In this document: piece after piece, positions 1-64,000 of the stretch
Layout: each line of letters starts with the position of its first letter
Position numbering within the stretch: the first letter of the stretch is position 1
Source: Desulfomonile tiedjei
GTDB lineage: Bacteria; Desulfobacterota; Desulfomonilia; Desulfomonilales; Desulfomonilaceae
Assembly: GCA_016218715.1 (NCBI GenBank)
Contig: JACRDG010000121.1
Location: forward strand, 62,001 to 126,000
Reading direction: 5' to 3'
Length of the DNA stretch: 64,000 nucleotides
Program-made: the position numbers and the translations under genes
The notes under the pieces: model-generated
The model's input: the letters and a program-made list of their open reading frames with translations, nothing else
What the model was told of the DNA's origin: nothing
Databases searched by the model: none

Positions 1-248
1 GATCGGGATAGCTCCTCCAATTGATGGGCAGCGGTCTCAAGATGTGTGATTCCTTCCAAAACCTGGTGCATCGCCTCCTCGATGTTTCTCATGGCCAGCG
101 ACACCTGCTCTGCGCCGGTTGCCTGTTGCGCGATCGATGCATCCACGACGCTCGCGGCCTGGACCCAGTTCTGAATGTCGGGAAAGTGCACCTGGATGGA
201 TTCCCCGGCCACTCCGGCCTGCTTCATCCCGAGGTAATCATCCACCAT
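1..248 (-). CDS. Partial methyl-accepting chemotaxis-like protein, running off the window edge
   Basis: Reading leftward from an ATG at 248 there is an open frame to the window edge, about 82 residues. After a non-conserved start it contains AASVVDASIAQQATGAEQV followed by SLAMRNIEEA, spacing typical of the descending helix near the C-terminal end of MCP signalling domains, where an AT-EQ-G-EQV pattern is usual. The in-frame stop upstream lies at 288-290, so no receptor region precedes it; a GTG at 266 is an alternative start. A weak AGGA precedes the ATG. It may be a short MCP-like signalling protein or the tail of a broken receptor gene. The rest is outside the window, so the function is inferred from helix pattern only. 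Confidence 0.45.
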   Translation of the reverse strand, partial: MVDDYLGMKQAGVAGESIQVHFPDIQNWVQAASVVDASIAQQATGAEQVSLAMRNIEEAMHQVLEGITHLETAAHQLEELSR

Positions 249-295
249 CGTGATCCTGGCAGACACGGTCGTCCCGGTGAGCGGTGTTCAGCAAA

Positions 296-481
296 CTATA
301 AGGGGGCTCTCTCGGCAAAGCAACAGAAACCTTGTGGCTGAAGCATAGATTTATTCAAGAGAACGAGAGTCTTCTCAGCCCCCATCGGTGTAAAAGGCAG
401 GCCGGACTGTGGATCAACGAGTTCAGCACTGCCCTTCGCAACGTAGGTCACGCATTTCATGGAGCCTGGTACAAAAAGCAT
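296..481 (-). CDS. Possible small hypothetical protein (61 aa)
   Basis: A leftward frame of 61 codons has an AGAGAGG sequence just ahead of its ATG and ends 48 nt before the MCP-like gene on the same strand. The predicted product is not of obvious low complexity and has three cysteines, two of them adjacent near the C-terminus (GFCCFAERAPL). I recognise no family. Length alone cannot show it is real in DNA this GC-rich; the case rests on the plausible ribosome site and the shared direction with the next gene. Confidence 0.25.
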   Translation of the reverse strand: MLFVPGSMKCVTYVAKGSAELVDPQSGLPFTPMGAEKTLVLLNKSMLQPQGFCCFAERAPL

Positions 482-906
482 CTAGCCTCTCTACCAGGGA
501 CTGACAGGCAAGATACCTGTCACCCAAGGCATGCTCTTTGTCGGACATTATTCTTGGAAACGGGGATACTGCTCAAGTCAGCATCCACTGCCCATCGGAC
601 TTGGCGTCATTATGGCTGCGGACGATTCTTGTACGATAACAACTTTTCCCATGCTATCATAGGTCGCCAAGCGCCGACAGCACTCTTCTTTGGAGGCTTG
701 GAGCCTGCCGGGGCCAGTCTCCAGGGCCTGCAAGGCTTCGCACCCACCGGATAGACACCGTCTACCGGCCACAGGCTCGCAGTCACGGCACCCAGCGCAC
801 GGGGGAGCGTTTTCTCGTGCCCTACGTGAGACTTTCTCGGTCGCCGACGGGGCTGCAAGGCTCACGGAGGCTCGACAATTCCCACTCATGAGCGGAGGGA
901 CGGTCA
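482..906. other. Stretch without a convincing gene
   Basis: Both strands carry only short overlapping frames with arginine- and proline-rich products typical of non-coding GC-rich DNA. It holds a degenerate copy of a small hairpin repeat near 503-521 and, at its right end, the ribosome site of the DsrE-like gene (GGAGGG at about 894-899). No promoter is clear enough to call. Confidence 0.5.
503..521. repeat. Relic of dispersed hairpin repeat R2
   Basis: GACAGG and CCTGTC flank a 7-nt CAAGATA loop. The same core, an inverted GACMGG around CAAGATR, is found at 9562-9585, 9671-9725 and 26124-26180. Here only the right half of the longer element is recognisable. Confidence 0.45.
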
Positions 907-1263
907 ATGGCCCAATTCTTGTTTGTTTTGACCCGAGGATTGGAGGATCCCACACGCGCGACCAGGTGCATGCAACTCGCGCACATTGCGAAACAAGCGG
1001 GACACGATGTCCACGTCTTCTTCACCGATGATGGGGTTTTCCTCGCCAAGAAGGGAATGGCTGAAAACGTGGTCGCCCCCACCGGTGATGAGATGAGCGA
1101 TTACATTGGATTGCTCACTGAGGCAAAGGTGCCGTTCTACGTCTGAATCCCCTGTGCGAAAGCTCGTCAGGTGGACGAGCAGGACCTCATCGACGGCGCC
1201 AAGCTCGATACTGCAAAGACACTGATCGCGCTGGCAGCCGAGTCCAAGGTCTTCACATTCTAG
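907..1263 (+). CDS. DsrE-family sulfur-carrier-like selenoprotein (in-frame UGA = Sec80)
   Basis: Small DsrE/YchN-fold protein of 118 residues, provided the TGA at 1144-1146 is read as selenocysteine. The first 79 residues match the family start (FLFVLTRGLEDPTRATR, then FFTDDGVFLAKKGM). Where relatives carry Cys-x-x-Cys-Ala-Lys-Ala-Arg, this frame has Sec80-Ile-Pro-Cys83-Ala-Lys-Ala-Arg. The frame then runs another 38 codons with family-like sequence and ends in KVFTF at a TAG. A hairpin right for a bacterial SECIS follows the TGA. The start has GGAGGG seven bases upstream. DsrE relatives pass persulfide sulfur or act in thiol redox reactions in the cytoplasm; the substrate here is unknown. 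The gene stands alone, with no dsr neighbours. A gene-calling program would probably truncate it at residue 79. Confidence 0.9.
1162..1180 (+). promoter_or_regulatory. Predicted bacterial SECIS hairpin of the DsrE-like gene
   Basis: GCTCGTC (1162-1168) and GACGAGC (1174-1180) form a perfect 7-bp stem around the 5-nt loop AGGTG, with a G at loop position 2. The stem begins 15 nt after the UGA and the loop 22 nt after it, inside the spacing seen for bacterial SECIS elements, which bind SelB. The hairpin lies within coding sequence. Confidence 0.8.
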
Positions 1264-1416
1264 TGGAGCTTTTCAGAAGTTGCTCAACCCCGGCAGGGGA
1301 GAAGCCTTCTGCCACAGGAAGTCTTGTCCCGGAAAAAGGTTTCGGGCAGTTTTTGGGGCCGTCTTTCCTTGGGTCTTGACACAGCCCGTTGTTTGCGAGG
1401 AAACTCCAGGAAGCAC

Positions 1417-1450
1417 TGGCGGAACGAGGGCACGAGCATGTGCTCCGCCA
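1417..1450. repeat. Inverted repeat upstream of the GT4-cupin gene
   Basis: TGGCGGA (1417-1423) and TCCGCCA (1444-1450) are perfect 7-bp arms, with an inner GCAC/GTGC pair. It sits 25 nt before the start codon of the glycosyltransferase and just before its ribosome site (GGAGG at 1463-1467). It could be an operator or a leader hairpin; there is no T-run to suggest a terminator. The rest of the 1264-1475 spacer shows nothing I can name. Confidence 0.35.
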
Positions 1451-1475
1451 CTCGTAATCACTGGAGGCTTTCGCG

Positions 1476-2840
1476 ATGCGCATAGCCATGTTGGCCCCCA
1501 TTGCTCGGCGCACATCCCCCGTACCGTGCGGCCCGCGGGAGAGGATGGTCGCGCTCCTTGTCGAGGGGCTCGTGGCAGCAGGGATCGACGTGACCGTGAT
1601 CGAACTGGTGGGTGCTTCCGGCTTCGACCACGAGCGTGACGTCAGAGCGGGGGATTCGCTGCGCGGGAAGAGCCGTGATCCAAAGGTGTTGGAATGCCTC
1701 CGCATGAGCGAACTTTTCGAGAAGGCCGACGATTTCGACCTGATCCACAACCATCACGACTTTGTTGCCCTCAGCTATTCCGGTCTGGTGAGGACCCCTG
1801 TCGTGACCACGATCCACGGCCTGTGCTCCCAGACGAGCCTGTCGGTTTACAAGAAGTACGATGGCCGCGCCTATTACGTCTCGGTCAGCGACGCGGATCG
1901 GTCACCTGAACTCAGCTATGTGGCCACCGTACACCACGGAATCGACGTCAAGGCGTTTCCGTTCAACAAAATCGGCGGTGATTATCTGCTCTTCTCCGGC
2001 CAAATCCAGGCACGCCACGGGGCCGGGGAAGCTGTCGGCATAGCCAAACACGCGGGCAAGAAGATCGTCATTGCTGGGGCCATAACAGACAGGGATTATT
2101 TCGAGAGAGAAATAGAGCCCGCTGTGGACGGGGACCAGGTCCAATTCCTCGGGACCGTGCCGCCGGAACGGAGAATCTCGCTCCTCGGCAGCGCCTTGGC
2201 CGTGCTCCATCCTGTCGGTTGTGAAGACCCTTTCGGCTTGTCGGTGTTGGAGGCAAATGCGTGTGGAACGCCGGTCATCGCCTTCCCGCACGGGTCGGTT
2301 CCGGAAATCATCACGGACGGAGTCAACGGGTTTCTGGCACGTGACCTCCTCGAAGCCGCAGAAGCGGTAGGCAGGATAAGTGCTATCTCGCGAATCGATT
2401 GCCGCAGACTTGTCGAAAAGCGTTTTTCCAGAGACCGGATGGTGGAGGATTACCTTCAGGTGTACGCCCGCGTGCTGGAAGAGACGAAGCGGGAAGACCA
2501 CCGTCCCTGGGGGTACTACGAGGTCCTCGCGGACCGGCCGGACCACAAAGTCAAGCGCATCGTGGTCCATCCGGGGAAGCGCCTCTCCCTTCAGAGGCAC
2601 ACCCACCGCGCGGAGCACTGGACCATAATCAGCGGCTCGCCTGTCGTGACCTGCAATGACGACGAAATTGCTTTGACACCGGGAGACTCCATTGATATCC
2701 CTCTGGGAGCAAAGCATCGCATCTTCAATCCGGGTTTCGAGCCGGTTGTCTTCATCGAGGTCCAGACCGGCGACAGTTTTGCGGAAAGCGACATTCAACG
2801 GTTCGAAGACGACTTCGGCCGAGTGCTCGATAAGAGTTGA
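1476..2840 (+). CDS. GT4 glycosyltransferase fused to a mannose-6-phosphate isomerase-type cupin
   Basis: 454-residue cytoplasmic enzyme of two parts. Residues 1 to about 335 are a GT-B fold glycosyltransferase family 4 protein: an N-terminal Rossmann half with the HNHHDF stretch, then the C-terminal nucleotide-sugar site CEDPFGLSVLEANACGTP near residue 248, in which Asp stands where family members often have the first Glu of the EX7E motif. Residues about 340-454 form a cupin of the type II phosphomannose isomerase family (RPWGYYEVL, the RHTHRAEHW metal-binding stretch, PGDSIDIP). Cupins of this family normally occur alone or behind a mannose-1-phosphate guanylyltransferase domain. The fusion suggests handling of a mannose-type sugar nucleotide, but donor and acceptor are unknown. 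GGAGG lies eight bases before the ATG. It heads a polysaccharide-type group with the next two genes. Confidence 0.85.
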   Translation: MRIAMLAPIARRTSPVPCGPRERMVALLVEGLVAAGIDVTVIELVGASGFDHERDVRAGDSLRGKSRDPKVLECLRMSELFEKADDFDLIHNHHDFVALSYSGLVRTPVVTTIHGLCSQTSLSVYKKYDGRAYYVSVSDADRSPELSYVATVHHGIDVKAFPFNKIGGDYLLFSGQIQARHGAGEAVGIAKHAGKKIVIAGAITDRDYFEREIEPAVDGDQVQFLGTVPPERRISLLGSALAVLHPVGCEDPFGLSVLEANACGTPVIAFPHGSVPEIITDGVNGFLARDLLEAAEAVGRISAISRIDCRRLVEKRFSRDRMVEDYLQVYARVLEETKREDHRPWGYYEVLADRPDHKVKRIVVHPGKRLSLQRHTHRAEHWTIISGSPVVTCNDDEIALTPGDSIDIPLGAKHRIFNPGFEPVVFIEVQTGDSFAESDIQRFEDDFGRVLDKS

Positions 2841-3009
2841 TACCACGCCGCTTTCAAATGGGCCTGGGCCACTCGGCGTGGAGCCACTTGTTCATCCTGA
2901 GCTCTCGAGGGGTCGGGCAACGCCTCGAACTTTCGGAACGGATAATTCGCCCTGCGCGGAGCAGCTTCTTTGCACAAAGAAGTTCCCCCAAACTTGCTCG
3001 TTTGAAGCC
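2839..3009. repeat. Dispersed nested-palindrome repeat R1, interrupted copy
   Basis: The left arm (GATACCACGCCGCTTTCAAA at 2839-2858) and the right part, with the CTTCTTT-GCAC-AAAGAAG hairpin (2965-2982) and the GTTTGAAGC end, match the element also seen near 7257, 21201, 22490 and 40453. Here about 100 bp of unrelated sequence separates the two arms. The copy fills the spacer between the two glycosyltransferase genes. Confidence 0.6.
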
Positions 3010-3022
3010 GGGTCGGAGGAAC

Positions 3023-4195
3023 ATGCGGGTACTGCATCTCATTCACTCATTCAACCGAGGCGGAGTCGAGAAATGGCTCATAGACATTCTGCAGGAAATG
3101 CCGAGGGAACTGTGTGAGATAGACTTTTGCTGTAAGGGAGCTGACCCCGGCCCGTGGGCTCCGCTAGCCAGGGAAAGAGGCGCGCGTATCCATCATTGTC
3201 CTTTGACCATTTTTCACGTCGGCTTTCTGAGCGGTCTCGGGGGTATACTCCGCGGAGGCGAATACGACCTCGTGCACAGTCATTTGGGTATTTATTCCGG
3301 TCTTGCCGTCCGCATGGCGAACCGGGCAGGAGTCCCGATCGTTACCACGTTTCATTCCAGCTTGTTTCCTCCGGGAGTTCGGATATTCACTGCGCCGGGT
3401 TTGTCGTGGCTGAGGAACCTCTACGGCAGGATCAGCATCGCGTATGCGATCCGCCATTCGGACCACCTCACCGCGGTCTCCCGCGGGGTGCTGGACGAGG
3501 TCGTCCCTGACGAGCCTGCGTTGCGAGCGAAATCGAGTGTGAGCTACCTCGGTCTGAAGTTCCCGCCTCCGGCTGCCGAACGGGAGAAGCTCGCCTTTCG
3601 GCAATCGCTCGGGTGGCCCGGGGACGTTCCGCTCGTGATTCACGTGGGGCGTTTCTACCACCAGAAGAACCATTTCGGCCTTCTCAAGGTGTTCCAGCTC
3701 GTGTTGGGCCAACTGCCTCGGGCAAAACTCGTAATGCTCGGAGTCGGCCCGCTCCTGGAAGGAGTCAAAGCCTACGTGGCCGAACACGGCCTCGTCGAGT
3801 CGGTCCGCTTCCTGGGCCCCACCGACGACGCGGCTTCGGTGATCGCAAAGGCTGATGTGTTGCTCTTCCCCTCGCGCTTCGAGGGGTTCGGGTTGGTGGC
3901 TCTCGAGGCCAACGCGGTGGAAGTTCCGGTTGTCGGGAGCAATGTGGTAGGACTGAACGAAGCAGTGGAGAACGGCGAAACCGCTTGTCTGTGGGATGTC
4001 GATGATACTCGGTCCATGGCAGCTTCGGTGATCCGAATCCTGTCGGATCCCGCGTACGCCCGGCAGCTCGGCGAGGCCGGCCGGGCCAGGGCCGAACGAC
4101 TCTTTTCCGCAAAGGCGTCCGCTGAGCGTCTCATCCATCTGTACCGGACGGTGCTCGGCAAGGCGAATGAAAAGGAAGCCAAGGGAGCGCACTGA
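3023..4195 (+). CDS. Glycosyltransferase family 4
   Basis: 390-residue GT-B glycosyltransferase. The N-terminus MRVLHLIHSFNRGGVEKWL is the usual opening of the family, and the C-terminal half has the sugar-nucleotide site FEGFGLVALEANAVEVP near residue 285 with the E-x7-E pair intact. The frame is open upstream to 2837, but GGAGG five bases before the ATG at 3023 and the family N-terminus fix this start. It follows the GT4-cupin gene in the same direction and overlaps the methyltransferase behind it, so it is probably part of the same envelope-polysaccharide group. The sugar transferred cannot be told from sequence. Confidence 0.9.
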   Translation: MRVLHLIHSFNRGGVEKWLIDILQEMPRELCEIDFCCKGADPGPWAPLARERGARIHHCPLTIFHVGFLSGLGGILRGGEYDLVHSHLGIYSGLAVRMANRAGVPIVTTFHSSLFPPGVRIFTAPGLSWLRNLYGRISIAYAIRHSDHLTAVSRGVLDEVVPDEPALRAKSSVSYLGLKFPPPAAEREKLAFRQSLGWPGDVPLVIHVGRFYHQKNHFGLLKVFQLVLGQLPRAKLVMLGVGPLLEGVKAYVAEHGLVESVRFLGPTDDAASVIAKADVLLFPSRFEGFGLVALEANAVEVPVVGSNVVGLNEAVENGETACLWDVDDTRSMAASVIRILSDPAYARQLGEAGRARAERLFSAKASAERLIHLYRTVLGKANEKEAKGAH

Positions 4196-5189
4196 ATTGT
4201 ACCGAGATCATCTGAAGTACCTCGCATGCCCGTCTTGCTCCGGGGAGCTGACAATAGGTTCCAAAGTTATTTCTGATGCCGAGTTTCTGGAAGATGGTTC
4301 GCTGGATTGCGTTTCCTGCGGAAAGTCGTTTCCCATCGTGCGCGGGGTGCCTCGTTTCGTAGATACGAGCAATTATGCCGATTCGTTCGGTTGGGAATGG
4401 ACGACTCACGCACGAACCCAGTATGACAGTTATACCCGGACAACGATATCTCAGGACCGTTTCTTCGACGAGACCCGATGGCCCCGCGAGTTGAATGGCG
4501 AAACCATTCTGGAAGTGGGTTGCGGCGCAGGAAGATTCACGGAACAGGCCGTGTCCACCGGAGCTATGGTGGTCTCACTCGACTACAGCGTCGCAGTTGA
4601 TGCCAACTACGCGTCCCACGGGCGGTTGAAGAATTCGCTGATCGTTCAGGGTGACCTCTATGCCATGCCCCTGAAACCCGAGCGTTTTGATCGAGTGCTC
4701 TGCATAGGCGTACTACAGCATACCCCCGCAGTGGGGCGGGCATTCGCGGGTTTGCCACGGTTCTTGAAACCTGGTGGGAAACTCGTCGTTGATGTGTACG
4801 CTATAAACTGGAAGACATTCTTCAAGAGTTACTACCTGTTGAGACCCATAACCAAACGTATTCCGCACGAAGAGCTTTACGCCGCGATCCGTAGGTACGT
4901 GAATCTGATGTGGCCGCTGGTCCGGCTGATCGGAAAATTGCCGAGCGGACGGCTGATCAACAAGTCGCTCTTCGTTATTTCCGATTACCGCGGCCGGCTC
5001 GCTCTATCCGACGACCTTTTGAAGGAATGGGCGATACTCGACACCTTTGACGGCCTCTCCCCGCAGTTCGACAGGCCCCAGTTCCTCAGCACCGTCAAAC
5101 GCTGGTTCGCAGAGGCCGGTTTCACGGATGTTGAGGTTTTCCCAGGGTACAACGGCATTGTCGGCAGAGGAACCAAGCCGGTCGATTAG
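4167..5189 (+). CDS. SAM-dependent methyltransferase with Trm112-like zinc ribbon
   Basis: 340-residue class I methyltransferase. The first ~55 residues form a Trm112-like ribbon with two CxxC pairs (LACPSCSGEL and LDCVSCGKSF), followed by the SAM-binding motif ILEVGCGAGRFTE near residue 113 and an acidic end of the second strand (VVSLDYS). The C-terminal 130 residues resemble those of lipid or sugar methyltransferases found in polysaccharide loci. The ATG at 4167 overlaps the previous gene by 29 bp; a TTG at 4197, just after that gene's stop, is an alternative start. Its place behind two glycosyltransferases suggests modification of a glycan or lipid-linked intermediate, which is inference. 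Confidence 0.85.
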   Translation: MKRKPRERTELYRDHLKYLACPSCSGELTIGSKVISDAEFLEDGSLDCVSCGKSFPIVRGVPRFVDTSNYADSFGWEWTTHARTQYDSYTRTTISQDRFFDETRWPRELNGETILEVGCGAGRFTEQAVSTGAMVVSLDYSVAVDANYASHGRLKNSLIVQGDLYAMPLKPERFDRVLCIGVLQHTPAVGRAFAGLPRFLKPGGKLVVDVYAINWKTFFKSYYLLRPITKRIPHEELYAAIRRYVNLMWPLVRLIGKLPSGRLINKSLFVISDYRGRLALSDDLLKEWAILDTFDGLSPQFDRPQFLSTVKRWFAEAGFTDVEVFPGYNGIVGRGTKPVD

Positions 5190-5231
5190 AGTAGTTTACT
5201 GAAACGCATTAGCAATGTAAGGAGGATCTCG

Positions 5232-6350
5232 ATGCCCAGAATTCTGTTCGCGGTAGTCTTGCTGATCGCTACAGTTGTTCCGGCCGGTTGGGCGGCCGAT
5301 CCTGTGGTTCTCGGTGCGTACCTCTCCATGACCGGCGGCGTGGCAGCCTATGGTCAGATGGGCTGGAGCGGCATCTCCATCGGAAAAAAAATGGAGCCTG
5401 AAGCATTGGGCCGGCCGGTGGAAGTGCGCCTCGTGGATACCAAATCCGATAAGGTGGAATCGGCCAACGCGGTTTCACGACTCATCGAGAACGAAAAAGT
5501 GGTCGCAGTCCTCGGTGAGATGATCTCCGGAAACACCATTGCCGGCGCAGCGGTCTCGGAGAAGAGCCAGGTCCCCATGGTCTCGCCGACCGCCACCAAC
5601 CCGATGGTCACTCAGGGGAGAAAATGGATCTGCCGCGTCTGCTTCATCGACACCGAACAGGGCAAGGTTCTCGCAAAGCTGGCCCGCGATCAGCTCAAAG
5701 CCAAGACCGCGGCGCTCATCTACGACGTGTCGCAGGATTACTCGGTCGGGCTTGCAGCATTCTTCAAAAGAGAGTTTACCGCGGGCGGCGGCAAGATCGT
5801 CTCGGAAACGAAGTTCAAGAGCGGTGACCGTGACTTCACTCCTCAACTCAGCTCCATCAAAGGCGCACAGCCAGAGGTAATCTGCGCGCCGATTTATTAC
5901 ACCGAGTGTGCGTTGATCGCGAAACAAGCTCGTAATATGGGACTGAATGTACCCATTCTCGCTGGGGACGGGGTCCAGGCTCCGGAACTACTCGAACTGG
6001 GCGGTCCCGCTGTGGAAAACATCTATTTCACCACCCACTTCCACAAGGACATGATTACGAGTGAAAGAGGGAAAAAATTCCTTAAGCTCTTCGAAGAGGA
6101 CACCGGCAAGACCGAACCCGATGCTTTCACCGCAATGGCCACGGACGCGTATCTCATACTCGTCGATGCAATCAATAGGGCCGGCGGCACAGATCCGGCA
6201 AAGGTGCGTGAAGCCTTGCTGACCACCAAGGACTTTGAGGGGGTCACCGGAAAGATCACCATGAAACCGGACGGAGATCCCATCAAGGCCATGGTGATCG
6301 ACAAGGTCAAGGACGGTAAATTCGTCTACGTGACCACGATCAACCCGTGA
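5232..6350 (+). CDS. Branched-chain amino acid-type periplasmic binding protein
   Basis: 372 residues with an N-terminal signal peptide (MPRILFAVVLLIATVVPAGWAA) and the Peripla_BP_6 fold of LivK/BraC-type receptors: VVLGAYLSMTGGVAAYGQMG at the start of the mature protein, then VVAVLGEMISGNTIA. Such proteins bind amino acids, amides or aromatic acids in the periplasm and deliver them to LivHMGF-type transporters. No permease or ATPase gene of that type lies in this window, so the transporter must be encoded elsewhere or the protein acts as a sensor. AAGGAGG precedes the ATG. The ligand is unknown. Confidence 0.9.
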   Translation: MPRILFAVVLLIATVVPAGWAADPVVLGAYLSMTGGVAAYGQMGWSGISIGKKMEPEALGRPVEVRLVDTKSDKVESANAVSRLIENEKVVAVLGEMISGNTIAGAAVSEKSQVPMVSPTATNPMVTQGRKWICRVCFIDTEQGKVLAKLARDQLKAKTAALIYDVSQDYSVGLAAFFKREFTAGGGKIVSETKFKSGDRDFTPQLSSIKGAQPEVICAPIYYTECALIAKQARNMGLNVPILAGDGVQAPELLELGGPAVENIYFTTHFHKDMITSERGKKFLKLFEEDTGKTEPDAFTAMATDAYLILVDAINRAGGTDPAKVREALLTTKDFEGVTGKITMKPDGDPIKAMVIDKVKDGKFVYVTTINP

Positions 6351-6518
6351 GCGCCGTGGGCACCCTGCCGATGGGCCAAAGCGGGTGCCGATGCGCCCGC
6401 ATCACCTATCGGACCGCAGATGTTCGGTTTCCATGAATCCTTCCGGCACCGGCCGCATCTCCAAGAAGTAGAGACAAAGACTCGACCCGGCAAACGCCCG
6501 GCGAAAGGAGACGGTGTC

Positions 6519-6701
6519 ATGGAAGAGAAAGAGCCGAAATCTGAGGAATTCGCGAGCATGAAGAGCACGGGTCCGACCTTTACCCGCTATAAATGCTGCA
6601 GTGACGAAGGTGAATGCACCGAATTTCACTCGTGGACTGAAGTAGGCGAATGCTACGAGCGAGGTGGGCGGCTCCAGAAGGGCAAGCCCGGAGACGAGTG
6701 A
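6519..6701 (+). CDS. Small Cys-rich hypothetical protein (60 aa)
   Basis: AAAGGAG lies eight bases before the ATG. The 60-residue product has a charged N-terminus (MEEKEPKSEEF) and a compact C-terminal part with four cysteines: FTRYKCCSDEGECTEF, then WTEVGECYERGG. The pattern could bind a metal or form disulfides. The frame continues upstream to 6420 but without a ribosome site. I recognise no family. The gene lies 168 bp behind the binding protein gene and faces the same way. Confidence 0.6.
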   Translation: MEEKEPKSEEFASMKSTGPTFTRYKCCSDEGECTEFHSWTEVGECYERGGRLQKGKPGDE

Positions 6702-7330
6702 CCTCGACGTGAGGCTCTGGAAATTCCGGCTGTTTTCTTTGGCTTAGGAGCCTGTCACGTCACTTGAAGCACCGGAGAAATGATATCATGTCGGCCCGGA
6801 ACTGGCCAGCTCGGTTTGGCTCCGGAGGCTCCTTTGAGGCTGACATACTAAACTTTTCAGGTGCCGACAGCGAAGGGACCCCGTTGCAATAGACACCATG
6901 GTCTTACGATTTCTGGAAAGCATCGCGTTACGCAACAGCCTTCGAGGACCGCATACCTGACGCGCGGATTTGCTCGGACTCCCGCGGGTGCACGAATCGA
7001 GCGATGCGTCGCGCTGGGACGTTTTGGCCAACGAGCGACACAAGGGTGCACTTTCTCGCTCAGAAGGCGTCCATCCAACGTCTTGTTCTGAATGCAGCCT
7101 ACTGCGAGGGGACAGACGGCTGCCGGACAGGACCGCGGGGTGGACCCCTTCAGGCCCTTCGACCTGCCGGGTCTTAACCTCGTTCCCATGCACAACTTGG
7201 ATCATGGTTGACTGAAGGCACACCCCTGAAGTATGCTCGGAAGCGAGTGATACAAAGTCGCTTTCAAAGAAGTCCCCCCAAGATTACTCTTTGAAAGCGA
7301 CGTGCGCTCAATGCCTGGTGAGGTCTCCCG
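6702..7330. other. Long gene-free stretch upstream of the sulfatase-fold gene
   Basis: Overlapping frames on both strands give unstructured Arg/Ser/Pro-rich products and no ribosome site that convinces me. A possible 34-codon frame at 6788 lacks any other support. The one clear element is the palindromic repeat at 7257-7301. The ribosome site of the next gene (GAGG) closes the stretch. Confidence 0.5.
7257..7301. repeat. Dispersed palindromic repeat R1, short form
   Basis: A perfect 14-bp inverted repeat: GTCGCTTTCAAAGA (7257-7270) and TCTTTGAAAGCGAC (7288-7301), separated by 17 nt. The outer arms match the ends of the longer R1 copies, but the inner CTTCTTT hairpin is missing here. It lies 29 bp before the sulfatase-fold gene, so it is in position to affect that gene's transcript. 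Confidence 0.75.
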
Positions 7331-9388
7331 ATGCTGCTGGCTGAGGTGTCCCCGGATCGCACGCAACGAGCCTTGAGGGACAACGCCTCGGCCGAAGTGA
7401 CCGCCCTCGCCGTACATTGGTTGACCGCCTTCGTGTTTCTCGTCTCATCGTCAATCCTCTTTGCATGGCTGTTCGAGTGGGACCGGTACCACGTCGTCAC
7501 GACGTATAGGATCTATGACTTGGCCTGGACCGACAAGGCCCTGGTGTTCTGGCTGCTTGTGGCGAAATCCCTGGTTTGGTTCGTCCCGGTCCTGCCGGTC
7601 TGCGCGGTTTTGATCCTGTGCGGTTTTGCGAGAGCGGCTGTTGTCACGCTCAATTGCTTCTGGATAGGCATCTTTTATTTCATGGCCGCAGACCTGGTCT
7701 CGGTGAGTTTTCAGGGGTATCATGCATGGGACTACCTGCCCCCTCTGCGGGGCATTCGCTGGCAGTGGTTTGCGGACCGACTGACCGCGGACACCTTGTT
7801 GATCTTCTACGTCTTCGTGATTTCAGGGCCCTTGTGCTACGGCGTGGCGTATGGGATGACCTCGCGAGTCGGCGGGCGGTACGCCGACCTTGGGTCGCCC
7901 CAGGCGGCATCGGTGCTTGCGGGGTTCTTCCTGCTTATTGCGGTCGGAGTAGTTCCATCGCTGATTTTCTTTCGGGATCGGGCCGTGCCGGATCGCGTTT
8001 TCGAAGCCATGGCCCTCCCCGCGGTATTGAGAGAATCTCTGCCTCTTCTCACTCACCAGCTTGTTGGACGGTCACAAGCCGCTCAACCTCTACCGCCGAC
8101 AGCGGCTGCTTCGGCGGTAGGGAGTCCGTCGATTGGCTTCGACGCGCAACGGGCGACACCGGGGGATGACCGGATTTCGCAGGGAACCATCCCGCGGGCG
8201 GAGCAGCGGGACGTGCTTGTCGCCACCAGGATGGTGCAGGACGCGGCAAGTCCAGCCCCGGCCGATTTTTCCGCCTTCATCGAGCGGTCCGACCTCCCCA
8301 ACGTGATACTGATCGTTTTCGAGAGCTTTCGTTCGTCCGCAGTCGGTCCGGAGCTGATGGGGGAACTGGACGCATGGTCCCGGCAGGGTCTGCGGCTCGA
8401 TCGGCATTTTTCAGGGTGCAACGCCTCGCATTTGGCCCTGTTTTCGCTCTTTTACGCCCGGTCGTCCCTCGGGTACAGCCAAAACCTGGACCGCAAGATC
8501 CCTCCCCAGTTTTTCGAGTCCTTCCGGCGATCCGGCTATCAGATCACCCTGCTCACCTCGGGAGAGATAAAAGCGCACCGGAGGATGGGCGATTTCATCA
8601 ACGAAAACACGTGCGACAGGATACTGGTGGAAGGCGAATTCGACGGCTCGGCTGAAGATGTCTGGCCGGATTCCGATCGCAGGAAGCTGGCCCGGCTGAA
8701 GAGCATGCTCGATGACCGGCAGGATCGGCCGCAACTTGTCCTTTTCTATCTGCTCTCTTCCCACTACCAGTACTTGTTCCCGCCTGAGTTCGAGGTCTTC
8801 AAGGAGCCATCGGGCTTCCGACAATTCTTCGACCCGCAGGAGCAGCAGCGCAGTTTCGTGAATCGCTATTCCAACTCTCTCCTGTTTCTCCAGCACGAGC
8901 TGATGAAGGTTCTTCGATCCATCGATTTGAAGCGGAACATCGTGGTCATAACCGGCGACCATGGCGAATCGATGGGGGAGGACGGAGTCTTCGTGCATGG
9001 CAGTCGCATGTCCGAAATCCAGATGCGGGTCCCGTGCCTGATCGTAGGGGACGGGGTGACACCGAGGAGGATATCGACCGCCACGACGCACGCGGATCTC
9101 TTGCCGACGCTCCTGCATGTGCTGGCGGGGCGAGGAGTGCCCATCGGGAATTGTCACGGGAGGGACCTGATCGCAGACCCCTCTCCCGCTGATGAAGTGG
9201 TGCTTGCGCCGGCCAATGGACCGGAATGGGAAGGAGTGATGATCGTACGGGGAGACAGGCGGATCGTGTTCAGGACCGACACCTCCGCAAAGCCCCCGTG
9301 GTTGGAATTCGCCGGTCTTGTCGACGCAAAGGGGCAGTTTGAATGGCAGGTCGAGCCGTCAGAACGTGTCCGGTATGAATTGCGATGA
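7331..9388 (+). CDS. Inner-membrane sulfatase-fold protein, PbgA/YejM-like
   Basis: 685 residues. Several hydrophobic segments fill the first ~210 residues (for example WLTAFVFLVSSSILFAWLF and VLAGFFLLIAVGVVPSLIFF), followed by a linker and a sulfatase/LtaS-fold periplasmic domain from about residue 325: LPNVILIVFESFRSSAV, then HFSGCNASHLALFSLFYARS and the metal-binding VITGDHGESMGEDG. The Cys-x-Pro-x-Arg motif of true sulfatases is absent; the SGCNAS-FSLFY sequence corresponds to the region that in LtaS and PbgA/YejM relatives carries a Thr or Ser. In those families the role is phospholipid head-group transfer or envelope lipid regulation. Here function is inferred from architecture only. 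The gene is monocistronic between two gene-poor stretches. Confidence 0.8.
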   Translation: MLLAEVSPDRTQRALRDNASAEVTALAVHWLTAFVFLVSSSILFAWLFEWDRYHVVTTYRIYDLAWTDKALVFWLLVAKSLVWFVPVLPVCAVLILCGFARAAVVTLNCFWIGIFYFMAADLVSVSFQGYHAWDYLPPLRGIRWQWFADRLTADTLLIFYVFVISGPLCYGVAYGMTSRVGGRYADLGSPQAASVLAGFFLLIAVGVVPSLIFFRDRAVPDRVFEAMALPAVLRESLPLLTHQLVGRSQAAQPLPPTAAASAVGSPSIGFDAQRATPGDDRISQGTIPRAEQRDVLVATRMVQDAASPAPADFSAFIERSDLPNVILIVFESFRSSAVGPELMGELDAWSRQGLRLDRHFSGCNASHLALFSLFYARSSLGYSQNLDRKIPPQFFESFRRSGYQITLLTSGEIKAHRRMGDFINENTCDRILVEGEFDGSAEDVWPDSDRRKLARLKSMLDDRQDRPQLVLFYLLSSHYQYLFPPEFEVFKEPSGFRQFFDPQEQQRSFVNRYSNSLLFLQHELMKVLRSIDLKRNIVVITGDHGESMGEDGVFVHGSRMSEIQMRVPCLIVGDGVTPRRISTATTHADLLPTLLHVLAGRGVPIGNCHGRDLIADPSPADEVVLAPANGPEWEGVMIVRGDRRIVFRTDTSAKPPWLEFAGLVDAKGQFEWQVEPSERVRYELR

Positions 9389-9561
9389 ACCCGACGGCGA
9401 CCCAAGAGGCATTCATGAGTCGTCTGCAGCGTGTCTTGGCAACCATGAATCGAGACGATTGTCGGTGAGTTCAGGGCCTTCGTAGCGACTGTGTTCACAC
9501 GCGCTGCCGGGGTTGCTCGCAACGCGGAGTCTCCCTTGGGGTCCCCGCTCTTGGCCGTTCA

Positions 9562-9585
9562 GTGGGGCCGGCATCTTGCCGGTCA
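9562..9585. repeat. Dispersed hairpin repeat R2, half copy
   Basis: The segment contains GGCCGGCATCTTGCCGGTC, the reverse complement of the right half of the 26124-26180 copy. GGC-CGGC and GCCGG-TC arms fold over the ATCTT centre. Confidence 0.55.
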
Positions 9586-9670
9586 CTCTTCCGGAGACGA
9601 TCCCATCCATCGACGCTATTCACGCGGCACGCGTTCTACGTGCATCACCGCGGCCTCTCTGGCTGTATTG

Positions 9671-9725
9671 GTGGGACAGGCGTCCCGCCTGTCATTTTTT
9701 CATGGACAGGCAAGATCTATCCCAC
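9671..9725. repeat. Dispersed hairpin repeat R2, full copy
   Basis: The element starts GTGGGACAGGCGTCCCGCC, continues with TGTCATTTTTTCATGGACAGG and ends in CAAGATCTATCCCAC. It is nearly identical to 26124-26180 over about 55 bp, apart from an altered right arm. The termini are inverted (GTGGGA/ATCCCAC). Confidence 0.7.
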
Positions 9726-9743
9726 CATGATTCCCGAAATGCG

Positions 9744-11024
9744 TCACTGAATTTGCGCCATCGACCGTTGAGCAGAGGCCGGCTCCAGCATCGCTCGTTC
9801 CAGAAAGGTTGCGTAGCTCGGGCGCCGAGCCATCAGGCTGTCCAGCATGGAGGAAACTATCGGAGCTTCCCTTTTGATCAGAGCCGTGTACAGGCCTGCT
9901 CCTTCGATATCGCCTACCATCAGGGCACCGACCAGCCGGCCGTCTTTGAGCACAAGCTTGCGATAGGAGTCACCCCGCCTCTGCGTCAGAACCTCGTAGC
10001 TCGCTTCGTCGCTCGGTTGGATCAGTCCCACGGAAACCGTCGGCACGCCTGCCAGGACAAAGGAATTCAAAACCGCCAGCGTGCCGCAGTATTCAGATTC
10101 GCCCCCGGTCATGCAATGCCCGGCGATACGGCCCATCTCCACCGCGCTGGTCCAGCTCGCGGGAACTATGTTTTCGCCGGTAATGATGTCCGTCGTCTCT
10201 GCCACGTCCCCGGCTGCATAGACATCGGGCAGGCTTGTACGAAGGTTGCGGTCCACCGCGACCCCGTTCCGGACTGTAGCGGCCGCGCCGAGCGCGAGTC
10301 CGACATTGGGCCGTATTCCGACCGCGGTGACGATGAGATCTGCTTCGAGGGAAATGCCTCCCGGTGCCAGCTCACAGCTGAGCACTCCGTTTCGCCTTTC
10401 CACGCGGCTGACCGTGTGCATCAAGAGGACTCGAATCCCCCACGCTTCCAGCGCGCGGCCGACGATTTCCGCGGCGACATGGTCGAACTGGAACGGAACC
10501 ACGCGGTCCCCCTGCTCGACCACCGTCACTTCCAGCCCTTTGCGGCGCAGGGCCATGGCAGCCTTGGTGCCTACCCGTCCGCCCCCGATAACCACCGCCC
10601 GCGTCCCCTTGTCGGCCGCGTCCTTGATGGCTTGCACATCGGCCATGGACCGGAACGAATACGACCCGGCCCATTCCACCAAACCTGGGATGGACGGGCT
10701 CAGCGCAGAGGCCCCGGTCGCGATGAGGAGCCGATCGTACGCCAGACGCTCGCCTCCGCGCAGGAGAGCAACCTTCTTGTCCGGGTCGATCTCTTCGACC
10801 CTGGCCCCCAGCCTCACGTCAGCATCGCGAATCGCGGCCGCTTCGTCCTGGAACAGCGAGCGAAAGCCGACGCGGCCATCGATGAAAAATGGCATCAGCG
10901 GCCGGTAGTAAGCCGGATGGGATTCTTCGGATACGATCGTCACCTGACCTGCCGGGTCCCGGGCCCGGATGGCTCCGGCTGCGGCATTGCCTGCGGCTGA
11001 GTTCCCGACGATCACGTAGCGCAT
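9744..11024 (-). CDS. FAD/NAD(P)-dependent oxidoreductase of the CO dehydrogenase cluster
   Basis: 426-residue pyridine nucleotide-disulfide oxidoreductase-fold protein. FAD site: MRYVIVGNSAAGNAAAG at the N-terminus and VYAAGDVAE near residue 280. NAD site: VVIGGGRVGTKAA near residue 148. The redox-active CxxC of disulfide reductases is absent, as in NADH oxidases, rubredoxin reductases and NirB-like proteins. It is the third gene of a leftward unit with cooS and cooF, 48 nt behind cooF. In other anaerobes a flavoprotein of this kind beside CooS-CooF is thought to pass electrons from CO oxidation to NAD(P)+; that role is inferred here. A good ribosome site (AAAGGAGGG) precedes the ATG. Confidence 0.88.
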   Translation of the reverse strand: MRYVIVGNSAAGNAAAGAIRARDPAGQVTIVSEESHPAYYRPLMPFFIDGRVGFRSLFQDEAAAIRDADVRLGARVEEIDPDKKVALLRGGERLAYDRLLIATGASALSPSIPGLVEWAGSYSFRSMADVQAIKDAADKGTRAVVIGGGRVGTKAAMALRRKGLEVTVVEQGDRVVPFQFDHVAAEIVGRALEAWGIRVLLMHTVSRVERRNGVLSCELAPGGISLEADLIVTAVGIRPNVGLALGAAATVRNGVAVDRNLRTSLPDVYAAGDVAETTDIITGENIVPASWTSAVEMGRIAGHCMTGGESEYCGTLAVLNSFVLAGVPTVSVGLIQPSDEASYEVLTQRRGDSYRKLVLKDGRLVGALMVGDIEGAGLYTALIKREAPIVSSMLDSLMARRPSYATFLERAMLEPASAQRSMAQIQ

Positions 11025-11072
11025 CTCGTTCCCTCCTTTCGTGAGGCGGATCGATCCTCGGGGATTCGCGCG

Positions 11073-11567
11073 TTACTCCACGACAGCTCCGGCGACCACT
11101 CCCGCCTGGACCTTGCGCGTTCGAGCCGTGAACTCTTCCGCTTCGCTGAAGACAAGCGCTTTCGTTGGGCACGCGCTTACACACGCGGGGACGTCCCGGT
11201 CAGGGCACCGGTCGCACTTGACCGCAATTCGCTGCTCCTGCTTGCGCCCGATCACGCCGTACGGGCACACCATCAGGCAGGTCCAACAGCCTACACAGCG
11301 GTCCTCGTGGTGGACGACCATGCCGCGGTCGTCCCGGGAAATCGCGCCCGCGATGCACGCCTCGAGGCACGGCGCGGGATCGCAATGACGGCATGTGAGG
11401 GGTACGTTGCGGCCGTCGCCTCTCTCCACGTACAGACGATAGCGCGGGCGGGGCGTTTCGGCCACTGCGCCGAAGAGGGTCTTGGCGGCTGAATGTTCCG
11501 TGGCGCAGGCCATTTGGCAACTGCGACAACCCATACAGCGGTCCAACCGTACGAAGATCTCTTTCAT
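11073..11567 (-). CDS. cooF: CooF-like four-cluster ferredoxin subunit
   Basis: 164-residue iron-sulfur protein with sixteen cysteines arranged for four [4Fe-4S] clusters: CMGCRSCQMAC near the N-terminus, CRHCDPAPCLEAC, CVGCWTCLMVCP, and CDRCPDRDVPACVSACP. This is the pattern of CooF and HycB-type electron-transfer proteins. Its ATG overlaps the TGA of cooS in an ATGA arrangement, so the two are almost certainly co-translated. It should accept electrons from the CO dehydrogenase in the cytoplasm and hand them to the flavoprotein encoded just behind it, or to another acceptor. Confidence 0.93.
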   Translation of the reverse strand: MKEIFVRLDRCMGCRSCQMACATEHSAAKTLFGAVAETPRPRYRLYVERGDGRNVPLTCRHCDPAPCLEACIAGAISRDDRGMVVHHEDRCVGCWTCLMVCPYGVIGRKQEQRIAVKCDRCPDRDVPACVSACPTKALVFSEAEEFTARTRKVQAGVVAGAVVE

Positions 11568-13459
11568 AGCCCCAACCCCTTTCTTCTGGCCTGGATCGCC
11601 TCCATCAGCTTTGCCGCGGAGCTGACCGGGTCGGTATCGACGATGAAGTACCCGCCGAAAAAATCTCTGATGTCTTCGGTCAGCACCTTGGTCACCGCAG
11701 GACTCCCGATCACCGGGGGCACGACCCCGACATGGGTCGGCAAGCCCGCGGCAACGGCCCAGGTCCCGATGGAGATGGCCTTCTCGGTTGTGGCTTCGGG
11801 AGCGCTCGCCACGACCGGCAACTTGTCCAGATCAACCCCGAGCTTGTTGGCGACGGCGACCGCCACATCCGCGGCTCGTGAGTTGTCCACGCAGGAACCC
11901 ATGTGGAGCACGAGCGGCAACGGGCCGCCCAGCCCGGCCGCCTCGCCCAGCGCGGTCAAGACCAGCTTCAGCCCGAACCCGGCATATTCGTTGGTGGCGG
12001 CCGATGTGAGCAACCCGTGACGGGCAAACGCGCCTGCGCCGCATCCGGTGGCCAGGAGGAGAACGTTCTGTCTGGCAAGCTCCTTGGCCATGGTGACGAA
12101 GTTCAGGTCCTGGGTGACCCGAACATTGTTGCACCCGGCAAACAGACACACCCCTTGAATGTTTCCGTTGACGATATGGTCGATCAGCAGCGCCAGCGGG
12201 TCGTCCTTGTTGAGCAGCGCCAGTGCTCCGACAATGGCCTCAGTGGAGAATCCCGCAATGGATGTCTCTTCGTACGGCGGGATGTTGACGCTCTTGGAAC
12301 CGCGATTCTTGTATGACTCGATCCCCAGCCGAACGATCTCCTTGGCCGTCTTGCGCGCGGTTTCTTCTTTGAATTCCAGATGGACCGCTCCGGGGATCTT
12401 GGCGATGGGCATGGTGGTGATGAGCCGCGTGTGAAGGCACTCCGCGAGGTTCCCCAGACTCGGCATGATGCACTGGTAGTCCACGACCATCGCATCGACC
12501 GCGCCGGTGAGCAGAGCCAATTCCTGGGAAACGGAATGCGTGGCGGACGGAATCCCGTGACGCGAGAGCACTTCGTTGCCGGTGCAGCAAATACCGACGA
12601 GATTGAGCCCCTGGCTCGCGCCGGCGCGCACGGCTTCCTCATTCATTTCGCTCGCCATCTGCGCGATCACGTCAGACAGGACAGGGTTATGCCCGTGCAG
12701 CGCGATGTTCACCGCATCCTGCTTCAGCACGCCGAGATTGGCCCGGGAGACCACCGGTTGAGGGGTGCCGAAGAGCACGTCCGCCAGGTCGGTACCCATG
12801 TGGCAACCGGCAAAGTCGGCTAGCGCACATTTTACCCCCCCGAGCAGCAGGTTTATCGGATCCGCGTCGACCCCGTAATGCGTACGGTGCATCACCTCTG
12901 AGATGGCCGCGTCGATCCCTGTCGGGATCACGCCGTATTTCAGGAATTTCTCCAGCCTGCCCTGGGTAACATTCACGGCGGCCCAGGCGACCGGGGTCTC
13001 TTTTTCGGAGAAGTCGGCGAGCGCAGCCTGCGCGACCGCTCTGGCCAGCTCCTGCGTGCTCTTGTTGTCAGTATCGATTCCGAGCTTGGCAGCAAGGCTC
13101 TGCAGCTTGGCCCCATCTTTGACCGGGTAGTCAGGGGCCTTTCCCTCGGCCCATTTGAGCAACGCGTGCGCGAGGTGTTTCGCGTGGCCGGCATGCGCGG
13201 CTGTACCCGCGGCGATGGAGCGTGCCAGATTGCGCGCGACGATGGTATCCGCGGTCGCGCCACAGGTCCCCCGTGATGCCCCCTCACCGAACGGATCGAT
13301 GCGGCAGGGGCCTTGCATGCAGTTTCTGCAGCAGACCCCCATTTCGCCGAAACCGCATTGGGGAGTCTGTTGTTCAAAACGATCCCAAACGGTGCCGATA
13401 CCGTCCCGTTCCGCGGCACGCAGCACTACCTTACCAGCTTGGTCGATAGTTCTCTCCAT
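11564..13459 (-). CDS. cooS: Anaerobic carbon monoxide dehydrogenase catalytic subunit
   Basis: 631-residue Ni-Fe CO dehydrogenase, full length for the family (R. rubrum CooS is about 639). Cys35 and Cys43 are placed for the D-cluster, and Cys44, Cys47, Cys52 and Cys66 for the B-cluster. C-cluster ligands are all present: His257 (GHNP), Cys291/292 (CCTGNE), Cys330 (DYQC), Cys443 (AGCNN), Cys473 (ATGCGAG) and Cys523 (GSCVDN), with the 30- and 50-residue spacings of known enzymes. It oxidises CO to CO2 in the cytoplasm. No acetyl-CoA synthase, CooC maturation or hydrogenase genes are nearby; the partners are CooF and an FAD/NAD oxidoreductase. AAGGAG precedes the ATG, and a promoter is predicted about 80 nt upstream. 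Confidence 0.96.
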   Translation of the reverse strand: MERTIDQAGKVVLRAAERDGIGTVWDRFEQQTPQCGFGEMGVCCRNCMQGPCRIDPFGEGASRGTCGATADTIVARNLARSIAAGTAAHAGHAKHLAHALLKWAEGKAPDYPVKDGAKLQSLAAKLGIDTDNKSTQELARAVAQAALADFSEKETPVAWAAVNVTQGRLEKFLKYGVIPTGIDAAISEVMHRTHYGVDADPINLLLGGVKCALADFAGCHMGTDLADVLFGTPQPVVSRANLGVLKQDAVNIALHGHNPVLSDVIAQMASEMNEEAVRAGASQGLNLVGICCTGNEVLSRHGIPSATHSVSQELALLTGAVDAMVVDYQCIMPSLGNLAECLHTRLITTMPIAKIPGAVHLEFKEETARKTAKEIVRLGIESYKNRGSKSVNIPPYEETSIAGFSTEAIVGALALLNKDDPLALLIDHIVNGNIQGVCLFAGCNNVRVTQDLNFVTMAKELARQNVLLLATGCGAGAFARHGLLTSAATNEYAGFGLKLVLTALGEAAGLGGPLPLVLHMGSCVDNSRAADVAVAVANKLGVDLDKLPVVASAPEATTEKAISIGTWAVAAGLPTHVGVVPPVIGSPAVTKVLTEDIRDFFGGYFIVDTDPVSSAAKLMEAIQARRKGLGL

Positions 13460-13538
13460 GGCCAGCTCCTTGTCGTTTGAGAACAGGGTGAAAGGGGATT
13501 GGATGGGAAAAGACCGAGAGATACCTTATCCTACCACG

Positions 13539-13568
13539 ATCTTAGGGCCAATCGACAGCTATCGTCAA
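13539..13568 (-). promoter_or_regulatory. Predicted sigma-70-type promoter of cooS-cooF-oxidoreductase
   Basis: Reading leftward, TTGACG (13568-13563) and TAAGAT (13544-13539) are separated by 18 nt and face cooS. The expected transcript start leaves a leader of about 70 nt. I see no clear CRP/FNR-type palindrome (such as a CooA site) directly upstream, so CO-responsive control is not shown. Confidence 0.45.
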
Positions 13569-13677
13569 GAGTGTGCCATGTTCGTGAAGGAGATGCTACG
13601 TGACCCACCTCGTGTGCCGTGGCGAGTGCACCCTCGATTTCTCAATTAGAATTGGCGTGGGGCCCTTGTAGCCCGAA

Positions 13678-14475
13678 TTAACTTCCTTTAACCATCGCCG
13701 CGATCTTATCCCTGCTGATTCGGAGATAGTCCTTGTCCCGAGAAAACACCTCCAGGGTCATGGTCCCGTCGTATCCGATGTTCTTCAGGGCTTTGATGAT
13801 TCTGGGGAAGTCGATGCTCCCCCCTCCGATGGGAAGGTGATTGTCCTCTTTCCCAAAATTGTCGCTGACATGAATGTGCGCGATTCGGCCTGCGTACTGA
13901 CGGAGAAATTCCAGGTTCCTCGTGGAGCCTCTCCCGCCGATGTTGGCGTGGGCGATATCAAGGGTAAGCTTCAGGGTGGGAAATGCTGCGAGGGCTTCGG
14001 CGAAATCTTCGGGCTCGGTGAGAGAATTGGCTCGAGGAAACATATTCTCCAGGCAGAGGCACAAGCCCAGACGATCGGCCGTTTCCACCATGGCCGCGAG
14101 ACTTTTCATTCTGTACCGCCTCACCCGGTCTGCCACCATAGCGCCGAGCCCTGTGGCATACGCGGGATGGGCAACCACCTTGAGAGCGCCAAGATCTGCC
14201 GCCACCTCAAGAGATTGCAGCATCTCGTTCAAGGAAGCCTCGCGTACGCTGTCCGTCAGGTCCGCGAGATAGAGAAAGCTCGGGAGATGGCAGACCAGCT
14301 TCATGCCAGTGCGATCCAACTCGTTCAACAGAGCCTTGTGAAGGCTCCTGATCGTCGCGTGGTGCGACTGCGGCGGGTCCATGGTCAACTCGAGGTAGTC
14401 GAATCCAAGCTCGGAAATGGTACGCAGTTCCTCGAGAAGAGGTTTGATGGGAAAATTCATCGCTCCGTACAGCAT
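13678..14475 (-). CDS. Sugar phosphate isomerase/epimerase-like TIM-barrel protein
   Basis: 265 residues of the xylose isomerase-like TIM-barrel superfamily (AP endonuclease 2 family), with LGFDYLELTMDPP early, LCLCLENMFP in the middle, TLDIAHANIGG, and IAHIHVSDNFGKEDNHLPIGGG near residue 210. The Glu, Asp-x-x-His and His-x-x-Asp residues in these motifs are the usual metal ligands. Members isomerise or epimerise sugars and inositols, or repair DNA; the substrate cannot be told. AAGGAGG precedes the ATG. It lies between the cooS promoter and a histidine kinase gene on the same strand, with no obvious functional tie to either. Confidence 0.8.
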   Translation of the reverse strand: MLYGAMNFPIKPLLEELRTISELGFDYLELTMDPPQSHHATIRSLHKALLNELDRTGMKLVCHLPSFLYLADLTDSVREASLNEMLQSLEVAADLGALKVVAHPAYATGLGAMVADRVRRYRMKSLAAMVETADRLGLCLCLENMFPRANSLTEPEDFAEALAAFPTLKLTLDIAHANIGGRGSTRNLEFLRQYAGRIAHIHVSDNFGKEDNHLPIGGGSIDFPRIIKALKNIGYDGTMTLEVFSRDKDYLRISRDKIAAMVKGS

Positions 14476-14640
14476 GCCGTGCCTCCTTCATCGACATGCT
14501 GGATCATAGCACTTCCTTCTGGCCTCTGGGGCGCAATTGTAAGGTGTCGGCAACTCTCAATAAATAATCCGGGAAGGACCTTTCTTGGAAAACAGGTCTT
14601 TCCCCGGACCGCTCGCTCCGGGCCGTTCTGCGGTGTGCCC

Positions 14641-16737
14641 CTATCGCTTCGGAACCAAGGCGCCGACCACTTCCAGGAGGCGGGGGACGTTCACCGGTTT
14701 CGCGAGGACCCCGTCGACCCCCGATTCGGCCATTCTCTCTTCCTCGTCGAGCTGATCCCCCCAACCGGTGATGAAGACAAAAGGAATCTTGCGAATTCCC
14801 CGCTCTTCACTGAAGAGGCGCAGTGCTTTTCCCACCTCCCATCCGTTCATGACCGGCATGCCCAGATCGCAGAGCACGATATCCAACTGGTTTTGCTTGA
14901 ATATTTCGACCGCCTCGGCTCCGGAGAGCGCGGTGAGAACCGTATGACCGTGCTGAGTCAAGATTTCCTTCAGCGTCATCACCACCGGTTCCATGTCGTC
15001 GATCACCAGCATGCGGAGCGGTCGCGTTGCACTGACCTCCGCCACTGGGGCCTTACGGGCGGAAGGTCTTTCTGCAAGAGGTAACTCCACGCGGAAGGTA
15101 GACCCTTCCGCCTCTTTACTGCGAACGGAAATCCGGCCTCCGTGGCGACTCACGATTCCGTAGCTGCTTGCCAGGCCCATCCCTGCGGACTGAAACCCCT
15201 GCGTGGTCCAGAAAGGCTCGAAGACTTTGTCGAGATTCTCTTCCCGAATCCCGACCCCGTCGTCGCGTACCATCAGGATGACCTTGTCCTCCTCCCCGAA
15301 GACCCGGACCTCGATGGTTCCACCGATCGGCACAGCCTCGGCCGCGTTCTTGATGAGATTGACCACCACATCGGACAGTTCGCTCTCTTTCCCTTTCACC
15401 ATGCATCCGGACTGGAGGTTGCGGATGAGCGAGATCTTGATCCCATCTTTCTCAGGCGCGGTCTCCCACCAGGGGCGGGTCAATTCGACGGCCTGATCGA
15501 CCGTGTGGCATAGATCGAACACGGTTGCGCCAGGCGGAGCTTCCTGCGGTCTGCGTCGGGCAAATTGCTGGAGGCGCCTCACCATTTCACCACCCGAGCG
15601 GGCGCTGCTGCGAATATCTTCGAGATAGGAGACAATCGCGGCCCGATCACCGGTTTGTAGGCCGGAGAGTGCCATGTCCGCGTCTCCCATGATGACTTGA
15701 AGCAGGTTGTTGAAATTGTGCGCTACGCCGTACGCCAGTTCTCCGATGGCCTTCTTGCGTTCGTCCTGAAGGAGCAATTCTTCTGCTCGCTTGCGATCCG
15801 TGACATCCTCGCACGTCAGAAGGTGCTGCCCGGTGTCCAGCTGCACGCACCGAAACTGAATGAACTTATGCGTCCCATCCTTGCACGTAACCGTAAAGGT
15901 GCGGGAGCGGAGCCCGCCTACCGGCGAATCGGCCAGGTCCTTGAGCCAAGCCGCGATGACTTCCCGTCTGTAAGCCGCGTCCGGGTACGCTTTTCTGAAC
16001 CAGGTTCGTCCGTTGGGGATTTCGCTCAGATCGTACCCGAACAGGTGCTTGAACTTGGCGTTGATGTGCTGGAAAGTCCCATCTTCGTGGATCATCAGCA
16101 TACCGATGGGGGAGTCCTCCGTCAGCGTTTGAAACTTCTGCTTTTCCAGCCGCAGTTTCTCCTCAGCCTCTTCGAGTTGACCGATCGCGCGCCTCAGTTC
16201 CCGATTGCCTCGCTCGAGCTGATCCCTACTGTGCCGCAGTTGCTGTTGATACAGCTCGTTCTGAAGGAGTTGTCGCTTTTCGTACGTGAGGTCCTCGACG
16301 AGAACCAGCAGGTGCCTGTCCCGTCCGACGCGCAGACAGCGCAGGTTCACCCGACCCCAGGTTCTCGCCTGGTCCATGCCGAGCACCGCTTCGGTGGTCT
16401 GCGGTTTTCTGCTGGAGAACACGTCTTTGACAACGTTCATCGCGCGCTCGACCGTAGCAGGATCGGGGAAGAGCGCGGAGAAATGCGCACCCAGGATGTT
16501 TCCATACTCAGCGCCGATCTTGCCCCACGCCTTGTTGGCAAAGACAATGTTATAAGACCGGTTTATCAGGAGCGCTGGAATCGGCAGCGCTTGGAGCAGC
16601 TTACCGAACGTGGTGGCACGAACCCCCCTCAGGTCGTAACTCCCCGAAGCGGTTTCGTTCTCGTTCAACAGTTCTTCAAGGTGGATGTGTTGAGGAACCG
16701 GCGATGCGAGAAAATCGACCATACTATCGTCAGTCAT
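14641..16737 (-). CDS. Hybrid sensor histidine kinase: two PAS domains, kinase core, receiver
   Basis: 698 residues without membrane segments, so a cytoplasmic sensor. In order: PAS-like domain (about 45-150), coiled coil (about 160-205), second PAS domain with PAC (about 210-330, GMLMIHEDGTFQHINAKF), a phosphoacceptor helix with His340 in YGVAHNFNNLLQVI, an HATPase domain (NLIKNAAEAV, DDGVGI, GMGLASSYGI) and a C-terminal receiver with Asp624 in DIVLCDLGMPVMNG. The HNFNNLL form of the H-box is typical of PAS-linked hybrid kinases. No separate response regulator gene adjoins it; the REC-HD-GYP gene 1.8 kb away is a possible partner, which is inference. The signal sensed is unknown. Confidence 0.9.
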   Translation of the reverse strand: MTDDSMVDFLASPVPQHIHLEELLNENETASGSYDLRGVRATTFGKLLQALPIPALLINRSYNIVFANKAWGKIGAEYGNILGAHFSALFPDPATVERAMNVVKDVFSSRKPQTTEAVLGMDQARTWGRVNLRCLRVGRDRHLLVLVEDLTYEKRQLLQNELYQQQLRHSRDQLERGNRELRRAIGQLEEAEEKLRLEKQKFQTLTEDSPIGMLMIHEDGTFQHINAKFKHLFGYDLSEIPNGRTWFRKAYPDAAYRREVIAAWLKDLADSPVGGLRSRTFTVTCKDGTHKFIQFRCVQLDTGQHLLTCEDVTDRKRAEELLLQDERKKAIGELAYGVAHNFNNLLQVIMGDADMALSGLQTGDRAAIVSYLEDIRSSARSGGEMVRRLQQFARRRPQEAPPGATVFDLCHTVDQAVELTRPWWETAPEKDGIKISLIRNLQSGCMVKGKESELSDVVVNLIKNAAEAVPIGGTIEVRVFGEEDKVILMVRDDGVGIREENLDKVFEPFWTTQGFQSAGMGLASSYGIVSRHGGRISVRSKEAEGSTFRVELPLAERPSARKAPVAEVSATRPLRMLVIDDMEPVVMTLKEILTQHGHTVLTALSGAEAVEIFKQNQLDIVLCDLGMPVMNGWEVGKALRLFSEERGIRKIPFVFITGWGDQLDEEERMAESGVDGVLAKPVNVPRLLEVVGALVPKR

Positions 16738-17281
16738 GCGCTAACCTCATACCATTGCCGACACTTGTCTTGCTCCAGAGGACCGCGGCGCGGCGCCTTC
16801 ACCGGAGATTCGGACTCCCACGGTAACACGGGGCCGAGACACTCCCCCCAAAGGTAGCTCGACCCCGACCTCATGGCCCCCTATGGGGCGTCACCGTTAC
16901 CCTCACGAAACCCCGGCTTCGCGCAAGCAACGACCGTGCCAAGTCTCAACACGGCGGAGCATAACGCATATCCGGTTTACTGGAAGCTTCCCTGCGCATC
17001 CTCCGGGTGCGCACACGGCGGCGATCCGTATCCTCCCGCGGAGATAGAGTTGCAAGGAGCGTGCCAACTTACCATCGCAATTATCCGTTGAAAATACTCA
17101 CTATTGTTGCGGCGCTTCGCAACCCCATGCAGGCAAAACGGCATGAATTGTCACTATCGCGAGAGCTTACACGTAACTAATTGGCTAAATTGACTAAATT
17201 GACTGTCTACTTCGTGTACAACCCGAACATCTCGTGGGCAAAATCGTGATCGTACGGATTCAGACTGCCCGGGCTCCGCTA
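16738..17281. other. Gene-free stretch between kinase and acetyltransferase genes
   Basis: No frame on either strand has a ribosome site and plausible composition. Near 17186-17204 there is a short direct repeat of CTAAATTGA. The segment next to 16737 must hold the kinase gene's promoter, but I cannot pick out convincing boxes. Confidence 0.5.
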
Positions 17282-17848
17282 TCAGAAGTCGTGCCACTCT
17301 CTGGAGAGGTTCTTCACCATAATGATGAGGTCCCGGCACCCGCCCTGAGGATCCAACACGTAGTCTTTTAGGACAGCCTCATGGTGGAAATCGAGACGGT
17401 CCGCGGCTTTCATGGCCATGTTCTCCACGCCGGAGACGAATTCCGCGATGAGTTTTTCCACACCAAGTTCCGTGGCCAGTTTCGCCGCATCGGTCAAGAT
17501 GAGGCTACCGACCTTTTGAGACCGGTACGCTGGCACAACCATGATACGCACATGGGCGACATGAGCAGTGCAGCCGGAAGACGATCTGTACAGCCTGAGG
17601 TTCGCGATGATCTCTCCGTCTTCTTCCTTCACCGCGACCATCGGGAGCACGTGCTCGTAGTTCAAGTTCTCGATCCATTGGTGGAGCCGCTCCGGGTCGG
17701 TGAGGTTCTCCCTCAAGAACCAGCGTTCTTCCTCGGGGATCTGGGATAACATGGTTCGGAGAGCTTCTTCGTCTTCACGGACGACGGGCCGGAGCACCAC
17801 CGATAGCCCGCCTTTCGTGACCATCTTCTTGGGATAATCTTCAAGCAT
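17282..17848 (-). CDS. GNAT-family N-acetyltransferase
   Basis: 188 residues. The acetyl-CoA-binding motif A region is HVAHVRIMVVPAYRSQKVGSLIL, in which a Gln stands in the usual R/Q-x-x-G-x-G/A loop (RSQKVGS), followed by AAKLATELGVEKLIAEFV. The N-terminal part (LRPVVREDEEALRTML) is typical of GNAT proteins. GGAAGGAA precedes the ATG. The acceptor is unknown: it could be a protein lysine or N-terminus, or a small molecule. The gene is not clearly in an operon with its neighbours. Confidence 0.82.
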   Translation of the reverse strand: MLEDYPKKMVTKGGLSVVLRPVVREDEEALRTMLSQIPEEERWFLRENLTDPERLHQWIENLNYEHVLPMVAVKEEDGEIIANLRLYRSSSGCTAHVAHVRIMVVPAYRSQKVGSLILTDAAKLATELGVEKLIAEFVSGVENMAMKAADRLDFHHEAVLKDYVLDPQGGCRDLIIMVKNLSREWHDF

Positions 17849-17959
17849 CGGATGATTCCTTCCCTTGGCTGCATGAAGGCCTCAACTTTAGGACGACAGG
17901 AAATGGCCTTCAGCCGCATGGGGAACACGTGGCACGTTCCGAGAGCCCGGTCGCGGCCA

Positions 17960-18445
17960 TCAATGGTTTTCTCGTTCGTCCCGCCTGAACTGCCAGGGCG
18001 GTATCGGTTTCGGTTGAGACCATAACCCTATGCGTTGTTTCCTGGCAGCCTGTTCCAGTTTTCCCAGGTCTCGGTCTTTGCCCGCGTGTTCCCGGTACCA
18101 CCAGGCCAGCCCGGCTTGCAGTAGTTCCCGATTCACGCTCTTTCCGTCCAGGGATACCCATGCGACGGTGCGGCCGTACCGGTCGCGGTCCACCGGCTTC
18201 ACGGTCACGCTCTTTCCATAGACCATTCGCGAGGTGAACTGTTTGGCACGGGTACCAAAGTCCTGGTTCCGCTCGGGGCAATCAATGCCGTAGAGTCTTA
18301 TTTTTTCCGCCTTTCCGGCGTGCATCACCCGGATGGTGTCCCCGTCGGCCACGCCGACGCATCGACCCGTCCATGTCTGGCCGGAACAACTCCCGCACAG
18401 AGCGAGGAATAACAGGACCACAGCCTGTACGGGGAGGCATCTCAT
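17960..18445 (-). CDS. Secreted thermonuclease-like (SNase-fold) protein
   Basis: 161 residues with an N-terminal signal sequence (MRCLPVQAVVLLFLALCGS) and a staphylococcal nuclease-type OB fold: VADGDTIRV, KIRLYGIDCPE and RDRYGRTVAWV keep the Asp, Arg, Glu and second Arg expected at the calcium and phosphate site. It probably cuts DNA or RNA outside the cytoplasmic membrane. The frame is open up to 18529, but GGAGGAG just before the ATG at 18445 and the signal peptide fix this start. Confidence 0.85.
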   Translation of the reverse strand: MRCLPVQAVVLLFLALCGSCSGQTWTGRCVGVADGDTIRVMHAGKAEKIRLYGIDCPERNQDFGTRAKQFTSRMVYGKSVTVKPVDRDRYGRTVAWVSLDGKSVNRELLQAGLAWWYREHAGKDRDLGKLEQAARKQRIGLWSQPKPIPPWQFRRDERENH

Positions 18446-18556
18446 CCAAACTCCTCCGAAGCGCCGCGCCGGCACCACCACGCAGGGGCACCTCTTGGCG
18501 GCTGGAATGCTCCTCCTTGGCGTCTGCACTGTGATCTTCAGCGCGGGAGGATCCCG

Positions 18557-19591
18557 TCAGAGCAACTCGCTGAAATCGATGCTCAGGTCATCGTCGTCCT
18601 GCATCAACCCCCTGATCATGCGGAACTCCGGGAGCAATCGGAGGAAGCAGTCGAATATCCTGGGATCGAAGTACTTGCCTTTGTTCGCCACCATGATGGC
18701 AAAGGCCTCATCCTCCGACAGCGGCAATCGGTACACGCGTTCGCTCAGGAGTGCGTCGTACACGTCTGCAATGGCGACTATGCGTGCGCATTCCGGTATG
18801 TCCTCTCCCACAATCCCCTTGGGATACCCGGTACCGTCCCACTTCTCATGGTGTGCCAGCGCGATGTCTCGCGCCATGCGAAGGACCGATAGTTCGGACC
18901 CATCCAGGGCGTTGGCCCCGATTTCCGTGTGTTTCTTCATCAGGGCGTATTCCTCGGGTGAGAGCCGCCCCGCCTTGACCAGGATGCTGTCGGGAATCGC
19001 GACCTCGCCGATATCGTGCAGCGCTGCTGCCAGACGAATCTCCCGGGTCGGCTCAGCGGCCCATCCCAGCCCATCCGCGAGGACGGAGGCGTAGAGCCCC
19101 ACGCGTCTCACATGTTCTTCAGTCTCGTCGCTCCGACGGCCAATGGCCGCCAGCAGTCGAAAGACGATCTCTTCTTCACGCTCGCGCGCTGCCTGATCTT
19201 CTGCCGCGCTTACCTGGCGCGGCCGTTTCAGAGCAGCCGCTGCATGGATCAACACATCCTTCCGCATGAATGGCTTGAGAATGTAGGAGTCCGCCCCGGC
19301 CTCCACGGACATGGCGGCAGTTTCACGGTTCTCCAGAGTGGTTGCGGTCAGCACGGCCGGGATCGAGGGGAGCGTTTGCACAAGAGCCAGGAGATCCGCC
19401 GCAGGCAGCCCAGGCATGTCGAGATCCCCGAGCACAAGGTCAAACCGGTCCGATCGCAAGAGTTTGTCCGCATCATCGCTCCGGGTGGTCGTCACACAGG
19501 AGTATCCCTCGGACGCAAACCAACCTGACAGTTCCTCAAGCGCTTCCGGTTCTTGACAAACAACGAGAACTTTTGCCGTGCGATCTTCCAT
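18557..19591 (-). CDS. Response regulator with HD-GYP cyclic-di-GMP phosphodiesterase domain
   Basis: 344 residues. The receiver domain occupies about 1-120 (LVLGDLDMPG with the phosphorylatable Asp, and a Lys in ILKPFM). The HD-GYP domain spans about 150-320, with AALHDIGEVAIPDSIL, then HHEKWDGTGYPKG, which is the HHExxDGxGYP signature, and ADVYDALLSERVYR. Such proteins degrade cyclic di-GMP on phosphorylation, often governing motility or biofilm. GGAGG precedes the ATG at 19591; the frame extends upstream but without a ribosome site. The nearby hybrid kinase could be its partner, which is inference. Confidence 0.92.
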   Translation of the reverse strand: MEDRTAKVLVVCQEPEALEELSGWFASEGYSCVTTTRSDDADKLLRSDRFDLVLGDLDMPGLPAADLLALVQTLPSIPAVLTATTLENRETAAMSVEAGADSYILKPFMRKDVLIHAAAALKRPRQVSAAEDQAAREREEEIVFRLLAAIGRRSDETEEHVRRVGLYASVLADGLGWAAEPTREIRLAAALHDIGEVAIPDSILVKAGRLSPEEYALMKKHTEIGANALDGSELSVLRMARDIALAHHEKWDGTGYPKGIVGEDIPECARIVAIADVYDALLSERVYRLPLSEDEAFAIMVANKGKYFDPRIFDCFLRLLPEFRMIRGLMQDDDDLSIDFSELL

Positions 19592-19803
19592 CGCGCAACC
19601 TCCACATTTCGGAGTATCACCAGATCCGGCCCCTCCGACCCGCAAACCAGACATATCTACTCTCGAATGAGCGGGGGCTGAAGTCAACAAATTCGTTTCG
19701 GTACTGCCATCCTAACAAGAGACACGTCAAAAGTCATCCCATTGACGGCGGATAGTTCGTGGCGTACAAAGGACGAAAGAACGTCAGGTACAAGGGAGGT
19801 ATC

Positions 19804-20346
19804 ATGCGCACTGCGAGCGTTTTGTCCGCGGCTGGAGTCTTCTGCATCATGCTGGTTCTCGCCCCCCCATCGGTCTGTTTCGGCCAGGACCGACCGATCT
19901 CGATGGATCGAGCGCGCATGGAACGCGCCGCTTCCGCACCCGCGTGGGACCGGGAACGCCACCTGAAGAACCTCAAAGACCAACTGGAACTGCTCGACCT
20001 GGAGCAGAAGATCTTTCAGGAGAACGAACAAAAGCAGGCTTTGCACAGTGAACAGCGGCAACAGCAGCTCAAACAGCAGCTCGAAACCGTTGACCTGGAA
20101 GAGAAAATCCAGGAGTTGAGAGATCAGCAGCAAGCCCTTCAACGGCGCCACCGCCGGGACGACCTGAAACGACAGATGGATACGTTCGCAATGGAACGAA
20201 AGGTGTCTGAACTGAATCGCAAGAGGCAGGCAATGCAGCACCAGCAGCGCAGCGAAGACCTGAAGCGCCAGATCGAACAACTGAGCGGGGAGCTTCAGAA
20301 ACCCGGAGAACCTTCGCAAAAGGATTCGCCGTCGAAAAAACAATAG
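19804..20346 (+). CDS. Exported coiled-coil protein built of 32-residue repeats
   Basis: 180 residues. A signal peptide (MRTASVLSAAGVFCIMLVLA) is followed from residue 57 by three full and one partial copy of a 32-residue unit beginning Leu-Lys-x-Gln: residues 57-88, 89-120, 121-152 and 153-180. Each unit has the pattern LK-QLE-DLE-KI-L-Q-Q-AL with many Gln, Glu and Arg, predicting a long periplasmic alpha-helical coiled coil. The tail is Lys/Ser-rich. GGGAGG lies before the ATG at 19804, and the frame extends back to 19759 without support. No family recognised. It is followed 100 nt later, in the same direction, by a metallo-hydrolase gene. Confidence 0.72.
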   Translation: MRTASVLSAAGVFCIMLVLAPPSVCFGQDRPISMDRARMERAASAPAWDRERHLKNLKDQLELLDLEQKIFQENEQKQALHSEQRQQQLKQQLETVDLEEKIQELRDQQQALQRRHRRDDLKRQMDTFAMERKVSELNRKRQAMQHQQRSEDLKRQIEQLSGELQKPGEPSQKDSPSKKQ

Positions 20347-20446
20347 GGAGATATCTGTTTCCGGGAAGACCCGGCAGGATCGGCCCTCAGAAGGCTTCTC
20401 ACCTATCACCCGATCGTCGGATTAGTGCAATCTTAGGAGGTGTCCC

Positions 20447-21178
20447 ATGGCAAAATGGCTGATGTTTGCCATCCTCGTAGTGGCAATCACGGCGGGGGCG
20501 GCACAGGCTGAATCCGCAAGCGATGTCATCAAGACCTCGGGCGGTGATCTCAAAATCACCTTTATCGGCCACGGTTCCCTGATGTTTACCTACCAGGGGA
20601 AAGTCATTCATGTGGATCCGTATGGCAAGCTGGCCGATTATGGGTCGTTTCCCAAGGCAGACCTGGTTCTCATCACTCACGAGCACGCCGATCACCTGGA
20701 CCTGGATGCCTTGAAGAAGGTTGGAAAGGAAAACATCCCGGTGGTGATGACCGAAACCTGCGCCCAGAAAATCAAAGGCGGTCCCGTCATGCGCAACGGC
20801 GACGTCCAGACAGTTGCTGGGATCAAGATCGAGGCGGTTCCTGCATACAACCTGATCCACATGCGAGCCCCGGGGCAGCCCTACCATCCTAAGGGAGTCG
20901 GAAACGGATACGTGCTCACCTTTGGTGACAAGAGGGTCTACGTGGCTGGCGACACGGAAAACATTCCCGAAACGAAGGGCCTCAAGGACGTAGATATTGC
21001 CTTTCTCCCCATGAACCTCCCGTATACCATGACCCCCGAGATGGTCGCGGACGCGGCAAAGGCATTCAAGCCGAAGATCCTCTATCCGTACCACACCGGT
21101 GACACGGACATCTCCAAGATCAAGAAACTTATGAAAGGGGAACAAGGGATAGAGCTGCGCATCCGCAAGATGAAGTAG
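20447..21178 (+). CDS. Exported metallo-beta-lactamase-fold hydrolase (UlaG/UPF0173-like)
   Basis: 243 residues with a cleavable signal sequence (MAKWLMFAILVVAITAGAAQA). The metal site is THEHADHLDLDAL (HxHxDH), with later VYVAGDTE and a C-terminal YPYHTGDT. The opening FIGHGSLMFTYQGKVIHVDPY is characteristic of the UlaG/UPF0173 branch of the superfamily, whose members hydrolyse lactones or phosphodiesters. Export to the periplasm is unusual for that branch. TAGGAGGTG before the ATG is a near-perfect ribosome site. The substrate is unknown. Confidence 0.85.
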   Translation: MAKWLMFAILVVAITAGAAQAESASDVIKTSGGDLKITFIGHGSLMFTYQGKVIHVDPYGKLADYGSFPKADLVLITHEHADHLDLDALKKVGKENIPVVMTETCAQKIKGGPVMRNGDVQTVAGIKIEAVPAYNLIHMRAPGQPYHPKGVGNGYVLTFGDKRVYVAGDTENIPETKGLKDVDIAFLPMNLPYTMTPEMVADAAKAFKPKILYPYHTGDTDISKIKKLMKGEQGIELRIRKMK

Positions 21179-21198
21179 AAGCAGGTGATGCCAACAAG

Positions 21199-21282
21199 TC
21201 TCGCTTTCAAAGAGGTAAGCTCGGAGGAACTTCTTTGCACAGAGAGGTTCCCCCCAAAGTTACTCTTTGGATTGAGGCTTGC
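21199..21282. repeat. Dispersed nested-palindrome repeat R1
   Basis: TCTCGCTTTCAAAGAGGTAA on the left pairs imperfectly with the right arm (TTACTCTTTGGATTGAG); between them lies AACTTCTTTGCACAGAGAGGTTCC, which folds as the inner hairpin. The element fills the space between two convergent genes, where it could end transcription from both sides. Confidence 0.7.
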
Positions 21283-21284
21283 TA

Positions 21285-22469
21285 TTACAGCACCTGGATG
21301 GCATCGTCGAAGGTAGTGATCCTTTCCAGGCCAGTCCTGGTGACCACAAAGGTATTCTCGATGCCGGCCAAACCTTCTCCGGGGAGGATGAATTTCGGCT
21401 CGAGCGCAACGACCATCCCTTCCTGGAGGACGTGAGGGGATTTTCTGCCGACGACCGGCAGTTCGTCGAGTTCCAGCCCGACTCCATGCCCAACGAACGG
21501 TACCGACTGGGGGTATCCAAGGAAGCCCTCGGTAAAGCCGGCTTGTGCGGCCATGTCCACTGCGGTGTCGTAGAGAGTCTCAGCCCTGGTCCCAGCGCAC
21601 CCGTGAGCGGCAAGCGTGTTCTGGATTTCCAGAGCGACTTCGTGAACCTGGAGAAATTTCTCCGGCGGTTCGCCCAGGAAGAACGTTCTCGCCTGGTCGA
21701 CCATGTACCCGCGGGCCACCCCGACGTAATCAATTGAAACCGGCTCGTGTCTCCGGATGGTTTTGAGCCCCGCTCCGTGCGGCATGGACGGATGAACCCC
21801 CGGTCCTCCTGTCGGGCCTACCGTCGCGCTCGGGATCGCGAGATTCGGTCCTGACATGACGTGGCCGTAGAAGACCTCCTGGTTGAAACTGCGCACCCTC
21901 ACATACCCTTGATGACCGTGCTTCCGGTAGTAGGCTTCCAGAAGGCCCGAGAATTCCACTTCGGACATTCCTTCCGTGAGGATCTCCCGCACCATGCCGA
22001 ACATCGAGTCGTTCAGTCGACCAGCTTCCCGGATGAGGTCCAGTTCGTACGCGGATTTTATCATACGCACCTCCCGGACCAGGTACGACACATCCCTGAT
22101 TTCGGTATCGGGAAAGAGGTCCTGGTACATCCGAAAGAGGTTCACGGGCAGGACGTCGAGTTCCATACCGAGCGTTCGCGGCTTTCCGCCGCATACGGAT
22201 TCCACATGTTGTTTCAGGGCTGATAGACCCGGTGAGGGGTGCACCTCATCGAGAGGAGACTCCGCTTCGGCCCGTTCCAGGCTCTTTCGCACCAAGAGGG
22301 CAGCCCGCCCTTCTGCCGGGATCAGAAGGTAAGCCTCCTGGCCTGTTCCCGAAAAATAGAAGAGGTCCGCACGCTGTACGATCAGCGCGGCCTCCATTCC
22401 CTGTTCCCGCATTCCCGACTGCAATGCCTGGATGCGCCGTTCGATTTCCTCCCGCGGAGTTGACCACAT
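21285..22469 (-). CDS. M24-family metallopeptidase (Xaa-Pro peptidase/creatinase-like)
   Basis: 394 residues. An N-terminal creatinase-type domain occupies about 1-130 and a pita-bread metal domain the rest. Candidate ligands are Asp in SIDYVGVARG, Asp in YMVDQARTFF, His in PFVGHGVGLELDE, Glu in VVALEPKF and Glu in GIENTFVV: the full set for a dinuclear Xaa-Pro-type peptidase. GAGAGG lies seven bases before the ATG at 22469; a GTG at 22484 overlaps that ribosome site and is less likely. It is cytoplasmic and probably removes residues from proline-containing peptides. The gene lies downstream of the dehydrogenase and LsrF-like genes on the same strand, separated by a repeat. Confidence 0.9.
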   Translation of the reverse strand: MWSTPREEIERRIQALQSGMREQGMEAALIVQRADLFYFSGTGQEAYLLIPAEGRAALLVRKSLERAEAESPLDEVHPSPGLSALKQHVESVCGGKPRTLGMELDVLPVNLFRMYQDLFPDTEIRDVSYLVREVRMIKSAYELDLIREAGRLNDSMFGMVREILTEGMSEVEFSGLLEAYYRKHGHQGYVRVRSFNQEVFYGHVMSGPNLAIPSATVGPTGGPGVHPSMPHGAGLKTIRRHEPVSIDYVGVARGYMVDQARTFFLGEPPEKFLQVHEVALEIQNTLAAHGCAGTRAETLYDTAVDMAAQAGFTEGFLGYPQSVPFVGHGVGLELDELPVVGRKSPHVLQEGMVVALEPKFILPGEGLAGIENTFVVTRTGLERITTFDDAIQVL

Positions 22470-22489
22470 ACACGAACCTCTCACCCGAA

Positions 22490-22577
22490 GCCGTTTCCAG
22501 AGAGGAAATTTGGAGGAAACTTCTTTGTGTAAAGAAGTCTCCCCCAGAATTCCTTTCTCTGAAAGCGGCTTGGTGTC
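22490..22577. repeat. Dispersed nested-palindrome repeat R1
   Basis: Outer arms GCCGTTTCCAGAGAGGAAAT and TTTCTCTGAAAGCGGC enclose GGAGGAAACTTCTTT-GTGT-AAAGAAGTCTCC, an inner stem-loop. The element lies directly between the end of the dehydrogenase gene and the start of the peptidase gene. Confidence 0.75.
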
Positions 22578-23601
22578 ATGTTTGGGGTTGGATGACGACC
22601 TTGATCGACTGATTGGCCTCGGCCACGAGGGCGAATCCTTCAGGCGTTCCCGCGAGCGGGAGGCGCTGAGTGATCATCTCGTTCACGCATATTCGATGCG
22701 ACGCGATGAGTTCCATGGCCGCCCGAATATCTCGAGGACTCCCCGCGTAGGACGTGGTCATGGTGACCTCTTTACGCCACAGGTCGTTGAACGGCATCGG
22801 AACGGCTGCGCCTGGATCGGAAGGCGCGAAGAACAGGATCGTTCCGCCGCGATCCACCGATCTGAAGGCCTGCTGCAAGGCAGGGCCGGCTCCCGTGCAG
22901 ACGATGACGAGGTCCGCAAGGCGCCCGTCGTTGACATCTTTGAAACGGTCCGGGAGATTGTCGCCGCCGGTGAGTGCGACGTCCGCGCCGAATTTCAGGG
23001 CCATTTCCAGCCGGTACGCATTGATATCGACCGCGGCGATGCGGCTCGCACCGGAGATTCGGGCGAGCTGCGTGTGGAGGAGTCCAGCCATGCCACTCCC
23101 CACGATCAGGACCCGTCTTCCGGGGATCCATCCCGCGTGGTGCTGGCCTCGATAGACGCAGGCAAGCGGTTCAATGAACACCGCTTCGTCGTACGTCATG
23201 GTGTCCGGCAGAGCGTAGACCCCGTTCCTCACGTTGATCGCGGGAACGCGCAGGTACTCGCTGAATCCGCCCGGATCGAAATTCGTGGTCGCCAAGGTAT
23301 CGCAAACCGAATGGTGTCCGGCCGTGCAGTACCGGCACATGTTGCACGGCACGTGATGCGAGACGAACACCCGGTCGCCTGTCTTCCAGCCGGTCACGGC
23401 TGCGCCGACTTCGACGATCTCCCCCGCGATTTCGTGCCCGAGCACCAGTGGGGCCTTGGGCACCCGATACCATTCCAGCACGTCACTGCCGCAGATGCCG
23501 CTTGCCCAGACCTTGACGAGCAGCTCGTCCGGAGCGATGCGAGGAACCTCCATCTCCTGGATACGAACATCGCGGTTGTTGTAGTACATGGCCACCCGCA
23601 T
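22576..23601 (-). CDS. Zinc-dependent alcohol/sorbitol/threonine dehydrogenase-like MDR protein
   Basis: 341 residues of the medium-chain dehydrogenase family. The catalytic zinc site is ASGICGSDVLEWY with GHEIAGEIVEVG, the structural zinc site CNMCRYCTAGHHSVC, and the NAD-binding motif VLIVGSGMAGLLHTQLA near residue 165. The pattern fits polyol or threonine dehydrogenases. The frame is open to 23643, but GGAGG before the ATG at 23601 and the family-like MRVAMYYNNRDVRIQE start favour this one. Next to an LsrF-like aldolase/thiolase it could belong to a sugar or polyol pathway, which is inference. Confidence 0.88.
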   Translation of the reverse strand: MRVAMYYNNRDVRIQEMEVPRIAPDELLVKVWASGICGSDVLEWYRVPKAPLVLGHEIAGEIVEVGAAVTGWKTGDRVFVSHHVPCNMCRYCTAGHHSVCDTLATTNFDPGGFSEYLRVPAINVRNGVYALPDTMTYDEAVFIEPLACVYRGQHHAGWIPGRRVLIVGSGMAGLLHTQLARISGASRIAAVDINAYRLEMALKFGADVALTGGDNLPDRFKDVNDGRLADLVIVCTGAGPALQQAFRSVDRGGTILFFAPSDPGAAVPMPFNDLWRKEVTMTTSYAGSPRDIRAAMELIASHRICVNEMITQRLPLAGTPEGFALVAEANQSIKVVIQPQT

Positions 23602-23650
23602 GGAAGGCCTCCGTTCCTTCACATCGTTAGGGGTTGTCCCCAAGTAATCG

Positions 23651-23735
23651 GTGCTTGATACAGGGTGCCACTGCTGGCTGGTCCAGCAGTGCTCTTGCTC
23701 ATTGAGGCGCTTTCTGCCAACGGCTGCAACGGCTG
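23651..23735. repeat. Dispersed repeat R3
   Basis: The core GGGTGCCACTGCTGGCTGG, TCCAGCAGTGCTCTTGC matches 26252-26335 over roughly 80 bp with gaps. CACTGCTGG and CCAGCAGTG form a 9-bp hairpin. It lies between the LsrF-like gene and the dehydrogenase gene. Confidence 0.6.
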
Positions 23736-23750
23736 TGCTGGGACGAGCCC

Positions 23751-24629
23751 TTAGCGGGCGTTCTTTTCGTCTTCGTAAATTTTCAGCGCTTCTTCGGGCT
23801 TTTCGTTGTAATGCACCACCGCACGAACCGCCTTGATCATGCCCACAGGGCAGTCCGACTGGAAGATGTTCCGCCCCATGTCCACGCCGACAGCCCCTTC
23901 CTGGATTGCGTTGTACGCCATGGTCAGCGCTTCCATTTCCGGGAGCTTCTTTCCGCCGGCCATAACGACGGGGACCGGGCAGGTGCCGGTCACTCGCTCG
24001 AAGTTCTCGCAGTAGTAGGTCTTCACGAAATTCGCGCCCATTTCGGCCGCGATCCGCGAGGAGAGGCTCAGATATCGGGCGTCTCGGGCCATATCACGCC
24101 CAACCGCGGTGACGGCCAGCACCGGGATCCCCGCCTGCTGACCCGCATCTACCAGATCGGAAAACGCGACGAGCGTCTGGTGCTCGTGTGGCGCACCCAC
24201 ATAGATGGAGAAGGCCATGCCTGAAACATTCAATCGAATGCAGTCTTCCACCGCGACGTTCCAGGTCTCGTTGGAGAGTTCCGAGAGAACGCTCTGCCCT
24301 CCGGAAGCCCGGAGAACGATCGCGCACTGGCATCCTGCCGGGACCGAAGTGCGTAAGATGCCGCGGGTCAACATGAGACAGTCCGCGTACGGGGCCAGCG
24401 GCTCCAGGGTTTGTTCCATGATTTCCAGGCCGGAAGTCGGCCCCTGAAAGTATCCGTGATCGACGGCGAGCATAACCGTGCGCCCGGTATCGGGCTTGAT
24501 GATCCTCGACAGCCGGTTCTTCATTCCCCAGTCCAGATGGGCGCATCCTTTCAGATGGAACCCTGCTGAACTCCCCGCGCCGGTTGCCTTGACATCACCG
24601 GCTTGAACCAGTCCTTCTACATCCGCCAT
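23751..24629 (-). CDS. LsrF-like class I aldolase/thiolase family protein
   Basis: 292 residues very like E. coli LsrF (about 291) throughout: LKGCAHLDWGMKNRLSRI, VMLAVDHGYFQGPTSGLE, CLMLTRGILR, VVMAGGKKLPEMEAL and GVDMGRNIFQSDCPVGMIKA. The Schiff-base Lys is expected in GANFVKTYYCE. LsrF acts on phospho-AI-2 breakdown products by transferring an acetyl group to CoA; archaeal relatives make 2-amino-3,7-dideoxyheptulosonate or act as fructose-bisphosphate aldolases. None of the other lsr genes is present, so an AI-2 role is not supported by context, and another DeoC/FbaB-type aldolase role is equally possible. Confidence 0.82.
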   Translation of the reverse strand: MADVEGLVQAGDVKATGAGSSAGFHLKGCAHLDWGMKNRLSRIIKPDTGRTVMLAVDHGYFQGPTSGLEIMEQTLEPLAPYADCLMLTRGILRTSVPAGCQCAIVLRASGGQSVLSELSNETWNVAVEDCIRLNVSGMAFSIYVGAPHEHQTLVAFSDLVDAGQQAGIPVLAVTAVGRDMARDARYLSLSSRIAAEMGANFVKTYYCENFERVTGTCPVPVVMAGGKKLPEMEALTMAYNAIQEGAVGVDMGRNIFQSDCPVGMIKAVRAVVHYNEKPEEALKIYEDEKNAR

Positions 24630-24734
24630 GGCTCTTGACCCTTTCCCGTTCAGAGTAGAAAGCCTAGAAGGTACCAGAGGGGAAAGCCACTGTCAACTTG
24701 CGAGTCTGCGTGATACTGAGGGTCAATCGGTCAG

Positions 24735-24861
24735 GCAATAGCGTGTGGGCAGCCAAACCTATTGCGAGGCGGTAAGTTCCCGTATAACATGTGGAAAGGA
24801 TAGGCGTTCAAGCATGATTCCATGAAAGGGACGTTCCCGTAAAAAGGAGCCAAGTTACCGC
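24735..24861 (+). ncRNA. Candidate structured 5' leader of the cysteine desulfurase gene
   Basis: Two elements precede the gene. A hairpin has arms GCAATAG (24735-24741) and CTATTGC (24759-24765), extended inward by further pairs to a GCAG tetraloop. Next, GCGGTAA (24769-24775) and TTACCGC (24855-24861) are perfect 7-bp arms closing an 79-nt segment that itself contains a TGGAA/TTCCA pair and two copies of GTTCCCGTA. The segment ends 16 nt before the start codon. I match it to no known riboswitch class. It could be a regulatory leader, or chance pairing. Confidence 0.4.
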
Positions 24862-24877
24862 GAAAGAATGGGAAACG

Positions 24878-26026
24878 ATGAAGACCAGACCGATCTATCT
24901 CGACTACAATGGGACCACGCCGCTTGACCCGCATGTCATCTCAGCGATGCGGCCGTACATCGAGGAGGAATTCGGGAATCCCTCCAGCAGCCACTGGTAC
25001 GGCATCGAGCCGAAGCGGGCGGTCATCAAGGCCCGTCGGCAAGTCGCGGACCTGCTCAACTGCACCCCTGACGAGATTGTATTCACCAGCGGCGGGACCG
25101 AGTCCAACAACCACGCGATCCTCGGAGCGGTCTTCGCTTCCGGAAAGACACCGGGGCACGTCGTCACCAGCCAGGTGGAACACCCCGCGGTGCTGGAGGT
25201 CTGCCGGCGGCTGGAACGCTTGGGCCATCAGGTCACGTACGTCCCGGTGGACGGGTCGGGCATGGTCGACCCCGGCGACGTGGAGGCCGCGATACGACCG
25301 CACACTGTCCTGATTACCATCATGCACGCGAACAACGAGGTCGGTACGATTCAGCCGATTCGAGAGATCGCAAGCATCGCCGGGGATAGAGGCATCGTGT
25401 TTCACACGGACGCGGCGCAATCCATCGGCAAGATCCCCACGGATGTGAACGACCTGGGAATGGATCTGCTCTCCGTCGCGGGCCACAAGCTGTACGCGCC
25501 CAAGGGCATCGGAGCGCTGTACCTGCGGAAAGGCATCCAACTCGAGCCGTTCATGCTCGGGGCAAGTCAGGAGGTCGGACGGCGGGCCGGCACCGAGAAC
25601 GTGGCCTGGATTGTCGGCCTCGGAAAGGCCTGCGAGATCGCTCGGGAAAACCTACAGGCCAATATGGCGCACCTGCGTCAGACGAGGGACCTCCTGCACC
25701 AGGGGCTCGGCGCACGGCTCGGGGATATAATGAGGCTCAACGGGCATCGTGAGCAACGGTTGCCCAATACCTTGAGCGTCTCCTTCCGAGGAATCGAGGC
25801 GAACCGGATACTCGAAGAGATCGGGCTGGATGTCGCGGCATCCGCGGGGGCTGCGTGCCATTCGGATCATGTCGAAGTATCGCACGTGCTCCAGGCCATG
25901 AAGGTGCCCCTCGAATGGGCCAAAGGCACGATTCGCCTTTCCACCGGGAGGATGACGACGGTCGATGAGATCGCCCGTGCGACGGAGATCGTGGCCAATG
26001 CGGTGACCGCGCTGGCGAGCCAATAA
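24878..26026 (+). CDS. Cysteine desulfurase (NifS/IscS family)
   Basis: 382 residues of the class V aminotransferase fold. IYLDYNGTTPLDP opens the protein; FTSGGTESNNHAI is the cofactor phosphate region; the PLP lysine lies in SVAGHKLYAPKG near residue 204; the catalytic cysteine is in ASAGAACHSDHVEVSHVL near 328. It removes sulfur (or selenium) from cysteine (or selenocysteine), forming a protein persulfide. It is not next to iscU, nifU or other Fe-S assembly genes. Given two selenoproteins nearby, a part in selenium supply is possible but not shown. The ribosome site is weak (GGGAAACG), and the gene has the candidate structured leader described at 24735-24861. Confidence 0.92.
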   Translation: MKTRPIYLDYNGTTPLDPHVISAMRPYIEEEFGNPSSSHWYGIEPKRAVIKARRQVADLLNCTPDEIVFTSGGTESNNHAILGAVFASGKTPGHVVTSQVEHPAVLEVCRRLERLGHQVTYVPVDGSGMVDPGDVEAAIRPHTVLITIMHANNEVGTIQPIREIASIAGDRGIVFHTDAAQSIGKIPTDVNDLGMDLLSVAGHKLYAPKGIGALYLRKGIQLEPFMLGASQEVGRRAGTENVAWIVGLGKACEIARENLQANMAHLRQTRDLLHQGLGARLGDIMRLNGHREQRLPNTLSVSFRGIEANRILEEIGLDVAASAGAACHSDHVEVSHVLQAMKVPLEWAKGTIRLSTGRMTTVDEIARATEIVANAVTALASQ

Positions 26027-26123
26027 CTCACCCCAGGTGTCGGAAGACGCTTGTTTCCACGTGGGGCTCCCGGGACATGAGTACTCCCTGTCACAAGTTC
26101 GGTCATGCAGTTCGGGGAGCACG

Positions 26124-26180
26124 GTGGGACAGGCGTCCCGCCTGTCATTTCCTCATGGACCGGCAAGATACCGGCCCCAC
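26124..26180. repeat. Dispersed hairpin repeat R2, full copy
   Basis: It starts GTGGGACAGGCGTCCCGCC and ends GGCAAGATACCGGCCCCAC. The match to 9671-9725 is near-identical over the first 40 bp. The right half forms CCGG-CAAGATA-CCGG. Confidence 0.72.
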
Positions 26181-26251
26181 AGAACAGCTAAAGGCAGAGA
26201 CCCCAGGGAGACGCCGTATCAGCGAAAAGGTTTACTTAGGAGCTGTCCACA

Positions 26252-26335
26252 AATAAGTGTTGCTCGACAAACGGTGCCACTGGCTTGTCCAGCAGTGCTC
26301 CCGTTCGCCAAGCTATGTGCTGCCAATGGATGCAT
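26252..26335. repeat. Dispersed repeat R3
   Basis: AAACGGTGCCACTGGCTTG, TCCAGCAGTGCTCCCGTTC and the following CTGCCAATGGATGC segment align with 23651-23735. The hairpin arms are less perfect here because part of the left arm is missing. Confidence 0.55.
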
Positions 26336-26393
26336 CAGTTATTACCGGACAATCCCTTAGTTCAGCATGCACGCAGAGGAAAGGGGAATACCG

Positions 26394-28709
26394 TTGCGTC
26401 GTTCACGATCTGGGATGCGAGCTGCACTACTCCTCATCGGCATCGCGGTCGTTACGGTAACTTACCACGCACTCCCCGATTACCGGGAGGCCGCGGCCGA
26501 GCAGCGCCGCGCGGCCGGGACTGTTGTGCTCGACCGTTGGGGCCGCGTCCTTCGCATCTTCCCCGACGCACAGGAACGGTACACCCTGTGGCGTGGGATA
26601 GACGAATTCCCCGAACCGCTGAAGCTCGCGGTCCTCGCGGCCGAAGACAAGCGGTTCCCCTACCACCCCGGTTTTGACCCCATTGCAACGCTGAGGGCGA
26701 TCTACGTCAACCTGCGGGCCTGGAAAACCGTTTCCGGAGCATCGACCATCACCCAGCAGGTGGTGAGATTGATTCAGCCCCGGCCGCGAACTTATCGTTC
26801 CAAGATTGTCGAACTCGTCTCAGGCCTGAAGATGGAATGGCAGCTCTCCAAGGATCAGATCCTGGAGCTGTACCTCAACCTCTCCCCCATGGGTGGGAAC
26901 ATCCGTGGTGCGGCGCTGGCAGCGAAGATCTATTTCGACAAGGACGTCAGGCACGTGAATCTCGCTGAAGCGGGGGTGCTGGCAGCGATCCCTCGCTCCC
27001 CGTCGAGGTTCGATCCGCGGAGACCCGGCGGCAGGGCCCAGGTGCTGAATGAAAAGGACAGCATCCTTCACCGCGCTGTTGAGGAAGGCTGGATCGATCG
27101 GGACTCGCTGAAGATCCTCCTCGGCAGGTCGGTCCAATTCAGAATCACGAAGCTCCCGGTAGGCGCACCCCATTTTGTCGATTTCCTCATGGCCCGAGAA
27201 CCGCTTCCCGGACCGTGGCTCAAAACGACTCTCGATTCGCGCCTGCAGAAATCTCTCGAAGAAATCGTCCGTTCCCACGGTCCGCGGCTGGCTCGGCTAG
27301 GAATCGAACAGGCCGGAGTTCTCGTGGCTGCGGTTGACGGCGACATCCTCGGGATGGTGGGTTCGGTCCGATACGGCCGTCGGGATCAGGGGTTCAACAA
27401 CGCGGTTCTGGCCGAGCGGGGCGCGGGGTCAACCCTGAAACCGTTCCTGTACGCACTGGCACTGGATGAGGGGGCTGAGAGCACCACCGAGATCGCGGAC
27501 ACCTTCCGTGGCTACTGGACGCCTCAGGGTGACTATTTGCCACTCAATGCGGACAGACGGTCGTACGGGCCGGTGAACGTGCAGATCGCTCTAGGGAACT
27601 CCCTGAACATCTCCGCGGTGAAGGTGATGCAGCAGATCGGCTTGACCGATTTCTACCAATTGCTGACAAAGCTCGAAGTCCTGTCCAAGGGCGCGATGCC
27701 GGCCGATCACTACGGGCTGGGGCTCGCCATCGGCAACGTTGAGGTGAGTCTGTACCGGCTCGTGCAGGCGTATGGCGCTTTGGCGAGGAAAGGCCTGTAT
27801 GCGCCGCTTCGGAGCCTCGTGGGCGACAGAGCCACAGAGAGCAGGATCTTTACCGAAGAGACTGCCTATGTGATAACCCACATCCTCTCAGACCCATCGG
27901 CAAGACTGCTCACGTTCGGAAACCCTTCATACCTCGATTTCGGATTTCCCGTGGCTGTCAAGACGGGCACCAGCAGCAACTTCCGTGACTGTTGGCTCAT
28001 CGGGTACACCCCTTCCCATGTCATCGGAGTGTGGGCCGGGAATTTCAGCGGACGCCCCAGCAACGGGGTCGCGGGGTCGGTCGCGTGCGGTCCGATCGTC
28101 CATGACATCATACAGCGCCTTTACCAGAGTGGGCCGCCCCCGAACGTCAGGAAGCCGGTCGGGTTGCGTGAAGCACTCGTCTGCTCCATGTCGGGTAAGC
28201 GTGCCACCGCGCTGTGCCCGTATTCCACGCTGGCGTTCCTGAACAGGACTCACGGCGAACGGGTCGGGGAGTGCGATTTGCCCCATGATGGCAGCGCGCA
28301 CCATTACCTCGGCCCGGCATACGCGCAATGGATCGACCGCCGCGAAGCGCTTCAGGGCCCAAGCCGATTTCGGCTCATGAATCCGCGGGCCAGGATTTCC
28401 GACGAGAAGCGTAACTTACCTGACATATTGAGCAACCCGCTGCCTGTACGCCAATCTGTCCCCGTCGAAATAGTGAGCCCACATGAATCCGACCGGTTTG
28501 TGCTCTCCCCGCATCACCCCAACCGGATTCTGTTCAGAGCAGTTCCGGGCACGGTCGTGGACTACCTGGTCTGGCTCGTGGACGGAATCGAGATAGGAAA
28601 GACCCCGCCACCTTACGAGTTGTTCTGGGAGGCGGTTCGCGGAACCCATGAGGTCCACGCGGTCACCCCCAACGGGCAGGCCGCGCGGGTAACGATCCAT
28701 GTCGAGTGA
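26394..28709 (+). CDS. pbpC: Penicillin-binding protein 1C (transglycosylase/transpeptidase)
   Basis: 771 residues. An N-terminal membrane anchor (AALLLIGIAVVTVTYHAL) is followed by a GT51 domain with the catalytic Glu in LAAEDKRFPYHPG and GASTITQQVVRL. The transpeptidase domain has the active Ser in GSTLKPF near residue 345, SLN and KTGTSSNFRD near 523. A C-terminal BiPBP_C-type domain (about 695-771) completes the PBP1C architecture. It acts in the periplasm, polymerising and possibly cross-linking glycan. AAAGGGG seven bases before a TTG at 26394 is a far better start than the ATG at 26367, which has no ribosome site. The 3' end overlaps the next gene by 11 bp, so the two are probably co-translated. 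Confidence 0.93.
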   Translation: MRRSRSGMRAALLLIGIAVVTVTYHALPDYREAAAEQRRAAGTVVLDRWGRVLRIFPDAQERYTLWRGIDEFPEPLKLAVLAAEDKRFPYHPGFDPIATLRAIYVNLRAWKTVSGASTITQQVVRLIQPRPRTYRSKIVELVSGLKMEWQLSKDQILELYLNLSPMGGNIRGAALAAKIYFDKDVRHVNLAEAGVLAAIPRSPSRFDPRRPGGRAQVLNEKDSILHRAVEEGWIDRDSLKILLGRSVQFRITKLPVGAPHFVDFLMAREPLPGPWLKTTLDSRLQKSLEEIVRSHGPRLARLGIEQAGVLVAAVDGDILGMVGSVRYGRRDQGFNNAVLAERGAGSTLKPFLYALALDEGAESTTEIADTFRGYWTPQGDYLPLNADRRSYGPVNVQIALGNSLNISAVKVMQQIGLTDFYQLLTKLEVLSKGAMPADHYGLGLAIGNVEVSLYRLVQAYGALARKGLYAPLRSLVGDRATESRIFTEETAYVITHILSDPSARLLTFGNPSYLDFGFPVAVKTGTSSNFRDCWLIGYTPSHVIGVWAGNFSGRPSNGVAGSVACGPIVHDIIQRLYQSGPPPNVRKPVGLREALVCSMSGKRATALCPYSTLAFLNRTHGERVGECDLPHDGSAHHYLGPAYAQWIDRREALQGPSRFRLMNPRARISDEKRNLPDILSNPLPVRQSVPVEIVSPHESDRFVLSPHHPNRILFRAVPGTVVDYLVWLVDGIEIGKTPPPYELFWEAVRGTHEVHAVTPNGQAARVTIHVE

Positions 28710-30327
28710 TCCCCGGCCCAACGGCACCTTGGAAGAAACGTTCCGGGGATTCTTCGGCCGTTACTCCCTCGATCTGGCCTGCGCGGTATGGATCGCCATA
28801 ATCTGGCTTTGGAAACCGGCTATCCTTACACTCACCGTGGACGATTCCTTCTACTACTTGAAGACCGCGCTGAATGTGGCCGCGGGTCACGGAACCACCT
28901 TCGACCAGATCAATCCGACGACTGGGTTCCATCCGCTGTGGTTGCTGGCACTGGTGCCAGTGGCCTGGATCTTTGGTGACGCGTCGGCGCTCCTGGTCAA
29001 GGTGGTTCTCACGCTCCAGGTGGCGCTGGTCTACAGCGGGACTCGCTGTCTGAGCCGCGTCGAGGTCTCAGGCGGGAGATACCTCACCTCCGTTTTTGCG
29101 ATTCTGCTCCTCAATTTCTACTTCGCAAAGGTCTTCATCAACGGCCAGGAATCCGCTCTCGAGTATGCACTCTTGTGCTGGTCACTCGTGTACTGGTGGA
29201 AGCGCAGCGTTTCTCCCGAAGACCACCGCTTCGCGTCAGCGGCGATCCTCGGGCTGTTGGCAGGACTCACGGTCCTGGCGCGGCTGGAAGCTATTTTCTT
29301 TGCGTGGGCTCTGCTGAGTGTGCCGCTGCTGTGGCCTCGGAGAGGGAGCGAAGAGGAGAGTCTACGCCGACGGCTCCCGGATTTCTTCGTGGCAGCGGGC
29401 ACGCTCTCCGCGGTGCTCATCCCCTATGTGGTATGGAACTTACACTTCCACGGCCACCTTATCCCGGTGAGTGCGGCGGTCAAGTACCGCGAACCTTCAA
29501 CCAGGATGCTCGGAGCGATCCTGCTCCTGGCCGCGGTTGCCACCCCGCTCTGCGTTGTCGCCTGCCGGCGGATGGAAGCCGCGTGGGTCTCGATTCCTCG
29601 CAGGGTATTTGACCGCGTGCGGTTTCTCCTGCCCCTGGGTTGCCACGTGATGCTCGTGACCTTGCTGGAGGCCACGTTTCTCGGGAAGATCGCCCCGGCA
29701 ATCTGGTATTTTCCTCCGCACCTGTTGCTGGTCGCTCTCATAGTGAGTATCGCGTGGGCACAGGCGCCGCAGCGGCGAGCGGCGGTTGCGGCCGCGTGGA
29801 TCTCCTTGGCCGCGGTCCTCGCTTTTGCCGGCGTCACGTGGCTGTACCGGCTCGACCCCCTGTCATACGAAGCGTACATGCAAGCGAAACGCCGCGGGGA
29901 CTGGCTGCGGCACAACACTGCGGAAGACGCTTTGGCCGCTGGTTGGGATTGCGGCATCACCGCCTTTTTCTCGCATCGACGTTTCATCAACCTGGACGGG
30001 CTCATCTCTTCCTGGGAGTACAAGAAACATTACTTGGACAAGAATCAGACGGGGCGGTTCATCACCGAGGTTCATCCGGTCGAGTACATCGCGCAGCACT
30101 TCCCCCCGGAGTTCCTCCGTTACGGCGGTCGATTGGGAGGACTGGACCTCTTCAAACTCTCGGTAGTCTATGCGGAGGTTGGTGACGTTCGCCTGATGAA
30201 GCACCCGCTAAGAGTCCGCAAGCTGTATTCAGTGGTTCTGAGCCGAACACCCCGCACGGGGGCCGTCACGTTCGACGAATTGGCCTCCAAAGAAGTTCCC
30301 TTTCGCGGGACTTCCGTACCGGAATAA
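28699..30327 (+). CDS. GT-C-type polytopic membrane glycosyltransferase-like protein
   Basis: 542 residues with about ten hydrophobic segments (for example LACAVWIAIIWLWKPAILTL, SVFAILLLNFYFAKVF and LLLVALIVSIAWA). The first periplasmic loop carries LTVDDSFYYLKTALNVAAG, an Asp-Asp motif typical of GT-C enzymes that use polyprenyl-phosphate sugars, followed by NPTTGFHPLW, also typical. A C-terminal soluble part holds ALAAGWDCGITAFFSHR. It would transfer a sugar to an envelope glycan, lipid or protein on the periplasmic side. Translation probably depends on pbpC, whose end it overlaps. Donor and acceptor are unknown. Confidence 0.75.
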   Translation: MSSDPRPNGTLEETFRGFFGRYSLDLACAVWIAIIWLWKPAILTLTVDDSFYYLKTALNVAAGHGTTFDQINPTTGFHPLWLLALVPVAWIFGDASALLVKVVLTLQVALVYSGTRCLSRVEVSGGRYLTSVFAILLLNFYFAKVFINGQESALEYALLCWSLVYWWKRSVSPEDHRFASAAILGLLAGLTVLARLEAIFFAWALLSVPLLWPRRGSEEESLRRRLPDFFVAAGTLSAVLIPYVVWNLHFHGHLIPVSAAVKYREPSTRMLGAILLLAAVATPLCVVACRRMEAAWVSIPRRVFDRVRFLLPLGCHVMLVTLLEATFLGKIAPAIWYFPPHLLLVALIVSIAWAQAPQRRAAVAAAWISLAAVLAFAGVTWLYRLDPLSYEAYMQAKRRGDWLRHNTAEDALAAGWDCGITAFFSHRRFINLDGLISSWEYKKHYLDKNQTGRFITEVHPVEYIAQHFPPEFLRYGGRLGGLDLFKLSVVYAEVGDVRLMKHPLRVRKLYSVVLSRTPRTGAVTFDELASKEVPFRGTSVPE

Positions 30328-30434
30328 TGCCACCGAAGTTGAGGCCGTTCCCAAGTGGAGATTCCTGACGGTATATGCTAATTCTGGGAACGCGAAGTCT
30401 CATGAGTTCGTTCTAGCCAAGGAGTAACAGGGCC

Positions 30435-31274
30435 ATGTTCGAGAAACTGAAGAAGGTTCTGACACTCGCGGAGGGGATCGATCCGGACCAACTCCGGGAG
30501 TACATCGCGACCCACGCGGAAGGAACGTACACGCTCCTGGACGTCCGGCAGCCCAAGGAATACGAGAAAGAGCACATTCCCGGCTCCACGCTCGTTCCGC
30601 TCCCGCGGTTGACCGATTCCCTCGACCGATTGGACCCGACAAAGCCTGTGATCGTCTATTGAGCGATCGGCGGGCGGAGCCGCGTGGCGGCTCAAATGCT
30701 TTCGGGATACGGCTTCGAGAAGATCTACAACCTCAAAGGTGGAATCATGGCGTGGAACGGCCTGGTCGCGGAAGGGCCGCAAGAGCTGCATTTGGAGCTG
30801 ATACGCGGGGACGAGACACCGGCGGAGATCCTCAAGATGGCGTACGGCATGGAGAAGAGCCTCGGCGACTTCTACCGCACCGTGGCGACGAGGACTCCGG
30901 ATCGGGAACTGGCCGCGCTTGTAAAGACCCTCGCCTCGGTCGAGGATAAGCATATGGAATATCTCCTGGAGATCGGCAAGGAACTCGATCCTGGCGGGTT
31001 CGATAGGGAAGCTGCGGACGCGGAAGCCCTCGCTTCGGCTATGGAAGGGGGCTTCAGGGGAGATGAGCTGACTAAGAACAACGAACGGCTCCTGGAGAGC
31101 GTTGACGCCATGCTGGATCTCTCCATGATGCTGGAGACCCAGGCCCTGGATCTGTACATGCGTTTCGCAGGAAAGAGCCAAGACGAAGCGGCCAGAAAGA
31201 TTCTCTTCCGCATTGCCGATGAAGAGAAGACCCACCTGGCTGCCTTGGGGAAACTCCGGGACGAGCGAGCGTGA
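30435..31274 (+). CDS. Rhodanese-ferritin-like fusion selenoprotein (in-frame UGA = Sec76)
   Basis: 279 residues if the TGA at 30660-30662 is read as selenocysteine. Residues 1-115 are a rhodanese domain: TLLDVRQPKEYEKEHIPGS, then PVIVY-Sec76-AIGGRSRVAAQML, where Sec stands exactly at the catalytic cysteine of the CxxGxR loop, and FEKIYNLKGGIMAWNG ends the domain. Residues about 125-275 are a ferritin-like/rubrerythrin-type four-helix domain with Glu140, Glu170-x-x-His173, Glu234 and Glu264-x-x-His267 placed as diiron ligands. A SECIS-like hairpin follows the UGA. AAGGAG lies ten bases before the ATG. Ordinary gene calling would split it into a 75-residue fragment and a false downstream gene starting at 30684. 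Probable cytoplasmic sulfur or selenium transfer coupled to peroxide or oxygen chemistry is inference. Confidence 0.92.
30677..30693 (+). promoter_or_regulatory. Predicted bacterial SECIS hairpin of the rhodanese-ferritin-like gene
   Basis: GAGCCGC (30677-30683) and GCGGCTC (30687-30693) form a perfect 7-bp stem around the loop GTG. The stem starts 14 nt and the loop 21 nt after the UGA, nearly the same geometry as the hairpin at 1162-1180. It is the expected position for SelB recognition. Confidence 0.8.
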
Positions 31275-31393
31275 TCCGGATTGTTGAATTTCTCTCGTCC
31301 ATGATTATTCTGTGTGGAGAGAGACGCGTCTCGACGGTAAATTCAGGCTTATTAGATGCTTCTCGCCCGTGAACCCCGCAATAAGGAGTCGCT

Positions 31394-31636
31394 ATGGAAC
31401 AGTTTGAGTACGAGATTACGACGCATAGTGCCGAGTCTTTTGCCCGGGTGGTATATTTCTGCTCTGATGCCGGGGATTGCAAACTCGAAGAAATCCCCTC
31501 GCAGGAACCGGCGATCCTGGCGGATATCCTCAACGAACGGGGCTTGAACGGGTGGGAATTGGTCCAAATGGTATTCCGCCAAGAGGGCGTTCTGGCCTGC
31601 TGGAAACGCAGATTGATTTATACGGATGGAGTGTAG
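31394..31636 (+). CDS. Small DUF4177-like protein (80 aa)
   Basis: Compact 80-residue protein with AAGGAG before its ATG. The C-terminal stretch LNERGLNGWELVQMVFRQEG, ending ACWKRRL, resembles DUF4177-type small domains (usually LN-G-GWELV followed by a basic end). No catalytic motif is apparent. It has three cysteines (two in FCSDAGDC). It lies between the selenoprotein gene and the copper genes, with 119 and 65 nt gaps, and may be expressed with either. Function unknown. Confidence 0.72.
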   Translation: MEQFEYEITTHSAESFARVVYFCSDAGDCKLEEIPSQEPAILADILNERGLNGWELVQMVFRQEGVLACWKRRLIYTDGV

Positions 31637-31701
31637 GTCCTCGTGGAGAGACGCAGCGCGGCGGACCCATCGAGACACGTCCTTATCAGGGAGGAACGAG
31701 A

Positions 31702-31902
31702 TTGAACACCACAGTGAAAATCAAAGGAATGTCGTGCAATCATTGCGTCATGGCCGTTACGAAAGCGCTCAAAGCGGTTGACGGCGTCCGTGAGGCCACC
31801 GTGGACCTTGCGCAGGGTCAGGCTTCCGTCGAACACGACAACCCGCTGGATATGGCACAGATTAAGCAACATGTAGAGAAAGCAGGGTTTGAGCTTGACT
31901 GA
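31702..31902 (+). CDS. Copper chaperone-like HMA-domain protein (CopZ type)
   Basis: 66-residue single heavy-metal-associated domain with the metal site GMSCNHC and the fold pattern [21 protein letters not shown]. It would bind Cu(I) and deliver it to the ATPase encoded directly behind it. The start is a TTG at 31702 with GGGAGG seven bases upstream; there is no ATG in a better place. The gene overlaps the CopA gene by 8 bp. Confidence 0.85.
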
Positions 31903-34354
31903 ACAAACTTTCCACATTCAGGGCATGTCGTGCGCGGCATGCGTCCGCCGTGTGGAACGAGGGTTGAGCACATTGGAAGGAGTGTCGGCCGCGTCCGTGA
32001 ACTTCGCCGCGGAAACGGCGAAGGTGGAGTTTGACCCCGCGACTGTCAAGCCGGCCGACCTTGTCGCGATGATTGCGGAACTCGGGTACAGCGTCGTGGA
32101 TACCGGTCCCGGTCCAGGCGAGGATCTTCACAAGGTCACAGTTTCTGTCGGTGGAATGAGTTGCGCAGCATGTGTGCGTCGCGTCGAACGCCTTCTCAAG
32201 GGGGTTCCGGGCGTGCAGGACGCGCAGGTGAACCTCGCTTCGTCAAAGGCGTTCCTCGTCTATGATGCAACATTCGAGATCCTGCCCGACGTAACGGCAG
32301 TACTCGCAGACAGCGGGTACGAGTTCCTCGGTGTTGCCGAACAAACGGGCAGGGACCTGGTCGACGAGGCGCGGCGCAAAGAAATCAAAGACTTCAAGGT
32401 CAAACTCATCGTGGGCTTCATCCTAAGTGTCCTCGTCCATGTCGGATCGATGGGTCACATGGTGCCGCTCGTGCGGGACATACCCCATTATCAGGTCATG
32501 GTGGCGCTTTTCCTGATGACCTCGGTGGTGGTCTTCTGGGTGGGGAGCCGTTTTCTCATCGGCGCGATCAAAGCCGCACGGCAGAAGACGAGCGACATGA
32601 ACACCCTTGTGGCCGTGGGCGCGCTTTCTGCATATCTTTACTCTTCGGTGGTGACGTTTTTTCCGGGCTTTTTCGCTGCAGGCGGAAACGCCCCTCCCGT
32701 GTACTTCGACGGCGCGGCGATGATCGTTACCCTGATTCTCCTGGGCCGGTTCCTGGAGGCGAGAGCCAAAGGACGAACCTCGGACGCAATCAGGAAACTG
32801 ATCGGCCTGAAGCCGAAAACTGCCCGCGTGATCAGAGATGGCACTGAGACTGACCTCCCCATTGACATGGTGAAACCCGGTGACCTCATCCTGGTCCGAC
32901 CCGGCGAACAGGTTCCCACGGATGGAGTGGTCCTGTCCGGCGGCTCATCCGTTGATGAATCCATGCTCACCGGCGAGAGCATCCCGGTGGAGAAGCATGT
33001 CGACAGTCAGGTCTTCGGAGCGACCATCAACCGAACCGGCAGTTTTACCTTCCGGGCAACCAAGGTGGGAGCGGAAACAGCGCTGGCGCAGATCATCCGA
33101 ATGGTGGAGGAGGCTCAGGGCTCGAAGGCCCCCATACAGCGAATTGCCGACAAGGTCGCATCCATCTTTGTGCCCATTGTCTTTGCCGTGGCTGTTGCGA
33201 CCTTCGCGGTCTGGTATGTGCTCGTCCCGGACGCGGCATTCAGTCGGGCCCTGCTGAACTTCGTCTCCGTTCTCATTATTGCCTGCCCGTGCGCGATGGG
33301 ATTGGCCACACCCACCGCTGTCATGGTGGGAACCGGTGTGGCCGCTGAGAAGGGGATTCTCATCAAAGGCGGGGAGATCCTCGAGAAAGCAGGGTCCCTG
33401 ACGATGGTGGTATTCGACAAGACCGGAACCCTCACCAGAGGCCAGCCCCAGGTAACGGACGTCGTCGCGGCGGATGGGCTGGCGCAACGGGACGTTCTGC
33501 AGATTGCGCTCTCCGTCGAAGCGGTCTCCGAACACCCGCTGGCTCAAGCTATTCTCGACCGCGCGCGGGAAGAGGGGCTGACTCCGCTTCCGGTAGAACA
33601 GTTTGTGGCCCTGGCAGGTTTTGGCGTCAAAGGAAACATGGCCGGGCGCCCGGTGATCCTGGGAAATTTGAGGCTCATGGAGCAGGAAGGGGCGTCACTG
33701 AACGGCATGGCTCCCCAGGTTGAGAGACTTTCCAATGAAGGAAAGACCTCAGTCCTGGTGGCGGAGGACAACACCGTGGTCGGTGTTATCGGAGTGCTTG
33801 ACGCACCAAGGGCTACCGCACGCGAAACAGTCCTCGCACTGAAACGCATGGGCTTGAAGGTCGGCATCATCACGGGAGACAATCGGAAGACGGCTCGGGC
33901 CGTGGGGGACGCTGTGGGGGTCGATGAGGTCCTGGCCGAAGTGCTACCCGGCGACAAAGCGGATGAAATAAGAAGGCTCCAGCAGACCGGTCATGTGGTG
34001 GCCATGGTGGGAGACGGGATCAACGACGCACCAGCGCTCACTGCGGCAGATATCGGCATCGCCCTCGCCTCGGGCACGGACATCGCGATTGAAGCAGGCG
34101 ACATCACGCTGATTAAGAACGACCTCCGAGCCGTACCGCAGGCAATCGAACTTTCCCTTCGCACCATGCGCGTGATCAAGCAAAACCTCTTCTGGGCGTT
34201 CTTCTACAATTCGCTCGGAATCCCCGTTGCAGCCGGAGTGCTGTACCCCTTTTTCGGCATTCTCCTCAACCCGGTGTTCGCGGCTGCGGCAATGGCCTTA
34301 AGTTCGGTATCGGTGGTAACCAACTCGCTCAGGCTGCGCTGGGCCTCACGATGA
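31895..34354 (+). CDS. copA: Copper-exporting P1B-type ATPase
   Basis: About 819 residues. Two N-terminal HMA domains each have [13 protein letters not shown]. The transmembrane copper site is the CPC of [14 protein letters not shown], the phosphorylation site [11 protein letters not shown], the nucleotide-domain HP motif SEHPLAQAI, and the hinge [16 protein letters not shown]. The CPC, with Asn-Ser-Leu-Gly and Met-Ala-x-Ser near the C-terminus ([18 protein letters not shown]), fits Cu(I)-type P1B-1 pumps, which export Cu(I) from the cytoplasm. AGGG seven bases upstream favours the TTG at 31895 over a TTG at 31889. It is translated with the chaperone gene it overlaps. The stop lies one base from the end of the convergent next gene. 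Confidence 0.95.
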
Positions 34355-34355
34355 C

Positions 34356-35249
34356 TCACTTCTTCGGGGTGAGGGTGAATTTCTTCACCAGGTGATCGGG
34401 GTGATAGGAGAGCTTTGCCTGCCTGAGTCCCGGGACGCCCAGATCCTGCTCTCGGTTGATGTACTTCACTTTCGACCATTGCGCCATACAGAATCTCTGG
34501 TTGATGGCCGCATACAGCCCGGGGATCTCCGGGTTTGCCTTTTCAATATGAATCACCGCCATATCCGGATTGAGGAGCTCGCCCAGCGTGAAGGCCTCGA
34601 CCTTCGAACCGATAAGGATGACGCCCCCCGAGAAACGGAGGTCGCCAAAGTGGATCAGGGCCTCGTATATCGCCCGATCCTCGGCGATCAGATCGGGAAA
34701 GTCGCCGCAGTCTCTCAGTTCGCACCAGTCCTCCTGCATTTCCAGAACTGACTTCACCAGGTCCGCGTCGAAGGGAAGGTATTCAAACTCGTAGCTCTTG
34801 ACGAACCGATTGATGTGGTTCTTCTTCTTGTGGAAGCGGTTTCCCGGAAGCTGAATCAGTTCTTCAGCCAGATACACGTAGTCACTGTTCGCGCGGTCCT
34901 CCCGCACGCGATAGCGATCGGTGTCGACGAACGGCTCCAGGAAGTTTTCTGGAACCCGGCAGATATGGGGAGACGGCGAGATGCTTCCCAGTGCTACAGC
35001 CAGCTCGGCCAGCGCTGCGCCCTTGTCCCCCGCTCCCACTGGCGGGAGCGCGAAGGGTTCCTGATCCTTTTCCTGCATGACGATCAGGAGGCAATCTCGC
35101 CAAACCTTCCAGATCGGGCGGTACCGAATGCGCCACATGAAGAGATTGGTAAAGGTCAGCTCGGAAATCTGCGGTGGATCCTGCGAGAAGAATTCGTCGA
35201 AGATGCGCTTGTGCTGAATTTCCACAGGCTTGAAATCGTCCATTTCCAT
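34356..35249 (-). CDS. DUF2156-like (phosphatidylglycerol lysyltransferase-type GNAT fold) protein
   Basis: 297 residues, soluble. The sequence has the features of DUF2156 proteins: NRFHKKKNHINRF followed by AIYEALIHFGDLRFSGGVILIGSKVEAFTLGE, an acyltransferase-like core, then FCMAQWSKVKYINREQDLG-PGLRQAKLSYHP near the end. Members resemble the catalytic half of MprF/LysX-type enzymes but usually have unknown substrates. GGAAGGG precedes the ATG at 35249; the frame continues to 35291 without support. It is convergent with copA, with one base between stops, and a CTCAC/GTGAG hairpin lies in its last codons. Confidence 0.8.
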   Translation of the reverse strand: MEMDDFKPVEIQHKRIFDEFFSQDPPQISELTFTNLFMWRIRYRPIWKVWRDCLLIVMQEKDQEPFALPPVGAGDKGAALAELAVALGSISPSPHICRVPENFLEPFVDTDRYRVREDRANSDYVYLAEELIQLPGNRFHKKKNHINRFVKSYEFEYLPFDADLVKSVLEMQEDWCELRDCGDFPDLIAEDRAIYEALIHFGDLRFSGGVILIGSKVEAFTLGELLNPDMAVIHIEKANPEIPGLYAAINQRFCMAQWSKVKYINREQDLGVPGLRQAKLSYHPDHLVKKFTLTPKK

Positions 35250-35546
35250 GCTTCCCTTCCGGCAGCTCCATGCGGGCGCTTGCAGGAGCATCCGTTACCC
35301 TGTATGTTAGTTCGGCAAGGACCGCAAATCCCGGTCCCGGCCGCCTCGCTTTTCATAGGCGAAAAGGGGGAATCCTGAACCCTTCTCCCAGAAGCGAGCA
35401 CTTCATACCAATGCGCTTTCGGACAGGTGACGTGCCCGCTCCAGACGTCTGCCGGTCCCCTCACCCAGTCTACTTCTTTTGCCCGCGCAATGGTATCAGG
35501 CTGTGGCGTCCCGCAAGTGCGGAGAACAATAGACGGAGTTTTGCGA

Positions 35547-35723
35547 ATGGATGACGCGGAGATCAGAGAACTCATTCAAGGCAGGCAAGCCAACGGTCGG
35601 ATTTCTTGCAGAGAAGCCATCCAGATGGCTGAAGAAGCCGGCGTCTCCAGACTGAAGATCGGCCGGCTTCTCGATGACATGAAGATCAAGATACATTCGT
35701 GTCAATTGGGTTGTTTCAAGTAA
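35547..35723 (+). CDS. Small HTH-like protein with C-terminal CQLGC motif (58 aa)
   Basis: 58 residues; GGAG lies eight bases before the ATG. The middle is a probable helix-turn-helix (REAIQMAEEAGVSRLKIGR-LLDDM), and the protein ends in IHSCQLGCFK with a Cys-x3-Cys. A single cysteine (ISCREA) precedes the helices. Small proteins with this ending occur in anaerobes, but I know of no assigned function. It could be a DNA-binding or metal-responsive regulator. The frame is open back to 35427 without a ribosome site. Its neighbours, pilP and the DUF2156-like gene, both read the other way. Confidence 0.75.
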   Translation: MDDAEIRELIQGRQANGRISCREAIQMAEEAGVSRLKIGRLLDDMKIKIHSCQLGCFK

Positions 35724-35738
35724 CCCACACGAATCGTT

Positions 35739-36440
35739 TCAGAACTCGGTTTCTGCTCTCGCTTCCGTGAAGAGCGGTAGTTGGACGTCCTGCCGGGTCC
35801 TGTGCAGGTGAATAACCACGCTCTTGCTGGTTATCTGCGTGACCGTGCCTCCGCCGATCTGCATGCCGGCTGTAATGAAGTACCCGCGGCCGTCAGGGTC
35901 TTCGACCATGCCCTTGTAATCGCCCTCTTTGACCTGAATGATCCCCACGAGTTTCAACTGCGAGCGGTCAAATCTGCACAGAGGCATAGACGGGGGGCAT
36001 TCGCTGGGCAGAATCTCCGTGGGCTGCTCGAATGGGTCACGCCCCATGATGAAGACCGCTTCCTTGGGCCTTTGTTCAGCGACTTTCTGAGATGTTTCGG
36101 GGGAAACTTCACCCGGTTCCCTCTTCTTCCCGGGCATTTCTACCTGTGCGGTCTCCTGGCGCGGTTGAGGGGGTGCAGCGGTGGTCGGCCTTTGCTGCGG
36201 GGACGGAGCTGGGGCCTGAGCCACCGAGAATGGTTGTGCTTCTGGATTACGATTCGTCGCAGGGACTGCGGACAGCGGCGATCTTGGAACGGTCGCGGAC
36301 AAGACCGGCGACTCGATTCCCAACACACTGTCCACTGCGACGTTGACTTCTTCGCAGCCCGTCAACATAGCCAGCGTAGCGAGGACTAAACCGGGAAAAC
36401 AGACGTATTTCAATCCAACTCCATGCATCAGGTGTTTCAT
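35739..36440 (-). CDS. pilP: Type IV pilus inner-membrane lipoprotein PilP
   Basis: 233 residues. The lipoprotein signal has the lipobox LTGC around residue 28. A Pro/Gln-rich linker occupies about 50-110, followed by a C-terminal PilP domain: DPFEQPTEIL, QLKLVGIIQVKEGDYKGMVEDPDGRGYFITAGMQIGGG, VVIHLHRTRQDVQ. PilP links the PilMNO inner-membrane platform to the PilQ secretin. GAGG lies before the ATG at 36440. It is last in the pilMNOP order here, and no pilQ follows: downstream is a small gene on the other strand. Confidence 0.9.
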   Translation of the reverse strand: MKHLMHGVGLKYVCFPGLVLATLAMLTGCEEVNVAVDSVLGIESPVLSATVPRSPLSAVPATNRNPEAQPFSVAQAPAPSPQQRPTTAAPPQPRQETAQVEMPGKKREPGEVSPETSQKVAEQRPKEAVFIMGRDPFEQPTEILPSECPPSMPLCRFDRSQLKLVGIIQVKEGDYKGMVEDPDGRGYFITAGMQIGGGTVTQITSKSVVIHLHRTRQDVQLPLFTEARAETEF

Positions 36441-36477
36441 CACGAAACCTCTGTGATTCCATTATGATAGAGAGCAA

Positions 36478-37203
36478 TCAGGGCGCCGACCTGGGAGGGC
36501 CGCTGCCACCGGATTTTGCCGGCGGTGGTGGCGGAGCGGGGCGGGCTCCTGCCGCAGGCCCTGGTTTGGTCGCCGCTTGCTTCTTAGCGCTGATCGCAGC
36601 GATCTCCTCCTGCGAGAGACGACGGAACGTTTCGCCGTCGATTTTCGCCTCCAGAGGGACCACGTCCAATTTCTTGGCTATTTCGGTCATTCCGCCGGCG
36701 CGCAGCGTTATGGAGGGAACGTTCACCACGCGAGGCAGGCTGTTGAGACTCGCCAGAAACATCCCCTGCTTCCGGTAGTCACCTGTCACATTGAGCGCGA
36801 TCGGTATCCTGGCGTAGTAGAGCTCCTCGTTGACCACTTCCCTGCCGGGAGCAAAACGGCTGGCGCTAAGGTGGTTTTCGCTGAGCAGCTCGGTGATCTT
36901 CTGCAGCAATTCCTCGATGTCCTGCTTCTCCGGTAGGGAGGAGACCATCGCCTGGAGCTCCGAGCGCAACCCCTTTATTTTAGCTTCCAGCTTGGGGCCT
37001 TCCGCGAGTTTCCGTTCCTCATTCAGGATCTCTTTCTCGATGGTGGCTATCTGGTTCTCAAGTCCATTGATCACCACGAGCTGGTCGGCGACCACCAAGA
37101 AGTAGAAACCCACGAGGAGCAGGATACAGAGAGCAGCCACGATGAGGAATCTATGAAGTCTATTTAACTTGAAGAATAGTTCTTCAGGAGACATTGCCGC
37201 CAC
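36478..37203 (-). CDS. pilO: Type IV pilus assembly protein PilO
   Basis: 241 residues. One N-terminal membrane helix (FLIVAALCILLLVGFYFLVV) is followed by a coiled coil (NQIATIEKEILNEERKL) and a periplasmic ferredoxin-like domain with IPIALNVTGDYRKQGMFLASL, the usual PilO core. The C-terminus ends in a Pro/Ala-rich tail of about 30 residues (PAPPPPPAKSGG), longer than in typical PilO. The start is a GTG with AAGG upstream. It forms a heterodimer with PilN under the PilM-PilN platform. Confidence 0.92.
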   Translation of the reverse strand: MAAMSPEELFFKLNRLHRFLIVAALCILLLVGFYFLVVADQLVVINGLENQIATIEKEILNEERKLAEGPKLEAKIKGLRSELQAMVSSLPEKQDIEELLQKITELLSENHLSASRFAPGREVVNEELYYARIPIALNVTGDYRKQGMFLASLNSLPRVVNVPSITLRAGGMTEIAKKLDVVPLEAKIDGETFRRLSQEEIAAISAKKQAATKPGPAAGARPAPPPPPAKSGGSGPPRSAP

Positions 37204-37206
37204 ACC

Positions 37207-37803
37207 TCACCTTATTGTGCCGGTGATCTTGAACTGCACGGAGGCCAGCCCGCCGGGTTTACTCTGCGAGACGATCTGAATGAGCTTCACATCGGAAAAG
37301 AAAGTCTGGTCTTCCTTGTTCGCTTTGTCTATGAACGGCTTGGCCTTTGAAAAGCCCTTTTTGACGCGCTGGAGCTGATGGACGAAGTTTACCACCACCG
37401 TGTTGTCCGCGCCGGTTCCATCCAGAGAAAAGCTCTGCCCCTGCTTGATCAAGCCGGAGATCCAGACCTCATCGGGAGTAGCCACTGAAACAGCACCGAG
37501 GAACGGAGCAGGAGTGTCCCGGGTTTTCGTCAGCTTCTGTATGGTATCGACCTGCTTCTGTAACCTGGTAATTTCGTTCAGCAGTTCCCCGATCTTCTTG
37601 TTCTTCTCTTTCAGGGCATTCAACTTGCCCTGCAACTGAGTTTGTTTGGTCTGTAAGTCTGTGGTCCACCAGTCCAAATACAGATAGCAGCCAACCATGA
37701 CCAAAACCGCCAACCCTAGAGCACTGGCCGCAATGATGATGAACTGCTTCAGCTCACGTCGGCGGAGGATTCCTCTGATCGGAAGTAAGTTGATCCTGAC
37801 CAT
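37207..37803 (-). CDS. pilN: Type IV pilus assembly protein PilN
   Basis: 198 residues starting MVRINLLPIRG, the short cytoplasmic PilM-binding peptide (INLLP) that identifies PilN. A membrane helix (FIIIAASALGLAVLVMVGCYL) and a coiled coil follow, then a periplasmic domain. The start codon overlaps the pilM stop in TAATG. PilN and PilO sit in the inner membrane and align the pilus machinery. Confidence 0.94.
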   Translation of the reverse strand: MVRINLLPIRGILRRRELKQFIIIAASALGLAVLVMVGCYLYLDWWTTDLQTKQTQLQGKLNALKEKNKKIGELLNEITRLQKQVDTIQKLTKTRDTPAPFLGAVSVATPDEVWISGLIKQGQSFSLDGTGADNTVVVNFVHQLQRVKKGFSKAKPFIDKANKEDQTFFSDVKLIQIVSQSKPGGLASVQFKITGTIR

Positions 37804-38864
37804 TAGACCTGTTTGTCCTTTTCGGTACGTAGTGCCAACCCGAAAGCCACCGCCATACTTGGTCCAATGCTTCTCAGGTATTCGGCGTCAAAAACCTTGT
37901 CATCGATCATGCCAAGGCTCCTGAACGGGTCTACAAGCTCAACGGGAACGTTGAATTCCGTTTCCATTGCCGAGGCGAGACCATAGGTCACAGCAGCCCC
38001 TCCAGACAGAAATATCTTCTGGATCGGGTCGTAGGAGACGTTGGTCGCGAAAAAGTCAAGAATCTTCTGTATCTCGGAAACAAAGGAATCCACGGATCGC
38101 TGAAATATCTTACGCAGGTTCCTCGGATTAATTCCTTCGAGCTGCGCCCCTTGTTTGATGTTCTCGGCACGTTCGAAATTGACGTCAAACATCCTCATGA
38201 TTTCTCGGGTTATGCTCTCGCCCCCCAAGGGGAGGTCCCTCGTGTACTGAGAGGCGCCCGATTTCAGGATATTGATGTTGATAGTGCTGGCGCCGACATT
38301 AATCAGGGCTACGATCTCTTCCTGCACGTTGGGATAGCAGAACTCGTACATCACTTCCAGGGTGAACGCATCCACGTCTACGACCACCGGCATGAGTTTC
38401 AGACCGGTAATGAGTTCCAGGTATTCGGCCATATAGTCCTTCTTGGCCGCGACCAGGACCACTTCCATGGTCCCTTCTTTTTCCGGCCGATCCCCCATGA
38501 TGTACCAGTCCAAGTGGACGTCCTTGATGTCAAACGGGATGTACGGCTCGGCCTCCATCTGGATCTGCTTCTCCAATTGGCCGTCCCCCATGGACGTCAT
38601 GGTCACCTGTTTAATGATTACCGATTTCCCAGCCAGCGAGGTTGCCACTTGCTTCGTCGCAGTCTTCGAGCTTCGGTGCAAAGCACTTATGGCAGTCCGC
38701 ACCAGATCGGGCTTTTTGATGGCCTTATCGACGACAGCCCCCTCGGGTAGCTGGGCCAGACCCACGAAGTCCAGCCTGACACCACCTTTCTTGGAGCGAT
38801 CGATCTCCACCATCTTTACCGAGTGTGAACCAACATCCAGTCCTATGATCTTTGGATACGGCAT
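37803..38864 (-). CDS. pilM: Type IV pilus assembly ATPase-like protein PilM
   Basis: 353-residue actin/FtsA-like cytoplasmic protein. Nucleotide-site motifs are IIGLDVGSHSVKMVEI at the N-terminus, ALINVGASTININIL near residue 190 and FLSGGAAVTYGLA near 285. It binds the INLLP peptide of PilN. AAGGACG lies before the ATG at 38864; the frame is open to 38888 without support. First gene of the leftward pilMNOP set. Confidence 0.95.
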   Translation of the reverse strand: MPYPKIIGLDVGSHSVKMVEIDRSKKGGVRLDFVGLAQLPEGAVVDKAIKKPDLVRTAISALHRSSKTATKQVATSLAGKSVIIKQVTMTSMGDGQLEKQIQMEAEPYIPFDIKDVHLDWYIMGDRPEKEGTMEVVLVAAKKDYMAEYLELITGLKLMPVVVDVDAFTLEVMYEFCYPNVQEEIVALINVGASTININILKSGASQYTRDLPLGGESITREIMRMFDVNFERAENIKQGAQLEGINPRNLRKIFQRSVDSFVSEIQKILDFFATNVSYDPIQKIFLSGGAAVTYGLASAMETEFNVPVELVDPFRSLGMIDDKVFDAEYLRSIGPSMAVAFGLALRTEKDKQV

Positions 38865-38957
38865 CTCACGTCCTTGAAAACGGTACACGCGGGGTGTCTT
38901 CGGCCCGCGGTAATATGATAGCGAGGAGTCAGTCTATTGTCAACAAAAAACCGCCTA

Positions 38958-39383
38958 TCACGGCATGTTATCATCTTTAGCTAAACTGGTTTCTGAGGAT
39001 GGGCGCTCCGCCAAGGCCGTTTCCGTCGGGAAGAGGTAGACCGTCTCGTCAGGCCTGGCCATCCCAAGTTTCCGCTTGGCCGCAGTTTCGATAGTCTTCG
39101 CGTCGGAACGAAGCAGCGTTACTTTCCGTTCGAGGGATTTGATCTCATCAGTGAGGCGTTCGTTTTCCTTTTCGAGCATGCACATCTTCTCTTCGAGCTT
39201 CTGCTTCTGGGTCACACCTTTTTCGCCCATGAGAACCCCGCCGTACGCGACCGCTGCGAAGAGAACGACCACTTGAATATATTTGACAATTCGACCCAGG
39301 AGATGTTTCAGATACTCAGCTTTGGAGTTCAGGGAGGACACGCTCTGCTCGCTATTCCCCAGGTCGGTGGCATTGAATTCCAC
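38958..39383 (-). CDS. FtsB/DivIC-type septum protein
   Basis: 141 residues. One membrane helix (YIQVVVLFAAVAYGGVLMG) is followed by a periplasmic coiled coil (LEEKMCMLEKENERLTDEI, then SLERKVTLLR) and the FtsB-type end AAKRKLGMARPDETVYLFP. It is thought to link division proteins FtsL and FtsQ at the septum. The start is a GTG without a well-spaced ribosome site, so the N-terminus (about 40 residues ahead of the helix, longer than usual) is uncertain. It lies 93 nt upstream of pilM, same strand. Confidence 0.82.
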   Translation of the reverse strand: MEFNATDLGNSEQSVSSLNSKAEYLKHLLGRIVKYIQVVVLFAAVAYGGVLMGEKGVTQKQKLEEKMCMLEKENERLTDEIKSLERKVTLLRSDAKTIETAAKRKLGMARPDETVYLFPTETALAERPSSETSLAKDDNMP

Positions 39384-39438
39384 CTTCTATATACCCCAGA
39401 ATCGCAGTATTATCAAGTGATTTATTAGATATAAGCCC

Positions 39439-40236
39439 TTAGCCCCCCATTACGCGAGTTAAAAGCTCCGCAAGCCCTCCTTCCTCGTTGATGCCATTTT
39501 TCATCCCGCGTCTCAGGAGTGCAGCCCTGAGCGCGGCCGCTCCTCCTCGCAGCTCGGCCCATTGCATCCCCCTCTCGCTGGCAAAGAACTGCTGAGGCGT
39601 CCCGTCAAAACCTATGGTTCCATCATCGAGGAAGATCGCTCGGTCAGCGGTCAGAGCTTCCTCCATGTCGTGGGTGATTTCGACCACGGTGAGCCCAGGA
39701 TCGCGCCGCAGAGAATGCAAAAGCGCACGCAGTGCCAGCCGAGTGGGGCGGTCGAGCATGGAGAGCGCTTCGTCGAGGACCACGACGCGGGCTCCCAAAG
39801 CCAAGAGAGCTGCGAGGGCCAGTTTCTGTTGTTCGCCCCCCGAAAGCGTATGAGTCAGCCTGTGTTCCATGCCGGCCAAACCCGTCCAGCGGAGCGCCCG
39901 GCGTACGCGATCCTCCATATCCGAAGGTGCAAGAGCGAGGTTCTCGAGGCCGAACACGATTTCCTCTTCCACCGACAGCCCCACCAGGTATTCGGCCGGA
40001 TCTCCCCCCAGATATCCAGCTGGCATGCAGCCGGTCTCTACACTGGTGTCGAGTCGTAGCAATCCCGTGTAGCCGTGCAGTACCCCCGCGATGAGCTTGC
40101 CCAAGGTGCTCTTGCCAGAACCGTCGGGCCCGAGGAGAGCAACCCATGAGAGCGGTTCCACCGTCAGGCTCAAATAAGTGAAAACCGGCTTCGTTCTCTG
40201 GGGATAGGAAAAGGAAAGGCTCTCCAGCACGATCAT
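39439..40236 (-). CDS. Energy-coupling-factor-type ABC transporter ATPase (CbiO-like)
   Basis: 265 residues. The Walker A is LLGPDGSGKSTLGKLIAG, the Q-loop region YLGGDPAEYLVGLSVEEEIVFGLENL typical of ECF ATPases, the signature LSGGEQQKLALAALLAL, Walker B VVVLDEALSML and switch ITHDM. In ECF systems such an ATPase pairs with a T component and a vitamin- or metal-binding S protein; neither is nearby. It is probably a component shared with distant partners. The start codon has only a weak ribosome site. Confidence 0.88.
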   Translation of the reverse strand: MIVLESLSFSYPQRTKPVFTYLSLTVEPLSWVALLGPDGSGKSTLGKLIAGVLHGYTGLLRLDTSVETGCMPAGYLGGDPAEYLVGLSVEEEIVFGLENLALAPSDMEDRVRRALRWTGLAGMEHRLTHTLSGGEQQKLALAALLALGARVVVLDEALSMLDRPTRLALRALLHSLRRDPGLTVVEITHDMEEALTADRAIFLDDGTIGFDGTPQQFFASERGMQWAELRGGAAALRAALLRRGMKNGINEEGGLAELLTRVMGG

Positions 40237-40452
40237 GGAAACAGCCGAACGTGAGATCCCGCTCCACGGCAGGGCTTATCGGATGGTGGTGAACGGAACG
40301 TTGCCTGCCGAAATGCTATTGGCGAGGCAATCTCCCGACGGGAGGACGATCGTTTCGATCGGAGCGGTCTTTCGCCGGACCGGCTCGCGCTTGCAGGAGG
40401 GTAAGGAGCTGACAGGCAGCCCCCTGCAGACACTGGTACTGCCCTGCCAAGT

Positions 40453-40535
40453 CCCTATCCAAAGAGTAATTGTGGAGAAACCTTTTTTCAAAAGGGTCTC
40501 CCCAGGTTACTTCATTGAATGCGGCTTGGTATCAG
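40453..40535. repeat. Dispersed nested-palindrome repeat R1 at the end of the ribosomal block
   Basis: The inner hairpin is GGAGA-AA-CCTTTT, loop TTC, AAAAGG-G-TCTCC; the right arm ends GAATGCGGCTTGGTATC as in other copies. It begins at the stop of rplQ, so it lies where transcription of the ribosomal operon should end, and may act as a terminator although no T-run follows on the minus strand. The 40237-40452 space upstream shows one weak plus-strand frame that I do not call. Confidence 0.7.
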
Positions 40536-40978
40536 CCCTTCTTGGATCGCAGTTTGTCGACGATCTTCTCGGTGAAGCCCTTCTCCTTTTTCGCGGTCTT
40601 GGCAGCAGCTTTTTCGGGGTTCTTTTCGACCAATTCCACTACAGACATGGAGGCATTGTCGCCAGGCCGCTGCCCCTTCTTGATTACGCGGACATAGCCA
40701 CCCTCGCGGTTGAGGTACCGCGGAGCGATCTCCTCAAAAAGGCGATGAGCCACGTCCTTCGACCTGATGACCGCGAGGGCCTGCCGCCGCGCATGGAGGT
40801 CCCCTCTCTTGCCGAGGGTGATCATCTTGTCCCCCAGGCTTCTGAGCGCCTTGGCCCGAGCGTCCGTGGTGACGATGCTTTCGTGTTCCAACAGAGAGGT
40901 AACCATGTTCCGAAGCATAGCCTGCCGGTGGGAGGAGCACATCCCCAGTTTAGATCTTGCTTTTCTGTGTCGCATCAT
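40532..40978 (-). CDS. rplQ: 50S ribosomal protein L17
   Basis: 148 residues, last gene of the block. [24 protein letters not shown] is a variant of the usual L17 opening, and [13 protein letters not shown] follows the family pattern. The C-terminus has an extra Lys/Ala-rich tail ([14 protein letters not shown]) of about 30 residues, beyond the ~117 of E. coli L17. It is placed right after rpoA as in most bacteria. Confidence 0.96.
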
Positions 40979-40990
40979 AACCTCCCAGGT

Positions 40991-42040
40991 TCATTCACCA
41001 ATGTAGCTCTCTCGCTCTTGCCGCATCCGATCAAGCTCTTCCCTGCTCGGGAAGTTGGGGATGACCATACCGAGTTGCAGGTCCATGTCAGCGAGGATCT
41101 CTTTGATTTCGTTGAGCGATTTCCGACCGAAGTTCTTGGTCTTGAGCATTTCGGATTCCGAGCGCTGCACCAATTCACCGATGTACTTGATATCCGCGTT
41201 CTTCAGGCAGTTCGCTGACCGCACGCTCAGTTCGAGTTCACTCACGCTTCGGAAGAGGTTCTCATTGATCTCAGTCGGCATTTGAACCTTTTCCTCAATG
41301 CGGGTCTTTTCCTCCTCATCAAAATTGAGGAAGACCAGGAACTGCTCTCTCAGAATCTTGGCAGCATGGGCGAGCGCGTCTTCCGGGTATACCGTCCCGT
41401 TGGTCCAGATTTCCATGGTGAGTTTGTCGTAATCGGTTCGGCGCCCGACCCGCGCGTTGGTTATGTTGTAACTCACCTTGCGAACGGGAGAAAACACTGC
41501 ATCCAGCGCGAGCGTGCCGATGGGGTCCTCTTCCGTCTTGTTGAACTCCGCGGGGACATAGCCTTTGCCCCACGCGACGTTCATCGTCATGAAGAGACGC
41601 CCTTCATTGGACAGAGTCGCGATGATCTGTTCCGGGTTGACGATATCGACGTTCTCGTCCGTGACAAGATCTCCCGCGCGCACTTCACCCTCTCCCACTG
41701 CTTCGAGCCGTATGCTCTTGGGATAAGGAACCTGGAGTTTCAGGCGCACCTTCTTCAGATTCAGGATGAGGTCGGTTACGTCCTCTTTGACGCCCTCGAT
41801 GGTGGAGAACTCGTGTAGGACGTTCTCGATCTTGACGGAGGTGATCGCCGCGCCCTGGAGTGAGGACAGGAGGATGCGTCGGAGCGCGTTTCCAAGGGTA
41901 ATTCCGAACCCTCTTTCCAGGGGCTCGCAAACGAATTTCCCGTAGAACGGCGTGTGCGTATCTTCGTCCACCTCCATACGGCGTGGCCGTATGAGTTCCG
42001 TCCAATTTCGGCTCATAAGGGTTTGCCCGATGTCGGTCAT
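40991..42040 (-). CDS. rpoA: RNA polymerase alpha subunit
   Basis: 349 residues. The N-terminal assembly domain has [24 protein letters not shown], the dimer helix, and the C-terminal domain (about 260-349) has [19 protein letters not shown] followed by [14 protein letters not shown], for UP-element DNA and activator contact. GAGGGAGG precedes the ATG at 42040. The 171-nt gap to rpsD upstream holds two adjacent palindromes. Confidence 0.98.
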
Positions 42041-42128
42041 GGCCTCCCTCGTTGTCTACCAGCCAGATCTGCTGGGCTGGGTTCCCTGTGAGTGTGTGAA
42101 GTACTCGATCTCTGTCGGTAGCCGTCGG

Positions 42129-42155
42129 TCCCGGCCGGGATCCACTCTAGAGTGG
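42129..42155. repeat. Two adjacent palindromes between rpsD and rpoA
   Basis: TCCCGGCCGGGA (42129-42140) is a perfect 12-bp palindrome and CCACTCTAGAGTGG (42142-42155) a perfect 14-bp palindrome, one base apart. They lie about 90 nt before the rpoA start in the transcript. They could form small hairpins or bind a dimeric protein; no function is known to me. Confidence 0.5.
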
Positions 42156-42211
42156 GTCGCGACTCGTTTGATGCAGGGACCAAAGGGGCCCGACAGAGTT
42201 GGTGCGGGAAC

Positions 42212-42838
42212 TTACCTGGAGTAAAACTCCACGATCAACTGTTCTCTTATATTCGAAGGCAGTTCTTCACGTGTCGGCATAGCCTTAACTACCCCCTTAA
42301 AGTTGTCCGCGTCCACTTCCAGCCATGCGGGAAGCCCTCGGCGTATCGCCGTTTTCAGGGACTCCTCGATAAACGGGTTGGACCGGCTCTTTTCCTTGAG
42401 TTCCACGACCATCCCGGGCTTGGTGCGGAAGGACGCGATGTCCACTTTCCGGCCGTTTACCAGGAAGTGACCGTGATTGATGAGTTGCCGGGCCTCGGAC
42501 CTGGATGCCGCGAATCCCATGCGGTAGACGATGTTGTCCAACCGCGATTCCAGTAACAGCAGCAGGTTCTCGCCGGTAACGCCTTTTTTCCGCTCGGCCA
42601 GATGGATGCAGTTTCGAAACTGTTTCTCCAACACTCCGTAAATCCTTCGCACTTTCTGCTTCTCACGGAGCTGAACGCCGTAATCGGTGGTCTTGGGACG
42701 CCCCTGGCCATGCTGTCCGGGAGGGTAGTTCCGCCTCTCCACGGAGCACTTGTCCGAGTAGCACCGATCCCCTTTGAGATACAACTTCGTCGTTTCTCGC
42801 CGGCAGAATCTGCAGACTGATTCTCGATAACGAGCCAA
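42212..42838 (-). CDS. rpsD: 30S ribosomal protein S4, zinc-binding form
   Basis: 208 residues. The N-terminal zinc site has four Cys ([19 protein letters not shown], then DKCS), and the S4 RNA-binding domain [19 protein letters not shown] is in the middle. It is a primary assembly protein of the 30S body. No alpha-operon leader pseudoknot of the E. coli type was recognised. Confidence 0.98.
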
Positions 42839-42885
42839 CCCGATCTCCTTTAGTCTGGTAAATACCTATTGGCGGTCAAGGGCTG

Positions 42886-43275
42886 TTACACCCTTCTTCT
42901 CTTTGGCGGCCGGCACCCATTGTGGGGTATCGGAGTGACGTCCTTGATCAGGGTTATGTTGAACCCCGTGGCCTGGAGAGCCCTGAGCGCAGCCTCTCGG
43001 CCGGCACCAGGGCCTTTGATCAGGACCTCGACGCTCCGCATCCCTTGATCCATCGCCTTTCGGGCCGCGTCCTCCGCTGCCAGTTGCGCGGCGAACGGAG
43101 TGGACTTCCTGGACCCCTTGAAACCCTGAGTCCCTGCCGAAGACCACGCGACCACATTTCCCTCAGGGTCGGTTATCGTCACGATGGTGTTGTTGAAGGT
43201 CGACTGTATATGCGCGACTCCCCGGGGAATGCTTTTCTTTTCCCTTTTCTTTTTAACAACTCGCCGTCTTGGCAT
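42886..43275 (-). CDS. rpsK: 30S ribosomal protein S11
   Basis: 129 residues: [28 protein letters not shown] at the start and [19 protein letters not shown] at the end, both family hallmarks. GGAG six bases before the ATG at 43275 makes it a better start than the TTG one codon earlier. Confidence 0.98.
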
Positions 43276-43412
43276 CAAGTTCTCCCTACAACGGGGCCGC
43301 GAACGGTCCGTTGTTTCGTGTTAGAGCGAACAGAGCATCGTTGCCGGTCGCTTGCCTGAGGAAGAGACTCCCCGGCGGAGCGGTGTTCCACTCTGGCCGC
43401 CTGGGCCTCGCG

Positions 43413-43781
43413 CTACTTGCGTCTGCCGATTTGCATCTTGCGGGGACCCTTGCGCGTCCGCGCGTTCGTGTGCGTGCGTTGGCCCCGGACCGGAAGACCG
43501 CGACGATGCCGCAGACCACGATAGCACCCCAGGTCCATGAGTCTCTTGATGTTCATACCGATTTCCCGGCGTAGGTCTCCCTCCACCTTGTATGAACTGT
43601 CAAGCACCTCACGAATCTTGGCGACGTCTACTTCGGTCAGCTGATCCGACTTCATGTTCGGATCGAGACCGGTTTGTTCCATAATCTTCCGGGCGCTGGT
43701 ACGTCCTATCCCGTAGATGTACGTCAGCGCTATCTCCATTCGTTTGTTCTTGGGAAGGTCAATACCCGCTATACGCGCCAC
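43413..43781 (-). CDS. rpsM: 30S ribosomal protein S13
   Basis: 122 residues: [19 protein letters not shown] opens the protein and [20 protein letters not shown] is the conserved end that contacts the P-site tRNA region. It follows rpmJ with a 41-nt gap; the 137-nt gap to rpsK behind it has no frame I would call. Confidence 0.98.
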
Positions 43782-43822
43782 AATGTTCCTCCTGGCGACA
43801 CACGACCCGGGGTTGTCAGGAC

Positions 43823-43936
43823 TTAGCCCTGACGCTGCTTATGCTTCGGGTTTTCACAAATCACCCGCACAATACCCTTGCGCCGGATGATCTTACATTT
43901 GTCACAGATTTTCTTAACCGATGCCCGTACTTTCAT
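43823..43936 (-). CDS. rpmJ: 50S ribosomal protein L36
   Basis: 37 residues starting [20 protein letters not shown], with zinc ligands Cys11, Cys14, Cys27 and His32, the zinc-containing form. Length and sequence are typical. GGAGG lies upstream. The gene falls between adk and rpsM; infA and map, often found here, are absent. Confidence 0.96.
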
Positions 43937-43975
43937 GGGCGCCTCCTCCTCACCACCAGACCGCGATCCTCGCGA

Positions 43976-44623
43976 TCAACCAAGGACCTTCTTGATCTGG
44001 TTGAAGATCTCGTCAATGGGACCGACCCCTGCAACACGACGAAGCAAGGTCTTCTTGTCATAGAAGTCGATCAGCGGCGCGGTCTGTTTGTTGTACACTT
44101 TCAGCCGCTCTCTGATTGTCGCTTCCGAGTCGTCATCCCTCTGGTAAAGCTCACTGCCACACTTGTCGCAGATTCCCTCTTTCTTCGGCGCATTGAACAT
44201 CACGTGAAACATCGCTCCGCAATCTGAGTTCCTGCACGTGCGCCGACCGGCAAGCCGCGCGACCAGTTCCTCGTCCGGAACGTCGACCAGTACCGCATGA
44301 TCCAGGTTCTGTCCGAGGCGTTGCAGCATTCCGTCCAAGGCTTGGGCCTGCGGGAGCGTTCTGGGAAACCCGTCGAGCATGTAGCCTTTGCCGAGGTCGG
44401 GTTTGCTCAGTCGCTCTTCGACAACGCCGATAACCACGTCATCGGGAACCAGTTCCCCTTTGTCCATATAGGTCTTGGCCTTCAGGCCCATCGGGGTTCC
44501 TTCTTTGAGCGCTGCCCTGAAAATGTCGCCCGTCGAAATCTGCGGAACGCTGTATGTCTCCGTCAGTTTCTTCGCCTGCGTGCCTTTACCCGATCCAGGT
44601 CCTCCCAAAAGTACGATCCTCAT
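43976..44623 (-). CDS. adk: Adenylate kinase
   Basis: 215 residues, long-lid type. The P-loop is LLGGPGSGKGTQAKKL and MLDGFPRTLPQA is the AMP site. The lid has a four-Cys zinc site (CRNSDC, then CDKCGSELYQRDDD). It interconverts ATP + AMP and 2 ADP. It lies 31 nt behind secY and ahead of rpmJ. Confidence 0.98.
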   Translation of the reverse strand: MRIVLLGGPGSGKGTQAKKLTETYSVPQISTGDIFRAALKEGTPMGLKAKTYMDKGELVPDDVVIGVVEERLSKPDLGKGYMLDGFPRTLPQAQALDGMLQRLGQNLDHAVLVDVPDEELVARLAGRRTCRNSDCGAMFHVMFNAPKKEGICDKCGSELYQRDDDSEATIRERLKVYNKQTAPLIDFYDKKTLLRRVAGVGPIDEIFNQIKKVLG

Positions 44624-44654
44624 AGTTCCATCCTTTTCTTCGAGAGTTCGAGGC

Positions 44655-45947
44655 CTACCGCCTCCCCTTGATCCGGCCCGATCGGATGAATCCTTCGTAA
44701 TGCCGCTGTATCATGTGGGATTCGATTTGCGTCAAGGTGTCGAGTGCCACACCCACCACAATGAGCAGCGAGGTTCCTCCGAAATAGAAGGGCGCGTTGA
44801 ACCGTGAAGCCAAAATGGACGGGAGAACACATATGACCGAAACATATATGGCTCCCCCGAACGTCAACCTTGTCAGAACCTTGTCGATGTACTGCGAGGT
44901 CTTCTTCCCGGGCCGTATGCCAGGGATGTACCCCCCGTATTTCTTCATGTTCTCGGCCACGTCCACCGGGTTGAAGGTCACCGCGGTGTAGAAGTAGCAG
45001 AAAAAGATGATGAGCGCTACGTAGAGGAGTTCATACACCAGGGTTGCCGGCCGCAGCCACGCCGCCATCTGCGTCACAATGGGGACGTTCAGAAACTGGG
45101 CGATGGTAGCTGGAAAGATGATCAGCGACGACGCAAAGATCGGCGGGATAACCCCTGCGGTGTTTACCTTCAGCGGCAGGTGCGTGCTCTGACCTCCGTA
45201 CACCCGCCTGCCGACCACTCTCTTCGCATACTGCACCGGAATGCGGCGTTGGCCCCTCTCTACGAACACAATGGTCGCAATGACCCCCACCATGATGACC
45301 AGGAGCAGTAACAGGATCAGGAATCCCATATCGCCCGTTTTCACGAGCTGTACGGTATTCCCGAGCGCGGAGGGCATTCTGGCCACGATACCGGCAAAGA
45401 TGATCAACGAAATGCCGTTGCCGATCCCGCGTTCGGTGATTTGCTCACCCAGCCACATGATGAACGCGGTCCCTGCAGTCAGGGTGATCATGGCCAGGAT
45501 GACGAACGCGGTCTTGTTCATGTAAACCATATTGCCCGATTGAGCCAAGCCGATGCTGATCCCCATCCCCTGAATCAGGGACAGCCCGACCGTTCCGTAC
45601 CTCGTGTACTGGGTGATCTTTTTCCGGCCCGCCTCGCCCTCTTTGGAGAGCCGCTCCAGATGCGGAATGACCACGGTAAGCAACTGCAAAATGATCGAAG
45701 CGCTGATGTACGGCATGATCCCGAGGGAGAAGACGGAGAAATGCTCCATCGCGCCGCCCGTAAACATGTCGATGACGCCGAACAGCGTCTGCTGCGATTT
45801 GTCGAAAAAGTCTTTCAGCGCGGCGGTATTGATACCGGGAGTAGGGATATGCACTCCGACACGATACACGAGGAGCATCAGAAGCGTGAAGATCACTCTG
45901 CGCTTGAGTTCCGGGATCTTAGCTATATTGCCGAAGGAACCGATCAC
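44655..45947 (-). CDS. secY: Preprotein translocase channel subunit SecY
   Basis: About 430 residues with ten membrane segments and conserved stretches TPGINTAALKDFF near the N-terminus and GYIPGIRPGKKTSQYID. It forms the protein-conducting channel with SecE and SecG. Two GTG starts are possible, 45953 and 45947; GGGAG lies seven bases before 45947 and overlaps the other, so the shorter is chosen. Placed after rplO as usual. Confidence 0.97.
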   Translation of the reverse strand: MIGSFGNIAKIPELKRRVIFTLLMLLVYRVGVHIPTPGINTAALKDFFDKSQQTLFGVIDMFTGGAMEHFSVFSLGIMPYISASIILQLLTVVIPHLERLSKEGEAGRKKITQYTRYGTVGLSLIQGMGISIGLAQSGNMVYMNKTAFVILAMITLTAGTAFIMWLGEQITERGIGNGISLIIFAGIVARMPSALGNTVQLVKTGDMGFLILLLLLVIMVGVIATIVFVERGQRRIPVQYAKRVVGRRVYGGQSTHLPLKVNTAGVIPPIFASSLIIFPATIAQFLNVPIVTQMAAWLRPATLVYELLYVALIIFFCYFYTAVTFNPVDVAENMKKYGGYIPGIRPGKKTSQYIDKVLTRLTFGGAIYVSVICVLPSILASRFNAPFYFGGTSLLIVVGVALDTLTQIESHMIQRHYEGFIRSGRIKGRR

Positions 45948-45999
45948 GGCCACACTCCCTTAACAGGAAACAGGGGATGACAGGAACAGACGCGTTCCG

Positions 46000-46428
46000 T
46001 CACTCCACCTTGCCCCCTGCCGCTTCAATCTTTGACCTGGCTGCGGAGCTTACTCGGTCCACGCGCACGGTGTACGCCGCGGGGACGTCTCCATCAGCGA
46101 GGAGCTTCACTGGTCCGCTCCGCTTCAGAATGCCCTTATCTCTCAGCAATTCAGGGGTTATCACGTCTTGAGGGTCCAAGCGGGCCAGGTCTTTTACGTT
46201 GAGGACGTTATAATGGATCTTGAAGATGTTCGTAAACCCCTTCTTGGGCAATCGCCTCTGGAGGGGCATCTGCCCGCCTTCGAACCCTGGAGACACACGA
46301 CCCCCGCTGCGCGCCTTCTGGCCTTTGTGTCCTTTGCCGCTGGTCTTTCCCACGCCGGACGATTCGCCGCGGCCGAGTCGCCGGTGCTTCTTGCGGCTCT
46401 GGGGTGCTTTCAGATTTGACAAATCCAT
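46000..46428 (-). CDS. rplO: 50S ribosomal protein L15
   Basis: 142 residues: LGRGESSGVGKTSGKGHKGQ in the Gly-rich N-terminal extension and FEGGQMPLQRRLPKKGF are hallmarks. Its product is a 23S rRNA-binding protein in late 50S assembly. Separated from secY by 52 nt. Confidence 0.98.
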   Translation of the reverse strand: MDLSNLKAPQSRKKHRRLGRGESSGVGKTSGKGHKGQKARSGGRVSPGFEGGQMPLQRRLPKKGFTNIFKIHYNVLNVKDLARLDPQDVITPELLRDKGILKRSGPVKLLADGDVPAAYTVRVDRVSSAARSKIEAAGGKVE

Positions 46429-46449
46429 GATGACCTACCCCTCACGGAA

Positions 46450-46629
46450 CTATTCCGCGACCTGTTCCCATTCTACTAGATGATTCACCTTCAGGATCAT
46501 CCCGCGAATTGCCGGGGTGTCCTGGAGGGTCCGACTTTGCATGCGCTTCCGGAGGCCTAAACCGCGGACCGTCTCGACCTGCGACTTGGTGGCTTTGATC
46601 AGGCTCCTTTTCAGAGTGACCTTAAGCAT
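46450..46629 (-). CDS. rpmD: 50S ribosomal protein L30
   Basis: 59 residues, [17 protein letters not shown] followed by [21 protein letters not shown], a standard L30. The ATG at 46629 overlaps the rpsE stop by 8 bp; the frame is open further upstream but only as a shadow of rpsE. Confidence 0.97.
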
Positions 46630-47164
46630 TGGAACGGTCCTCCTCTGTCTTTTCGCCCTCTTCGTCCGACGAAGGGCCGATCTTACCCAGTTTCCTCGCG
46701 ATCTGTTCCCGAGTCCGCAGTGCTTTGAGCCCCTCGAAAGTCGCTTTGACGACATTGTGAGGGTTGTTGGTCCCGATACACTTGGTGAGGATGTCAGTAA
46801 TGCCAACCGTTTCCATGACCGCTCGGACCGCTCCGCCGGCAATGACGCCGGTTCCGGATCCCGCGGGCTTGAGGACTACCTTGGCAGCTCCATACTCCCC
46901 GACGATCCCGTGCGGAATGGTGCCTTTCTGGATCGGTACGTCCACCATGGACGATTTCGCTTGCTCGACACCTTTTCGTATGGCTTCCGGGACCTCGTTG
47001 GCCTTGCCCAAGCCGTAGCCGACACGACCGCGGCCGTCGCCGACCACCACGATCGCGCTGAACGAGAACCTTCTACCGCCTTTGACCACCTTGGCCACTC
47101 GACTCAAGTGGACGACCCGGTCCCTAAATTCGCCTTCCACTGCCACATCGGGATAATTTACCAA
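46622..47164 (-). CDS. rpsE: 30S ribosomal protein S5
   Basis: 180 residues: double-stranded RNA-binding N-terminal domain ([33 protein letters not shown]) and C-terminal domain with [16 protein letters not shown]. The start is a TTG, the only candidate correctly spaced from AAAGGAGG; a nearby ATG frame stops after four codons. It ends in an acidic tail ([13 protein letters not shown]). Confidence 0.98.
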
Positions 47165-47185
47165 GTGGGCATCCTCCTTTTGCCG

Positions 47186-47554
47186 CTAGAAATCCAGACC
47201 GCCGTCGCGGGCGCCGTCAGCCAGGGCCCTGACTTTGCCGTGGTACAGATACGAACCTCTGTCAAACACTACCTTGATGATGTTCAGTTCCTTGGCCCGC
47301 GCGGCAAGACGTTTGCCCACCTCTGCGGCTACATCCTTGTTGAAAGGGTCTCCTGGCTTTCTGCGGAACTCTTTGTCAAGAGTGGACGCCTGAACGAGCG
47401 TAGCCCCCTTTTGATCGTCTATGATCTGAGCGTAGATGTGGCGGCTCGACCGAAAAACCGTAAGGCGAGGCCTACCACCGCTCTCCTTGACCTTGAATCG
47501 TACCCGTCTGGCCCTCTTCGTACTGGCGGCCAGTCTACTCGTTCCTTTGGACAT
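47186..47554 (-). CDS. rplR: 50S ribosomal protein L18
   Basis: 122 residues: RPRLTVFRSSRHIYAQIIDD and VVFDRGSYLYHGKVRALADGARDGGLDF match L18, a 5S rRNA-binding protein. 21 nt separate it from rpsE. Confidence 0.98.
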   Translation of the reverse strand: MSKGTSRLAASTKRARRVRFKVKESGGRPRLTVFRSSRHIYAQIIDDQKGATLVQASTLDKEFRRKPGDPFNKDVAAEVGKRLAARAKELNIIKVVFDRGSYLYHGKVRALADGARDGGLDF

Positions 47555-47618
47555 CTGGATTTCCTCTCAACCCCTCGGGGAAAAAGCATCGGGCGCTCAC
47601 GCGACCCATGCCGCGAAG

Positions 47619-48158
47619 CTACTTCCCACCGGCCTTACCAACCTTGCGCCGGATCTCTTCACCCTGGTACCGTATGCCTTTGCCGCGGTACGGTTCGGGC
47701 TTGCGGACTCTTCGTATGCGTGCGGCAATTTCTCCGACTTGTTGTTTGTCGATCCCTCGCACGTGGATGATGGTATTCTTCTCTACTTCGACCGTGATTC
47801 CCTCGGGAATCGGCATCACCACCGGATTGGAATACCCCACGTTCAGGGTAAGGGCCTGCTCATGAGCCTCAGCCCGGTACCCGACCCCCTGTATTTCGAG
47901 GGTCTTGGTGAAGCCGGCGGTGACTCCCGTCACCATGTTCTGGATCAGCGTCCTCATCAGCCCGTGCATTGCCCGGGACTTGCGGTGATCCGAGGTCGCA
48001 GACACGCGAATGTGCCCCTCATCCACGTCTACGGAAACCAGGTCGGAAACCGTCATTTGCAGGGACCCTTTCGGGCCCTCAACGGTCATGACGGGAATTG
48101 CATACGAGACTTTGACCTTTTCAGGTATAGTAACAGGGGCCTTGCCAATCCTGGACAT
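47619..48158 (-). CDS. rplF: 50S ribosomal protein L6
   Basis: 179 residues: MSRIGKAPVTIPEKVKV opening and EPYRGKGIRYQGEEIRRKVGK end are typical. Two L6 repeats bind 23S rRNA near the sarcin-ricin loop. Confidence 0.98.
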   Translation of the reverse strand: MSRIGKAPVTIPEKVKVSYAIPVMTVEGPKGSLQMTVSDLVSVDVDEGHIRVSATSDHRKSRAMHGLMRTLIQNMVTGVTAGFTKTLEIQGVGYRAEAHEQALTLNVGYSNPVVMPIPEGITVEVEKNTIIHVRGIDKQQVGEIAARIRRVRKPEPYRGKGIRYQGEEIRRKVGKAGGK

Positions 48159-48183
48159 TATGAGAGCTCCTCAAGTAATTCGG

Positions 48184-48588
48184 TTACCAGATGCTGCAGA
48201 GAACCTCGCCACCGATATGCCGCTTCTTTGCCTCCCGGTCGGTCATGACCCCCTGAGAGGTGGACAGGATCAACATTCCAATCCCGCCGTGGCTCTGGAT
48301 GTGGTGGTCGTGACCCACATACACCCTTCGACCCGGTCTTGAGACCCTATCGAGCCCTTCGATGACACACTGGGTCTCGTCGTCGAAGCGCAGAGTGAGC
48401 TTGAGCACCCCCTGCTTGTTCTTTGGCGAACGTATGACCTTGTATTTCTTGACAAACCCTTCCTCCTTCATGATCTGCGCGATGCTGATCTTGAGATTGG
48501 ATGCGGGAATCGTCACCTGTTCTTTCCGTGCTTGCCTGGCGTTGCGAATGCGCGTGAGCATATCCGCGATCGGGTCAGTCATACTCAT
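48184..48588 (-). CDS. rpsH: 30S ribosomal protein S8
   Basis: 134 residues: MTDPIADMLTRIRNA near the start and GIGMLILSTSQGVMTDREAKK near the end. In other bacteria S8 represses this operon by binding its own mRNA; I did not recognise such a site. A second Met lies two codons in. Confidence 0.98.
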   Translation of the reverse strand: MSMTDPIADMLTRIRNARQARKEQVTIPASNLKISIAQIMKEEGFVKKYKVIRSPKNKQGVLKLTLRFDDETQCVIEGLDRVSRPGRRVYVGHDHHIQSHGGIGMLILSTSQGVMTDREAKKRHIGGEVLCSIW

Positions 48589-48600
48589 GGTGTGAGTCTC

Positions 48601-48786
48601 CTACCAGCTCGATTTGACCATACCCGGGATGTTGCCCTTCAGGGCATGGTTCCTCAGGCATATCCGACACAAATGGAATTTCCGATAGTACGCTCTCGGA
48701 CGGCCGCAGATCTGACACCGGTTGTACTGTCTGACCGCGAATTTCTGAGTCCTTGCCGCTTTGACTATCATACTCGTTTTGGCCAC
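48601..48786 (-). CDS. rpsN: 30S ribosomal protein S14, zinc-binding short form
   Basis: 61 residues with CQICGRP and [10 protein letters not shown] giving the four-Cys zinc site of the short type Z S14. It ends in GMVKSSW as usual. 12 nt separate it from rpsH. Confidence 0.98.
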
Positions 48787-48810
48787 GGTACCTCCCTGCA
48801 GGTTGCGCGT

Positions 48811-49353
48811 CTACTTCCTGAACGGCATTCCCAAAAGCCCCAAAAGCTCGCGGGCTTCCTCATCGGTCTTGGCGGATGTCACCAGGGTGATGTTCATTCC
48901 CCGGATCTTCTCGATCTGATCGTAATTAATCTCGGGGAAGATGATCTGTTCTTTGATCCCCATCGAGAAATTGCCTCTCCCATCGAATCCTTTTGGGCTG
49001 ACCCCGCGGAAGTCCCGCACGCGAGGCAATGCGACATTGATGAGCTTGTCGAGGAAGTGATACATGTTGGTCCGTCTGAGTGTGACCTTACATCCGATGG
49101 TCATCCCTTCCCGAAGCTTGAAGGTCGCTATGGATTTTCTCGCCTTCCGAAGCACCGGCAATTGACCCGTGATCAGCGCCATCTCGTTCTGGGCGTTTTC
49201 CAGCACCTTCGGATTCTGTATCGCCTCGCCCAGTCCCATATTGACGACCATCTTCTCGAGGGTCGGTACCTGCATGGGATTCTTGTACTTGAATTTCTCC
49301 ATAAGCGCAGGCACGACGGATTTACTATAGTATTCCTTCAGCCGCGAATCCAT
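48811..49353 (-). CDS. rplE: 50S ribosomal protein L5
   Basis: 180 residues: [20 protein letters not shown], then [19 protein letters not shown], both family hallmarks. Its product binds 5S rRNA in the central protuberance. Gap to rplX 13 nt. Confidence 0.98.
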
Positions 49354-49366
49354 GTCGCTGTTCCTT

Positions 49367-49687
49367 CTAGGCGTCTATCGTTTCGTTGCATTTCTTGCAA
49401 TAACGGACCCGGTCCCCCGAATCGAGTGTCCGCCGGCCGATCCGGCTCGGCTTGGAGCACTTCGGACAGACAAGCATCAGTTTGGCCAGCTTGATGGGGG
49501 CTTCCTTTTCGATGATACCGCCTTGTTGGCTGGCTGAGGTTCCACCCTTCTTGTGGCGCTTGACCATATTGAGCCGTTCGACCAGCGCGGTATCCTTCTC
49601 GGTGAAGACCTTCAGCACCTTGCCCTGTCTCCCCTTCTCCTTGCCGGCGAGGACCTTGACCTTGTCATTCTTCTTGATCAGAGACAT
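49367..49687 (-). CDS. rplX: 50S ribosomal protein L24
   Basis: 106 residues: a KOW motif ([20 protein letters not shown]) at the N-terminus and a C-terminal four-Cys segment ([20 protein letters not shown]) that may bind zinc. An early 50S assembly protein. One base separates it from rplN. Confidence 0.98.
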
Positions 49688-49688
49688 C

Positions 49689-50057
49689 TCACAGCACCTC
49701 CGGGGCGAGGGAGACGATCTTCATGAATTTCTTCGCTCTCAACTCCCGGGCCACCGGGCCGAAAATACGGGTCCCGATGGGTTCGAGCTGGTTGTTGATG
49801 AGCACCGCGGAGTTGTCGTCAAAGCGGATGTACGATCCGTCGGGCCGTCGCACCTGCCGGCGGGTCCTGACGATCACGGCCTTGTGGACTTCACCCTTCT
49901 TCACTTTGGAATTCGGGATGGCCTCTTTCACGGACACGACCACAATGTCGCCGACGCTGGCATACTTGCGACGGGTGCCCCCGAGCACCTTGATGCAAAA
50001 GAGCTCCTTGGCGCCGGAGTTATCGGCCACGTCCATGCGTGTTTGCTGTTGAATCAT
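49689..50057 (-). CDS. rplN: 50S ribosomal protein L14
   Basis: 122 residues starting [20 protein letters not shown] and ending [11 protein letters not shown], the exact family length. GGAGG precedes the ATG at 50057; frame upstream of it is rpsQ shadow. Start overlaps the rpsQ stop by 4 bp. Confidence 0.98.
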
Positions 50058-50341
50058 GGGGTACCTCCGGGCAGCGCGGCCTCTCTGATGACCCTGCGGA
50101 CCCGCCAATGCTTATGGCGACTCATCGGCCGGGTTTCCACGATCATCACCTCGTCGCCTATGCGGCAGCGGTTCTCTTCATCGTGTGCCATGAAGCGTTT
50201 TCTCCGGCGGATGAACTTCTTGTACACGGGGTGGATCACCGTCCGGCTTACTTCCACCACTACGGTCTTGTCCATCTTGTTGCTGACGACTACGCCGGTT
50301 CTTACCTTACGTTGCTTTCGGACGTCGGAGGAGCTCGTCAT
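50054..50341 (-). CDS. rpsQ: 30S ribosomal protein S17
   Basis: 95 residues: [18 protein letters not shown] and [17 protein letters not shown] are typical. It overlaps both rpmC (upstream) and rplN (downstream) by 4 bp, so the three are translationally coupled. Confidence 0.98.
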
Positions 50342-50532
50342 GTAGACGCCTCCTTTTCTCTGATGATAGTTAGCACCCGGGCTATTTCCCGGCGAAGTTT
50401 CTTCAGGCGATCAGTCTTATCGAGCTGGCCGGTGGCGTGCTTGAACCGCAGCTTGAACTCCTCTTCGCGAAATTCTTTCTCTTTCGCTTGGAGTCCCTCC
50501 GGGCCAAGGTCCCTGAGTTCTTTGGACTTCAT
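50338..50532 (-). CDS. rpmC: 50S ribosomal protein L29
   Basis: 64-residue helical protein, [20 protein letters not shown], with [14 protein letters not shown] at the end, near the exit tunnel. It overlaps rplP by 4 bp. Confidence 0.97.
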
Positions 50533-50945
50533 GACAGCTCCTCACGGGTAACGAAGCGAGTCTGAATCGGCATCTTCATAGCGGCAAGACGGAAAGCTTG
50601 CTGTGCCACTTCCAGAGGCACGCCTTCCATTTCGTACATGATCTTGCCAGGCTTCACCACGGCAACCCACTCCTCCGGCGCGCCTTTGCCCTTGCCCATT
50701 CTGGTCTCGGCCGGTTTCTTGGTGATGGGCTTGTCGGGAAACACGCGGATCCAGATCTTGCCGCCTCTCTTCACGTGACGCGTCATCGCCACACGGCCTG
50801 CCTCGATCTGTCTCGCGGTTATCCACCCCGGCACCATGGCCATGAGGCCGAACTCACCGAAGGCAATGTGCGTGCCGCTCTGCGGGCTTCCCTTGGTACG
50901 ACCCTTTTGCCGTTTTCTGTATTTGACTTTCTTGGGCGCAAGCAT
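50529..50945 (-). CDS. rplP: 50S ribosomal protein L16
   Basis: 138 residues: [39 protein letters not shown] and [20 protein letters not shown] are diagnostic. L16 helps form the A-site region of the 50S subunit. Confidence 0.98.
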
Positions 50946-50946
50946 T

Positions 50947-51591
50947 TCAACTCTCCCCGGCTCCGGCTTTGATGATTTCGCCCTTGAATATCCAGACCTT
51001 GATTCCTATGACCCCGTAGGTAGTAGTGGCTTGGGCGAAACCGTAGTCGATGTCGGCCCGCAGCGTGTGCAGCGGCACGCGACCTTCACGATACCACTCC
51101 CGCCGCGCCATCTCGGCCCCGCCAAGGCGGCCTGCGGTAGCGATCCGGATCCCCTTGGCGCCGGATTTCAGTGCGCTCGAGACCGATTTCTTCATCGCTC
51201 GTCGAAAGGCGATACGCCGTTCAAGCTGCTGTGCCACGTTCTCGGCCACGAGTTGGGCGTCGATTTCGGGCTTGCGAATCTCTTTGATATCCACCAGGAC
51301 ATCCTTCTGGGTCATCCGCAGAATGTCTCGACGCAGCTTCTCGATCTCGCTCCCCTTGGGGCCGATGACAATCCCCGGCCTTGCAGTATGTATGATCAGG
51401 CGGATCTTGCCGGCAGCGCGCTCAATCTCCATCCTTGAGATACTAGCCTGTGAAAGCCGTTTCTTGACGTAATCCCTCAGATTGATGTCTTCAATCAAGA
51501 AGTTTCCAAAGTCTTTCTTGGAATACCACCGAGAATCCCAAGTGCGAGTGACTCCAAGTCGGAATCCGTGAGGATGTACCTTCTGTCCCAA
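50947..51591 (-). CDS. rpsC: 30S ribosomal protein S3
   Basis: 214 residues starting at a [23 protein letters not shown], then the KH domain with [21 protein letters not shown] lies about seven bases before the TTG at 51591; the open frame upstream to 51696 lacks homology and a ribosome site. S3 contributes to mRNA entry and helicase activity. Confidence 0.97.
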
Positions 51592-51667
51592 GATGCCCCT
51601 CCTCAGGGTTGTCTGGTAAATGAGCGTCGGCGTCTCACAAGGCGCCGTCCTCATTTCCGGAATAGTT

Positions 51668-52009
51668 CTAGGGCTCCAATTCTTCGACGGCCACATGGAT
51701 GTGGCTGCTTCGTTTCCTTATCTTCGTGGCCCGTCCCATTGCTCGCGGCATCCAACGTTTGGCGGTGGGCCCTTCATCTACCGTGATCGAGGCGATGTAA
51801 AGTTTGTCCTCGTTCACGCCGCTCGACTGAGTAGCATTGCTCAGAGCAGATTCCACCACCTTCTTGATCATGCCCGCGGCCTTCTTGGGGGTGAACTTGA
51901 GCATATGAATGGCCTGCTCCACCTGCATCCCCCGGACGAGATCCGCTACCATTCTGGCCTTGCGTGCGGAGATACGCGCATACCTGAGGGTACATTCCCA
52001 CTGCATCAC
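51668..52009 (-). CDS. rplV: 50S ribosomal protein L22
   Basis: 113 residues: [20 protein letters not shown] and [12 protein letters not shown] at the end. Its long hairpin lines the exit tunnel. It overlaps rpsS by 4 bp. Confidence 0.97.
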
Positions 52010-52290
52010 TTTCTCCCTTTCTTCGCTTTCCTATCTCCCGCATGACCGTGAAAGGTACGGGTCGGAGAAAACTCCCCGAGTTTGTGACCGACCATATTCT
52101 CCGTGACGAACACGGGTATGAACTTCTTGCCGTTGTGCACAGCAAAGGTGAGCCCTACCATGTCCGGAATGATGGTCGACCGACGAGACCACGTCTGAAC
52201 TACCTTACGGGAACCGGTATCCCGCGCCGTAATCACTTTCCTCAGCAGATGATCATCCACGAAAGGACCTTTATGAACTGAACGTGGCAT
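52006..52290 (-). CDS. rpsS: 30S ribosomal protein S19
   Basis: 94 residues from the ATG at 52290: [18 protein letters not shown], then [21 protein letters not shown] and [23 protein letters not shown] three codons earlier overlaps the ribosome site and is unlikely. Confidence 0.98.
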
Positions 52291-52295
52291 GGCTC

Positions 52296-53120
52296 TCACT
52301 TCCTACGCTTGGCGATGAATTTGTCCGACGACTTGTTTCTCTTGCGGGTCTTGTAACCCTTGGTGGGGACGCCCCAGGGCGTCACCGGATGCCGGCCGCC
52401 GGAGGTTTTCCCCTCTCCGCCGCCATGCGGATGATCTACAGGGTTCATGACCACTCCACGGACATGGGGCCGCCGTCCGAGATGCCGCGTCCGGCCTGCC
52501 TTGCCAAGAGAGATCTTCTCGTGATCCAGATTGCCGACCTGGCCGACCGTGGCACGGCACCGATCCAGGACCATGCGGACCTCTCCCGAGGGGAGCTTGA
52601 TCTGAGCATAGCCCTTCTCCTTGGCCATCAACTGGCCGTACGCCCCAGCAGAGCGGATCATCTGGCCGCCTTTGCCGATCTTCATCTCAACGTTATGGAC
52701 CATGGTTCCCAGCGGGATGTTCTTCAACGGAAGGCAGTTACCCGGCTTGATGTCGACCCGGTCCCCCGCGACGATCGAGTCTCCCACCTTCAGGCCGTTG
52801 GGCCACAGGATGTAACTCTTTTCACCGTCGAGATAGCTGACCAGTGCCAGACGGGCGCTCCGGTTCGGATCGTACTCCACGCTCACCACCGTTCCGGGCA
52901 CATCGGTCTTGTTTCTCTTAAAGTCTACCGTGCGGAACCGTCTCTTGTGGCCGCCGCCGCGGAACCTGACGGTGACCCTTCCGTAGTTGTTGCGGCCCCC
53001 GTCCTTGGTGACTCCTTTTACCAGAGACTTCAAGGGCTTGTCCGCGGTCACCTCTTCGAAGGCGAACCCCGTCTGGAACCTGATTCCGGGTGATGTGGGT
53101 TTGTGCTTCTTGATGCCCAT
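52296..53120 (-). CDS. rplB: 50S ribosomal protein L2
   Basis: 274 residues: [19 protein letters not shown] opening, [20 protein letters not shown] in the middle, and the C-terminal [20 protein letters not shown] with the conserved His. L2 is needed for subunit association and peptidyl transfer. The start at 53120 fits the family; frame upstream is unsupported. Confidence 0.98.
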
Positions 53121-53212
53121 AAATCCTGTCCTCGACGCTTGATACGGTTCTGTGTCGGTCCGTGAAGGCATCCGCGGGGAACCAAGCCACACGGAATCGG
53201 ACCGGCGCTAAT

Positions 53213-53503
53213 TTATACTCCCTCGAAAAAGTCCACCCGGTTGCCTTCCTTGAGTGTCACGATGGCTTTTTTCCAGTTCTTCCGCCGTCCCTGGAAGCGA
53301 CCGAGTCTTTTTCGTTTTCCCAAGCGGTTTTGTGTCTGCACTGACAGCACGGTGACCTTGAACAGCTTTTCCACCGCCTTCTTGATTTCCGATTTGTTCG
53401 CGCTCGGAGCTACCTCGAAGCAGATCTGATTGTGCTGCTCCTTCAGGTCGGAACTCTTCTCCGTCACAATGGGCCGTCGGATTATCTTATACTCTTCCAG
53501 CAT
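53213..53503 (-). CDS. rplW: 50S ribosomal protein L23
   Basis: 96 residues: [20 protein letters not shown] and [20 protein letters not shown] are typical. Docking site for trigger factor and SRP at the exit tunnel. Its start overlaps the rplD stop by one base. Confidence 0.97.
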
Positions 53504-54129
53504 CAGCCCAACCTCTCATGGATTTTCGGAACGGCATCCTGAAGCAGGACCAGCCGCTCGAACCGGAGGAGATCGTAGACGTTCATCCCTTCTGTAGGCA
53601 GAACCAGCACCTTGAAGAGATTGCGCGACGATCGGAGGAGTGCTTCGTCTTTTTCCGCGGTGATGAACAGCGTCTTGGCCGCATCCAGTCCCAAGGTTTT
53701 CATTGTCTCAAAGAAGAGCTTGGTCTTGGGAGCTTCCAGCTCGATCTTGTCCACGACGGTCAGGAGATTGTCCCTCAGTTTGGCCGACAGGACCGATCGA
53801 AGCGCCGCCTTGCGCACCTTCTTCGGCAGAGAGAAGGCGTAGGACCGAGGGCTCGGGCCGAATATGGTTCCACCTCCGGTCCACAAAGGCGACCGGCTGG
53901 TACCGGCACGGGCTCGTCCCGTCCCTTTTTGCCGCCAAGGCTTCTTTCCACCGCCGCGAACATCTTTCCTCGTCTTGGTACAGGCGGTTCCGGCCCGGCG
54001 TTTGGCCAACTGCCACACTACCACGGACTGGACGAGGTCTTCGCGCACCGCGGCGTTGAAAATCGTATCGTCCAGTTCCACGGATGCGACTGTGGTGCCG
54101 CTCTGGTTGATCACATCTACCAATGCCAT
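53503..54129 (-). CDS. rplD: 50S ribosomal protein L4
   Basis: 208 residues: [23 protein letters not shown], shortened here as the long loop, followed by [17 protein letters not shown], the tunnel-lining extension. AAGGA precedes the ATG at 54129, which overlaps the rplC stop in ATGA. L4 can repress this operon in E. coli; no such leader was recognised. Confidence 0.97.
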
Positions 54130-54734
54130 CACTTTTTCCTTATCAGGACGATGCCCCCTCTGGACCCGGGAACGGGGCCTTTGAGAAGGACGAGGTTCTC
54201 ATCCGGACGAACTTCGAAGACCGTGACGCTGGGAGCTGTAACCCTGACCCCTCCCAGTCGGCCGGGGAGCTTTTTCCCCTTGAATACCCGGGACGGATAC
54301 GCGCATTGACCGACCGAACCCGGGATCCGATGCGAACGGGAACCGTGGGTGGCTTTGCCGCCGCCGAACTTGTGTCTCTTGATGACACCGGCGAACCCTT
54401 TTCCTTTGCTCGTACCGACCACCTTGACCTGCTCCCCGGGAGCGAAAATGTCGACACGGATCTCCTGCCCGACTTCCACGGCTTCGGGGTCGTCCATGTG
54501 GAACTCGCGCAGGACACGGCACGGAGCGACTCCAGCCTTCTTGTACTGACCGAGCACCGGACGGGTCAAGCGGCTCTCTTTGGCTTCCTCGAAACCGAGC
54601 TGGACCTTCGCGTCCTTCTTTTTCTCGATCACGGTGCAGGGCCCGGCCTGAACCACCGTAACTCCCACAGCACGCCCCAGCTCGTCAAACATCTGGATCA
54701 TGCCGATTTTTCTTCCTATCATTCCACGGACCAT
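54129..54734 (-). CDS. rplC: 50S ribosomal protein L3
   Basis: 201 residues: MIGRKIGMIQMFDELGRAV near the start, GTSKGKGFAGVIKRHKFGGG and THGSRSHRIPGSVG in the central loop. GAGGAG before the ATG at 54734 supports the start. An early assembly protein near the peptidyl transferase centre. Confidence 0.97.
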   Translation of the reverse strand: MVRGMIGRKIGMIQMFDELGRAVGVTVVQAGPCTVIEKKKDAKVQLGFEEAKESRLTRPVLGQYKKAGVAPCRVLREFHMDDPEAVEVGQEIRVDIFAPGEQVKVVGTSKGKGFAGVIKRHKFGGGKATHGSRSHRIPGSVGQCAYPSRVFKGKKLPGRLGGVRVTAPSVTVFEVRPDENLVLLKGPVPGSRGGIVLIRKK

Positions 54735-54762
54735 AGCTGGCTCCTCAACCGCGGGCAACGCC

Positions 54763-55077
54763 CTAAGCCTTGATTTCGACGTCTACTCCAGGGGACAGGT
54801 CCAGTTTCATCAATGCGTCGAGGGTCTGCTGAGTCGGCTCGAGTATGTCCAGCAGCCGCTTATGCACCCTGATTTCAAACTGTTCGCGCGACTTCTTGTC
54901 GATGTGAGGGGACCGCAGGACCGTGTACTTATGTATCTTCGTCGGCAACGGGATGGGGCCGGCGACCTTCGCACCGGTTCTCCACGCGGTGTCAACTATC
55001 TCGGCGGCCGACTGATCGAGAAGCTTGTGATCGTAGGCTTTGAGTCTAATCCTAATTTTAAGCGCATGCATATCCAT
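54763..55077 (-). CDS. rpsJ: 30S ribosomal protein S10
   Basis: 104 residues: [20 protein letters not shown] and [20 protein letters not shown] are the family signature. First gene of the S10 cluster, 40 nt behind tuf; the small gap suggests read-through from the str operon rather than a separate promoter. Confidence 0.98.
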
Positions 55078-55117
55078 CGGTTGGTCCTCTCATGCCAGAA
55101 GGCGCACTCACGTTCGA

Positions 55118-56291
<1,174 letters not shown>

Positions 56292-56311
<20 letters not shown>

Positions 56312-58391
56312 GGGCTCCTCCAGATTGTTTGAACCGAGCGACCACCTTCTCCGCCACGGACTGCGGCGCCGGCTCATAGTGAGAAAACTGCATCGTAAAC
56401 GTAGCTCGGCCTTGCGTAAGGCTCCGCAAATCAGTGGCATACCCGAACATCCGAGCGATCGGCACTCTCACGCCCACCGTTTGGATGGTTGCACGACTTT
56501 CCATGCCCAATATCTTGCCGCGACGGGCCGTGAGATCGCCCAGGACGTCTCCGAGGAATTCCCCCGGTGCGACGACCTCGACATCCATGATCGGCTCGAG
56601 CAGGATACTGGCGCCCTTCCTGCAGGCCTCCTTAAAAGCCATGAAACCGGCGGTCTTGAACGCCATTTCCGAGGAGTCCACCTCATGGTACTTGCCGTCC
56701 ACCAGGGTAACCATGACGTCCCCGACGGGATATCCGGCAAGCACGCCGGATGCCATGGCTGCGCGGATTCCTTCCTCTACCGGTTTGATGTATTCCTTCG
56801 GTATGACCCCGCCGGTGATCTTGTCGATAAATTCCAGACCCGTCCCTTGCGTGCGAGGTTCCACATCGATGACCACTTCCGCGAACTGCCCCTTGCCGCC
56901 GGTTTGCTTGACGTGGCGATAGTGGAGCTTGACCGGTTTCGTGATCGTTTCCCGGTAAGCCACCTCTGGCTCCCCGACCTTTGCCCGCACCTGGAATTCT
57001 CGGAGCAGCCGATCGACAATAATCTCCAGATGCAGTTCACCCATACCGGAAAGAATGTTCTGGCCGGTATCGCTGTCAACCTTCACCCTGAGGGAGGGAT
57101 CTTCTCGAAGCAATCGCGACATGGCCCGGGAGAGCTTCTCTCCATCATCCCGCGTCTCCGGTTCGAGGGCGACCGAGATGACGGGCTCGGGGAATTCCAT
57201 GGATTCGAGCAGCAGCGGATGGTCTTCGTCGGTCAGCGTATCACCGGTCTTCGTGTACTTGAGTCCCACGGCCGCGAGGATCTCACCCGCGTAGGCCTCC
57301 TTCACGTCTTCCCGCTGATTGGCGTGCATCTGGACGAGGCGTCCGACCCGCTCCCGCTTGCCCGCACTCTGGTTGTAGACCGACGACGACGCACTGAGTT
57401 TTCCTGAATACACTCTGAGGAATGTCAATCCGCCGCAATAGGGGTCGTTCATGACCTTGAAGGCGAGGGCTGAAAAGGGACCGTCCACGCTTCGGACCAC
57501 CGTGCGTCCGTGTTCGTCTTTCCCTTCCACCGGGGGAATCTCGAGAGGTGACGGGAGGAAATCGACCACTGCGTCAAGGAGCTGTTGAATACCCTTGTTC
57601 TTGAAGGCAGAGCCCAGGAGCACCGGGGTGATCTTCAGGCTCAACGTCCCCTTCCGAAGGGTCTCCACCAGCGTCGCCACCGGGATGTCCGTGTCACCGT
57701 CGAGATAGCGTTCGAGAAGCTCGTCGTCCAACTCGCAGATCGTTTCAAGGCACTGTTCCCGTGCAGCGACCGCCTCGTCAAGCAACTCCGGAGGGACATC
57801 GCTCTCGTGGTACTTGATACCCATCGACTCGTCCTCGAAAAGCACAGCCTTCATGGTGAGCAGATCCACCATGCCGCGAAAGCCGTCCTCGCTGCCGATC
57901 GGAATCTGCAGGATTATCGGTTGTGTGCGGAGTCTGGTTTTCATCATTTCGAGGACTCTCTGATAGTCGGCGCCCTGCCGATCCATCTTGTTGATAAAGG
58001 CCACTCTCGGTATTTGGTACCGATCCGCCTGTTTCCAGACGGTCTCTGACTGGGGTTCCACACCCCCGACGGCGCAGAAGACCGCGACCGCCCCGTCCAG
58101 CACTCGCAGGCAACGTTCCACCTCAATGGTGAAATCGACGTGTCCCGGAGTATCGATTAGGTTGATCCGATGCTTTCTCCACTGGCACGCGGTGGCAGCC
58201 GACGTGATGGTGATCCCTCGCTCTTGCTCCTGTTCCATCCAGTCCATCACCGCGGTGCCGTCATGCACTTCGCCGAGTTTATGAGACACACCGGTATAGA
58301 AGAGGATGCGCTCCGTCGTCGTGGTCTTTCCAGCGTCAATATGGGCCATGATGCCGATATTGCGCGTCCTTGACAGTGTTTCTCCCTTCAT
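56292..58391 (-). CDS. fusA: Translation elongation factor G
   Basis: About 699 residues: G1 [21 protein letters not shown]2 [13 protein letters not shown]3 [10 protein letters not shown]4 NKMDRQGAD, and domain [22 protein letters not shown]. It drives translocation. The start is uncertain: the ATG at 58391 begins [16 protein letters not shown], but its ribosome site is weak, and GTG further upstream (58421) lies within rpsG. The last 20 bases overlap tuf, extending the usual C-terminus. Confidence 0.97.
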
Positions 58392-58414
58392 CAGGATCGA
58401 ACACCCATCTTTGC

Positions 58415-58885
58415 CTACCACCTATAGTGGGCGAAAGCCTTATTAGCCTCGGCCATTCTGTGCGTGTCTTCCTTCTTCTTGACCGAGCTGCCCTTGTTGG
58501 AGGCCGCGTCCATAAGCTCCGCGGCGAGTTTTTCCTTCATGCTCTTCTCCCCGCGCGAGCGGGCGTATTGAATGAGCCACCGTATGGCCAATGCCTGTCT
58601 GCGCTCCGGGCGAATCTCGACGGGCACCTGATAGGTGCTGCCGCCAACGCGGCGTGACCGCACCTCGAGGACCGGTTTGACGTTATCCACAGCCCTTTCG
58701 AAGAGTTTGAGCGGGTCCTCGCCGGTTCTCTTGGCCATAAGTTCCAGCGCATCATAGAATGCGCCTTCAGCGGTGGATTTCTTTCCTTCCCACATCACAC
58801 AGTTCACGAACTTGGCGACGAGCTTGCTGTGGTACTTGGGATCGGGTAGCACGTCTCTCTTGGGAACCTTCCCTTTTCTTGGCAT
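58415..58885 (-). CDS. rpsG: 30S ribosomal protein S7
   Basis: 156 residues: [20 protein letters not shown], then [20 protein letters not shown] and [13 protein letters not shown] at the end, standard length. S7 nucleates the 30S head and regulates the str operon in E. coli. Open frame above the ATG has no support. Confidence 0.98.
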
Positions 58886-59189
58886 CTCGATTCGCTCCAG
58901 AATCTCTTTTGGCGCGTTGCGCCTTTTGGCCGACAACAGAACAAGCTGCACCGGGTAGCTTCCAGGATGGCAAGGTCGAGAAGGCAACGCAGAATCTAAA
59001 ATCCGCTCTCCGACCGCGAGGTCGTATTTCCTTCCAAACCCGCCCCGTCGTTTCCGACGGTTTACCAGGACCCGATAGTGGTTAGTCCCCGCATTAGCTG
59101 CGTAACAGAGCCGGTCGTTTCATCCCCGGAACGCGTGGCACGCGGCGGAGAGCTTGCTCGGAGCAAGCAGACCGGCGGACCAGGGAGGA
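58886..59189. other. 304-bp gap between rpsL and rpsG
   Basis: These genes normally lie within a few dozen bases of each other. No frame with a ribosome site occurs here on either strand apart from the rpsG upstream region. One 7-bp hairpin (GCTTGCT, loop CGG, AGCAAGC, at 59152-59168) follows the rpsL stop on the transcript, without a T-run. Confidence 0.55.
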
Positions 59190-59561
59190 TTACTTCGGCC
59201 GTTTTGTCCCGTACTTCGATCTCCCCTGTTTTCGATCCGTCACCCCGAACGCGTCCTGGGTTCCTCGGATGATGTGGTAACGCACACCAGGGAGGTCCTT
59301 GACACGGCCGCCACGAATGAGCACAACCGAGTGTTCCTGGAGGTTGTGCCCGATACCGGGGATGTAGGAGGTGACTTCGTACCCGTTGGTAAGGCGCACC
59401 CTCGCAACCTTCCTCAACGCTGAATTCGGTTTCTTCGGCGTGGTGGTATAGACCCTCACGCAGACTCCCCTTCTCTGGGGGCAATTGGTCAGTGCCGGCG
59501 CCGAGGTTTTGTGTCTCGGAGCCTCACGTCCTTTTCTGACCAGTTGGTTGATAGTCGGCAT
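59190..59561 (-). CDS. rpsL: 30S ribosomal protein S12
   Basis: 123 residues: [35 protein letters not shown] (the Lys42/43 loop tied to streptomycin resistance in other species), and [20 protein letters not shown]. First gene of the leftward str operon. GGAGG lies nine bases before the ATG at 59561, and a strong promoter is 30-60 nt upstream. Confidence 0.99.
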
Positions 59562-59591
59562 ACGCCGTAACCTCCAAATGTGTATCCAAAA

Positions 59592-59621
59592 ATTATGCTC
59601 AAAGATGAGCGATCTTGTCAA
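59592..59621 (-). promoter_or_regulatory. Predicted strong sigma-70-type promoter of the str operon
   Basis: Reading leftward, TTGACA (59621-59616, perfect -35) and CATAAT (59597-59592, one mismatch) are 18 nt apart. The predicted start leaves a leader of about 24 nt before rpsL. It lies between the rpoC terminator and rpsL, so the ribosomal block is independently started. Confidence 0.75.
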
Positions 59622-59640
59622 GCCTTTTTTGCCCGAAAAG

Positions 59641-59669
59641 CATGGCCGGAGATCTCATCTCCGGCCATG
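59641..59669 (-). terminator. Hairpin terminator behind rpoC
   Basis: CATGGCCGGAGAT (59641-59653) and ATCTCCGGCCATG (59657-59669) are perfect 13-bp arms around a 3-nt loop. On the minus strand it is followed by GCTTTTC, a short T-run. It lies 80 nt after the rpoC stop and just upstream of the str promoter. Confidence 0.75.
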
Positions 59670-59748
59670 GATCAGGCCTCAAACGGGTCTCGGCCCGCGA
59701 CTTTTTTCCGCTTCACCCCGGTCCCTGCAAACTCCCGCGACCAGCCGG

Positions 59749-64000
<4,252 letters not shown>

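Follow-up and report, generated by a model that had tools for sequence, protein, structure and literature searches.

A predicted selenocysteine rhodanese joined to a ferritin-like diiron-carboxylate domain in Desulfobacterota

Does an in-frame TGA at the catalytic position of a rhodanese domain encode selenocysteine (Sec), and what might such a residue do in a protein chain that continues into a ferritin-like domain? The locus that raises this question lies in a window, the whole stretch of 64,000 nucleotides analysed here, which is part of contig C86 of a 5.55-Mb assembly. On the forward strand the gene extends from an ATG at 30435 to a TGA stop at 31272–31274 (whole gene 30435–31274), with a ribosome-binding-site-like AAGGAG (30419–30424) read ten bases before the ATG. 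Its sequence contains one further in-frame TGA, codon 76 (30660–30662), and reading this codon as Sec gives a protein of 279 residues. The sequence-only reading had placed this TGA at the catalytic cysteine of a rhodanese domain that is followed by a ferritin-like domain with two ExxH pairs; its coordinates were right, and both Pfam and the conserved ligands described below agree with this domain order. Rhodanese (PF00581) covers residues 27–108 (30513–30758) with 75.4 bits against a cut-off of 22.2, with PDB rhodaneses among the matches, and Rubrerythrin (PF02915) covers residues 131–274 (30825–31256) with 37.8 bits against a cut-off of 22.8. The rhodanese loop of the window protein reads U-A-I-G-G-R (UxxGxR). 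All 25 NCBIfam families listed for the fusion protein scored below their own cut-offs, and we rejected assignments to the tRNA 2-selenouridine synthase MnmH (best equivalog score 37.3 bits, cut-off 241), the rhodanese-related (seleno)protein NF041203 (31.3 bits, cut-off 115) and TsoB NF045694 (15.6 bits, cut-off 805). As no signal peptide was apparent by eye, the fusion protein is probably cytoplasmic.

The fusion had a match in 12 of the 18 genomes of the window's order (E 1e-25) and in 108 of the 395 sampled genomes of the phylum (E 1e-22), so homologues that join the two domains do exist; the 108 genomes include partial matches in G022, G215, G238 and G294, and matches to the rhodanese part only in G046 and G400. 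The 108 loci that were read (100 fetched loci, L001 and L034–L040) were reduced to 107 when L034 was dropped as a duplicate of L107. These homologues represent most of the hits, and 21 further listed places were left out of the counts (G022 twice, G046, the second copy in G105, G122, G187, G202, G203, G215, G238, G256, G293, G294, G326, G331, the second copy in G357, G360, G366, G379, G380 and G400); among these places, G046, G215 and G238 each have one TGA inside and the others have none. In the 107 distinct Desulfobacterota homologues, which have similar lengths (from 266 residues) and the same domain order, codon 76 is TGA in 41, TGC in 53 and TGT in 13. No other codon occurs, and the alignment column across Desulfobacterota thus holds only Sec or Cys codons. 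The fusion itself stands; it is commoner than the wording of the sequence-only reading suggested, and Cys copies (66) outnumber Sec copies (41) in the sample.

The frame through both domains is open in all 107 homologues apart from L113 and L141, which each have one additional stop. L113 has a second in-frame TGA at codon 172, is missing E170 and H173, and looks decayed or misassembled, whilst L141, a Cys form, has an internal TAG at codon 243. We set aside a reading of these extra stops as Sec or Pyl and take them as decay or error. A GTG at 30684, a possible start of a separate downstream gene, sits in the loop of the hairpin discussed below; as the 66 Cys relatives carry both domains in one frame, the second part is not a separate gene. 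In a contig search, 7 of 42 loci (L034–L040) had the two domains joined, all with Desulfobacterota names; as this search requires exact peptides, it does not establish absence outside Desulfobacterota. In the plasmid collection, no record held 80% of the fusion protein in one place.

The genome of the window encodes SelB, SelD and tRNA-Sec, the last also found by ARAGORN, and thus has the machinery for Sec decoding. Its SelD gene (L203, G000 C85:75991–76908) itself has an in-frame TGA and is a selenoprotein gene. SelB was found in all 38 Sec-form genomes examined and in 59 of 61 Cys-form genomes, counts that leave out six loci of named records, three with Sec and three with Cys. It was not found in two Cys-form genomes, the 62%-complete G095 and the 98%-complete G304 (no match at E 1e-80). 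G304 (L191) belongs to the same genus, g204, as G377 (L184), which has a Sec form together with SelB; on their sequences, these two genomes are a natural pair for the loss of Sec. In a quick tree of the 107 homologues, made with column 76 masked, the best topology had 19 changes between Sec and Cys, at least 9 of them on well supported branches, compared with about 33 for shuffled labels.

A perfect 7-bp hairpin 14 bases after the UGA had also been noted in the sequence-only reading. This SECIS-like hairpin (30677–30693) is present, with arms at 30677–30683 and 30687–30693 around a three-base loop, GUG, at 30684–30686, and it was assessed by sequence reading, folding and stem comparison. An Rfam scan of the window gave nothing above gathering scores. 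Taken alone, the stability of the hairpin is not unusual (z 0.42 for a 61-base stretch in single-sequence folding), and its weight comes from the fact that such a stem is kept in the Sec forms of relatives. A stem was found at the SECIS position in 40 of the 41 Sec forms versus 13 of the 66 Cys forms; the p-value of this comparison (Fisher 7e-17) is not corrected for kinship and is optimistic, as the limits of the test (5' arm start 13–19, loop 3–8, apical loop start 20–25 and at least 5 non-GU pairs) were set after viewing the Sec hairpins. The Sec stems have at least 5 Watson–Crick pairs and an apical loop that starts at +20 to +25, and a G lies within the first three loop bases in 40 of 40. 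Among 9 tree-independent pairs on well supported branches, the presence of the hairpin agreed with Sec in 5.7, disagreed in 0.2 and made no difference in 3.1 (median sign-test p 0.06). The best hairpin energies, compared with synonymous shuffles, did not differ between the Sec and Cys groups, both of which were more stable than the shuffles. By eye, the stems occur in two registers, CGG-AGC with GCG-GCT-C or CGC-AGC with GCT-GC, both of which encode R-S-R-x-A-A, and the codon for Ser82 is AGC in all 41 Sec forms versus 43 of the 66 Cys forms. An apparent relic hairpin occurs in some Cys forms (L136, L107). L136 has the Cys codon TGT and, at +15 to +32 counted from the start of codon 76, an intact SECIS-like stem; this locus is perhaps a recent Sec-to-Cys change. 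Judged from these comparisons, the gene in the window is almost certainly a genuine selenoprotein gene, in which a Sec rhodanese is joined to a diiron-carboxylate domain.

In the rhodanese part, D36, V37, R38, E42, G50, P55, G79, R81, G102 and G103 are invariant in the 107 homologues. The ferritin-like part contains a set of four Glu and two His, which would form a putative metal site: E140 (30852–30854, 99% conserved), the first ExxH pair E170 and H173 (30942–30953, 97% and 99%), E234 (31134–31136, 100%) and the second ExxH pair E264 and H267 (31224–31235, both 100%). All six putative diiron ligands are present in 103 of the 107 homologues, the exceptions being L113, L123, L125 and L193. Between the helix pairs lies an EGG motif whose glutamate, E204 (31044–31046), is also invariant (107/107), and we assign no role to it. 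A Tyr follows seven residues past E140 (Y147, in 103 of 107) and past E234 (Y241, in 106 of 107), a placement reminiscent of rubrerythrin and bacterioferritin. Outside column 76, every column has Cys in fewer than 11 of the 107 rows; 50 of the proteins have some other Cys, and the window protein has none beyond position 76. With no second conserved Cys, electrons would probably have to be supplied by sulfur or by an external reductant. As the Pfam scan found no rubredoxin domain and position 76 is the sole Cys position of the window protein, we also rejected the assignment of the protein as a rubrerythrin in the strict sense.

A structure model built from 8 sequences (pLDDT 80.3, pTM 0.59) contains both folds, including the helices of the ferritin part, and the relative orientation of the two domains in it is uncertain. 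The Foldseek matches listed are rhodaneses, and they include persulfide reductases and a persulfide dioxygenase fusion. VIA-align matched ferritin-like chains over residues 126–279 with Z 13–14, a level that unrelated helical bundles can also reach. A profile built from 33 sequences of the ferritin part had as its first match TM1526 (1vjx), a putative diiron-carboxylate protein (E 3.2e-16). Like the rubrerythrin and ferritin-like diiron proteins (PF02915; TM1526 1vjx), the fusion has a four-helix domain with two ExxH motifs and two further Glu; unlike rubrerythrin, it lacks a rubredoxin domain and has its diiron domain placed behind a rhodanese.

Recurring neighbours of the fusion were identified by clustering ORFs around the 107 loci, with one member of each cluster annotated; the resulting counts are lower bounds, as contig ends lie less than 5 kb from many loci. 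A pyridine nucleotide-disulfide flavoprotein adjoins the fusion in 24 of the 107 loci, always on the same strand (24/24). Of these copies, 16 lie upstream and 8 downstream of the fusion, and 16 of the 24 gaps measure −4 to 48 bases, those on the downstream side being approximate. Among the 24 neighbours, only that of L160 was scanned directly, 20 were confirmed by the position of a match to TIGR03169 ('Nterm_to_SelD'), and those in L036, L038, L039 and L182 were recognised by cluster and motif. The neighbour in L133 was rejected as the same flavoprotein; the GGGHAH-type motif is absent from it, and it is a different pyridine-nucleotide oxidoreductase. In L182 the upstream flavoprotein has a broken frame, and its C-terminal part goes on in another frame.

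The flavoprotein is found in 44 of the 395 phylum genomes, 34 of the 108 with a fusion match versus 10 of the other 287 (Fisher 2e-13, not corrected for kinship), and it stands side by side with the fusion in 22 of the 34 phylum genomes that have both. When 80 of the 99 fusion genomes at hand were searched (E 1e-40), it was present in 32, with one copy each, adjacent to the fusion in 20 and elsewhere in 12. The genome of the window has its flavoprotein on contig C87, away from the fusion; the partner was invisible to the sequence-only reading because it is on another contig. A flavoprotein domain fused to SelD has been described (PMC4561486). In 31 of the 32 fusion genomes where it occurs, the partner aligns over the full TIGR03169 profile with 244–299 bits (271.5 bits over the full length for L160), but falls below the curated cut-off of 310 bits, and no SelD fusion occurs in the 24 adjacent loci (frames of 365–499 residues in 22; L182 is broken, and the 805-residue frame in L186 ends with the flavoprotein domain). 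In G063, which is not among the genomes with a listed match to the fusion, a TIGR03169-like match (C102:46499–47587) has an in-frame TGA.

Other genes recur less often beside the fusion. In L038, L039 and L165, an ArsC-like UxxC protein (U-T/K-S-C) is encoded between the flavoprotein and the fusion, upstream of the latter, and its stop overlaps the start of the fusion. With its TGA read as Cys, the L039 protein scores 134.5 bits against the NF041106 cut-off of 85. In L165 the ArsC-like gene keeps its TGA while the rhodanese has Cys. A Fur-family gene comes next in these three operons (by cluster, and by Pfam for L165 only). In L038 and L165 it is followed, by eye, by rubrerythrin-like and peroxiredoxin-like genes, and Fur-family and peroxiredoxin-like genes also lie near the fusion in L153 (by cluster or eye). 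A SagB-type nitroreductase/dehydrogenase adjoins the fusion in 11 loci, of which nine come from the window's own family, and one of its copies is a fragment; a membrane protein of fatty-acid-hydroxylase type adjoins the fusion in 10. In the window itself, the fusion has as neighbours a protein without a family match (28699–30327) and CopZ-like and CopA-like genes; CopZ/CopA recur near the fusion in the window's own family. A small DUF4177-like gene (31394–31636; FEYxIxxH...VYFCS), just below the Pfam cut-off, also lies in the window, and a DUF4177-like protein is found near the fusion in L026, L105, L158 and L035 as well.

Tentatively, we favour a reading of the fusion as an oxidative or sulfur-stress reductase, in which electrons from the flavoprotein would reach the Sec/Cys rhodanese and then the diiron site. 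Sulfane sulfur or an oxidised chalcogen would be bound by the Sec (or Cys), NAD(P)H electrons would reach the Sec/Cys chalcogenide in trans from the flavoprotein, and the diiron site would reduce peroxide or traces of oxygen, or couple to persulfide turnover. The sequence-only reading had suggested that Sec could bear a perselenide or persulfide and that peroxide or oxygen could be reduced at the diiron site. The flavoprotein stands side by side with the fusion in many genomes, and known persulfide reductases, which rank among the best structural matches, are likewise built from a rhodanese and a flavoprotein. The near-complete conservation of the six diiron ligands and the nearest solved relative, a putative diiron-carboxylate protein, are consistent with the final step, and stress genes lie nearby in L038, L165 and L153. 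However, stress genes occur near the fusion in few lineages, as counts without a background rate, and fewer than half of the fusion genomes searched (32/80) have the flavoprotein, 12 of them in a non-adjacent position. The window's own family has other recurrent neighbours (the SagB-type dehydrogenase and CopZ/CopA), and its copy may rely on the flavoprotein encoded elsewhere in the genome. Without a rubredoxin domain or a second conserved Cys, the electron path is also unclear. The specific route from NAD(P)H through the SelD-family-related flavoprotein to the Sec/Cys rhodanese and the diiron site of the same chain, with the ArsC-like UxxC protein as a relay in some operons, is possible but doubtful.

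An alternative, which we consider unlikely, is that the protein hands selenium (as perselenide) or sulfur on to an acceptor such as SelD, with the ferritin-like domain serving for binding or oligomerisation. A rhodanese perselenide is a substrate of SelD, and the flavoprotein neighbour resembles a family with SelD-fused members. SelB is also more frequent in genomes with a fusion match (106/108) than in those without (244/287; Fisher 6e-5, not corrected for kinship). On the other hand, these genomes add up to 350 of 395 in the phylum with SelB, and most Sec users there thus do without the fusion; two genomes with the Cys form have no SelB match, one of them only 62% complete. A Sec nucleophile would itself need selenium in order to deliver selenium, and the invariant diiron ligands favour redox chemistry.

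A role in iron-sulfur repair, in which clusters would be rebuilt after oxygen stress with sulfur from the rhodanese and iron from the ferritin-like domain, is distinctly improbable. The domain pair could provide both elements, and a NifS/IscS-like cysteine desulfurase gene (24878–26026; best match TIGR03402, below cut-off) lies 4.4 kb upstream in the window, but two unrelated genes separate it from the fusion, and no gene for iron-sulfur assembly was seen by eye in the 40 largest neighbour clusters, most of them unannotated. We give as little credence to an oxygen-using oxidation, in which the diiron site would turn a Sec or Cys persulfide to sulfite as the diiron counterpart of the persulfide dioxygenase–rhodanese fusions (PRF). 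The hosts of the fusion are mainly anaerobes, which counts against such a reaction, and the flavoprotein neighbour fits reduction better. The iron domain of PRF is of the metallo-beta-lactamase type. PRF (5ve3) shares with our protein the two-function layout of a rhodanese and a non-haem iron domain, and its rhodanese is among the structural matches; here, the iron domain is ferritin-like and the metallo-beta-lactamase dioxygenase domain is absent from the Pfam scan, on which ground we also rejected membership of that fusion family. Finally, a single genome could mislead and L113, with its second TGA and lost ligands, looks decayed, but that the TGA in the window is a sequencing error or marks a broken gene is hardly credible given that 41 of 107 homologues have TGA at this codon, 40 of them with a matched hairpin, and that the genome encodes SelB, SelD and tRNA-Sec.

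That rhodanese-like selenoproteins exist was already noted in the sequence-only reading, and a 2026 catalogue of prokaryotic selenoproteins indeed lists five such forms (1–5), with Sec in the rhodanese domain; forms 2 and 4 have UxxG, as in the window protein (PMC13188914). The catalogue's table of rhodanese-like selenoproteins names no ferritin-like partner, and its main text, as available, contains no word that begins with ferritin or rubrerythrin (PMC13188914). Forms 2 and 4 (MBM9537886.1, MCY3690685.1) might include the fusion. The available part of PMC9312934 likewise contains neither ferritin nor rubrerythrin words, and the fusion is not described in the available parts of PMC2398784, PMC8318568, PMC10599522, PMC5373536, PMC1088965, PMC8346489, PMC2702500, PMC11451228, PMC4561486, PMC1794560, PMC5029168 and PMC7376266. 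A literature search covering the accessible text of articles, with supplements such as Table S3 of PMC2702500 (Desulfobacterium autotrophicum selenoproteins) outside its scope, did not find a fusion of a rhodanese with a ferritin-like or rubrerythrin domain. The persulfide reductases CoADR-RHD, Npsr and NoxA-3 (3icr, 3nta, 6pfz) likewise combine a rhodanese with a pyridine nucleotide-disulfide flavoprotein, but in the present system the flavoprotein, of a different subfamily, is encoded by its own gene, and the domain joined to the rhodanese is a diiron one. What appears to be new is thus the domain setting of the Sec rhodanese, for which we found no description, together with its recurrent flavoprotein partner. 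As annotation without Sec decoding would cut the gene at residue 75, this architecture may be hidden in databases.

The fusion forms a sizeable selenoprotein family with 41 Sec and 66 Cys natural versions, and the many exchanges between them provide matched pairs with which the advantage of Sec could be examined. The fusion further gives a concrete partner to a flavoprotein family whose members are known to be fused to SelD. If the domain assignments are true, the protein would place selenium beside a diiron site, which to our knowledge is rare. If the reductase reading is true as well, a single enzyme would combine the chemistry of selenium with that of a non-haem diiron site in removing peroxide, oxygen or persulfide, and it may act as an oxidative or sulfur-stress reductase in anaerobes that meet oxygen.
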